The notes: generated from the sequence alone by a model not told the origin. A stretch of 40,226 bases of DNA from an uncultured Alphaproteobacteria bacterium (GCA_902623545.1 CACNUI010000012.1:1-40226); one strand, 5' to 3'. Positions 1-40,226 are shown, counted from the stretch's first letter. Made by a program: numbers and translations.

Positions 1-1
1 C

Positions 2-637
2 ACTACTAAAGTAATTTATATTGCATCACCTAATAATCCAACCGGAACTTATTTGTCTAGAGATCAACTTGTTAAATTAATGAATAGTATTTCTAAAAAT
101 ATTATAGTTGTTATAGACGGGGCATATGTCGAGTATGTGCAAAAAGACGATTATGATAAAGGATTTAGTTTAACGGATGAATATGAGAATATTATTTTAA
201 CAAGAACATTTTCAAAAACATATGGACTCGCAGCTTTAAGAGTAGGCTGGTGTTATACCAGTCAAAAAATAGCTCATATAATTAATAAAATAAAACCTCC
301 CTTTAATACGACAACTATTTCACAGTCCCTTGCAATTAAAGCTTTGGAGGATAAAGAACATATTGAAAACTCTGTAAAATTAAATTCTGAAATTAAAGAT
401 TGGTTTGAAAAAGAGCTCAAATTTTTAAATATCAAAACTAGACAAACTGAGGGTAATTTTACTTTAATTGAAACTTCAGAAGAAGAAGCTGAGAAAATTA
501 GTAATCATCTCATGAATGACGGAATAATTATAAGGCGTTTAAATAGCTATAATCTGCCAAATTTTTTGAGAATTAGTATTGGTACAAAAGAAGAAATGAA
601 TTTGACAGTTGAAAGTTTGAAGAAATTTAATGTCTAA
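2..637 (+). CDS. hisC: Histidinol-phosphate-type aminotransferase, 5' end cut by the window
   Basis: This is the C-terminal part of a fold-type I PLP aminotransferase. The reading frame is open to the left edge, and the first codons already encode the family motif SPNNPTGT, so the true start lies outside the window. The TTG at 53 is not the start. RTFSKTYGLAALRVGW carries the PLP-binding lysine (FSK), and the C-terminal RRLNSYNLPNFLRISIG contains the carboxylate-binding arginine region typical of HisC. The enzyme transfers an amino group between glutamate and imidazole-acetol phosphate. In Alphaproteobacteria a HisC copy next to tyrC often serves aromatic amino acid synthesis. It overlaps the next gene, a prephenate/arogenate dehydrogenase, by 8 bases, which supports that role here. 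Whether it works in histidine, tyrosine/phenylalanine synthesis or both cannot be told from sequence. Confidence 0.85.
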   Translation, partial: TTKVIYIASPNNPTGTYLSRDQLVKLMNSISKNIIVVIDGAYVEYVQKDDYDKGFSLTDEYENIILTRTFSKTYGLAALRVGWCYTSQKIAHIINKIKPPFNTTTISQSLAIKALEDKEHIENSVKLNSEIKDWFEKELKFLNIKTRQTEGNFTLIETSEEEAEKISNHLMNDGIIIRRLNSYNLPNFLRISIGTKEEMNLTVESLKKFNV

Positions 638-1541
638 AATAACTTATGAATCAGCTCTGGTCATTGGTATGGGATTAATTGGTTCATCCATAGCGAGGGC
701 GCTCAAGGAAAAACAATTATCAAAAAAAATCTTTGCTATTGATAAGGACAGAGAGGTAATAAGTATTTCAAAAAATTTAAATCTTGTGGATGCAATAGAG
801 AGTGATTTAAATAAATATAATCAACAATTTGATATTATTTTTATTTGTACGCCTTTGAGTTCATATAGGGATATATTTAAGCAATTGAATAGCTATGTTA
901 ATGAAACAACACTAGTAACAGATGTTGGTTCAACAAAAGTAAGTGTTATAGAAGATTTTAAAGAATCAATTAATAATAAAAAAATTTTATTTGTTCCTGC
1001 CCACCCTATTGCTGGATTAGAGAAAAGTGGACCAGAATTTGGTTTCGCAAAGCTGTTTGAGAATAGGTATTGTATTTTGACCCCAATAGAAACTCAGATT
1101 GAGATAACAAGATCAATTTCAGATATTTGGGAGTCATTTGGAATGAATATAGAAATCATGGAACCTAAACGTCATGACAGAGTACTAGCTATGACATCTC
1201 ATATTCCACAACTCATTGCATATTCTGTCGTAGGAACTGCAACAGAGCTTGAAACTCAAATGAAAGATGAAGTAATTAAGTATTCAGCTGCAGGTTTTAG
1301 AGATTTCACAAGATTGGCAGGTAGTGATCCAGTAATGTGGCGTGATGTTTATGAAAAAAATAAAGAAGCTGTTTTAGAAATGCTTGGTCGTTTCAGCGAA
1401 GATCTACTTACTTATCAAAAAGCAATAAGAAATAATGATTTAAAATACTTGGAAGAAAAATTTACAAAATCAAAAGAAATTAGAAAAATTATTGAAGAGA
1501 TTGGTCAAGCAGGAACTTTTGATCCAACAGAAAAGAATTAG
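630..1541 (+). CDS. tyrC: Prephenate/arogenate dehydrogenase
   Basis: This 303-residue NAD(P)-dependent dehydrogenase of tyrosine synthesis oxidatively decarboxylates prephenate or arogenate. The N-terminal Rossmann motif GMGLIGSS lies at residues 13-20. PAHPIAGLEKSGPEFG, around residues 128-143, is the conserved substrate-binding block of TyrA-family enzymes, followed by the helical dimerisation domain. Length fits the single-domain form with no chorismate mutase or ACT domain. It overlaps the aminotransferase gene by 8 bases, so the two are probably translationally coupled. Its stop overlaps the stop of the convergent plsC by 4 bases. The choice between arogenate and prephenate as substrate is open. 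Confidence 0.9.
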   Translation: MSKITYESALVIGMGLIGSSIARALKEKQLSKKIFAIDKDREVISISKNLNLVDAIESDLNKYNQQFDIIFICTPLSSYRDIFKQLNSYVNETTLVTDVGSTKVSVIEDFKESINNKKILFVPAHPIAGLEKSGPEFGFAKLFENRYCILTPIETQIEITRSISDIWESFGMNIEIMEPKRHDRVLAMTSHIPQLIAYSVVGTATELETQMKDEVIKYSAAGFRDFTRLAGSDPVMWRDVYEKNKEAVLEMLGRFSEDLLTYQKAIRNNDLKYLEEKFTKSKEIRKIIEEIGQAGTFDPTEKN

Positions 1542-2245
1542 TTGTCCAATAATAAATTTGAGGCAGTTTCTATTCTATTTTGAACTTCGTTTAATAAAAC
1601 TTTTTTATCTAAACCTTCATCAATTGTCGGTAAAAATTTTATAGTAATTAATCCTTTTTCTAATACCCATGATTGTTTTGGCCAACATAAACCTGAATTT
1701 AAAGCTACAGGAAGGATTTTTCTTTTTGTATGATTATAAATTCCAATAAAACCTGTCTTATAATCAGGTTTACTACCAGGTAACTTTCTTGTTCCTTCGG
1801 GGAAAATAATAATTGAAGATCCAAAAGATAATTTTGATTGAACTTTTTGTAACATATCTCTCATAGCTTTTGTTCCACCATCTCTATTAATCGCAACCAT
1901 ATTAGACTTGAATAAATATTGTCCAAAAATTGGTATAAAGAAAAGTTCTCTTTTATGGACAAAGAAACAATCTTTTAAATAGTAATAGAGTGCGAGTGTC
2001 TCAAATGCGGACTGATGTTTAGACGCAATTAAGACACTTTCATTTGGAATATTTTCTAAACCCTCAATTTTATGTTTAATATTACATATAAGATTAAGAA
2101 AAACAAAAATAACACGTATCCAAAGTTTTGTTGGATATTTAAGTAAATAACTTGGTAATAAGAGAAAAGGTAAACATACAATACCCATCAACATAGTCCA
2201 TATAACCAAGGAAATATAGAATATTATACTTTTTAAAATTAACAT
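1538..2245 (-). CDS. plsC: 1-acyl-sn-glycerol-3-phosphate acyltransferase
   Basis: This 235-residue membrane-associated acyltransferase should convert lysophosphatidic acid to phosphatidic acid in phospholipid synthesis. The N-terminus (about residues 1-55) is strongly hydrophobic. The catalytic box KHQSAFET has the usual histidine, but with glutamate where many family members have aspartate (HX4E rather than HX4D); I recall this variant from alphaproteobacterial PlsC. The second family motif, FPEGTR, is present near residues 150-155. It is convergent with tyrC, with stops overlapping by 4 bases, and divergent from the zinc-ribbon protein across about 50 bases. Confidence 0.88.
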   Translation of the reverse strand: MLILKSIIFYISLVIWTMLMGIVCLPFLLLPSYLLKYPTKLWIRVIFVFLNLICNIKHKIEGLENIPNESVLIASKHQSAFETLALYYYLKDCFFVHKRELFFIPIFGQYLFKSNMVAINRDGGTKAMRDMLQKVQSKLSFGSSIIIFPEGTRKLPGSKPDYKTGFIGIYNHTKRKILPVALNSGLCWPKQSWVLEKGLITIKFLPTIDEGLDKKVLLNEVQNRIETASNLLLDN

Positions 2246-2295
2246 ACTTAATGATTTTGTTTTATATACTAGCCTGACTGATCTATATATAATTT

Positions 2296-2739
2296 ATGTT
2301 CATTGTTTGCTCTAATTGTGAATTCAAGTATTTAGTAAATTCTGCAGATCTTAAACCAAATGGTAGAATGGTTGAATGCGCAAATTGTAATCATCAATGG
2401 TTTCAAGAATTAGATGATACTGACATTACATCATCAGTCCCATTTACAAAAAATGAAGAATTAGATCAAAATTTAAAAAATAATAACCAAAAAGAAAAAT
2501 TAGAAAAAGATCCAGTCAGAAATTTACCAAGTACAGTTGTAAGACAAGAAAAACCAAGTGTTATTAGTTCAACTATAGTAATTTCTCTAGCTATAGTTGT
2601 AATTTTAGCAATATGGATTTATCGATCCTACGGTGTAAATACTTTTATTATTATTGATTTCTATATTAGGGAATTTTTCTTTAATTTAAATTTGATAATT
2701 TCAGACTTAGCTAAAATTATACACAATACTTTAAATTAG
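2296..2739 (+). CDS. Zinc-ribbon (MJ0042-type) single-pass membrane protein
   Basis: This 147-residue protein has an N-terminal zinc ribbon made of two CxxC pairs (C5/C8 and C28/C31, the second in the context CANCNHQW), which matches the MJ0042-type finger. A charged, low-complexity linker (about residues 40-85) follows, then one transmembrane helix at about 89-109 and a short hydrophobic tail. Proteins of this shape are widespread in Alphaproteobacteria, often near cell division genes, but have no firm function. The stop is immediately adjacent to the stop of the convergent lysA. Confidence 0.75.
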   Translation: MFIVCSNCEFKYLVNSADLKPNGRMVECANCNHQWFQELDDTDITSSVPFTKNEELDQNLKNNNQKEKLEKDPVRNLPSTVVRQEKPSVISSTIVISLAIVVILAIWIYRSYGVNTFIIIDFYIREFFFNLNLIISDLAKIIHNTLN

Positions 2740-3981
2740 TTACAACCAGCTAGGAATAATATCAGCTTCAATTATTTTCTCAATTTTTTCTGGAGAATAA
2801 ATAATTGCATAATTATCATTGTTTACTAAAATTTCAGAGGGCAGTGGCCTAGAGTTATAATTTGAAGACATTACTTTTCCATAGGCTCCTGTATTTTTGA
2901 TAACCAGTAGATTGCCAATTTTTTGTTTAGCCAATTTAATATTTTTTAAAAAAACATCTGAACTTTCACAAATTGGACCAGCAATAGCATAATCCATAAA
3001 TTCCTCTGATTTTACATCAATCGCTAAAATTTCATGATGTGCGCCATACATAGCTGGACGTATCAATGTATTCATTCCTGCATCAACAATTAAATAATTT
3101 ATACCTCCATTATTTTTAATTGTAACAATAGATGTGACTGTAACTCCAGCCTCAGCAATTAAATACCGACCAGGCTCAAACGATAATTCATAGTTTGTTT
3201 GCGTAAAGCAATTATCAAGCTCTTCTTTTACCTTCTTGATATTAAAGTCAGGATCAGAATCTTCATATTTAACATGAAAACCTCCACCCAAATCTACATG
3301 CTTGATATTAATACCTGATTCAATAAACTTATCTGCAGCCATTTTCATTTGAGAAAACGTATTTTTATAGGCCTCAATTTTACTAATTTGACTTCCAATA
3401 TGACAACTAATGCCAATTAAATTTAAATTTTTACAACTTTTAACTAATTTGATAATTTTATCTAAATTTTCAAATTCAATACCAAACTTATCAGTTTTTT
3501 TTCCTGTTGAAATTTTACTTAAAGTCTCACCATCAACATCTGGATTAAGTCTAACACCAATATCAACAATTTTATTTTTTTCATTTGCTAAATTATCGAG
3601 AAGTTTTATTTCTTCTAAAGATTCAGTATTAATTAAACGTATATTTTTATGTATAGCATAGAGTAAGTCTTGATCAGATTTTCCAACACCTTCAAAAATT
3701 ATTTTATTTGGATCGAAACCAGCCTCCAAAGCTCTTTTTAATTCACCAACTGACACTACATCTGCTCCAATATCTAATGAGTTCATTAATTTCAAAATAG
3801 CCTGATTTGAATTAGACTTAATTGAATAAAAAATATTGTTACCTAAAATTTCTTTAGTTTTATTAACTTGATTAATAATTTTTTCTTGTGAATATACGTA
3901 AAAAGGTGTTTCACAAACTTTCACCAAGTCATATAGAGAGGTGCCCTCAATATATGGGTCATTATTTTTATAAGTGAGCAT
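2740..3981 (-). CDS. lysA: Diaminopimelate decarboxylase
   Basis: This 413-residue fold-type III PLP enzyme performs the last step of lysine synthesis, turning meso-diaminopimelate into lysine and CO2. The PLP lysine is K55 in FYSIKSNSN. HIGSQI, DLGGGF and EPGRYLIAEAG are the alanine-racemase-like barrel motifs, and CESSD plus GAYGKVMSSNYNSRP are the C-terminal substrate and PLP motifs. Length and motif order are standard. The ATG follows directly after the stop of the LptM-like lipoprotein gene, so it is the third gene of an argH-lptM-lysA operon. Confidence 0.95.
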   Translation of the reverse strand: MLTYKNNDPYIEGTSLYDLVKVCETPFYVYSQEKIINQVNKTKEILGNNIFYSIKSNSNQAILKLMNSLDIGADVVSVGELKRALEAGFDPNKIIFEGVGKSDQDLLYAIHKNIRLINTESLEEIKLLDNLANEKNKIVDIGVRLNPDVDGETLSKISTGKKTDKFGIEFENLDKIIKLVKSCKNLNLIGISCHIGSQISKIEAYKNTFSQMKMAADKFIESGINIKHVDLGGGFHVKYEDSDPDFNIKKVKEELDNCFTQTNYELSFEPGRYLIAEAGVTVTSIVTIKNNGGINYLIVDAGMNTLIRPAMYGAHHEILAIDVKSEEFMDYAIAGPICESSDVFLKNIKLAKQKIGNLLVIKNTGAYGKVMSSNYNSRPLPSEILVNNDNYAIIYSPEKIEKIIEADIIPSWL

Positions 3982-4167
3982 TTATTCAGTATTTATAATA
4001 ACGGATTGTTGACGTTGTTTCTCTTCTTCTAATTGCTCTAAACAGGCTTCATCACATGGATATGTAATTACGGATTTGTCTACTTGATTTTCTGGTAAAC
4101 TTAAAGGACCAACTTTACCACAGCTAAAAGTAAACAACAAAAATGATAATAATATTAATTTGATCAT
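3982..4167 (-). CDS. lptM: Small LptM-like outer-membrane lipoprotein
   Basis: This 61-residue protein starts with a short signal peptide and a lipobox ending at C16 (FTFSC). The residues right after the lipidated cysteine (CGKVGPLSLP) match the CGxxGPL signature of the YifL/LptM family, small lipoproteins reported to assist assembly of the LPS translocon LptD. The start codon overlaps the argH stop (TAATG), and the stop directly abuts the lysA start. Placement next to lysA is common for this family. The name rests on the signature and location alone. Confidence 0.7.
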   Translation of the reverse strand: MIKLILLSFLLFTFSCGKVGPLSLPENQVDKSVITYPCDEACLEQLEEEKQRQQSVIINTE

Positions 4168-5549
4168 TATAAGTATTTTTTTATAACAAGTTTTATTATT
4201 TTTTTAGTAATTTCAGGGGCTGTACCCCCAAAACTTGATTTTGATTTAACACTGTTAGTAGTTGATAGCACTTTTTTTGCGTCAGCTGTTATATTTTTGT
4301 CAAATTTTTTCAATTCTCCAAGAGATAATGAATGTACGTTTCTATCATGTTTTGAACAATAAGAAACAATCTTTCCTGTAACAACATAAGCATCTCTAAA
4401 TGAATATCTAAGATTTTGAACCAACCAATTAGCCAAATCGGTAGCGGTTGAATTTGAATTGTCAATCAACTCTTTCATTCTAGTTTTGTTGAATGTAGAT
4501 TTTGATAAAATTTCATTCATAACTTTTATACACAAAGAAACATTGTCGTATGAATTAAATGTTATTTGTTTATCGTCTTGTAAGTCTTTACTATAAGAAA
4601 GTGGTAACCCTTTAATAATATTAAGCATTGAACTTAAATTACTAATGATAATACTTGTTTTTCCTCTAACAAGCTCTGCACCATCTGGATTTTTTTTCTG
4701 AGGCATAATTGAACTACCAGTTGAAAGATCATCTGGTAAATTTATAAAATTAAATTGTTGATTTGACCAAAGCACTATTTCCTCAGCTATTTTTGATAAA
4801 TGAACAGCAATTAGTGATAGAACAAATAAAAATTCTATTACAAAGTCTCTATCTGAGACAGTGTCCATAGCATTTTTTGTTGGCTCTCTAAATCCCAACT
4901 CTTTAGTTGTATATTTTCTATCAATAGGAAAAGAAGTCCCTGCAAGTGCAGCTGCACCTAACGGGTTTTCATTAAGACGATATAAACAATCTTCAAGTCT
5001 TGTTCTGTCTCTACCAATCATTTCAACGTAAGCTAAAACATGATGAGCCAATGTTATTGGCTGAGCAATCTGTAAATGAGTGTAACCTGGCATAATTGTT
5101 TCAGTATTTTTTGTTGCAATATTAATTAAAGTTCTCTGAAATTTTTTTAGTTCACTATCTAAAATTTTAGATTCTTTTTTAACCCATAATTTTAAATCAG
5201 TTACTACCTGATCATTTCTAGATCTTGCAGTATGAAGCTTTCCTGCAATTTTTCCAATTTTCTTAAATAATAAACTTTCAATGTTCATATGAATATCTTC
5301 AAGTTTTTTTGAAAATACGACTTTGTTTTTTTCAATATCTCTTTCAATTGCTTTAAGTCCAGACACTATTGCACTTTGTTCTTTTTTATTTATTATTTTT
5401 TGTTTACCGAGCATTCTAGCATGCGCTATTGACCCAGTTATATCTTCTTTATACAGACGTTGATCGATATCTATAGATGTATTAATTGCATCTAAAATCT
5501 CACTAGGTCCTTTTGAAAAATGGACATTTCTTGAAGGATTCTTTTTCAT
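4167..5549 (-). CDS. argH: Argininosuccinate lyase
   Basis: This 460-residue fumarase/aspartase superfamily enzyme makes the last step of arginine synthesis, cleaving argininosuccinate to arginine and fumarate. The signature loop GSSIMPQKKNPD is at 278-289 with the catalytic serine, and THLQ at 157-160 holds the second catalytic residue. HTARSRNDQV at 106-115 is the substrate-binding block. The usual N-terminal WGGRF box is replaced by NVHFSKGPSEI, an oddity at the start of the protein. It is the first gene of the argH-lptM-lysA unit and diverges from the 3-hydroxyacyl-CoA dehydrogenase across a 104-base spacer. Confidence 0.95.
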   Translation of the reverse strand: MKKNPSRNVHFSKGPSEILDAINTSIDIDQRLYKEDITGSIAHARMLGKQKIINKKEQSAIVSGLKAIERDIEKNKVVFSKKLEDIHMNIESLLFKKIGKIAGKLHTARSRNDQVVTDLKLWVKKESKILDSELKKFQRTLINIATKNTETIMPGYTHLQIAQPITLAHHVLAYVEMIGRDRTRLEDCLYRLNENPLGAAALAGTSFPIDRKYTTKELGFREPTKNAMDTVSDRDFVIEFLFVLSLIAVHLSKIAEEIVLWSNQQFNFINLPDDLSTGSSIMPQKKNPDGAELVRGKTSIIISNLSSMLNIIKGLPLSYSKDLQDDKQITFNSYDNVSLCIKVMNEILSKSTFNKTRMKELIDNSNSTATDLANWLVQNLRYSFRDAYVVTGKIVSYCSKHDRNVHSLSLGELKKFDKNITADAKKVLSTTNSVKSKSSFGGTAPEITKKIIKLVIKKYL

Positions 5550-5653
5550 TTTGCGCGCCTATAAGAGATATTTATATTAATTTCCACCCTTATGCTTAAA
5601 TTATTTTCATACGGCAAATTTTTCTTATATAAGCTCACCTTTATAGAACTCAA

Positions 5654-7888
5654 ATGAATATTAAAAAAGTAGTAGTAATAGGATCTGGCACTATGGGCAG
5701 TGGAATCGCAGCCCAAATAGCAAATGCTAATATTGATGTTACACTTCTAGACTTACCTTCAAAAGAAGGATCTAGAAACCAAATTACAGAAAACGCTAAA
5801 GAAAGAATTAAAAAATCACGACCTCCACTTTTAGTAGAAAAAAACAAAGCAGAATTAATTAAGGTTGGAAATATTGAGGATGACTTTAATGCAGTTGCGG
5901 AAGCTGATTGGGTTGTGGAGGCTGTTGTTGAGAGAATAGATATTAAACATAACATTTATGATAAAATTCAGACTACAAGAAAGAACAGTTCTATAATTTC
6001 ATCTAATACATCTACAATTCCATTGAAAATCTTATCTGCAAATATGTCAGATGAAATGAAAAAAAATTTTTGCATAACCCATTTTTTTAACCCAGTTCGA
6101 TATATGGCATTGCTCGAGATAGTAACTGAAGAAGTTAATGACATTGAAAAAATAAATTTATTAAAACAATTTTGTGATGAAAAACTTGGTAAAGGTGTAA
6201 TTATTTGTAACGACACTCCAGGATTTATTGGAAACAGAATTGGAGTTTATGCAATGCAAGTTGCTATGACTGAAGCTTTTAAAATGAAGATATCAATTGA
6301 AGAAGCTGATGCAGTATTTGGAAGACCAATGGGTATCCCGAAGACTGGAATTTTTGGGCTATACGATTTAATTGGTATCGATTTGATGGCTGATGTTTTA
6401 AAAAGTTTTATCAAAGAACTCCCAAAAGAAGATCCTTTCCACGAGGTTGCACAAGAAATTCCATTGGTCACAAAACTTATTGAAACTGGGTATACAGGAA
6501 GAAAAGGTAAGGGTGGTTTTTATAGAATGAATAAATCTGATGGTAAAAAAATTCTTGAAGCTATTAATTTAGAAACTGGCGACTATCACCCAAGTCAGAA
6601 AATTAATTTAGGTATGGGAGATAAAATTGACATAAAGAAACTCATTCAAAGAAAGGACAAATACGGTGAATATGCAAAATCAATTCTGACAAAAGTAATT
6701 AGGTATGCTGCATATTTAATTCCTGATGTATCATCAAAATATATAGACATAGATGATGCACTAAGATTAGGTTTTAATTGGACTGTTGGCCCTTTTGAAA
6801 TGCTTTCAAATATTGATACAAAAAATTTTATTGATCAAAATACTGATATTAACTTCTTTAAAAATCTAAAGGGAGTTTTTGAATTTAATAAAAGACCAGG
6901 ATATTTAGATTCAAGTATTGATAATTTAAGATCGTTAAATTTACAAAAAACTTTTGAGAACCCTTCTGCTAATGTTAAAAATGCTTCATCATATCAGGTT
7001 GTTGAATTTACTACTAAGGCAAACGCTTTAGATACTGACTCTATGTTAGCTTTAAAAGAAGCTGCTCAATATAATAAAAGCACAATTGTGATTAATGATG
7101 CAATGCAATTTTCTGCTGGTGTAAATTTAAATTATGTAATGGAATTTGCTAAAAATAATGAATGGTCTAAAATTGAAAAATTTATAATTGATTTCCAACA
7201 AACGTGTAAAACAATAAAATATGCAGATAAGCCTTTTATTGCTGCACCATCAGGGCTTGCTATTGGCGGTGGTTTTGAAGTGGTATTGCATTGTGATTAT
7301 AACGTTGCTCATACAAATGTTGTTCTTGGACTAGTTGAATCTTTAGTTGGACTCATTCCTGCTGGTGGGGGTTGTAAGGAAATGCTGTGGCGCTGGTTAC
7401 AAACTCCAGAAGGTAAAGAAAATTCTGAATATGCGTCTATGAAAGTATTTGATCTTATTGGTTATGCTATTACTGCTACCTCACCAAATGAAGCGCTGCC
7501 AAATCAATTCTTTTTAGAAAAGGATAAGGTGGTAATAAATAGAGACAGACAATTATCAACGGCTATCGATTTATTAAATAGTATTGAGGGAGGGTATGAA
7601 AAACCATCTCAACCTAAATTCAATTTAGGCGGTAGTTCTGTCAGAGATAAAATGTTTGAAAAACTTGAAGCACTATATAATGAAAATAAAATTTTAGACC
7701 ACGGATTAGAAGTAGGTAAGCAAATTGCTTTTGTACTTAGTGGTGGAAATACCAATATTGATAATGAATTAAGTGAAGATGATCTTTATAATCTTGAATT
7801 GGAAGCTTTCATGAGACTTATCCAGATGCCTAAAACTCAAGAGCGAATAAAACATACACTTGAAACTGGAAAACCATTAGTAAATTAA
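5654..7888 (+). CDS. 3-hydroxyacyl-CoA dehydrogenase / enoyl-CoA hydratase fusion
   Basis: This 744-residue bifunctional beta-oxidation protein hydrates enoyl-CoA and oxidises the resulting 3-hydroxyacyl-CoA with NAD. The dehydrogenase comes first: Rossmann motif GSGTMGSG at 10-17, ITHFFNPVRYM at 141-151 with H143, and NDTPGFIGNRIG. A C-terminal crotonase domain follows, with the oxyanion segment GLAIGGGFEV at about 534-543 and a catalytic glutamate near 562 (ESLVGLIPAGGG). This order is the reverse of E. coli FadB. No thiolase lies nearby, so the final cleavage must be encoded elsewhere. It heads a collinear cluster with an acyl-CoA synthetase 38 bases downstream. The chain length or substrate handled is not visible. 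Confidence 0.88.
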   Translation: MNIKKVVVIGSGTMGSGIAAQIANANIDVTLLDLPSKEGSRNQITENAKERIKKSRPPLLVEKNKAELIKVGNIEDDFNAVAEADWVVEAVVERIDIKHNIYDKIQTTRKNSSIISSNTSTIPLKILSANMSDEMKKNFCITHFFNPVRYMALLEIVTEEVNDIEKINLLKQFCDEKLGKGVIICNDTPGFIGNRIGVYAMQVAMTEAFKMKISIEEADAVFGRPMGIPKTGIFGLYDLIGIDLMADVLKSFIKELPKEDPFHEVAQEIPLVTKLIETGYTGRKGKGGFYRMNKSDGKKILEAINLETGDYHPSQKINLGMGDKIDIKKLIQRKDKYGEYAKSILTKVIRYAAYLIPDVSSKYIDIDDALRLGFNWTVGPFEMLSNIDTKNFIDQNTDINFFKNLKGVFEFNKRPGYLDSSIDNLRSLNLQKTFENPSANVKNASSYQVVEFTTKANALDTDSMLALKEAAQYNKSTIVINDAMQFSAGVNLNYVMEFAKNNEWSKIEKFIIDFQQTCKTIKYADKPFIAAPSGLAIGGGFEVVLHCDYNVAHTNVVLGLVESLVGLIPAGGGCKEMLWRWLQTPEGKENSEYASMKVFDLIGYAITATSPNEALPNQFFLEKDKVVINRDRQLSTAIDLLNSIEGGYEKPSQPKFNLGGSSVRDKMFEKLEALYNENKILDHGLEVGKQIAFVLSGGNTNIDNELSEDDLYNLELEAFMRLIQMPKTQERIKHTLETGKPLVN

Positions 7889-7926
7889 ATTAATTTCTTG
7901 TAGTATTTGATCCTTTTAGGAAACAG

Positions 7927-9558
7927 ATGAGTAATTTTGATACAAACCTAGATAAAAATTTAGCCAATTTTGTTCCACTATCACCATTAAGTTTTATAAC
8001 TCGCGTGAAAGATATTTATCCAAACTATGACTCTTTAGTTTATGGAAAAAGAAGTTACACTTGGCTTGAAACCTATAATCGATGTACCAAGTTTGCTAGT
8101 GCATTAGCAAAAAAAGGAATTACAAAAGGAAGTACCGTTTCAATCATAGCGGCAAATACTCCAGAATTATTCGAAGCACATTATTCTATTCCAATGACTG
8201 GCGGTGTTATTAATACGATCAATACTAGACTTGATGCAGATACAATTGCGTATATTCTAGATCATAGTGATGCAAAACTTCTTATAACTGATACTCAATT
8301 TTCACCTACAATGAAAAAGGCTTTAAAAATATATGGGAAGAATATTCCTATTATTGATATTCATGATGATCAGGCAGTTTTTAAAGATGGTGAGGGTGAA
8401 CAAATTGGAGAAATGACATATGAAGAATTTTTACAAACAGGTGATGACAATTATAATTGGTCTTTACCTAAAGATGAATGGCAAGCAATCTCACTAAGCT
8501 ATACATCAGGCACAACTGGTAAACCAAAAGGTGTTGTGTATCACCACCGTGGATCATACTTAATGTCTACAGGAAGTGTTACGGCATGGAACATGCCTAA
8601 TAAATTAACATTTCTTTATACTGTTCCAATGTTCCACTGTAACGGATGGGGCTACCCTTGGACAGCCGCTTTAATACATGCAAAGATTATTTGCTGCAGG
8701 TACATTGTTGCAAAAGATATTTATAATTTAATAGATAAACACAAAGTAACTCATTTTGGAGGTGCTCCTATAGTTTTAAGTTTAATTGCTAACGCAGATG
8801 AAAAAGATAAAAAAGAAATAAATCATAAAGTATATGTACTTACAGCTGGAGCTCCACCAACGAGTGCAATTCTTGAAAAGATGGATAACCTAGGTTTTGA
8901 AGTTATGCATGTATATGGATTAACTGAAACATATGGTCATATTCTTCAATGTGCTTGGAATGAAGAATGGGAATCACAATCAAAAACTGAAAAAGCTGAT
9001 ATTAAAGCAAGACAAGGTGTTCGTTATCCAAATACTGAAGAAGTATGTGTTGCAGATCCAGAGACATATGAAAAAGTTCCAATGGATGGAAAAACCATGG
9101 GAGAAATTTTAATTCGAGGCAATGTTGTAATGAAAGGATATTACAAAAATAAAGAGGCTACTGAAACATCAATGCAAAAAGGATGGTTTCATTCTGGTGA
9201 TTTAGCTGTTGTTTACCCAGATGGATATATTCAAATAAAAGATAGATCCAAAGATATTATAATTTCTGGAGGGGAAAATATTTCATCTGTAGAAGTGGAA
9301 AATGTTGTTGCAAAACACCCAGCTGTTTCACTGGTTGCAGTAGTCGCCAAACCAGATGAAAAGTGGGGTGAAACCCCTTGTGCTTTTGTAGAATTAGCAC
9401 CCGGAAAAAATGCCACAGAGGAGGAAATTATACAGTTTTGTAAAGAAAATATGGCTGGATTTAAGAGACCAAAGCATGTAATCTTTGGTGATTTACCAAA
9501 AACTTCCACTGGGAAGATACAGAAATTTGAATTAAGAACAAAAGCAAAGGAGTTATAA
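7927..9558 (+). CDS. AMP-forming acyl-CoA synthetase, DmdB-like family
   Basis: This 543-residue ANL-superfamily ligase activates a carboxylic acid to its CoA thioester via an acyl-adenylate. Motifs are in order: phosphate-binding loop YTSGTTGKPKG at 192-202, TAGAPP, VYGLTETYG (motif A5), HSGDLAVVYPDGY, KDIIISGGENIS, and the C-terminal catalytic lysine K530 in TSTGKIQK. The YHHRGSYL and CNGWGYPWT stretches resemble the group containing medium-chain acyl-CoA synthetases and DmdB (methylmercaptopropionate-CoA ligase); sequence alone does not separate these. A Shine-Dalgarno-like AGGAAA lies just before the ATG. The stop TAA directly abuts the ATG of the MetY-like gene. Confidence 0.87.
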   Translation: MSNFDTNLDKNLANFVPLSPLSFITRVKDIYPNYDSLVYGKRSYTWLETYNRCTKFASALAKKGITKGSTVSIIAANTPELFEAHYSIPMTGGVINTINTRLDADTIAYILDHSDAKLLITDTQFSPTMKKALKIYGKNIPIIDIHDDQAVFKDGEGEQIGEMTYEEFLQTGDDNYNWSLPKDEWQAISLSYTSGTTGKPKGVVYHHRGSYLMSTGSVTAWNMPNKLTFLYTVPMFHCNGWGYPWTAALIHAKIICCRYIVAKDIYNLIDKHKVTHFGGAPIVLSLIANADEKDKKEINHKVYVLTAGAPPTSAILEKMDNLGFEVMHVYGLTETYGHILQCAWNEEWESQSKTEKADIKARQGVRYPNTEEVCVADPETYEKVPMDGKTMGEILIRGNVVMKGYYKNKEATETSMQKGWFHSGDLAVVYPDGYIQIKDRSKDIIISGGENISSVEVENVVAKHPAVSLVAVVAKPDEKWGETPCAFVELAPGKNATEEEIIQFCKENMAGFKRPKHVIFGDLPKTSTGKIQKFELRTKAKEL

Positions 9559-10869
9559 ATGGACCCAAAAACATATAAATTTGACACACTCAGTCTTCAC
9601 GCAGGTTATCAGCCAAGCAAAAACGCTGGCTCAAGACAAGTACCAATCTATCAAACAACTTCATATATGTTTGATGATGTCGACCATGCGGCAGCACTTT
9701 TTAATTTAGAAAGAGGTGGTCATATTTATAGTCGTATGTCCAACCCAACAGTACAAGTTTTAGAAGAAAGAGTTTGTGCCCTTGAAGGTGGAACAGCTGC
9801 TCTTGCAACGGCATCTGGAATGAGTGCAATATTTTTAACGATCATGACTCTTTGTAATGCTGGTGATCATATGGTTGTTTCTTCGCAATTGTATGGTGGT
9901 ACAGTAAATTTATTCAGATTAACACTTCCTAAGTTTGGTATTAAAACGACTTTTGTAAAACCAAGAGATACTGAAGGTTTCAAAAAAGCAATTCAACCAA
10001 ACACCAAAGGTATTTTTGGTGAACTTGTTGGTAATCCGGGTAATGAATTAATGAATATGCCAGAGGTTTCTAAAATAGCAAAAGAAGCAGGTATTCCATT
10101 AATTATTGATAGCACTTATCAAACTCCTTATTTGTGTAGACCTTTTGAACATGGAGCAGACCTTGTCGTGCATTCTTTGACCAAATGGATGAGTGGCAAT
10201 GGTTCTTCAATGGCAGGTATATTAGTTGAAGGTGGAACTTTTGATTGGATGCAAAATGATAAATTTCCTAGTATGACTAAACCCTACGAGGGCTATCATG
10301 GTTTATCTTTTGCAGAAGAATTTGGTCCAACAGCTTTTACAATGATGGCAAGAGCTGAGGGGATGAGAGATATGGGTCCTTGTTTAGCACCACAAAATGC
10401 ATGGAATATTTTACACGGTATAGAAACTCTTTCTCTTCGAATGGAAAAGCATTGTTCTAATGCATTGAAAATGGTTGAGTACTTATCTAATCACGAAAGT
10501 GTTGCTTGGGTTTCACACGCTAGTGCACCAGGACATCCAGATAAAGAACTTGCAGAAAAAATTCTACCTAAAGGTACTGGTTCAATGATAGCCTTTGGAA
10601 TTAAAGGTGGAAAAGAAGCAGGTGCTGCATTTATTAATAATGTTAAACTTGCATCTCATTTAGCTAATGTAGGTGATGCGAGAACATTAGTTATCCATCC
10701 GGCATCAGCAACTCACTCACAAATGGATGAGGCAACTTTAAAATTTGCTGGATTATCTCATGATATGATTAGATTATCTGTTGGCTTAGAAGACTTTGAA
10801 GATATTGTTAACGATTTCGAAGATGGATTTAGAGCAGCAAAAAAACCTCGTTTAGTTGCAAACAAATAA
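9559..10869 (+). CDS. MetY-like O-acetylhomoserine sulfhydrylase / cystathionine gamma-synthase family enzyme
   Basis: This 436-residue Cys/Met-metabolism PLP enzyme has QVPIYQTTSYMF near the N-terminus, YSRMSNPT at about 57-64, and the PLP lysine K209 in HSLTKWMSGNGSS. Length (over 420) and the inserted central region fit O-acetylhomoserine aminocarboxypropyltransferases (MetY), which add sulfide or methanethiol to O-acetylhomoserine, rather than the roughly 380-residue MetB. The usual DNT motif reads DST at 184-186. It abuts the upstream synthetase and downstream hydrolase with no spacer, so the three are almost certainly cotranscribed. The exact sulfur donor and acyl-homoserine are unproven. 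Confidence 0.82.
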   Translation: MDPKTYKFDTLSLHAGYQPSKNAGSRQVPIYQTTSYMFDDVDHAAALFNLERGGHIYSRMSNPTVQVLEERVCALEGGTAALATASGMSAIFLTIMTLCNAGDHMVVSSQLYGGTVNLFRLTLPKFGIKTTFVKPRDTEGFKKAIQPNTKGIFGELVGNPGNELMNMPEVSKIAKEAGIPLIIDSTYQTPYLCRPFEHGADLVVHSLTKWMSGNGSSMAGILVEGGTFDWMQNDKFPSMTKPYEGYHGLSFAEEFGPTAFTMMARAEGMRDMGPCLAPQNAWNILHGIETLSLRMEKHCSNALKMVEYLSNHESVAWVSHASAPGHPDKELAEKILPKGTGSMIAFGIKGGKEAGAAFINNVKLASHLANVGDARTLVIHPASATHSQMDEATLKFAGLSHDMIRLSVGLEDFEDIVNDFEDGFRAAKKPRLVANK

Positions 10870-11682
10870 ATGAAGTTTAAAGTTCGCGGAATTGATACGT
10901 TTGCCTCCACTGGAGGCAGACCTTTTGATAAAAATAAACCTCTTATAATCTTCGTTCACGGAAGTGGACTAAGTCACATGGTTTGGGTTTTACAAACACG
11001 TTACTTTGCATTCCGTGGATACAGTGTTTTAGCCGTTGATTTACCAGGTCATGGACTCTCTTCTGGTGAAAGTTTAAAAACTATTGAAGAAATGGGAGAT
11101 TGGGTTGGTGATGTTATTGGTGCAGTTGGATGTAAAGAAGCTTCATTAGTTGGACATTCTCAAGGATGTCTTGTAACAATGGAATGTGTTGCTCAACACC
11201 CAAAAAAAATTAAAACGTTAACTCTTATGGGTGGTGCATCTGCAATTCCAATGAATCCTGAACTATTAAGGCTTGCTGAAGAAAGTAATCCTAAGGCTGT
11301 TGATCTTATGATGGATTTTGCACATGGACCAGCAGGACATTTTGGAGGTCATCCAGTTCCCGGTCTGTATCATTTAAATGTAGGATCGATGCTCGTTCAA
11401 AATAAAGAAATTAAAGATACTTTAGGTGTCGATTTTAGGGCATGTGATAATTATAAAAGTGGACCGGAGGTTGCAAAAAAATTAGATCTACCAACAATTT
11501 CAATATTAGGCGCACAAGATAGAATGTGCCGTTTGAAAGATGGTCAAAAACTTGCTGATATGATTAAGGGTTCAGAAGTCCATATTATTGAGAATTGTGG
11601 TCACATGATGCTCTTGGAAGAAGCAGATCAAACTTTAGAAATACTTAAGAAATTTATAATTGAAAAAGACCCAATAAATTAG
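10870..11682 (+). CDS. Alpha/beta-fold hydrolase
   Basis: This 270-residue alpha/beta hydrolase has oxyanion-hole motif HGSG at 30-33, nucleophile elbow GHSQG with S97, a probable acid in GAQDRMC and the catalytic histidine in NCGHMMLLEE near the C-terminus. The full triad suggests an active esterase, thioesterase or C-C hydrolase. It starts directly after the stop of the MetY-like gene, so it belongs with the acyl-CoA synthetase and beta-oxidation genes. Hydrolysis of an acyl-CoA or ester produced by these neighbours is a reasonable guess, but nothing in the sequence fixes the substrate. Confidence 0.8.
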   Translation: MKFKVRGIDTFASTGGRPFDKNKPLIIFVHGSGLSHMVWVLQTRYFAFRGYSVLAVDLPGHGLSSGESLKTIEEMGDWVGDVIGAVGCKEASLVGHSQGCLVTMECVAQHPKKIKTLTLMGGASAIPMNPELLRLAEESNPKAVDLMMDFAHGPAGHFGGHPVPGLYHLNVGSMLVQNKEIKDTLGVDFRACDNYKSGPEVAKKLDLPTISILGAQDRMCRLKDGQKLADMIKGSEVHIIENCGHMMLLEEADQTLEILKKFIIEKDPIN

Positions 11683-11690
11683 AAATAGTG

Positions 11691-11873
11691 TTATTTTATT
11701 TCTTGATTGTCTGGTCTTGTAAGCTCCTCTAATTTTCTCATTTCTTCTTCTTGCTTAAGACGCTCTTGTTCTTCACGTTTTTTTTTGCGCTCTTCAGCTT
11801 TCAATTTAAGCTTAAGTTCTTTCTGCATTTTGCGGTCTCCCGCTTTTGATTTATGATTAAAGTGAATGCCCAT
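11691..11873 (-). CDS. Small lysine/glutamate-rich hypothetical protein
   Basis: This 60-residue protein is almost wholly charged. Residues 14-55 are a run of K, E, R and Q that should form a single long helix or coiled coil. The start MGIHFNHKSKAGDRK is unusual and may be a nucleic-acid- or membrane-contacting tail. I do not recognise the family. It is convergent with the hydrolase (9-base gap between stops) and lies about 50 bases downstream of the HIG1-type gene on the same strand. No function is proposed. Confidence 0.5.
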   Translation of the reverse strand: MGIHFNHKSKAGDRKMQKELKLKLKAEERKKKREEQERLKQEEEMRKLEELTRPDNQEIK

Positions 11874-11925
11874 AACTTACTATTTATATACTAAATAATT
11901 ACATCATTTTCTAGTCTCTTAATTA

Positions 11926-12120
11926 TTAATTTCTGGCTAGCCAAATGATAATCACAAATATAAATATAGCCACAGCTTGAAATAAAACTCTTATTCTCAT
12001 TAATTTATTACTATGATTTTTATTCAATTTACCATTAACAGCCATTGTAATTACACCGATTACAACCACCGCAAGAGTAGCTACCATAAAAAGAACAAGG
12101 ATTATTTGCATTGTGCCCAT
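11926..12120 (-). CDS. Twin-transmembrane-helix small protein (HIG1-type)
   Basis: This 64-residue protein has two hydrophobic helices (about residues 4-27 and 44-62) joined by a basic loop. The loop motif SNKLMRIRVLFQ matches the alphaproteobacterial twin-transmembrane small proteins related to the HIG1 (hypoxia-induced) domain. Mitochondrial relatives modulate cytochrome oxidase assembly, so a respiratory-chain role in the inner membrane is plausible but unproven. It diverges from the esterase gene across a 29-base spacer. Confidence 0.72.
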   Translation of the reverse strand: MGTMQIILVLFMVATLAVVVIGVITMAVNGKLNKNHSNKLMRIRVLFQAVAIFIFVIIIWLARN

Positions 12121-12149
12121 ATCTATAATCTATATAAAACTTTTCTTGA

Positions 12150-12854
12150 ATGAAGCAAGAATTCATACATAAAGCATTTATGGATAATATATTATCAGGT
12201 CCTGCGATATCTAAACATGATAATCCAAAAAAACTTATGATAATGCTTCATGGGTATGGTGATAATGCTGCAAATTTTGTTCATTTAGCAGAACCTCTCG
12301 ATTTAGATGAGTGGGGAATGCATTATGTTGCACTAAATGCTCCAAGTATTATGCCTGGAAACCCAATGGGTTATCAATGGTTCGATCTTTATATAAATGG
12401 CATTTATATATCTGATGCAGGCTCTAAAGAATACGCCGTAATAAATAAAATAATTAGAGATAATGTATCAAAAATAAATAATACAATTTCATTAATTTTA
12501 GAAAATTTGAAATTAGAAATGAAAGACTGTTTTATCATGGGATTTTCACAGGGTGGTATAATGGCATTTGAATTAGGCAAATCAATTAAATCTCAATTAG
12601 GTGGTGTTGGTATTATATCATCAAGAATAATAAAAAAAGATGAGACACCAAATTCTTTTTTTCAACAAACACCAATATTTATATCACACGGTGCACAGGA
12701 TGATGTGCTACCAATTTTAAATTTTAATCAGTCTATAGATATTTTAAGAAAGGATAATTATAACTTTGAGTCTCATCTAATTGAAAAAGATACGCACACA
12801 ATATCACCAGATACAATCAAATTATTTCAGAATTTTATAAAAAAAAATATTTAA
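12150..12854 (+). CDS. Phospholipase/carboxylesterase family hydrolase
   Basis: This 234-residue small alpha/beta hydrolase of the carboxylesterase/phospholipase (YpfH/acyl-protein thioesterase-like) group has HGYGDNAANF at 34-43 as the oxyanion segment. The nucleophile elbow is GFSQGG with S133, followed by HGAQDDVLP with the acid and KDTHTISPD with the histidine. Length is typical. No signal peptide is evident, so it is likely cytoplasmic. Neighbours give no hint of substrate. Confidence 0.8.
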   Translation: MKQEFIHKAFMDNILSGPAISKHDNPKKLMIMLHGYGDNAANFVHLAEPLDLDEWGMHYVALNAPSIMPGNPMGYQWFDLYINGIYISDAGSKEYAVINKIIRDNVSKINNTISLILENLKLEMKDCFIMGFSQGGIMAFELGKSIKSQLGGVGIISSRIIKKDETPNSFFQQTPIFISHGAQDDVLPILNFNQSIDILRKDNYNFESHLIEKDTHTISPDTIKLFQNFIKKNI

Positions 12855-12918
12855 ACTAATCGAATCATAATATTATAGTACTATCTTAATAATATGAATT
12901 TTTTTAGAAAAAATTAAT

Positions 12919-13473
12919 ATGAGCACATTTCAAAATCCAGCTCTTGTACTCAATGCGGATTTTCGTCCACTATCTTATTATCCACTTTCACTATGTTCTT
13001 GGCAAGATGCTATAAAGGCAGTATTTTTAGAGAGAGTCTCTGTAATTGAAAATTATAATGAGGAGGTTCATTCACCAAATTTAACCTTTAAGCTTCCAAG
13101 TGTGATTGCATTAAAAGATTATGTAACGCCTCAAAGAAAGCCTGCTTTTACAAGATTTAATGTTTTTCTTAGAGATAATTTTACCTGTCAGTATTGCACT
13201 AATCGTTTTCCTGCAAGCGAACTGACTTTTGATCATCTAGTACCGAAATGTCTTAATGGTAAAACTACATGGGAAAATGTCGTATCTGCTTGTACTAATT
13301 GTAATTTAAAAAAAGGAAGAAAATTAATTCAAAATACAGATATGAGATTATTTAAAAAACCGTTTAGACCTTCTGCAATGCAACTACAAAATAATGGAAG
13401 AAATTTCCCCCCAAATTATCTTCACGAAACATGGAGAGATTATTTGTACTGGGATACTGAACTAGAAAACTAA
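12919..13473 (+). CDS. HNH endonuclease family protein
   Basis: This 184-residue protein is an alphaproteobacterial stand-alone HNH protein. The N-terminal part (NADFRPLSYYPLSL) is conserved in this group. The HNH core follows: zinc cysteines C90/C93 and C125/C128, FDHLVPK with H106 and WENVVSACTNCN with N120. The tail FPPNYLHETWRDYLYWDTEL is also a family hallmark. It is vertically common in the class and not tied to an intron, phage or restriction gene here, so a housekeeping nuclease role is more likely than a mobile one. It overlaps the convergent coq7 by 4 bases. Confidence 0.8.
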   Translation: MSTFQNPALVLNADFRPLSYYPLSLCSWQDAIKAVFLERVSVIENYNEEVHSPNLTFKLPSVIALKDYVTPQRKPAFTRFNVFLRDNFTCQYCTNRFPASELTFDHLVPKCLNGKTTWENVVSACTNCNLKKGRKLIQNTDMRLFKKPFRPSAMQLQNNGRNFPPNYLHETWRDYLYWDTELEN

Positions 13474-14042
13474 ACTTTCTTTGAGATAGCAATAGCGGTT
13501 TTGCATCCTAACTCTATTACTTTTGACATTATTTTATATCCAGGTGCATTTTCTGCATCATGCTCGATTCCTATATCATGATGTTCAAGCTCATCATCTC
13601 TAAACTTTGAAATTGTTTTTTTGAGATCTTTATGATCATCTTCTAAAAGATCCAATTGTTCTTGGTAGTGTTCTCCTATTACTTTTTCTACTGCTACTGT
13701 ACAAGCCATTGCAGCTTTTTCACCAAGTAGGGCGGTTGACGCGCCTAGAGCAAATCCTGCAAGATTCCATATTGGAAGAAGGGCTGTTGGTCTTACTCTA
13801 TGTTCTAATATAAGTTCGTTAAATTTATCAATATGCTCTTGTTCTTGGTCAGCCATGTGCTGAATTGTTTTACCAATTTTAGAGTTTTTTCCAAAAATTG
13901 CAATTTGTCCATCATATATTCTTGTGGCACCATATTCACCAGCGTGATCAACGCGTATTATTTCTTCAAGTGTAGTTCGCTCAGTTTTTTTTTGAGAGGC
14001 TTTAGCTTTATAAGGCATTCTTTTTTTCTTTTTTGCTACCAT
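13470..14042 (-). CDS. coq7: Demethoxyubiquinone hydroxylase (Coq7)
   Basis: This 190-residue di-iron hydroxylase of ubiquinone synthesis has iron-binding motifs IIRVDHAGEYGATRIYDGQ at 28-46 (E36), DQEQEHIDKF at 65-74, VEKVIGEHYQEQL and a final DDELEHHDIG. The first about 20 residues are lysine-rich and poorly conserved. An internal Met at residue 9 (14018) is an alternative start. Either choice overlaps the end of dsbB. Its 3' end overlaps the convergent HNH gene by 4 bases. It is the last gene of a dedA-type/dsbB/coq7 unit. Confidence 0.92.
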   Translation of the reverse strand: MVAKKKKRMPYKAKASQKKTERTTLEEIIRVDHAGEYGATRIYDGQIAIFGKNSKIGKTIQHMADQEQEHIDKFNELILEHRVRPTALLPIWNLAGFALGASTALLGEKAAMACTVAVEKVIGEHYQEQLDLLEDDHKDLKKTISKFRDDELEHHDIGIEHDAENAPGYKIMSKVIELGCKTAIAISKKV

Positions 14043-14508
14043 AATATTTATAGATATATAGAGCGTTAACTATAAAAATAAATAGCAATACTATAGTATT
14101 AATTGAAGCAGCTGAAATACCAAAAAAACTCCATATAACTTCATCACAACTGATAACTTGTTTTGAAAGTATCTGCTCTTTCAAATTAATAGTATTTTCT
14201 GTAATTTCCAAACCAGCTGAACAACCAGAAGGTCCACTTAATAAATTATTTTCAACACCTACATGCCATATTGCATAAAATAATCCATAAATAGAAGACA
14301 ATTGAATCAACAAATACCCAAAAAGCTTTGACTTAAATGGAATAAAAAAAATAAATAAAGATATTAAAATCATTAAATAATAGGGATGTCTTTGTTTTAA
14401 ACATAATTCACAAGGCTGAAGATTAAAAACGAATTCGGCAATCAAAGCTGTAATTATTGATATTGAGCTAATAATTAATAGTAGTATATTCCAAATTTTA
14501 AAAATCAT
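14008..14508 (-). CDS. dsbB: Disulfide bond formation protein B
   Basis: This 166-residue inner-membrane protein has four predicted transmembrane helices. It passes electrons from DsbA to quinones. The first redox pair is C33/C36 in CELC. The second periplasmic pair is C96 (PSGCSAG) and C121 (ISCDE). The pattern CELCLKQRHPYY is a clear DsbB signature. It overlaps the upstream DedA-type gene by 4 bases and the downstream coq7 by up to 35 bases, so translation of the three is probably coupled. Confidence 0.9.
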   Translation of the reverse strand: MIFKIWNILLLIISSISIITALIAEFVFNLQPCELCLKQRHPYYLMILISLFIFFIPFKSKLFGYLLIQLSSIYGLFYAIWHVGVENNLLSGPSGCSAGLEITENTINLKEQILSKQVISCDEVIWSFFGISAASINTIVLLFIFIVNALYIYKYYGSKKEKKNAL

Positions 14509-15089
14509 AAGTAACCTAATAATAATACTCCGCTAACTAAGAGTATAAAAAATAATATAGTCAATATGTTAAAGTATTTATTAATAAATTTCTTAATTGT
14601 TTCACCAAATATATACAATAAGAATGCTATTAAATAAAATCGACATCCACGAGCAATAAATGAGCATAAAATAAACACGATCAAGTTGAGTTGAAATAAA
14701 CCACTAGCAATTGTAATAATTTTAAATGGTAAAGGAGTAAAGCCTGCTATCAGAACAAACCATACACCATAATTATTGTAATATTCTTTTAGGTTTTCTA
14801 TATATTCGTTCATACCATAAAAATTTACCAAAATTATTCCAATACTATTAAACAAAGCAAAACCAATTAAATATCCAAACAAACCACCTAAAACTGAAAA
14901 AACTGTGCAAACAGATGCAAGGATAAAAGCTTTTGTTCTTTTGGCAAGTATCATCGGAATTAAAATTATATCTGGTGGAATTGGGAAAAATGAACTTTCA
15001 ATAAAAGAAATGAATGCCAAAAACCAGGATGCGTACTTTTTTGATGACTGTTCTAATGTCCAGTTGTATAAAAATCGAAAAACTTTCAT
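14505..15089 (-). CDS. DedA/VTT-domain membrane protein (YqaA-like)
   Basis: This protein of about 194 residues begins at MKVFRFLYNW. Hydrophobic segments cover most of its length. SFIESSFFPIPPDIILIP and AGFTPLPFKIITIASG are the paired re-entrant-loop motifs (FIE..FPIPPD and FTPLPFK..T..AG) of the SNARE-associated/VTT family, thought to move or scramble lipids in the inner membrane. A longer frame starting at 15131 would read through the tRNA remnant at 15098-15153 and is not real, so I place the start at 15089. The ATG lies 8 bases after the tRNA 3' end copy. Confidence 0.82.
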   Translation of the reverse strand: MKVFRFLYNWTLEQSSKKYASWFLAFISFIESSFFPIPPDIILIPMILAKRTKAFILASVCTVFSVLGGLFGYLIGFALFNSIGIILVNFYGMNEYIENLKEYYNNYGVWFVLIAGFTPLPFKIITIASGLFQLNLIVFILCSFIARGCRFYLIAFLLYIFGETIKKFINKYFNILTILFFILLVSGVLLLGYL

Positions 15090-15097
15090 TGTTTTTT

Positions 15098-15153
15098 TTG
15101 GTAGGAGTAGAGGGAATCGAACCCACACCACCGAAGTGACCGGATTTTGAATC
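15098..15153. repeat. Left attachment-site copy: 3' fragment of tRNA-Leu
   Basis: These 56 bases are identical to 18055-18110. The copy holds the CCA end, acceptor 3' strand, T arm, variable arm and part of the anticodon arm of tRNA-Leu, then diverges. It has no 5' half and so cannot make a tRNA. It marks the left boundary of the island. Confidence 0.9.
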
Positions 15154-15258
15154 TATCAAATAAATAAACTCCACTAAACTCCTAGTTTATTTTCTAGGTA
15201 ATACTTGGTTTTTATACCTAAGTCTACGAGCTTGTTGAAAAAAATTAAGATCACAAGT

Positions 15259-15279
15259 CAACCATAGGGCAACTTTTTT
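15259..15279. repeat. Left inner repeat, possible recombinase arm site
   Basis: This 21-base segment (CAACCATAGGGCAAC followed by six T) matches 18003-18023 with one T/C difference and has the same orientation. It lies about 105 bases inside the left tRNA fragment. By analogy with phage attachment sites it may be a recombinase arm-binding site. This is inferred from placement only. Confidence 0.55.
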
Positions 15280-15352
15280 TATTTTATCAATTAGTGGATA
15301 ATTTTCTAATCTAAATATTTCTTTGATCAATATTTGGGTTTAAAAATACAAT

Positions 15353-15922
15353 ATGACTCCAACAGATATCAAAGATATTGTTCCTTCAGCACTTCAAGAT
15401 CTTTACAATGGTGGCTGTATTGATCACCCGTGTACAACCTGTTCGGGTCGTAGTTTAGAAACTGCTTTTAAAAATAATATTCTAAAATTTAAGCTTCACA
15501 ATCTAGATTTGGTAAAAACACCTGATAAGGAAATTTTTGAAAAAGCTTTATGTAAAATGGATATGAATAAAGTTAAAAAATATGATCGTATTGTAAAAGG
15601 TGGTTTTTGGGGAGGCAGAATCCCTTTTTGGGTAAAAGCAATTCGTAACTTACGACGAAATGATTTTAATTCTCCTAAATGGTTAATTTATTTAAAAGAA
15701 AGAAAATATTTAGAATACGACTTAGAATTTAAGAAAATATATTCTTATTGGTTAGAGTATCGTTTAGATGAATTAGAGCTTGTTGATTTTATGATTTACT
15801 ATGACAGCTTTGTTCCTGAAAATAAAAAAGATTATCTTATGAGCACTGGTAAATTACTTTTAAAACAAAACTACAATAAAAGTTTGGAAGAAAGTATTAG
15901 TTATAGACTGGGATTGGTTTAA
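15353..15922 (+). CDS. Island hypothetical protein with cysteine cluster
   Basis: I do not recognise this 189-residue protein. It has a cysteine group near the N-terminus (C22, C27, C30 in GGCIDHPCTTCSG) that could bind a metal. The middle is basic, with KGGFWGGRIPFWVKAIRNLRR around residues 82-102. The C-terminus is rich in aromatic and acidic residues. There is no signal peptide or clear membrane helix, so it is probably cytoplasmic. It is the first gene inside the island from the left, about 200 bases from the tRNA fragment and directed away from it. In tRNA islands this place is often held by an integrase or excision factor, but it has no integrase motif (no R..HxRH..Y). Confidence 0.6.
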   Translation: MTPTDIKDIVPSALQDLYNGGCIDHPCTTCSGRSLETAFKNNILKFKLHNLDLVKTPDKEIFEKALCKMDMNKVKKYDRIVKGGFWGGRIPFWVKAIRNLRRNDFNSPKWLIYLKERKYLEYDLEFKKIYSYWLEYRLDELELVDFMIYYDSFVPENKKDYLMSTGKLLLKQNYNKSLEESISYRLGLV

Positions 15923-15937
15923 GTTTTTAAAATAATA

Positions 15938-16189
15938 TTATTCTTCGTACCAGCAAACAGTAAATTCAGGTTTACCATTTATTAAATTAACACTGCAAAT
16001 AACTATTGGATTATCACTTTTCTCTTTTAGTAAAGTATAATAAGTATAATCACCTTCAGTATTAACACTTATAATTTTATAACCAGAGTTTATTAGTTCT
16101 TTAAGTTTATTTGGAGTTATTTTCCATGATCCTACAGCAAATAAGCTTGTTGAATAAATTAATACAATTATAAAAATGAATTTTTTCAT
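15938..16189 (-). CDS. Small secreted hypothetical protein
   Basis: This 83-residue protein has a clear signal peptide (basic start MKKF, hydrophobic core to about residue 15, likely cleavage after LFA). The mature part of about 65 residues has two cysteines, one in VICSV and one in FTVCWYEE at the very C-terminus, which could form a disulfide in the periplasm. I do not recognise it. It is the only island gene on the minus strand, convergent with the 15353-15922 gene (15-base gap) and divergent from the four-gene operon. Confidence 0.55.
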   Translation of the reverse strand: MKKFIFIIVLIYSTSLFAVGSWKITPNKLKELINSGYKIISVNTEGDYTYYTLLKEKSDNPIVICSVNLINGKPEFTVCWYEE

Positions 16190-16265
16190 TACTAATTCTT
16201 AACAAAATTAATTACAGATGACTAGAAAACTTAACAATCTCCATGGTTAGTGGTAGGATAAACTT

Positions 16266-16601
16266 ATGAAAGAAATTCCCTATATAATTTTATATATAGG
16301 ATCTCCCGTTATCCTAGGTTCAATAGCTTTTATTTTTTTCCCTCAAATTAATGGGCATGTAATTAATTATTTTTGTGAAGGAAATTTTAGAAACTGTCTT
16401 CCTGGACAAGATGACAATATAAGTTTTTTTCAAAAAATCCCTTTTTGGTTAGGTTTTATTTGTCTATTTTGTTTTTACGTTTGTTATAAAATTTTTAAGG
16501 AAAATAAAATTGTAGGTTTATTTATATATTGTACTTTAGGACTTAGTAGTTTTCTATTTTTTGTATTTTATTCTTATAACGTTTTATTAAATTATATGTA
16601 A
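16266..16601 (+). CDS. Island membrane protein, three predicted helices
   Basis: This 111-residue hydrophobic protein has likely transmembrane segments at about 5-25, 56-75 and 82-103. A cysteine-containing loop lies between the first two (C37 and C44, in NYFCEGNFRNCLPGQ). I know of no family for it. It is the first gene of a four-gene run on the plus strand. The next ATG lies 2 bases after its stop, which indicates cotranslation. A purine-rich AGGATA lies a few bases before the start. Confidence 0.55.
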   Translation: MKEIPYIILYIGSPVILGSIAFIFFPQINGHVINYFCEGNFRNCLPGQDDNISFFQKIPFWLGFICLFCFYVCYKIFKENKIVGLFIYCTLGLSSFLFFVFYSYNVLLNYM

Positions 16602-16603
16602 TT

Positions 16604-17029
16604 ATGAACTTAGAAAAAATATTTAAAAATACAATATTACTTTATTTTTTATCAACTGTTGTCTTTCTAGTTATCAGTTTTACGTTAGAAAAAAACTTTC
16701 TAGGAGAAGAATTATATCTTATTGATTCAGAAATAGATCTTTTTATTATACCCATTTTAGAAGAATCAGTATTTATACTTATATGGTTTTTAGTAGCTTT
16801 AATTACTTTTACTATAAATATTCTATCTCTTTATTTTTTATATTATTTCAAACCTATAGGAAAAAAACTATATATTTATAGCTTAATCCTACTTTTCATA
16901 TTATTTATAATTGATAAGGGTGATGTTATTAGTGGTCCTCTTCAATTAATGGATTATTTTGGATCATTACTCGAAGGTATGATTATATGCTTTCTATACT
17001 TCACTCCAATAAAGGAAAAGTTTAGTTAA
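16604..17029 (+). CDS. Island membrane protein, four predicted helices
   Basis: This 141-residue protein has hydrophobic segments at about 10-27, 52-80, 86-104 and 118-135, separated by short acidic loops (ELYLIDSEIDLF, IIDKGDVISG). I do not recognise it. It starts 2 bases after the preceding membrane protein and its stop directly abuts the ATG of the next gene. Two adjacent polytopic proteins followed by a single-pass and a soluble protein suggest a membrane complex, but no motif supports a specific activity. Confidence 0.55.
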   Translation: MNLEKIFKNTILLYFLSTVVFLVISFTLEKNFLGEELYLIDSEIDLFIIPILEESVFILIWFLVALITFTINILSLYFLYYFKPIGKKLYIYSLILLFILFIIDKGDVISGPLQLMDYFGSLLEGMIICFLYFTPIKEKFS

Positions 17030-17236
17030 ATGAAAATTAATTTAATTTTTATGATTTGTTTAGTTAGTGGTTCAGTACTTTTTGATGACTTAAATGAATC
17101 ACTTAAAATTGTTCCAACTTTAGAGAATTCTGACTGGAATGATATTTACATAACTTTTATAGGTTCAGCAGTAGGAGTGTTTACTGGTATTTCTTTAAAT
17201 TTTATTATTGATAAAATTAAAAAGAATAATGATTGA
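17030..17236 (+). CDS. Island small membrane protein
   Basis: This 68-residue protein has an N-terminal hydrophobic stretch (residues 2-18) that could be a signal peptide or anchor. An acidic middle (FDDLNESLK) is followed by a glycine-containing helix at about 42-62 and a lysine-rich cytoplasmic tail (DKIKKNND). It abuts the previous gene with no spacer and overlaps the next by ATGA. Its small size and two-helix form resemble accessory subunits of membrane complexes. The family is unknown. Confidence 0.5.
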   Translation: MKINLIFMICLVSGSVLFDDLNESLKIVPTLENSDWNDIYITFIGSAVGVFTGISLNFIIDKIKKNND

Positions 17237-17930
17237 ACAGAGTTGGCGATACTTAGGTGAAGTTGGCTATGAGGGTATTAAAGTAATTATCACTGACTCA
17301 GAAAATTTTCCTAAGTTTTTTGATCCACGTTCTTCCTTAATCTTGTTAACAGAAGAAGAAAAGAAACAAACTCAAAAAATAAGAGCGGAGAAATATCCTG
17401 ATTTAAGAAATGATAATTTTAAAAAACTAAATACCAATATTGATTATATTGATAGATATGGAACAATTGATCTTGATAAGCACCCTACTTGTGTATCTAT
17501 TAATAATTACTCTGGTTATAAAATTCCCTGGATATTTGGTGCTATGGGTAAGTTTGAATCCTACGGTAATTTCCTATCAAATAAAGTTATTGATATCGTA
17601 GTTTATAACAGTCTATCCAATATTAATAACAACTCAGAAATTAAAATAAGGAAAGTTTGTTCAATAGAGATATATTCTGGCTGTATAGGAATTCATGAGC
17701 CAATGTTTATGAGTGATAATGAATTATTAGAGTCAGAATTCAACATAAAGTGTCCTCAAGGAAATGGTCACTATGATATCTCTCAGATAGAAATAATTGA
17801 AAGTAATGAGTTTCAAAAAGAACCTTTTGGAACTGCGGTAAATCTTAGTGGTGAAAATTCTTTAAGCGAAGCAAGGGTTCAAGATCTAATAAACTTTATT
17901 AAAAAAAGATCTGAAACAAAAATAATATAA
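17229..17930 (+). CDS. Island soluble hypothetical protein
   Basis: This protein of about 233 residues starts at MIEQSWRYLG. I prefer the ATG at 17229 to the one at 17208 because it forms an ATGA overlap with the upstream stop, fitting the coupling seen across this operon. It is soluble, with mixed alpha/beta composition and no signal peptide. SINNYSGYKIPWIFGAMGKFESYGNF lies near residues 90-115 and SGCIGIHEPMFMSD near 150. Three or more cysteines are present but with no metal-site spacing. I do not recognise it. It ends 124 bases before the right attachment site. Confidence 0.55.
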   Translation: MIEQSWRYLGEVGYEGIKVIITDSENFPKFFDPRSSLILLTEEEKKQTQKIRAEKYPDLRNDNFKKLNTNIDYIDRYGTIDLDKHPTCVSINNYSGYKIPWIFGAMGKFESYGNFLSNKVIDIVVYNSLSNINNNSEIKIRKVCSIEIYSGCIGIHEPMFMSDNELLESEFNIKCPQGNGHYDISQIEIIESNEFQKEPFGTAVNLSGENSLSEARVQDLINFIKKRSETKII

Positions 17931-18002
17931 TTTAATTTAATTAAAAAGGATTAGTGATAAGCCTTACAACTCACCTACTTACTTTATTTGAAAATCGTAG
18001 GG

Positions 18003-18023
18003 CAACCACAGGGCAACTTTTTT
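18003..18023. repeat. Right inner repeat, possible recombinase arm site
   Basis: This segment matches 15259-15279 with one mismatch. A further AGGGCAAC at 17999-18006 directly precedes and partly overlaps it, giving two GGGCAAC units 11 bases apart here against one at the left end. It lies about 32 bases inside the tRNA 3' end. Multiple short direct repeats next to an attachment core are typical of recombinase arm sites. Confidence 0.55.
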
Positions 18024-18054
18024 AAATCTGAAATTTGATAGATGTCAATTTTTG

Positions 18055-18110
18055 TTGGTAGGAGTAGAGGGAATCGAACCCACACCACCGAAGTGACCGG
18101 ATTTTGAATC
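18055..18110. repeat. Right attachment-site copy within tRNA-Leu
   Basis: These 56 bases are identical to 15098-15153. They form the 3' part of the intact tRNA-Leu gene. Sequence identity ends at the base of the anticodon stem, where the left copy continues with TATCAAAT and this copy with CGGCGCGT. Confidence 0.9.
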
Positions 18111-18140
18111 CGGCGCGTCTACCAGTTCCGCCATACTCCC
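18056..18140 (-). tRNA. tRNA-Leu (anticodon CAA)
   Basis: The 85-base gene folds as a class II tRNA. The acceptor GGGAGTA pairs with TACTCCT (with a G-U at position 1-72), then A and an encoded CCA follow. The anticodon stem CCGGA/TCCGG encloses loop TTCAAAA, giving anticodon CAA. A long variable arm (CACTTCGGTG) and the T loop TTCGATT are present. The 5' end lies only 3 bases after the sufE stop, so it may be processed from the galE-galT-sufE transcript. Its 3' part is the target of the island. Confidence 0.95.
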
Positions 18141-18143
18141 AAG

Positions 18144-18563
18144 TTATTTGTCTGTGTATGCAATAGCATATTCTTTAATTTTTTCTAACATTGAATAAAC
18201 CCCATTTCTTCTACCCGGGGTTAAAAGAGTATCAAGTTCCAAAATATTTAACATTCCAAAATCAGAATCTTTAATTTCAGTAGGTAACCTATCGCTATAG
18301 ATATCACATAGAATAGTCACCATACCCTTTGAAATAAAAGCATCAGAGTCATAAAAAAATGAAAGTTTATTTTCATTTAACTTTGGTACTAGCCAAACTT
18401 GTGCCTGGCAGCCAGATACTTTAAAAGAGTCATTTCTATATTCCTCAGGAAATGCTTTTGCATTTTTAGCTTGGTCAATTAAAAACTTATATTTATCCAT
18501 TCCATCATCAAATAGATCAAGACTTTCTTTGTAGTAATTAATTTTTTCTTCTATTGTTTTCAT
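18144..18563 (-). CDS. sufE: SufE-type cysteine desulfuration protein
   Basis: This 139-residue SufE family protein accepts sulfur from the SufS desulfurase for Fe-S cluster assembly. The sulfur-accepting cysteine is C52 in VSGCQAQVWL, the family hallmark. The C-terminal LTPGRRNGVYSML loop is also conserved. The start overlaps the galT stop by 4 bases (ATGA), and its stop lies 3 bases from tRNA-Leu. No suf operon genes are nearby, so the link with galactose genes is likely positional only. Confidence 0.92.
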   Translation of the reverse strand: MKTIEEKINYYKESLDLFDDGMDKYKFLIDQAKNAKAFPEEYRNDSFKVSGCQAQVWLVPKLNENKLSFFYDSDAFISKGMVTILCDIYSDRLPTEIKDSDFGMLNILELDTLLTPGRRNGVYSMLEKIKEYAIAYTDK

Positions 18564-19609
18564 GACATGAATTTCCTTAATACTTTAGCAGAATCTTCTG
18601 GTAATACATCCATAATAAAAACTCCAGCCATTGACTCAGAACCAGCTAAAACTTTTGGTTTATCATCATGCCGTAAAGGAGGATAAAATTCTACGTGAAA
18701 ATGAAAATTACTATCGTTTAATTCAGGCGAAGAATGTAATCCCATTATGTAAGGACATCTTTTATTCAGAAATGTATCATATCCTTTAACAACTTTTTGA
18801 ATACATTTTGAAAAATCTTCAACCTGACTATCCTTAAACTTCCAAGGACCTTCAATTTGATTTTTTGGTATTATCCATACTTCATAGGCATACCGAGCAA
18901 AAGGAGGTACAGCTGCAATAAAATTATCATTTTGATAAACATAATATTTTTCTTCTAATTCTTTCATAATTTTAGTTAAAAAATTTTCTCTTTTAAATGC
19001 TCTTATTTCAGCTTCAATTGCAGGAGGTATAAAAGGATAAGCATATATTTGTCCATGTGGATGATGAAGAGTAACACCACATTCTTCGCCCCTGTTTTCA
19101 AAAGGAAGTACATATTTAACATCAGGGTTTTTTTGAAATTCCATATATCTGTCTATCCAAACTCTAGTTAATAATTCTATCCTATCCAATGGCATTTCAG
19201 AAATAGTATCAAGATGTTCAGATGAATATACAACAACTTCACATTCACCTTTTGAAGGTCTAGTTACAATTTTTTCTATAGATATATCCTCTCCAAAAGA
19301 GTTAAAACTTGCCCAACGATTTGGAAAAACTGCAACTTCGAAGTTTGAAAAGGGAATTTCAGTAGGATAATTTAAATTTGCCCCCGGACATAGTGGACAA
19401 TATTCTTTTGGAGGAAATGATGTTCTATTTTTTCTTCCAGCTGAATATGTAACCCATTCTTCTCTTGATGGATTCCATCTCATGTGAGGTTTTGGAATAT
19501 CAGTTACATCAAGTTCTTTGCTGGCTGACTCGTTATGTTTTTTATAACCATATATCAAAAGTTCTTTTTTATCATTTCGAACAAAAACTCTTTTATGTAT
19601 TTGACGCAT
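18560..19609 (-). CDS. galT: Galactose-1-phosphate uridylyltransferase
   Basis: This 349-residue Leloir pathway enzyme exchanges UDP between UDP-glucose and galactose-1-phosphate. CPLCPG (C71, C74) gives the first zinc ligands, and H183 in HHPHGQ is a likely further ligand. H185 in the same motif is the uridylylated nucleophile, with Q187 following. The C-terminal HFHVEFYPP motif is present. It overlaps galE by 17 bases and sufE by 4. No galactokinase is visible in the window. Confidence 0.92.
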   Translation of the reverse strand: MRQIHKRVFVRNDKKELLIYGYKKHNESASKELDVTDIPKPHMRWNPSREEWVTYSAGRKNRTSFPPKEYCPLCPGANLNYPTEIPFSNFEVAVFPNRWASFNSFGEDISIEKIVTRPSKGECEVVVYSSEHLDTISEMPLDRIELLTRVWIDRYMEFQKNPDVKYVLPFENRGEECGVTLHHPHGQIYAYPFIPPAIEAEIRAFKRENFLTKIMKELEEKYYVYQNDNFIAAVPPFARYAYEVWIIPKNQIEGPWKFKDSQVEDFSKCIQKVVKGYDTFLNKRCPYIMGLHSSPELNDSNFHFHVEFYPPLRHDDKPKVLAGSESMAGVFIMDVLPEDSAKVLRKFMS

Positions 19610-20576
19610 AAATTTTTTCTTCCCATTTAATTGATGAACTTATGATTTCATTTAGATCATTGTATTTTGGTTCCCAGTCTATATGGTCTGATATTTTAGA
19701 AGTTTCTGCAATCAATTTTTCTACATCTCCTTCTCTTCTATCTGTAAACTTATAAGTAATTTTATTCTGATACATTTTGTTTGCAGTATTCAAAACATCT
19801 AAGACGCTAAAACCTTTTCCATAACCACAATTAAACAAATTAGATTTTAAATTTTTTAGTAAATATTTTGCAACTTGAGTATGTATATCAGCAAGATCAG
19901 AAACATGAATGTAATCCCTTATAGCTGTTCCATCTGGTGTATTATAATTATTTCCATAAATTTCAATATGGTTTCTTTTTCCAACAACAACCTCTGATAA
20001 TACTTTAATTAAATGTGTAGATCTTTTAGATATTTGTCCAGATCGTAAATTTTTATCAGCACCAGCAACATTAAAGTATCTTAATATAATGAATTTAAAT
20101 TCATTATTATTTTCAAGTAAAAAATTTTCAGTCTTAATTTTTGATTCTGCATATGGATTTTGTGGATTTAAATCTGTATTTTCATCTATTGGTTTATTTT
20201 CACGTACTGAACCATAAGCTGCTGCAGTAGAAGAAAAAACTATTTTATTCAAATTATTTTTTTTACAAATCTTAAAAAGTTTAATTGCATTATTTGTATT
20301 GTTTTCAAAATACTTTTCAGGATTTTTAACTGATTCTTCAACTTGTATAAATCCTGCAAAATGCATGAGCAAATCAAATTTGTTTGATTGTATAAGATCA
20401 GAGATTACCATGTCATCATTGATATTGCAGTTTGTGAATTTAGCATTTTTAGGAATAAGGGTTTCATTTCCTGTCGATAAGTTATCTATTATATGGACAT
20501 CATGACCTGCATCTAATAGAGAAAGCGCAGCATGACTTCCAATATAGCCAGCACCACCTGTTAATAAAACTTTCAT
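19593..20576 (-). CDS. galE: UDP-glucose 4-epimerase
   Basis: This 327-residue extended SDR enzyme interconverts UDP-galactose and UDP-glucose. The NAD motif GGAGYIGSH is at 7-15. The catalytic serine/threonine segment FSSTAAAYG and tyrosine/lysine pair YAESK follow, then RYFNVAGAD and RDYIHVSDLA, all in GalE order. It is the first gene of the galE-galT-sufE unit and diverges from the amidohydrolase across 89 AT-rich bases. Confidence 0.93.
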   Translation of the reverse strand: MKVLLTGGAGYIGSHAALSLLDAGHDVHIIDNLSTGNETLIPKNAKFTNCNINDDMVISDLIQSNKFDLLMHFAGFIQVEESVKNPEKYFENNTNNAIKLFKICKKNNLNKIVFSSTAAAYGSVRENKPIDENTDLNPQNPYAESKIKTENFLLENNNEFKFIILRYFNVAGADKNLRSGQISKRSTHLIKVLSEVVVGKRNHIEIYGNNYNTPDGTAIRDYIHVSDLADIHTQVAKYLLKNLKSNLFNCGYGKGFSVLDVLNTANKMYQNKITYKFTDRREGDVEKLIAETSKISDHIDWEPKYNDLNEIISSSIKWEEKIYASNT

Positions 20577-20665
20577 TTCTTTGTTTTAAATTATTATTCA
20601 AGTATTTAAATATGTATTAATAAATAATAGTTTTATCATAAAAAAATATATGCTACTTAATAAAC

Positions 20666-21508
20666 ATGGAACTTATTGATACACACCAGCATTTAATGTA
20701 CCGGAATCAACTGGGATATAGTTGGGCAGATGGCTTCCCACCTATTGATAAAGGAGATTTCACACTAGAAAATTACAAAGAGTTAACTAAAGGTTTTGAC
20801 ATTAAAGGAACATTATTCATGGAGACAGGAGTAGATGATTCTGATTATAAAAAAGAAGCTAACTTTATAAAAACTATAATGGACCAACCTGATAGTAATA
20901 TGAAGGGATTAATTGTTTCAATAAGACCAGAAGATGAAAATGGTTTTGATGAATGGTTAGAAACAACTAGCGCAATGAATGTTTGTGGTTATAGGAGAAT
21001 TTTTCATACAATGCCTGATGAATTATCTCAAACATCTACAGTCAGAGAAAATGTAAAAAAAATTGGAGCTGTGGGGAAACCATTTGATATTTGTTATTTA
21101 CCAACACAATTAAAAATTGCTGCAGAATTTGTTAAAGAGTGTGATCAAGTAGATTTGGTTTTAAATCATTGTGGAGTTCCGCCAATTGCTTCTGGAGAAA
21201 TTGATGAATGGGGAAAAGATTTGAAAACTCTCTCTGAGTTGCCTAATTTGAATTGTAAATTATCTGGTTTAATGGCCTACTGTGCACCTGGGACATCCTC
21301 TTATGAGACAATAAAACCATATGTGGATCACGCTTTAGAATGTTTTGGGCCAGATAGAATGGTTTGGGGAAGTGACTATCCAGTTGTAAATGCTGCTAAA
21401 GGAATTCAGGAATGGATAAAAGTTACTAATCAAATCTTAGGACAATTATCTGTAGATGAAGCAACAAAAATTGCCAGTTCTAATGCGGAAAGAATATATA
21501 AAATTTAA
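20666..21508 (+). CDS. Amidohydrolase-family protein, probable sugar lactonase
   Basis: This 280-residue TIM-barrel hydrolase of the COG3618 type has DTHQHL with H7 and H9, a central H168 in LNHCGVPP and the final aspartate D237 in WGSDYPV, which together form the metal site. Characterised relatives include L-fucono- and L-rhamnono-lactonases and 4-sulfomuconolactonase. The next gene cluster encodes a rhamnonate dehydratase-like protein, so hydrolysis of a sugar lactone to its acid is the best guess. Its stop overlaps the stop of the convergent permease by 4 bases. Confidence 0.75.
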   Translation: MELIDTHQHLMYRNQLGYSWADGFPPIDKGDFTLENYKELTKGFDIKGTLFMETGVDDSDYKKEANFIKTIMDQPDSNMKGLIVSIRPEDENGFDEWLETTSAMNVCGYRRIFHTMPDELSQTSTVRENVKKIGAVGKPFDICYLPTQLKIAAEFVKECDQVDLVLNHCGVPPIASGEIDEWGKDLKTLSELPNLNCKLSGLMAYCAPGTSSYETIKPYVDHALECFGPDRMVWGSDYPVVNAAKGIQEWIKVTNQILGQLSVDEATKIASSNAERIYKI

Positions 21509-22392
21509 TGTTTTAAAGCTCCCATTGTCATTCCGGCAATAAACCATCTTTGAAAAACTGCAAAAATAATCATTACAGGTATTATAGTAATCATAACTGA
21601 TGCACTATAAGTACCAATATTTACTTGATACCTACTAGTTCCTATTTTTGCCAAGCCAACTGGAACAGTATGAATAGTTGGGTCTTGCATAAATATCATT
21701 GCGTATATGAATTCATTCCAAGTGTCTAAAAATAATAAAATAACACATGTTGCAATAGCTGGTTTGGCAAGTGGTAAAAGAACCTTCATTAATAATTGAA
21801 AATCAGAAGCTCCATCGACAGTTCCAGCTTCAGTCAACTCATAAGGAATTTGTTCGTAAAACATTCTTAAAATTAAAATTCCTATAGGTATTAAAAAGCC
21901 AGCATAAGCAAGTATTACAGCTTGATAGGTATTTATAATTCCAAGATAAATTAAAATATAAAAAAGTGGAATTAGTAAAACTTGTGCAGGCATTGCTACA
22001 CTAGCAATCATTACATTATAAAGACTTTCTTTTAATGGAAAGCGAAGATGGCTAAATGCAAATGCAGCAAATATAGACATTGAAATTATTAAAGTTACTG
22101 AAAGCGAAGTTACAACCGCACTATTTAAAAACATCCTTGGAAAAGAAACTTTTAGTTTTTGCTCAGCATTTACAAAAGCATCAATATAATTTGCAAAAGA
22201 AAACTCATAAGGTATTAAAAAATATCTCGCACTGTATACTGTTTCTGGAGATCTTACAGATAATGACAATGTGTAAAGTAATGGAAAAATAATTATAATA
22301 ATAAAAAATAAAACGACAATTCTTGTGACTATATAAAATATAGGACTTCTTTTAAAACTTGCTCCATAGTTATTTGTTTTATTTGCCTCCAT
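21505..22392 (-). CDS. CUT1-type sugar ABC transporter permease (MalG-like), system 1
   Basis: This 295-residue inner-membrane permease has about six helices. The EAA loop EAGTVDGASDFQLLMKVLLP, which contacts the ATPase, is at about residues 188-207. The C-terminal GMTMGALKH is the usual MalG-type tail. It lies 3 bases after the MalF-like permease and should form the channel with it. No ATPase gene is in this operon. The substrate is likely a mono- or oligosaccharide but cannot be read from the sequence. Confidence 0.88.
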   Translation of the reverse strand: MEANKTNNYGASFKRSPIFYIVTRIVVLFFIIIIIFPLLYTLSLSVRSPETVYSARYFLIPYEFSFANYIDAFVNAEQKLKVSFPRMFLNSAVVTSLSVTLIISMSIFAAFAFSHLRFPLKESLYNVMIASVAMPAQVLLIPLFYILIYLGIINTYQAVILAYAGFLIPIGILILRMFYEQIPYELTEAGTVDGASDFQLLMKVLLPLAKPAIATCVILLFLDTWNEFIYAMIFMQDPTIHTVPVGLAKIGTSRYQVNIGTYSASVMITIIPVMIIFAVFQRWFIAGMTMGALKH

Positions 22393-22395
22393 AGT

Positions 22396-23274
22396 TTAGC
22401 TCTCTTTTCTTAGTTTTTTACTTACAATAATTCTTGCAACAGCTATAGTTAAAATACAAGCAAATATTACAAACGCTACCGAAGCACCAACACCCATTTT
22501 ATTTGGACCACCTGCAGAAAATGAATAATAATATAGATAAGATGCTAAAACTTCTGAGTAATGTGCAGGCCCACCCCTCGTCAAAACATAAACAATATCA
22601 AATGCTCTAAAGCCTCCAATCAAATTCAAAATCATATTTAAAATAGTAGTAGGCCAGAGCAAAGGAATAACAATTGTAAAAATTTTTTGAGACCAATTTG
22701 CTCCATCAATATCAGAAGCCTCAAGTAATTCAATATTCATACTTTGAAGTCCTGCATAATAAATTACTAAATTATAACCAATCCATTGCCATGTATTAAC
22801 CATGATAATTAACCACATCACAAGACTGACAGATGAAAGCCATGAATAATCAAGACCTAATATTGAATTTAAAACACCATCCTGCTCTAAAATTTTTTTC
22901 CAAACTAATCCAACCGAAACAGGTGCTAAAACACATGGAAAAAAGATGATTGAGCGAACTAGAACTGAAAATTTAAAGTTACCAAAAAAAATAAAAATAG
23001 ATAAAATTAAAGCAATACCTGTTTGAATAAATACTGCACCAAAAACAAATAGAAATGTATTTTTTAGTGCAATCCAGAAATATTTATCTTCATAAATTTT
23101 AATAAAATTATCTATTCCAACAAAATTACGAAATAAATTAGTTTCAAAGCCTGTAAAATCAAAAAAACTTAATACTAACGAAGTTAATCCAGGAATAACG
23201 TTAAATGTTAGAAATATAAATACTGCAGGTAATAAATATAATAACGTTTTAAAATGGAAAGTTTTATAAATCAT
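22396..23274 (-). CDS. CUT1-type sugar ABC transporter permease (MalF-like), system 1
   Basis: This 292-residue permease has six predicted helices. The EAA loop EASDIDGANWSQKIFTIVIP is near residues 180-199, and the family motif GGPAHYSEVLASYLYYYSF follows. The ATG lies only about 9 bases after a strong hairpin and T-run at 23275-23309 that separate it from the binding-protein gene, so its expression probably depends on readthrough. It pairs with the MalG-like permease downstream. Confidence 0.88.
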   Translation of the reverse strand: MIYKTFHFKTLLYLLPAVFIFLTFNVIPGLTSLVLSFFDFTGFETNLFRNFVGIDNFIKIYEDKYFWIALKNTFLFVFGAVFIQTGIALILSIFIFFGNFKFSVLVRSIIFFPCVLAPVSVGLVWKKILEQDGVLNSILGLDYSWLSSVSLVMWLIIMVNTWQWIGYNLVIYYAGLQSMNIELLEASDIDGANWSQKIFTIVIPLLWPTTILNMILNLIGGFRAFDIVYVLTRGGPAHYSEVLASYLYYYSFSAGGPNKMGVGASVAFVIFACILTIAVARIIVSKKLRKES

Positions 23275-23309
23275 CTAAAAAAAGATTAGGGGTATTAAAC
23301 CCCTAATCT
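23275..23309 (-). terminator. Hairpin plus T-run between binding protein and permeases, system 1
   Basis: AGATTAGGGGT and ACCCCTAATCT form a perfect 11-base stem around a 5-base loop (23283-23309). In the direction of transcription seven T residues follow (23276-23282), a complete intrinsic-terminator shape. Because the permease ATG follows at 23274, it probably acts as a partial terminator and 3' stabiliser that keeps binding-protein mRNA more abundant. Confidence 0.8.
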
Positions 23310-23319
23310 ATAAATAATA

Positions 23320-24612
23320 TTAGCCACTATAACCAGTGACATCATTCATTTTTTCTACAATATCATCAACTGAAGTTACACCTAAAAACATTTCCATAAT
23401 TCCATCATATAAATGTTTCATTGGTTCTGCTTGAGAATAATAAATATTAGTATTTCTACCTTCTGTAGCCAACATTTTAATACCATCATTAAATAGTAAA
23501 TTAGGTGATGCAGCTAATGCATCCATGTCAACTTGCGCTAGGTTAGCTGGAATTTGACCATAGCTAGCAAAGGTCATTGAAGCCTTAGGGCTATTTGTTA
23601 GTTTTACAAATTCCATTGCTAAATCTTTATTAGGAGAATTAGCATTAATACCAAGATTAGTTCCTGTTGCTTTATTGTAAGTCATTGGTGAATCATTAGA
23701 AAGTTTTGGATATGACATCATAGTAATACCCAAGCTATCAGGTGTATTATAATCTGCAGGAGCAGATGAAATAAACCAATCACCATTACAATAGATTCCA
23801 ACACCTTCTCTGTCTAGCCATTTACCCCAAGCTTGAACTTGGTAATCCATGCTTAATGAGTCTTTTCTCCAAACTCCATTATCATTCAAAGTTTTGTATG
23901 CATTAAGTGCATCTCTAAACATTGGCTGATCCCAAGAAATTTTTCCATCTAGAGCCATACCTAAAGAGTCTTCAGGATAATTATCATTTCCTTGGTTAAC
24001 AAAATTTGCAAAACCATCAAAAACGCACCAAGCTTCAACTGGTCCAAACATTAAACCATCCAAACCCTTTTCTTTTGCTGCATTTCCAATTGCAACCCAT
24101 TCATCAACTGTGTAAGAGTCACCGAAAGCTGGTAGTTCAAAACCTAAGTCTTCAATCATATCATTATAAACCCAGATTTCTTCAGTGAATGCATCTTGAG
24201 GAGCAAGATATAGATTTCCATTTCTACTTAATTCAGGAATATTAATATTATTTCCTAACCAACCTTTCCACTCAGCATCTGCCTCTTCAGTTATATTAAC
24301 TAAATGTCCAGCATTCATAACTTCATCAAGATCAGGTCCAGGATAAACAGCAAAAACATCTGGGCCTTGTCCAGATGAAAGAGCAGGTTTTAAGAATTCA
24401 TTATACGTAGATACTGTATATTGAGTATACTCCACTTTAACTCCTGGATTAGCTGCTTCAAATTCTTTTATAAAGTCAGCATAAGCATTAGTAATACCTC
24501 CAACACCAGACTGCCAATCTACAACAGTAATTACAGTTTCTGCCTTTGCACTTAGTGATACGAAGGCACTAACTATAAGTGCTAGAGAAAATTTAAAAAT
24601 ATTTTTAATCAT
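23320..24612 (-). CDS. Extracellular sugar-binding protein (family 1), system 1
   Basis: This periplasmic solute-binding protein of about 430 residues serves a CUT1 ABC importer. The signal peptide runs from MIKNIFKF to about the AKA/ETV junction. The mature protein has the MalE-type layout with EFEAANPGVKVEYTQY near the start and SGQGPDVFAVYPG about 50 residues later. I set the start at 24612 because GGAGGAAAAT precedes that ATG; a TTG four codons upstream overlaps the Shine-Dalgarno and is not used. It is first in its operon and diverges from the rhamnonate dehydratase-like gene. Confidence 0.9.
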   Translation of the reverse strand: MIKNIFKFSLALIVSAFVSLSAKAETVITVVDWQSGVGGITNAYADFIKEFEAANPGVKVEYTQYTVSTYNEFLKPALSSGQGPDVFAVYPGPDLDEVMNAGHLVNITEEADAEWKGWLGNNINIPELSRNGNLYLAPQDAFTEEIWVYNDMIEDLGFELPAFGDSYTVDEWVAIGNAAKEKGLDGLMFGPVEAWCVFDGFANFVNQGNDNYPEDSLGMALDGKISWDQPMFRDALNAYKTLNDNGVWRKDSLSMDYQVQAWGKWLDREGVGIYCNGDWFISSAPADYNTPDSLGITMMSYPKLSNDSPMTYNKATGTNLGINANSPNKDLAMEFVKLTNSPKASMTFASYGQIPANLAQVDMDALAASPNLLFNDGIKMLATEGRNTNIYYSQAEPMKHLYDGIMEMFLGVTSVDDIVEKMNDVTGYSG

Positions 24613-24712
24613 ATTTTCCTCCAATATAATAAATATTAAAGCACACTTAAAAAAATAAATACACTTAAATTATCAATATTCAGAACAAATATGGTTGCTT
24701 TTTGGCCTTTTC

Positions 24713-24733
24713 TGTAACAAAATGAAAGTTACA
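24713..24733. promoter_or_regulatory. Possible operator: TGTAAC-N9-GTTACA inverted repeat
   Basis: A perfect 6-base inverted repeat with a 9-base spacer sits in the 120-base divergent region between the sugar-binding-protein gene and the rhamnonate dehydratase-like gene, ending at the latter's ATG. Placement and symmetry fit a repressor site, but I saw no second copy elsewhere, and AT-rich DNA makes such palindromes fairly easy to find. Confidence 0.3.
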
Positions 24734-25911
24734 TGGATAAACGTTACAAGATATCTGAAATAAAAGTTTCAATTGTTAAAACCCAGAGTGCTGGTGCAGA
24801 CTATACAGATCATGCTGCTGGTCATTGGATAAATGATACTATCATAGCAAATCCAATGTCAATTTATAATACCTTTCAAGAGTCAAGATCCTCGTGGGGT
24901 ATGGATGTATTAAAAGGTATTTTTATAGAAGTTACAACTGAAGGAGGCCATCAAGGATACGCTACTGCTTATGGCGGTTATATTGCGAGTTGGATAATTA
25001 AAAATCACTTAAATCGTTTCTTAATTGGTGCTGATGCAAGAGATTTGAATCTACTTTATGATCAAATGTATAGAGCAGCAATTCCTTATTCAGGTCAAAA
25101 TGGTGTTGTTATGAATACAATTGCTGGTATCGATTTAGCCTTATGGGATTTAATTGGAAAAGTTAGAGGTGAACCAGTTTATAGAATGATAGGTGGTAAA
25201 GTTAGAGATAAACTTCAAACATATGTAACAGGACCAGAAGCAAAGCTTGCTCAAGATTGGGGACATGTAGGTTCTAAAATACCACTACCCTATGGCCCAG
25301 GAGATGGGATTAAAGGTCTTAAGAAAAATCAAGAATATATAATGGAAACAAGAAAACAGGTTGGACCTGATTATAGATTAATGGTGGATTGTTATATGTC
25401 ACTTGATGTGCCATATGCGATCGATTTGGCAAATGCTGTAAGAGAAGCAAATCTATTTTGGATTGAAGAAGCTCTTCCACCTCATGATCTTGAAAGTCAT
25501 AAGTTAATTAAAGAAGCGTGCCCTTGGCAAAAATGGGCTACTGGAGAGCATACTAATTCTCGTTATGGATTTAGAAACATTATAAGAGATAGATCAGTAG
25601 ATATTCTTCAACCAGATCTTACTTTATGTGGAATGACAGAGACATTACGAATTGCTGCCATGGCATCTGCTTATGATATGATCGTTATTCCTCACTGTAG
25701 TGGTGTGTATGCATATAACTTTGGTATTGCTTCAACTTTAACACCTTTTAATGAGTTTATAAATTTACACCCGAAAGCAACTGAAGTAGTTCCTATTTTT
25801 GGTAAAATGTTTACCAACGAACCTGTACCTGTAAATGGTGAAGTTAGTCTAACTGATTTACCAGGCTTTGGAGCTGAATTAAATGCAGAGGTTGAATTAG
25901 AAGAAATATAA
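24733..25911 (+). CDS. rhmD: L-rhamnonate dehydratase-like enolase-superfamily enzyme
   Basis: This 392-residue mandelate racemase subgroup protein dehydrates an acid sugar to a 2-keto-3-deoxy acid. It resembles E. coli RhmD through most of its length: GADYTDHAAGHWINDTI (H31), the PMS..Y...ESR..WG segment, GLKKN, and a C-terminal NEPVPVNGEV...PGFGAELN. Metal ligands D219, E245 and E272 are present, with the likely catalytic pair D295 and H321 (VIPHCSGVY) and H273 in the TGEHTN loop. RhmD enzymes also accept L-lyxonate and L-mannonate, so the true substrate is open. It stands alone on the plus strand, divergent from sugar importer 1. Confidence 0.8.
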   Translation: MDKRYKISEIKVSIVKTQSAGADYTDHAAGHWINDTIIANPMSIYNTFQESRSSWGMDVLKGIFIEVTTEGGHQGYATAYGGYIASWIIKNHLNRFLIGADARDLNLLYDQMYRAAIPYSGQNGVVMNTIAGIDLALWDLIGKVRGEPVYRMIGGKVRDKLQTYVTGPEAKLAQDWGHVGSKIPLPYGPGDGIKGLKKNQEYIMETRKQVGPDYRLMVDCYMSLDVPYAIDLANAVREANLFWIEEALPPHDLESHKLIKEACPWQKWATGEHTNSRYGFRNIIRDRSVDILQPDLTLCGMTETLRIAAMASAYDMIVIPHCSGVYAYNFGIASTLTPFNEFINLHPKATEVVPIFGKMFTNEPVPVNGEVSLTDLPGFGAELNAEVELEEI

Positions 25912-25921
25912 AAAATTCTAA

Positions 25922-27058
25922 TTAAGAATGAACTAAACTAATTTTTTTTTCCTCTTCGCAAGCAATTGAATAAATACTTTTAGACATCATCTTATCCCAG
26001 TCTATTTCCATACCCAAGCCAGGTTTTGTAGGAGCATACATATATCCATCCTTACTTGTTCGTAAAACATCCTTCATACCAAATTCAAAATTATTATATG
26101 GTAAAGGTTGTTCGTAGTAAGAACAATTATCGGAGGATAGCATGAGGTGAAGGTTTGCAACTGAAACTAATGTATATCCCCAAGACATTATTTCACAATC
26201 TAATCCCCCAGCACTTGATAAATCAATTGCCTTCTTACAATTGGTAATCCCTCCCATCATTGCCATATCTGTTCTAGTTGCCGACCAAACTTTATTGTGA
26301 ATTGCCTCTGAGAATCTTTGAAGGTCTACAACCCAATTTCCAGATGGAATAACTTTAATTCCAACACTATCTGTAATTTTTTTATAACCTGCAAAATCGT
26401 AATCAGGTAAAGGTGCTTCAAACCAAGTGAATTCTAATTTTTCTAATTTTTTAGCAACTATTAAAGAGCTTTCCAGATCATAATTATTTTCAGCATCAAT
26501 CATAAATGACATTGATGGAAATGCCTTTCTTGCAGCTTCAGCTAATTCTAAATCTTTTTTTGGTATACAGTAAGTATGAAATTTTACAGCGGAAAAACCC
26601 TGTTCTTTCATCTCATCAACAACTTTTAAGTATTCATCAATAGTTTTGTACATCACAGTACTTGCATATGACTTGATTTTATCTCTTCTACCCCCCAAAA
26701 TTTTATAAATTGGACTTTTACATTTTTTCCCTAAAATATCCCACAATGCATTATCAATTAAAGCTTGCGCTCCAGGTGGTTGAGGAAAAACTCGAGGCCT
26801 AATTTCATATAGAATTTCTTCTCTATTGAGAGGATCTTTTCCTATTAATATTGGTAATAAATGTCTTAAGGACTCAGCCGTATATTTATCATATTCAAAA
26901 TACGTAGCATTCCAAATAGCTGCTTCACCAACAATATCTTCATCAGTAAATATTTTTATTAGAGTGTTGCTTTGATAAACTTCTTCAATATCTTCTGACC
27001 AAGTATATCGTTTATCTTCAGGTCCTATTACATGAACTTCTATTTTTGTAATTTTCAT
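25922..27058 (-). CDS. Divergent enolase-superfamily protein with altered active site
   Basis: This 378-residue protein has the enolase-superfamily capping domain and barrel. D188 (MIDAENNYD) and E214 (WFEAPLPDYD) are the first two metal ligands. At the third ligand position, where family members have glutamate or aspartate after a glycine, it has N241 in IPSGNW. The strand-2 motif is K159-F-H161 rather than KxK. The conserved histidine base of the VPH motif is missing: the equivalent stretch is EIMSWGYTL (about 289-297), followed by the usual VANLHL. D264 remains. The reaction is therefore uncertain. It is 2 bases downstream of an SDR gene in the PotABC-like transporter operon. Confidence 0.78.
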   Translation of the reverse strand: MKITKIEVHVIGPEDKRYTWSEDIEEVYQSNTLIKIFTDEDIVGEAAIWNATYFEYDKYTAESLRHLLPILIGKDPLNREEILYEIRPRVFPQPPGAQALIDNALWDILGKKCKSPIYKILGGRRDKIKSYASTVMYKTIDEYLKVVDEMKEQGFSAVKFHTYCIPKKDLELAEAARKAFPSMSFMIDAENNYDLESSLIVAKKLEKLEFTWFEAPLPDYDFAGYKKITDSVGIKVIPSGNWVVDLQRFSEAIHNKVWSATRTDMAMMGGITNCKKAIDLSSAGGLDCEIMSWGYTLVSVANLHLMLSSDNCSYYEQPLPYNNFEFGMKDVLRTSKDGYMYAPTKPGLGMEIDWDKMMSKSIYSIACEEEKKISLVHS

Positions 27059-27060
27059 AT

Positions 27061-27834
27061 TTAAAATGTAACAGATACTCCACCATCAACCAGCAAAGTT
27101 TGACCAGTTACATACTTACTATCATCTGAACAAAAGAAATAGACTGCACCAGCAATGTCATCAGGATGACCGTACCGACCCATCGGTAACTTTTCATATT
27201 TAAGATATACATCATTAAACCAGTCTGTATCCCACTCTAAACTACCATCCTTCATTATAGACATAGGTGTGTTTATAAAACCAGGAGCAACAGAATTTAC
27301 AAGTATATTTTTTTCTGCTAATTCAACTGCTAGCACTCTTGTCATATTAATAAGTCCACCCTTAGCAGTATTATATGAAATATTTCCTTTATACCCCCTT
27401 ATTCCTTGAATTGATGAAATCATAACAATTCTGCCAGATTGTGATTTCTCCAATAAGGGTAAAGAATATTTTGAACATAAAAATGGAGCATCTAAATTTA
27501 CTTTCATAGTTTTTCTATATTTTTCATAAGATTGATCAGGCAGCATAAAACCATCCTCAATACCTGCATTATTAATCAAAATATCTAATAAGCCCCATTT
27601 GTTTTTTGCAAAATTAATCAATTTTATAATCTCATTTTCTTCAGATAAATTTGTTTCAAAAAATGTAATTTTATTTTTGTCTAAATTTTCAATTAATTTA
27701 TTTGCTAAGTCTTTTTTTATGTCTGCAATTATTATCTCCGCACCTTCATTAAAAAGTCTTTCAACAATACCAGCACCAATACCTCTTGATCCCCCGGTTA
27801 CTATTACTTTTTTATCTAATAATCTTTTATCCAT
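27061..27834 (-). CDS. Short-chain dehydrogenase/reductase
   Basis: This 257-residue classical SDR has the NAD(P) motif GGSRGIGAGI at 15-24, NNAG near residue 90, a catalytic serine in MISSIQG, the YxxxK pair in YNTAKGG, and the C-terminal DGGVSV. The motif following the second strand (ADIKKDL) has an aspartate, which favours NAD over NADP. It is located 4 bases after a transporter permease and 2 bases before the enolase-family gene. A sugar dehydrogenase or a 2-keto-3-deoxy acid dehydrogenase are both plausible; sequence does not decide. Confidence 0.85.
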   Translation of the reverse strand: MDKRLLDKKVIVTGGSRGIGAGIVERLFNEGAEIIIADIKKDLANKLIENLDKNKITFFETNLSEENEIIKLINFAKNKWGLLDILINNAGIEDGFMLPDQSYEKYRKTMKVNLDAPFLCSKYSLPLLEKSQSGRIVMISSIQGIRGYKGNISYNTAKGGLINMTRVLAVELAEKNILVNSVAPGFINTPMSIMKDGSLEWDTDWFNDVYLKYEKLPMGRYGHPDDIAGAVYFFCSDDSKYVTGQTLLVDGGVSVTF

Positions 27835-27838
27835 TTCT

Positions 27839-28639
27839 TCAATACATTATTTTTTTTTCTGAGCGTGATATTATACTTGCTATCAATAATACCAATAAAG
27901 AAGTTAGTATCAATATTAATGTGACAGATGCATTCACTTGTTTTGAAAAGCCTACCCTCATTTTTGCCCAAAGTTTTATTGGCCATGTAGTATCATTACC
28001 AATCAAGAATAATGTTATAAGAGTTTCATCTAGAGAAATTGTAAATGCTAAAAGACCTGCAATAATTAAAGATAGCTTAATATTTGGCAACAAAACATAA
28101 TAAAACGCTTGCCATTTACTAGCACCTAAATCATACGCAGACTCCATTAAAGATGGTTTTAGTGTTTCAAGTTTATTTAAAATTATTTTAAATACTATGG
28201 CTAAAACAAATATAGTATGACCTATTACAACCGTATTTAAGGATCTAGGAAGATTAATTTCTCTAAAAAATATTAAAAGAGATAATCCAGTTATAATTGG
28301 GGGTAATAGAAAAGGAAGAAATATTATAAATTGTAATAACTCCTTCATTTTACTTTTGCTTGTATGATAATAGTTTGCAAAATAAAATCCAATAATCACA
28401 GAACAGATTACTGTTACAATACCTACATAAATTGAATTCATTAAGGATTCTAAGATCTGTCGCTCAAAAATTAATTTTGTATAAGGTTCATATGAAAAAG
28501 AACTCCAATCTATCTTTCCTTTTCTTGATTTATAAAACGAATAAAAAATTGTTAAAACTATTGGTGCGTATAACGCAGCTACAATTAAACCTGTTAAACC
28601 AGCTAAAATATATTTAGTGAAATTTTCTGATCTAGTCAT
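27839..28639 (-). CDS. PotC-like ABC transporter permease, system 2
   Basis: This 266-residue inner-membrane permease has six predicted helices. The EAA loop ESAYDLGASKWQAFYYVLLP at about 166-185 has the spacing of spermidine/putrescine-type (PotC) permeases. Its start overlaps the PotB-like gene by 4 bases. Only 4 bases separate its stop from the SDR gene, so transporter and enzyme genes share one transcript, which points to a sugar-related substrate rather than a polyamine. Confidence 0.87.
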   Translation of the reverse strand: MTRSENFTKYILAGLTGLIVAALYAPIVLTIFYSFYKSRKGKIDWSSFSYEPYTKLIFERQILESLMNSIYVGIVTVICSVIIGFYFANYYHTSKSKMKELLQFIIFLPFLLPPIITGLSLLIFFREINLPRSLNTVVIGHTIFVLAIVFKIILNKLETLKPSLMESAYDLGASKWQAFYYVLLPNIKLSLIIAGLLAFTISLDETLITLFLIGNDTTWPIKLWAKMRVGFSKQVNASVTLILILTSLLVLLIASIISRSEKKIMY

Positions 28640-29487
28640 CTATTTAACCTTTTAGTTAAATAGTTAGTTAGCAAAATAATAATTACTGACACAAATAATA
28701 AAACACTCGCAAGTGCTGCACCAAATGGCCAATTAAATGCCATACCAAAATTACTATATATTATTTTACCGTAAGTAAATCCTGATGTACCACCAACTAA
28801 CTGAGGTGTTACAAAATCACCAAGAGCTAAAATAAATACAAAAATACTTCCTACTACAAGCCCAGGGAAACTAATTGGAAAAATAATATATTTAAAAGCT
28901 TGAAAAGGTTTGCACCCCAAATCAAAAGATGCCTCAATGATATTTTTTGGTATTTTATCCAAAGAGGTAAAAGTTGGAATAATAATCAGAGGTAATAAAA
29001 TTATAACAAGTGTTATTATAACTGAATTTTGATTCCATAAAAAAAATTCTAATGGTTTTTCAATTAAACCAAGCATAGCTAGTACTTTATTTATTAAACC
29101 AGAGTAACCCAATATGGATCTCATCATGTAAATTTTAATTATATAGCTCATAAAGAGTGGAATTATGAGCATAAGAAGAATGGCATATTTATACCTTCCA
29201 GCATATCTAGCCAAAAAAAACGCAACAGGGTAGCCAAGTATTATGCAACAAGTCATGACAATTATTGCGAGAAAAATAGTTCTAACAAAAGTTCTTATGT
29301 ATATTTCATCAACAAAAAATTCTTTAAAATTAAATAAACTAAATTCACGTATAATATCTGTGCCATCAACTGTAAAAAAAGAATAGGATAAAAAAGAGGC
29401 AAGAGGTATTAAAATTAGAAAAATTACTAATATAAAACTAACTATTGTCCATATAGATGTATTAAAATAATTTGATATTAGGTTCAT
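28636..29487 (-). CDS. PotB-like ABC transporter permease, system 2
   Basis: This 283-residue permease has about six helices. The N-terminal periplasmic loop contains FSLFNFKEFF. The EAA loop EASFDLGCKPFQAFKYIIFP is near 187-206, and LGDFVTPQLVGG is a recognisable PotB-type motif. It overlaps the ATPase gene upstream and the PotC-like gene downstream by 4 bases each. It should pair with PotC-like and the ATPase as one importer. Confidence 0.87.
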   Translation of the reverse strand: MNLISNYFNTSIWTIVSFILVIFLILIPLASFLSYSFFTVDGTDIIREFSLFNFKEFFVDEIYIRTFVRTIFLAIIVMTCCIILGYPVAFFLARYAGRYKYAILLMLIIPLFMSYIIKIYMMRSILGYSGLINKVLAMLGLIEKPLEFFLWNQNSVIITLVIILLPLIIIPTFTSLDKIPKNIIEASFDLGCKPFQAFKYIIFPISFPGLVVGSIFVFILALGDFVTPQLVGGTSGFTYGKIIYSNFGMAFNWPFGAALASVLLFVSVIIILLTNYLTKRLNR

Positions 29488-30551
29488 TCAGTAAAAATAC
29501 TTCCTAATTTAGTATTAAACTCAATATTGATTGAAGCGCCTTTAGATAAAGATTGTGAAATATTTGAACTAATATTTTGAATTTTTAAGAATGCATCTCC
29601 CTTTTCATTGGCTACATTAATTGTTGATGTTGATCCCTTAAAGCTTATATCCTTAATCTTAACTTGCATACTATTCTCATTTTTGTTTACTAACTTTACT
29701 TCTTCGGGTCTAATTCCATAAACAAATTCTAATTCATGACTTACATTATTATTTTTTGGTATAACAAAATCACCAAATTCTGATTTAACTTTTATAGAAT
29801 TAGTATCTTGATTTACAACCTGACAATTAATTAAATTACATTCTCCAAAAAATTTTGCCATATAGGTTGTCTGTGGTGAATAATATAAATCTTTTGGAGA
29901 TCCAACTTGTTCAAATTTGTGATTATTGAGGACGGCAATTCTATCTGATAAAAATATAGCCTCTTCTTGATCGTGTGTTATAAATATGAATGTAATTTGA
30001 ATTTTTTTTTGAATTTCTTTTAGGAATAATTGCATTTGTTTTCGTAATTCTGCATCTAGCGCACCAAGAGGCTCATCCAGTAAAATAATTTTAGGTTCAC
30101 AAATGATAGCTCTTGCTAATGCTACTCTTTGTTGTTGACCTCCAGATAATTCTTGCGGCATTCTATTTGAAAAATTTTCTAAACCTACAACAGCTAAAAC
30201 ATCTAAGACTTTTTTCTTAATCTCATCTTTATTAATGTTTTTTATCTTGAGTCCAAATCCAACATTATCAAAAACATTCATATTTGGAAATAATGCATAA
30301 TCTTGAAAAACTGTATTAAATGGTCTTTTAAAAATTGGTTCATCATTAATCATTTTATTTTCATATATAATTTCACCAGTTGAAGGTTTTGTAAAACCAC
30401 CTATCATTCGAATTATTGTAGATTTACCTGATCCACTTGATCCTAAAATTGTAAAGAATTCATTATTATTAATTTTAAAATTAATATTATCTAAAACTTT
30501 TGTATTCCCATACTGCTTAGAAACATTTTTTAATTCTAAAATTTCGCTCAT
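29484..30551 (-). CDS. PotA-like ABC transporter ATPase, system 2
   Basis: This 355-residue ATPase energises importer 2. Walker A GSSGSGKST is at 37-45, the Q-loop in FQDYALFP, the signature LSGGQQQ at 135-141, Walker B IILLDEP at 155-161 and the switch histidine H193 in ITHDQEE. The C-terminal about 120 residues form the TOBE-type regulatory domain found in PotA and MalK. It is the only ABC ATPase in the window. It is the first gene of an operon running ATPase, two permeases, SDR, enolase-family gene, and diverges from the binding-protein gene. Confidence 0.92.
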   Translation of the reverse strand: MSEILELKNVSKQYGNTKVLDNINFKINNNEFFTILGSSGSGKSTIIRMIGGFTKPSTGEIIYENKMINDEPIFKRPFNTVFQDYALFPNMNVFDNVGFGLKIKNINKDEIKKKVLDVLAVVGLENFSNRMPQELSGGQQQRVALARAIICEPKIILLDEPLGALDAELRKQMQLFLKEIQKKIQITFIFITHDQEEAIFLSDRIAVLNNHKFEQVGSPKDLYYSPQTTYMAKFFGECNLINCQVVNQDTNSIKVKSEFGDFVIPKNNNVSHELEFVYGIRPEEVKLVNKNENSMQVKIKDISFKGSTSTINVANEKGDAFLKIQNISSNISQSLSKGASINIEFNTKLGSIFTE

Positions 30552-30681
30552 AATTATTAAAAATTTTAATTATTACCTACCAATTTATATATTAAAGTAT
30601 TTAAATAAACTGAAAAAACCCAATTATTATTATATTTTATGAATAAATACTTTTTTTATATATAAATTAAGAATTGTTAAT

Positions 30682-30710
30682 TTGACTTCAATTTGAAATA
30701 CTGCTTTACT
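30682..30710 (+). promoter_or_regulatory. Possible promoter for the system 2 binding protein
   Basis: TTGACT and TTTACT are spaced by 17 bases, 24 bases before the ATG of the binding-protein gene. The -35 box is near consensus, and the -10 matches four of six positions. In such AT-rich DNA this is weak evidence. Confidence 0.3.
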
Positions 30711-30734
30711 TAATACTAAATATACGGAGGCAAA

Positions 30735-31742
30735 ATGAAAAAAATAATTTATTTTATTTTATCATTCACATTCATTTTTTCATTTGCATTTTCTGCAAGT
30801 GCAGCAAGAGAATTAAGTCTTGGATGCTTTGAAGGATATGCAGAACAAGAATGGATTGATGAATTTGAAGCTAAATATGATGCAAAAGTAAACGTTAAAT
30901 ACGTTGGAAGTGTTGACGAATTATTTGCATTAACTCAGGCTAGTAAAGGTGAGGACTTTGATCTTATATCTATAGATACTAGCTTATTCCCAAGATATCA
31001 TGGAGCAGGACTACTAAAGCCTTATGATAAAGGTCAGCTAAGTAATTTTGGAAATTTAATGTCTGCATTCCAAGATGTTAAAGAAGTTGAGATAGATGGT
31101 GGTTTTTATGGTGTTCCTATTGCATGGGGTTCTCTGGGACTAATTTATGATGTAGATGAATTTGGAGAAGGTGGTGTAGACTCTTGGTCTGTAATGCATG
31201 ATCCAGCTAATGCAGGTAAAATGATTGTTTTAGATGACACAAACAATAATATTGTAAATACTGCAATCTACTTAGGTATGGACAATCCATATAACCTTTC
31301 AGAAGCTGAAATGGACCAAGTAAAACAAACACTAATCGATCAAAAAAAATTAGTTGTAACTTACTTTGCTGGTTTTGATGAAGGAAATCAAATTTGGGAT
31401 AGTGGTGGAATTTCATTAATGTTCTCTATGGGAGAATTCCAAGAAGTTGCTCTTAGAGATATGGGACATAATGTAAAATATATCATTCCTAAAGAAGGTG
31501 GAATTGGATGGCTAGATACTTGGGCTATGACTTCAGGAGCAGATGAAGAACTAGCACATGCATGGGCAAACTTTTTTATTGAAAAATCAACTCAAGAAGT
31601 AATGAATGAGAGATATGGATATGGAACTGTTACTCATGAGTCTCCAGGATTAGATTATGCAGGTAGATTAAACTGGCTACAACCAGCTGAAGATTTCGAA
31701 TGGCGTAATAGAGTTTGGAACGAAGTTAAAGCTTCAAACTAA
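30735..31742 (+). CDS. PotD-like periplasmic binding protein, system 2
   Basis: This 335-residue solute-binding protein has a signal peptide ending near SASAA. The mature part contains FEAKYDAKVNVKYVGSVDELFA and DFDLISIDTS, the layout of the PotD/PotF and Fe3+-type binding-protein cluster, with the C-terminal WANFFIEKSTQEVMNERYGYGTV. A strong GGAGG lies 6 bases before the ATG. It diverges from the ATPase gene and precedes an enolase-family enzyme, a lactonase-like and an epimerase-like gene on the same strand, so it probably binds a sugar acid or sugar rather than a polyamine. That last point is inference from neighbours. Confidence 0.88.
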   Translation: MKKIIYFILSFTFIFSFAFSASAARELSLGCFEGYAEQEWIDEFEAKYDAKVNVKYVGSVDELFALTQASKGEDFDLISIDTSLFPRYHGAGLLKPYDKGQLSNFGNLMSAFQDVKEVEIDGGFYGVPIAWGSLGLIYDVDEFGEGGVDSWSVMHDPANAGKMIVLDDTNNNIVNTAIYLGMDNPYNLSEAEMDQVKQTLIDQKKLVVTYFAGFDEGNQIWDSGGISLMFSMGEFQEVALRDMGHNVKYIIPKEGGIGWLDTWAMTSGADEELAHAWANFFIEKSTQEVMNERYGYGTVTHESPGLDYAGRLNWLQPAEDFEWRNRVWNEVKASN

Positions 31743-31758
31743 TTTTTTGACTCTAATA

Positions 31759-31779
31759 AAGAGGGGCATTGCCCCTCTT
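31759..31779 (+). terminator. Hairpin after the system 2 binding-protein gene
   Basis: AAGAGGGGC and GCCCCTCTT form a perfect 9-base stem around ATT, 16 bases after the stop. No T-run follows in the direction of transcription, so a 3'-end stabiliser or partial stop is more likely than a full terminator. Confidence 0.65.
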
Positions 31780-31796
31780 AAAAACTTAAAAGTTTA

Positions 31797-32966
31797 ATGA
31801 AAATTTCAAAAATAGAAACATTCAGTCTATTAATTCCAGATTTTGATATTGCAGCATGTAGTTCAGCTCAAGATAATATTGTTGTTAAAATTTCTACCGA
31901 TGAAGGCTTATTTGGATTTGGTGAAACAGATACAAATCCTTGGGCAACAAAAGCTTTGCTTGACTCACCTGGAACGCATGCAATGGGAAGAGGGTTCAAT
32001 GACATTCTTATAGGAAAAGATCCAACAAATGTAGAAGGGCTCTGGCATGAGATGAATGAAAAAACTATGATGACTTCTCGAAGAGGGTTAGGTATTTGTG
32101 CAATGGGTGCTATTGATATGGCTCTTTGGGACTTGTGTGGAAAAATATACAATCAACCTGTTTGGAAGTTGCTAGGGGGATCAAAAAAAGATTATGTTAC
32201 TCCATATGCATCTCTTTTACCTGAAGGTCATACATTAGAGGAATATTCAACAAGTTTAGTTAAAAAAACAAAAAAATCTCAAGAGCTTGGTTTTAAAGCT
32301 GCTAAATTAGAGATATGTATTAAAGGTCCTTATTCTCATAACAATTTACAAATTGAAGATGATAGTGAATTTGCTAATATGGTAAAGCTTTGCAGGAAAG
32401 CCGTTGGGAATGATATGGTTTTAATGGCAGATGTTGCTTATGCATGGCCTGATTGGAAGAGTGCCTTAAAAGCTCTAGAGATGATCAAAGATGAAAACTT
32501 ATATTTTATAGAAACACCCCTTCCTATAGAAGATTTAGAAGGTTGCTCTAAATTAGCTCAAAGCACCAATATAAGAGTAGCAACTGGAGAAATGTTGCAG
32601 ACAAGATTTGAGTGTTTCGAAACAATAAATAAAGGTAATGTAGATGTAATTCAACCTGATGTAGGAAGAGTAGGTGGTTTGACAGAAGCAAAGAGAGTAT
32701 GTGACTTTGCTGAAGATAAGGGAGTGTTGGTAGTTCCTCACTGTTGGAAGTCAGCAATCGGTATTGCTGCTTCGACGCATTTGTCAGCAACAACACTCTC
32801 ATGTCCTTATATAGAATTTCTACCAAAAGAATTGGCAGAGTCTCAACTAAGAAAAGATTTAGTTTTAGAAGAATTACCTCTAGAAAATGGAAAAATTCCG
32901 TTACCCAATAAACCAGGTCTTGGAATTAAGGTTGATGAAGAAAAATTAAAAAAGTATTCAGTATAG
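31797..32966 (+). CDS. Enolase-superfamily (mandelate racemase/muconate lactonizing) enzyme, paralogue A
   Basis: This 389-residue protein has metal ligands D212, E239 (FIETPLP) and E265 (ATGEMLQTR), the dyad D288 (QPDVGR) and H315 (VVPHCWKS), and a strand-2 motif K170-L-E172. The glutamate in place of the second lysine of KxK is shared with the 34819-35988 gene, which has the same length and many identical stretches (SSAQD, SPGTH, PYASL, QPDVGR.GGLTEAK, VPHCWK). The pair forms one uncharacterised subfamily to my knowledge. It is likely an acid-sugar dehydratase or cycloisomerase. The SMP-30-type lactonase gene follows after 14 bases. Confidence 0.82.
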   Translation: MKISKIETFSLLIPDFDIAACSSAQDNIVVKISTDEGLFGFGETDTNPWATKALLDSPGTHAMGRGFNDILIGKDPTNVEGLWHEMNEKTMMTSRRGLGICAMGAIDMALWDLCGKIYNQPVWKLLGGSKKDYVTPYASLLPEGHTLEEYSTSLVKKTKKSQELGFKAAKLEICIKGPYSHNNLQIEDDSEFANMVKLCRKAVGNDMVLMADVAYAWPDWKSALKALEMIKDENLYFIETPLPIEDLEGCSKLAQSTNIRVATGEMLQTRFECFETINKGNVDVIQPDVGRVGGLTEAKRVCDFAEDKGVLVVPHCWKSAIGIAASTHLSATTLSCPYIEFLPKELAESQLRKDLVLEELPLENGKIPLPNKPGLGIKVDEEKLKKYSV

Positions 32967-32980
32967 GAGGCAATCCAATT

Positions 32981-33853
32981 ATGTTTGATTTTGATATTAT
33001 AAATAGTAACACTTTGCTTGGTGAAAGTGGTTTCCATCTTCACGAAACTAACGAGATAGTTTTTTTAGATCTTCTTAATCCCTCGATATTTTTTTACTCA
33101 ATTGAAAGTAAAATATTAATCAAAAAAAAATTGTCTCTTCCAAAACCATTAGGAAATATTTATCCATTAGTTAATGGTAAATTTATAATTAGTTGTTTTA
33201 ATGGATTTTATATCTATGATCGTAAAAGGAATTCTTTAAAACATTATCTGGATGTAAGACAAAAAAACGAATTAAAAGATATTTCTTATAATGATGGCAC
33301 AATTTCTAGAAATAAATTTTGGATTGGTCTATGTCATATTAAAGAAACTGATGATCTTGGATATTTTGGATATATAAATAATAAAAAATTTGTTGAAATA
33401 GATAGAGGGTTTAAAGTATCAAATGGTCCAGCAATAAACGAGAAATTAAATAAATTATATTTTTCTGATTCTTTTAATTCAAGTATCTATGAATATAATT
33501 TAAGAACTTTAAAAAGAAAAAAAATTTATAAATTTAATAAAAAACAAGGATTTCCAGATGGAATCGCATTAGATAATCAAAACGGTTTATGGGTTGCTCA
33601 TTGGGCTGGAGGTCAAGTATCTAGAATTAATTTAAAGAGCTTTAAAATTGATTTACAAATTAAACTACCAGCACTAAATATCACAAGTGTTACATTCGTT
33701 GGTAAAAAATTAAATCATTTATTTATAACAAGTGCAAAATTGGAAACATCTAAAAATCAGTTAGAGAAATATAAACATGCAGGATCCTCATTTATAATAA
33801 AAACAGGATTTAAAGGATTAAAAATTCCATATGGAAATAATAAAATACTTTAA
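32981..33853 (+). CDS. SMP-30/gluconolactonase-family protein
   Basis: This 290-residue six-bladed propeller protein of the SMP-30/gluconolactonase/LRE family hydrolyses sugar lactones in characterised members. Expected divalent-metal ligands can be placed at E15 (LLGESGFHL), N104 (YNDGT), N148 (VSNGP) and D193 (FPDGIALD). GLWVAHWAGGQVSR near 202-215 is a family block. Overall it is rather divergent and lysine-rich. The Shine-Dalgarno AGGAGG is strong. Its stop overlaps the ATG of the aldose-epimerase-like gene (TAATG). Alongside the amidohydrolase at 20666 this gives two lactonase candidates in one region. Confidence 0.78.
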   Translation: MFDFDIINSNTLLGESGFHLHETNEIVFLDLLNPSIFFYSIESKILIKKKLSLPKPLGNIYPLVNGKFIISCFNGFYIYDRKRNSLKHYLDVRQKNELKDISYNDGTISRNKFWIGLCHIKETDDLGYFGYINNKKFVEIDRGFKVSNGPAINEKLNKLYFSDSFNSSIYEYNLRTLKRKKIYKFNKKQGFPDGIALDNQNGLWVAHWAGGQVSRINLKSFKIDLQIKLPALNITSVTFVGKKLNHLFITSAKLETSKNQLEKYKHAGSSFIIKTGFKGLKIPYGNNKIL

Positions 33854-34722
33854 TGTCATTAATTTCATTAAGTAACGATAAATTGCTTTTAGAAATTTCT
33901 CCTGAAATGGGAGCATCAATAACAAAATTCAAAAATTTGAAATCAGGAAAGGATATTTTCAGACCATTTCCTAATAAAAAGAAAATTATTAGAAAAAATT
34001 GTTATTTTGCAGGTTATTTTGCAACAGTGCCATATTTTGGTGAAATTAAAAAAAAATCATTTTTATATAAAAACAAGTATATTTCACTTTCAAAAACTCA
34101 TCCACTTGAACCCGACACAATTCATGGTGAAGGGTGGGTTAGTAAATGGAAAGTTAAAAGTAAATCAAAAAAATCTACAGAACTTTTATTTAATCATACT
34201 GCAAAAAAAGGATTTCCATTCAAGTATCAAGTATCTCAAAAATTTATATTAAAAAATAAATCACTTTTTATTAATATTTCTATTTTAAATAACGATAAAG
34301 ATTCTTTTGATTGTGGAATCGGTTTTCATCCTTGGTTCAATTTACATAAAATTTCAAAAATATACTCTAATAACTTCACCTATACCAAAGAATATGAAAA
34401 AAAAATTTTCAAGAAAAAATTATTTTTAAAAAAAAAATTTTTGGATTTAAATAAATATAAAACTGATCAAACTTTTATAAATTGGAAGGGTATAGCTAAA
34501 CTTATAATAGATAAAGATACTGCAATAGAAATTAAAAATATAAAAAATATTAATAACCTTCATGTTTATTCACCACCAAATGAAAATTTTTTTTGTATAG
34601 AACCCGTTACTAATATAGGTAATGCATATAATATAAAAAAACACTCAAAAATTTATCAAGGTCTCAAACTATTAAAATCAGGTAAAAAATTTGAAGCAAA
34701 AGTTGAATTTAGGTTAATTTAA
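33853..34722 (+). CDS. Aldose 1-epimerase-like protein
   Basis: This 289-residue galactose-mutarotase-fold protein has N-terminal SPEMGASITKF, a first histidine H91 in DTIHGEGW, a second H159 in GIGFHPWFN, and a catalytic-type glutamate in FCIEPVTN near residue 255, all in family order. The likely role is interconversion of sugar anomers before oxidation. It is very lysine-rich, as is the preceding SMP-30 gene, with which it is translationally coupled. Members of this fold also include sugar-phosphate mutarotases, so the substrate is open. Confidence 0.8.
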   Translation: MSLISLSNDKLLLEISPEMGASITKFKNLKSGKDIFRPFPNKKKIIRKNCYFAGYFATVPYFGEIKKKSFLYKNKYISLSKTHPLEPDTIHGEGWVSKWKVKSKSKKSTELLFNHTAKKGFPFKYQVSQKFILKNKSLFINISILNNDKDSFDCGIGFHPWFNLHKISKIYSNNFTYTKEYEKKIFKKKLFLKKKFLDLNKYKTDQTFINWKGIAKLIIDKDTAIEIKNIKNINNLHVYSPPNENFFCIEPVTNIGNAYNIKKHSKIYQGLKLLKSGKKFEAKVEFRLI

Positions 34723-34791
34723 ATAAAATAATAATTTTTAATCAACTTAAGAGTATATCTTTTTCTTAAAATTATTTTAATATTTGAAAAG

Positions 34792-34813
34792 AACTTTATT
34801 ATATTTTAAAGTT
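34792..34813. terminator. Possible bidirectional AT-rich hairpin between convergent genes
   Basis: AACTTTA and TAAAGTT form a 7-base stem with an 8-base loop in the 96-base gap between the epimerase-like and enolase-family genes. The stem is weak. The rest of this gap is AT-rich with no clear feature. Confidence 0.35.
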
Positions 34814-34818
34814 GTAAT

Positions 34819-35988
34819 CTAGGCCACCTGATATTTTTTTATAGCTTCTTTGTTAAGTTCGATACCTAAGCCTGGTTTTGTTGGAGGTAAAATTTTACCA
34901 TCAACAAATTCAAATCCTTCTGTTGCTAGTTCTTTTCTTAAAATCTCTACACACATTTGTGGTGGTAAATATTCTATAAATCTACAATTTGATGTGTTGA
35001 AAGCAAAGTTAGCTGTTGCTGAAATAGATACTGAAGTCTTCCAACAATGTGGCACAATTATTCTATTATTATCTTGTGAAAACTTTGCTATTTTTTTTGC
35101 TTCTGTAAGTCCGCCGCAACGTCCAACATCAGGTTGAGCTACATCTATTTTCCCATTAATTATTAAATCTTCAAACTCATAACGAGTACTTAACCATTCA
35201 CCTGCAGCAATTTTCATTGGTGCCTCATCATGCATTCTAGCATAACTTTTTATATCATCTGTCCAAACTGGAGTTTCTAGAAAATAAATATCAAATTCTG
35301 ACCAATCTTTAACAGTTCGAAGAGCTTCTTCAGCATCTTTCCATCGATATTGAACATCAATCATTAAATGGATATCTGGACCTAGTGCCTTTCTTACTGC
35401 TGCAACAACTTCAGTTGTTCTTTCATCATTTTCATTTAATCCACTATGAGCATAGGGACCATTTAATGTAACTTCTGATTTAACAGCTTTAAATCCTAAG
35501 CTTTTTGCTTTCTCAGCCCAAGCAACTAAAGAGTCTCGATACTCTTCAAACGAATGACCTACTGGCTGAAGGGATGCATAAGGAATTACAAATTCTTGTT
35601 CTTTGCCACCCAATAACTCATAAACTGGTTTATTTAAAGCCTTACCTTTTATGTCCCAAAGTGCCATGTCAACTGCACTCATAGCATTGACACCAGCACC
35701 TCTTCGTCCAGTCATTGCTGTACCAATGTAAATTTTTTCCCAAAGTAGATCAATATTAAGTGGGTCTGAACCAATAAGAATTTCTTTTACACATTGATCC
35801 ATTGTATGTGTTCCTGGTGATTCAATAAAAGCTTTTGCAACCCAGGGACTAGTATCACATTCACCAAAACCCTCTATACCTTCGTCTGTTTTTATAATTA
35901 CCAAGCATGTATCTTGAGCTGATGATGTTAAACTTGGATCGTAATTATCTGCCAAAAGGACATATGTTTCTACATCAGTAATCTTCAT
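34819..35988 (-). CDS. Enolase-superfamily (mandelate racemase/muconate lactonizing) enzyme, paralogue B
   Basis: This 389-residue protein has metal ligands D211 (LMIDVQYRW), E238 (FLETPVW) and E264 (AAGEWLSTRY), dyad D287 and H314 (IVPHCWKT), and strand-2 motif K170-S-E172. It aligns over its whole length with the 31797-32966 protein without visible large gaps, so the two are paralogues or one was acquired. All catalytic positions are kept in both, which suggests different substrates rather than decay. It is the last gene of the importer 3 operon, 74 bases after the MalG-like permease. The reaction is unknown; acid-sugar dehydration is the family default. Confidence 0.82.
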   Translation of the reverse strand: MKITDVETYVLLADNYDPSLTSSAQDTCLVIIKTDEGIEGFGECDTSPWVAKAFIESPGTHTMDQCVKEILIGSDPLNIDLLWEKIYIGTAMTGRRGAGVNAMSAVDMALWDIKGKALNKPVYELLGGKEQEFVIPYASLQPVGHSFEEYRDSLVAWAEKAKSLGFKAVKSEVTLNGPYAHSGLNENDERTTEVVAAVRKALGPDIHLMIDVQYRWKDAEEALRTVKDWSEFDIYFLETPVWTDDIKSYARMHDEAPMKIAAGEWLSTRYEFEDLIINGKIDVAQPDVGRCGGLTEAKKIAKFSQDNNRIIVPHCWKTSVSISATANFAFNTSNCRFIEYLPPQMCVEILRKELATEGFEFVDGKILPPTKPGLGIELNKEAIKKYQVA

Positions 35989-36062
35989 ATTTAAATATCT
36001 ATAAAGTTTTCATATATTTTATCAATTGAAAGCTTAAAAACAGGAATAAAATTTTCTATCAC

Positions 36063-36893
36063 TTATCCTTTGACTGAACCTAAAGTTAATCCTTTAACAA
36101 TATGTTTTTGGGCAAAAGCAGCAAATAAAACCATAGGTATCATTGATATGATTGCACTTCCTGTCATACCTCCCCAATCTATCGAAGCATAACCTCTGAA
36201 AGAAGCCACTCCTACAGTAATTGGTTGGGCATCAAAAAAAGTTAAACCAAGCGCAATTGCTAACTCATTCCACACCCAAATACCATTTAATATAGCTGTA
36301 GCAACTATTCCTGGAATAATAAGTGGTAAATAAATTCTATATATTGCTTGCAGCGGACCACATCCATCAATAACTGCAGCATCATCTATTTCTTTTGGAA
36401 TCTCTTCCAAGAAACTTCTTAACATCCAAATTGAAAATGGAAGAACGTGTACTTGATATATTATTGCCATACCTAAATACGTATCATACAGTCCTATAGT
36501 TTGATAAATTGTAAACATAGGTAAAACAAATAAAAATTCTGGCAACATATATGCCAAAAGTAACCATTGCATAAATGCTGTTTTAAATCGAATCTGATAT
36601 CTTTTTAATGCATAGGCTGCAAACAAAGCTATAGTGATTGATAAAACTATACTTATCAAAGTTATAAATATTGAATTAAAAAAAGTATCTTTGAATAGAT
36701 CATTACCCCATAAATTGATGTAATTATTAATTGTAGGATCAAAAACTAATTTTGGAGGTTTTGTAAATGTTTCACCTTTAGATTTTATTGATAACATGAA
36801 TAACCAAATTATTGGAAGTAAGGTAAAACAAACTGCAAAAAAACTTACCAAGTAAGCTGTAATTAAGTATTTGTATTTATGAATCTTTGTCAT
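36063..36893 (-). CDS. CUT1-type sugar ABC transporter permease (MalG-like), system 3
   Basis: This 276-residue permease has six predicted helices. The EAA loop DDAAVIDGCGPLQAIYRIYL is at about 168-187, and the C-terminal KGLTLGSVKG is MalG-type. It overlaps the MalF-like gene by 4 bases. No ATPase is in this operon. The enolase-family paralogue B follows on the same strand. Confidence 0.88.
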   Translation of the reverse strand: MTKIHKYKYLITAYLVSFFAVCFTLLPIIWLFMLSIKSKGETFTKPPKLVFDPTINNYINLWGNDLFKDTFFNSIFITLISIVLSITIALFAAYALKRYQIRFKTAFMQWLLLAYMLPEFLFVLPMFTIYQTIGLYDTYLGMAIIYQVHVLPFSIWMLRSFLEEIPKEIDDAAVIDGCGPLQAIYRIYLPLIIPGIVATAILNGIWVWNELAIALGLTFFDAQPITVGVASFRGYASIDWGGMTGSAIISMIPMVLFAAFAQKHIVKGLTLGSVKG

Positions 36894-37732
36894 AAATCTT
36901 TATTTAATCGTGAGTAGAGGATCGTTAAGAAAATAACTACTATTGAGAACAATACCATAACTGTCATAGATTTACTCATTTCTAAAAAACTATAAGCCAC
37001 TCTATATGCATATGTTTGTAGAGCTTCTGTTGCTAAACCAGGACCACCAGCAGTTGTTCCCCAAACAATATCAAAAACTTTAAGAGTATCTATCGATCTA
37101 AAAATTAAAACTAAAAAAAGTAATGAGCGTATCATAGGTAATCGAATGTACCGTGTGATTTCCCATTCGCTAGCACCATCAATTTTTGCTGCTTCAATAG
37201 GTTCATTTGGAATACTTTTCAACCCTGCTAAAATTATGATGAACACAAAAGATGTTTGCCACCAAACGTCCAAGGCTATTATTGTAGGCATTGCTGCTGT
37301 ATATGATCCAAAAAAATCTGATTTTAATCCTATAAAAGATAGCAAATATGGAATAATACCAAACATATTATCAAGCATTACCTTAAAGAGCATTGTTACA
37401 GATATGCCAGAGATCATTAAGGGAATTAACAGAACAGTACGTATAATTGTTGATCCAATTTTAATTCTATCAATGTATATTGCTAATAAAACTCCAATCA
37501 AAATTTCAAAGAAACATGCAAAAAAAGCAAAGACAAAAGTATTTTTTACAATTATCCAAAATTCTTTATCTGATAGTAATACAATATAGTTTCTTAAACC
37601 TATAAAATCTTTTTCATCTCCCCAACGCCAATTAAACAAACTGTAATAAACTGAGTAACAAATAGGATAAAGTGAAGTAAAAGCTAAAATTAATACACTT
37701 GGTAAAAGAAAGTAATAGGGGGTATGTCTCAT
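36890..37732 (-). CDS. CUT1-type sugar ABC transporter permease (MalF-like), system 3
   Basis: This 280-residue permease has six predicted helices. The EAA loop EAAKIDGASEWEITRYIRLP is at about 180-199, followed by TTAGGPGLATEALQTYAYRVA, typical of MalF/UgpA-like proteins. Its start lies about 10 bases after a strong hairpin that follows the binding-protein gene. It works with the overlapping MalG-like gene. Confidence 0.88.
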   Translation of the reverse strand: MRHTPYYFLLPSVLILAFTSLYPICYSVYYSLFNWRWGDEKDFIGLRNYIVLLSDKEFWIIVKNTFVFAFFACFFEILIGVLLAIYIDRIKIGSTIIRTVLLIPLMISGISVTMLFKVMLDNMFGIIPYLLSFIGLKSDFFGSYTAAMPTIIALDVWWQTSFVFIIILAGLKSIPNEPIEAAKIDGASEWEITRYIRLPMIRSLLFLVLIFRSIDTLKVFDIVWGTTAGGPGLATEALQTYAYRVAYSFLEMSKSMTVMVLFSIVVIFLTILYSRLNKDL

Positions 37733-37742
37733 TGAGTAATAT

Positions 37743-37763
37743 GGAGGGGAAAACTTCCCCTCC
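37743..37763 (-). terminator. Hairpin after the system 3 binding-protein gene
   Basis: GGAGGGGAA and TTCCCCTCC form a perfect 9-base stem around a 3-base loop, between the binding-protein stop and the MalF-like ATG. No T-run follows, so an mRNA-stabilising or partial-stop role is likely. Confidence 0.65.
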
Positions 37764-37787
37764 TTAATTAAGTTTTAACAGCTTAGA

Positions 37788-39104
37788 TTACATTGCTTTG
37801 AAATTTGCATTTCCTTTAGCAGTAGCATCTTCACTACTTGCACCGCCATGGATATCTAGAATTACATCCATTATTTCCAGTGCATATTTATTAAAGTCTT
37901 TAACAGGTACAACAGAAGTTCTAACTGTTTTCATAGACTCTAGAGTTGCAGAAACATAGTCAGGGTTAAGTGTACTTGTATAAGAGTCATTTTCCCAAGT
38001 TGATAATCTACCTGCACCACCATGGAATGTTCCAATCACTGCTTCACTAGCTTTGTTGGTCATATATTGAATGAAATACCAGCCAGCTTCTTTTTCTTGA
38101 GCATTAGCACCCATACCAATTCCCCATTGCCAGTTTGCTGTGTAAGATGTTCCACCCTTTTCTTGAGGAGGTAGCGCCATGTAACCAGTATTACCCTTTG
38201 ATACAGGACAATCATCTGTTTCAAACCACGGACCAAATAATGATGCATCTGCAAAAAACGCAGCTTGACCATTACAAAAAGCATTTCCTGCTTCATTCCA
38301 GTTATATGATAAAATATCACTAGGTCCAGCTTGCATTAATCCCGCATAATCACTTAGACCTTTTTGAATAGCTGGATCATCAAGTCTTGGATTATCCCAA
38401 TCACCATCAAACCAAACACCGTAAGGCGCATCAAAAGATCTATCGCCCCACGCATTAAATACTAATCCAGAAATTGTATCAATATTTGTATCAGTTCTTA
38501 AACCTCGCATAGCAGCACCTGCAACATCTCCACCTGAGTCAGCTTTAACTTTTTTTGCCATTGCAATAAGCTCGTCCATAGTTTCAGGCAATTTTCCATC
38601 AAGATATTTGTTTACTAATTCTTTATTATAGAAAACAATATATGACTCAAATGACATAGGGATACAATAATAGCTAGATCCTGGTCCTCCTGGGAAGTTA
38701 GTTGCATTTAAAAAACCTGCAGGGAAATCTTCGATATCATAATCTCGGTCGGTTAGATTTGGATTAGCAATAAATTTATTTAATGGTTGTAACAAACCAT
38801 CACTAAATTGATTAAATGCAGTTGCATCCATTGGACAAAAATGAGCATCAGCACCTTTTGGCGCTCTCAAATTTACTTCCATTCTATCAAAATATAAATC
38901 TTCAGCTAAAGCATTAACCTTAACTTTTATTCCTGTATCAGCTTCAAATTGTGGTATTAAAGATCTAATACCATCAAGAACAGGATGCTCATTCATCAAA
39001 ATTGTAATGGTTTTTCCAGAATGTGCCTTCCAATCAAATGCATTAGCAGCATTAAATGAAAATAATACAGAAGTAACAATCAAAAATAATTTTAATATTT
39101 TCAT
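37788..39104 (-). CDS. Extracellular sugar-binding protein (family 1), system 3
   Basis: This 438-residue periplasmic binding protein serves a CUT1 importer. The signal peptide ends near ANA/FDW. The mature start KTITILMNEHPVLDGIRSLIPQFEADTG and later YYCIPMSFESYIVFYNKEL plus NGQAAFFADASLFGPW have the layout of alpha-glucoside- or sorbitol/mannitol-type binding proteins. Several cysteines and many tryptophans are present. AGGAGAAAT precedes the ATG. It is preceded on the same strand by the dehydrogenase gene, 96 bases away. Confidence 0.9.
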   Translation of the reverse strand: MKILKLFLIVTSVLFSFNAANAFDWKAHSGKTITILMNEHPVLDGIRSLIPQFEADTGIKVKVNALAEDLYFDRMEVNLRAPKGADAHFCPMDATAFNQFSDGLLQPLNKFIANPNLTDRDYDIEDFPAGFLNATNFPGGPGSSYYCIPMSFESYIVFYNKELVNKYLDGKLPETMDELIAMAKKVKADSGGDVAGAAMRGLRTDTNIDTISGLVFNAWGDRSFDAPYGVWFDGDWDNPRLDDPAIQKGLSDYAGLMQAGPSDILSYNWNEAGNAFCNGQAAFFADASLFGPWFETDDCPVSKGNTGYMALPPQEKGGTSYTANWQWGIGMGANAQEKEAGWYFIQYMTNKASEAVIGTFHGGAGRLSTWENDSYTSTLNPDYVSATLESMKTVRTSVVPVKDFNKYALEIMDVILDIHGGASSEDATAKGNANFKAM

Positions 39105-39200
39105 ATTATTTCTCCTCTTAGTTTTAATTTTTTTTATTAAATCTTAAATGAACATTAAGTCAAGTATTGAAAAAAAAATTATACAAAATATAGCGACAAA

Positions 39201-40226
39201 TTATCTTTTATGTAAATCGGTAATTATGCTCTTAAACGTATCTAGAGTTTCTTCAGTATATTTAAAATCATTTGCTATTCCATACCAAAGTTCATTTTTT
39301 TCAACATACTCTTTTAATGTTGAGAGAGTTCTCTCAACGTCATCCCAATTAATATTCATCGCCTCTGGTGTAAATTTAAAGTCTATAGATTTAAAAAAAT
39401 TTATAAATTTATCCTCTAATTTTTCATGTAATAAACATCCTAAAATAAAACCCAAACAAACTGGTTGACCATGAATAAATTTTTTATTTGTAATATACTC
39501 TAAATTATAAAAGAAAAAATGTTCAATACCTTCTATATGCCTTGGGTTCCAACCGCTTGAAAAAAAAGAATTACCTCCCCACTGATGAGCATTTATTACT
39601 GCATTAATTCCATCTTCATTCATTTCTTTAATATTTTCTGTATTTAAAAGAAGATCTTCCACATATTGTAAAGATTTATTTGCAAGTTCTGACTTGTATG
39701 ACCATTTCTCTTCACATTTATTTTGTTTATTTGCGTACTGCCAGTCTAAAACACCAGTGTAAAAACATAACACATCACCTATGCCTGAGTAATTATATAC
39801 TTTTGGAGCTGATTGAATTATTTCATAATCTAAAAAAACACATTCGGGAATTGCCCAACCAATATAGTTAACATTTCCATCTCTTCTTATTCCAGATCTA
39901 TGTCCGAAAACAGCATCTACCGAAATCGATGTCGGAAATTGAAAAAGCTTAAGATTGCATTTCCAAGAGAAATATTTAGCAATATCTAATGCTTGTCCTC
40001 CACCAAAACCAATAATCATCTTATAGTTTTTGAATTTGTTAACGTCCTTTTCCAATTCTTTTTCTTCAAGAGTACTTACAAAATAAACATCTATATTTTT
40101 AGGAAAGCGATTTTTATATAATTCCCAAATATCATTCATTGTAACAATACATGTTTCGGGGACTATAAAATTTTCTAGTTCTTGTGTTTGATTAAAGCCT
40201 GAAATTGTTTGGAACGGATTAAATAA
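39201..40226 (-). CDS. Metal-dependent dehydrogenase (glycerol-1-phosphate / iron-alcohol dehydrogenase-like), 5' end cut by the window
   Basis: This protein belongs to the dehydroquinate-synthase-like superfamily. The frame stays open from the ATG at 40139 to the right edge, encoding family-like sequence (NFIVPETCIV), so the true start lies outside. GFGGGQALDIAKY is the NAD-binding glycine motif, FPTSISVDAVFGHRSG follows, and metal ligands are expected at the aspartate of GIGDVLC and the histidines of NPRHIEGIEHFF and FIHGQPVCLG. Similarity to AraM/sn-glycerol-1-phosphate dehydrogenases is stronger than to FucO-type alcohol dehydrogenases. Next to a sugar importer it may reduce or oxidise a sugar-derived substrate. 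Confidence 0.72.
   Translation of the reverse strand, partial: LFNPFQTISGFNQTQELENFIVPETCIVTMNDIWELYKNRFPKNIDVYFVSTLEEKELEKDVNKFKNYKMIIGFGGGQALDIAKYFSWKCNLKLFQFPTSISVDAVFGHRSGIRRDGNVNYIGWAIPECVFLDYEIIQSAPKVYNYSGIGDVLCFYTGVLDWQYANKQNKCEEKWSYKSELANKSLQYVEDLLLNTENIKEMNEDGINAVINAHQWGGNSFFSSGWNPRHIEGIEHFFFYNLEYITNKKFIHGQPVCLGFILGCLLHEKLEDKFINFFKSIDFKFTPEAMNINWDDVERTLSTLKEYVEKNELWYGIANDFKYTEETLDTFKSIITDLHKR

What the first reader, a model, noticed from the sequence alone, without database searches (positions are those of the whole stretch)
15098..18110. A 2.96 kb tRNA-Leu island with clean att repeats but no integrase
Seen: an exact 56-base repeat of the tRNA-Leu 3' part at both ends and six unrecognised genes between, none with tyrosine- or serine-recombinase motifs. 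Known: integrative elements that use tRNA anticodon regions normally carry their own integrase. Inference: this is either a decayed island or a minimal non-autonomous element moved by a recombinase encoded elsewhere, comparable in spirit to phage satellites or tRNA-borne cargo elements in marine bacteria.
Basis: partly seen in the sequence, partly recalled or inferred. Interest (0 to 1): 0.7.

Follow-up and report, generated by a model that had tools for sequence, protein, structure and literature searches.

The report
Integrase-less tRNA-Leu gene cassette, mosaic cargo
A short block of six genes sits in a marine bacterium's only detected tRNA-Leu(CAA) gene and carries the landing sites of a phage-type integrase but not the integrase; relatives show the same ends with and without the enzyme, so it is probably one of a family of small gene cassettes moved by an enzyme borrowed from satellite-like elements.

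Summary
In detail: an exact 56-bp repeat (15098-15153 and 18055-18110) bounds 2.96 kb beside a full tRNA-Leu(CAA), with six unrecognised ORFs and no integrase. A relative (G015/L038) has the empty site. In at least 23 genomes of the genus the same tRNA-Leu bounds 29 such segments (median about 1.3 kb, 18 with a single ORF); only three hold a tyrosine-recombinase gene or fragment. One of these, a 9.5-kb satellite-like element in G002, carries a 332-aa integrase whose right end (two GGGCAAC repeats 11 bp apart, 57 bp from the tRNA) matches the window's right end at 62/70 bp inside the tRNA. The window therefore keeps an integrase's arm and core sites without the integrase. Its cargo is a mosaic of blocks 90-95% identical to three other islands, two with different ends or a different tRNA target. 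For the one block where host genes could be compared, cargo dS is 0.30 against 1.01 for sufE. Best reading: a non-autonomous cassette, mobilised in trans by tRNA-Leu-specific integrases of satellite-like elements. The kind (CIME, additive genomic island) is known; the arm sites linking integrase-less cassettes to a helper are the new part. Movement itself is inferred.

The parts
18056..18140 (-). intact tRNA-Leu(CAA), target gene restored at the right junction
   Evidence: ARAGORN; no second copy detected in the assembly
18055..18110 (.). right att repeat (56 bp)
15098..15153 (.). left att repeat (56 bp), displaced tRNA 3' part next to dedA
   Evidence: joined flanks match the empty site L038
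15154..15240 (.). degenerate tRNA-Leu 5' half plus tRNA upstream region carried by the element's left end
   Evidence: 79/136 aligned to tRNA 5' half plus upstream of the empty site, 8.8 sd over shuffles; 105-115 of 132-134 to left ends of L043, L056, L037a, L037b, L065
15258..15273 (+). left arm-type site TCAACCATAGGGCAAC
17999..18017 (+). right arm-type site pair AGGGCAACCACAGGGCAAC, 11-bp period, 57 bp from the tRNA end
   Evidence: same place in integrase-bearing L041
15353..15922 (+). cargo P1, 189 aa, unknown
   Evidence: 89% aa identical in L037 beside the same left end; dN/dS 0.20
15938..16189 (-). cargo P2, 83-aa ORF, unknown
   Evidence: ORF only
16266..16601 (+). cargo P3, 111-aa hydrophobic protein
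   Evidence: 93% aa in L073; dN/dS 0.16
16604..17029 (+). cargo P4, 141-aa hydrophobic protein
   Evidence: 95% aa in L073; dN/dS 0.16
17030..17236 (+). cargo P5, 68-aa ORF
   Evidence: ORF only
17229..17930 (+). cargo P6, about 233 aa, family found in islands beside several different tRNA genes
   Evidence: 87% in G126 at tRNA-Gly; relatives near tRNA-Gln, -Arg, -Ser
14505..15089 (-). left flank: DedA/VTT-domain gene
   Evidence: Pfam VTT_dom
18144..18563 (-). right flank: sufE
   Evidence: Pfam SufE

Best explanation
The island is a non-autonomous integrative cassette. Shown: it has the full recombination substrate of a tyrosine integrase (tRNA-Leu core repeats at both ends, arm-type sites inside each end, the right pair at the same 56-57 bp distance from the tRNA as in integrase-bearing elements) but no integrase gene; the same ends occur with other cargo in relatives; its cargo is a patchwork of blocks shared with other islands. 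Inferred: an integrase supplied in trans by a satellite-like element of the G002 (L041) type recombines the cassette's attP with the anticodon region of tRNA-Leu(CAA). The cassette's 3' half restores the tRNA at the right junction, and the host's old 3' half remains at the left junction joined to the cassette's degenerate 5' half. Excision would need the same integrase and perhaps a helper directionality factor. Cassettes of this family arise by deletion of the integrase from larger elements and swap cargo with each other.
For: Empty site: L038 has dedA-tRNA-sufE; joined window flanks align through an identical tRNA. Helper: L041 (G002) is a 9.5-kb segment at the same tRNA with a 332-aa integrase (PF00589, 2.6e-24), a primase/helicase gene (DUF5906, CHC2) and an excisionase-like HTH, and no structural gene among the ten proteins scanned. 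Its right end matches the window at 62/70 bp inside the tRNA. The same right end without integrase occurs in L043, L037a, L037b, L056, L064, L066; the left end is 105-115 of 132-134 bp alike in L043, L056, L037a, L037b, L065. Arm pairs with 11-bp period lie 56-57 bp from the tRNA in integrase-bearing L041, L082, L079, in stub-bearing L074 and in integrase-less WIN, L037a, L053, L076, L079b. A second arm type repeats the pattern: L082 (integrase) shares 58-68 of 68 bp with six integrase-less ends. Integrase stubs: L074 (99 codons), L100 (94 codons), L077 and L037a (start region). Mosaic: 15092-15925 is 90% to L037, 16230-17032 94.5% to L073, 17225-17984 90.5% to L100 at tRNA-Gly. Cargo dS 0.15-0.30; for the G031 pair P1 dS 0.30 against sufE dS 1.01; cargo dN/dS 0.16-0.35. 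Tandem cassettes: L037, L067, L071.
Against: No excised circle or movement was observed. The own assembly (88% complete) has no helper integrase; its only PF00589 protein is a 352-aa Xer-like recombinase that most of the genus shares and it has no PF00239 serine recombinase. The left end of the one complete integrase-bearing element, L041, does not align with the window's left end (10/246), so only the right end is shared with a helper. Some integrase-less ends have weak or degenerate arms (L066, L075). Neither the arm motif, the att core nor the integrase was found in the viral collection, so the vehicle between cells is unknown.
Confidence: 0.7

Rival explanations
1. Decayed island: an integrase-bearing element inserted here, lost its integrase afterwards and is now fixed; the arm sites are relics.
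For: Integrase stubs in sister cassettes (L074, L077, L037a, L100) show that integrase deletion happens. No helper in the own assembly.
Against: Ends are kept in six other integrase-less cassettes with different cargo; P1 plus left end is shared with G031, also integrase-less, at far lower dS (0.30) than host sufE (1.01), so the cassette or its left part crossed species, most simply without an integrase; cargo is under purifying selection.
Confidence: 0.17
2. The cassette spreads between cells by ordinary homologous recombination in flanking or repeated tRNA sequence after an old insertion, without site-specific recombination.
For: tRNA copies give short homology; HIMB59 phosphate islands are thought to move by homologous recombination (PMC10734472). 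The internal mosaic implies some homologous or illegitimate recombination between islands.
Against: Flanks do not travel with cargo: dedA is about 67% nt alike to G031 while P1 is 90%; breakpoints fall at the tRNA; P3-P4 and P6 blocks sit in islands with different ends or another tRNA gene.
Confidence: 0.08
3. The resident Xer-like 352-aa recombinase (G000:C1:145402-145983) moves the cassettes, like IMEX elements at dif.
For: It is the only tyrosine recombinase found in the own genome and is common in the genus.
Against: The repeats are tRNA, not dif-like by inspection (no dif search was made); the arm sites match those next to satellite-type integrases and lie beside those integrase genes.
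Confidence: 0.05

Closest known systems
CIME (cis-mobilizable element), e.g. ICESt1-related islands of Streptococcus (PMC5704250, citing Pavlovic 2004 and Bellanger 2011)
   Same: Element with attL and attR that has lost integration and transfer genes; tandem accretion with related elements.
   Different: Here cassettes are mostly 0.7-4 kb, often one gene, far outnumber integrase carriers in the sampled segments, have mosaic cargo and keep arm sites; the proposed helper looks like a phage satellite, not an ICE; action in trans rather than cis is proposed.
Additive flexible genomic islands / tRNA gene cassettes of marine bacteria (Ca. Actinomarinales PMC7771536; Methylophilaceae PMC10872708)
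   Same: Small gene cassettes added at tRNA genes, marked by direct repeats of tRNA fragments; streamlined marine hosts.
   Different: The passages read name no recombinase for these cassettes (the Actinomarinales text holds no occurrence of 'integrase'); here shared arm sites link cassettes to a specific integrase family.
Phage satellites, tycheposons and VEIMEs (named in PMC11389934, PMC10872708; original papers not held)
   Same: tRNA-targeted elements with tyrosine recombinase in marine bacteria; L041 resembles a satellite in gene content.
   Different: The window cassette has no integrase and no recognisable regulator or replication gene.
Integron cassettes / CALIN (PMC11389934)
   Same: Works like: arrays of mostly single-gene cassettes without integrase, mobilised in trans by a tyrosine recombinase encoded elsewhere.
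   Different: The site is a tRNA gene with arm sites, not a folded attC; the integrase is phage type.
Dehalococcoides ssrA islands (PMC3146451)
   Same: Tandem islands bounded by repeats of an RNA gene; some without integration module.
   Different: Serine recombinase, tmRNA target, different host and cargo.

Membership tests
CIME | attL and attR retained, recombination genes absent | tested here: met
CIME | derived from an integrase-bearing element with the same ends | tested here: inconclusive
   right end shared with integrase-bearing L041; left end of L041 differs
CIME | excision or mobilisation by a related element | not testable with these tools
   needs experiment or raw reads
Additive flexible genomic island cassette | inserted at a tRNA gene with partial tRNA repeat, variable content between relatives, empty sites | tested here: met
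Phage satellite / tycheposon | own integrase, regulation or replication genes | tested here: not met
   none recognised in the window island; present in L041
Phage satellite / tycheposon | packaged in virus particles or vesicles | not testable with these tools
   no match to arm motif, att core or integrase in IMG/VR is not decisive
Integron / CALIN | attC sites recognised by an integron integrase | tested here: not met
   the bounding sites are tRNA-Leu repeats; the L041 integrase scores 25 bits against the integron-integrase model with a 265-bit cut-off
ICE / IME | conjugation or relaxase genes | tested here: not met
   no Pfam match above cut-off in any island gene

The most novel reading that the evidence does not exclude
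The tRNA-Leu(CAA) locus of this marine alphaproteobacterial genus is an integron-like platform: mostly single-gene, integrase-less cassettes whose attP is a tRNA-Leu gene with arm sites are inserted, stacked and shuffled in trans by integrases of satellite-like elements, with several arm-site specificities, each having an integrase-bearing representative.
Probability: 0.4. Interest if true: 0.75.

Novelty: new variant of a known kind. Interest (0 to 1): 0.6.

Why it matters
How small gene cassettes enter tRNA genes of streamlined marine bacteria without their own recombinase is not explained in the papers read here. Shared arm-type sites between integrase-less cassettes and integrase-bearing satellite-like elements name a testable helper, and would make such elements the movers of a cassette pool in ocean bacteria.

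Tried and rejected
Cryptic recombinase in the island: no Pfam, PHROG, NCBIfam or PADLOC support (only P1, P4, P6 were run in NCBIfam) and no integrase relic. Folds of P1 and P6 had mean pLDDT about 44-45, so no fold search was made. Viral collection: no match to the arm motif, the integrase, the att core, P1 or P6. Phage records: integrase relatives only under 60% identity, 32% in the rows listed. Hackl 2023 (tycheposons) and Eppley 2022 (VEIMEs) are not held. Homologous-recombination and Xer-type movement were considered and ranked lower. One P1 hit in G082 (26% identity, E 8e-4 in a 922-aa frame) was not followed.

Full report
Observation. The 56-bp repeat is exact at 15098-15153 and 18055-18110. 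The right copy is the 3' part of the window's only tRNA, tRNA-Leu(CAA) 18056-18140 minus; the left copy lies 8 bp from the dedA start codon. The only other match in the own assembly is the left repeat. Six ORFs lie between; none has a Pfam match above cut-off and there is no recombinase.

Where it is. The window is contig 12 of a 1.40-Mb, 55-contig assembly, 88% complete. Titled relatives carrying the related integrase are uncultured Alphaproteobacteria (AG-457 and AG-414 records) and MAGs. A related family includes a closed 1.41-Mb genome (G037). From memory this suggests the HIMB59/AEGEAN-169 order; this is not verified.

Empty site. In G015 (L038) dedA, tRNA-Leu and sufE are adjacent with about 14 and 86 bp between; the window's flanks joined at the repeat align to it through an identical tRNA.

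Hotspot. 29 tRNA-Leu-bounded segments were mapped in 23 genomes, 0.67 to 9.5 kb, median about 1.3 kb, 18 with a single ORF of at least 60 aa, some stacked in tandem (L037, L067, L071). Three hold a tyrosine-recombinase gene or fragment: L041 (intact, 332 aa), L070 (429 aa), L074 (118-aa fragment); L070 also holds a serine resolvase. More intact relatives of the L041 integrase lie beside tRNA-Leu copies in L079 and L082. Cargo is diverse where Pfam sees it: FkbM methyltransferase, HNH nuclease, rhodanese, bactofilin, LysE, MORN repeats, carbamoyltransferase.

Helper link. In L041 the integrase gene starts beside the right end, followed by two GGGCAAC repeats 11 bp apart, 57 bp from the tRNA. 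The window, L037 (twice), L043, L056, L064 and L066 have related right ends, 77-87% alike to the window over the 70 bp inside the tRNA (L041: 89%), where the empty site does not align (14%). The 97% over 148 bp seen includes the tRNA itself, which is conserved everywhere. Left ends of L037a, L037b, L043, L056 and L065 are 105-115 of 132-134 bp like the window's; that of L041 is not. A second arm type (GGTCAAC pairs) links integrase-bearing L082 to six integrase-less ends at 58-68 of 68 bp, and a third (GCGTTGT pairs) links the stub-bearing L074 to several more by eye. Integrases of the same family in L083 and L087 lie beside tRNA-Arg-like and tRNA-Gly-like sequence, again with 11-bp repeat pairs (tRNA identities read from the sequence). 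Arm pairs are thus a trait of the integrase family, kept in cassettes without it.

Mosaic and transfer. The window island joins 15092-15925 (90% to L037, G031), 16230-17032 (94.5% to L073, G074, whose cassette has the second arm type), 17225-17984 (90.5% to L100, G126, an island at tRNA-Gly with a 94-codon integrase stub) and the shared right end. Cargo dS is 0.15-0.30 and dN/dS 0.16-0.35 for the window's genes; in the G031 pair P1 has dS 0.30 and sufE 1.01. Blocks were therefore exchanged across species and are under purifying selection. Because both P1 carriers lack an integrase, the simplest history is that an integrase-less cassette moved; recombination after arrival is not excluded.

P6 family. 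P6 relatives lie near tRNA-Gly, tRNA-Gln, tRNA-Arg and, in the window's own genome, tRNA-Ser; partial tRNA repeats mark islands at the Gly, Arg (G072, G117) and Ser sites. The own-genome tRNA-Ser island (G000:C2, about 4.1 kb) also has no integrase.

att structure. Left-end repeats of the window's type reach tRNA positions 50-61 counted from the 3' end; repeats of the other type begin at 23-45. The overlap is at the anticodon stem-loop, the likely crossover (inference). The window's left end carries a degenerate tRNA 5' half and tRNA upstream region; in the second arm type the element's 3' half is the degenerate one. So elements of both kinds seem to carry a whole tRNA-Leu gene as attP, and the half that does not end up in the working tRNA decays (inference).

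Limits. Relatives are mostly incomplete single-cell or metagenome assemblies; segment counts are lower bounds, serine recombinases were scanned in only part of them, and absence of a helper in the own genome holds for 88% of it. The dS comparison with a host gene was made only for the G031 pair. No movement was observed.

Noticed in passing
window 18141-18146: Only 3 bp separate tRNA-Leu from the sufE stop codon, whereas L038 has about 86 bp including an upstream block (TTACTTGGTTTTTA) seen in several relatives; the window's tRNA may have lost its own promoter and depend on read-through.
   Followed up: partly
G000:C2:36469-40701 (L103 4470-8701): Second integrase-less island in the same genome, at tRNA-Ser(GGA) with a 5'-half relic (53 bp, 91%); holds a P6 paralogue.
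   Followed up: partly
L070 6686-11571: tRNA-Leu segments with both a serine resolvase (242 aa) and a 429-aa tyrosine recombinase.
   Followed up: no
L056 5440-5599: A partial second sufE copy (about 55 codons) lies near the hotspot in G012, a sign of local duplication.
   Followed up: no
L003 1465-2523: 352-aa Xer-like tyrosine recombinase beside a Sir2-like gene (Sir2 by eye), single in the own genome and common in the genus.
   Followed up: partly
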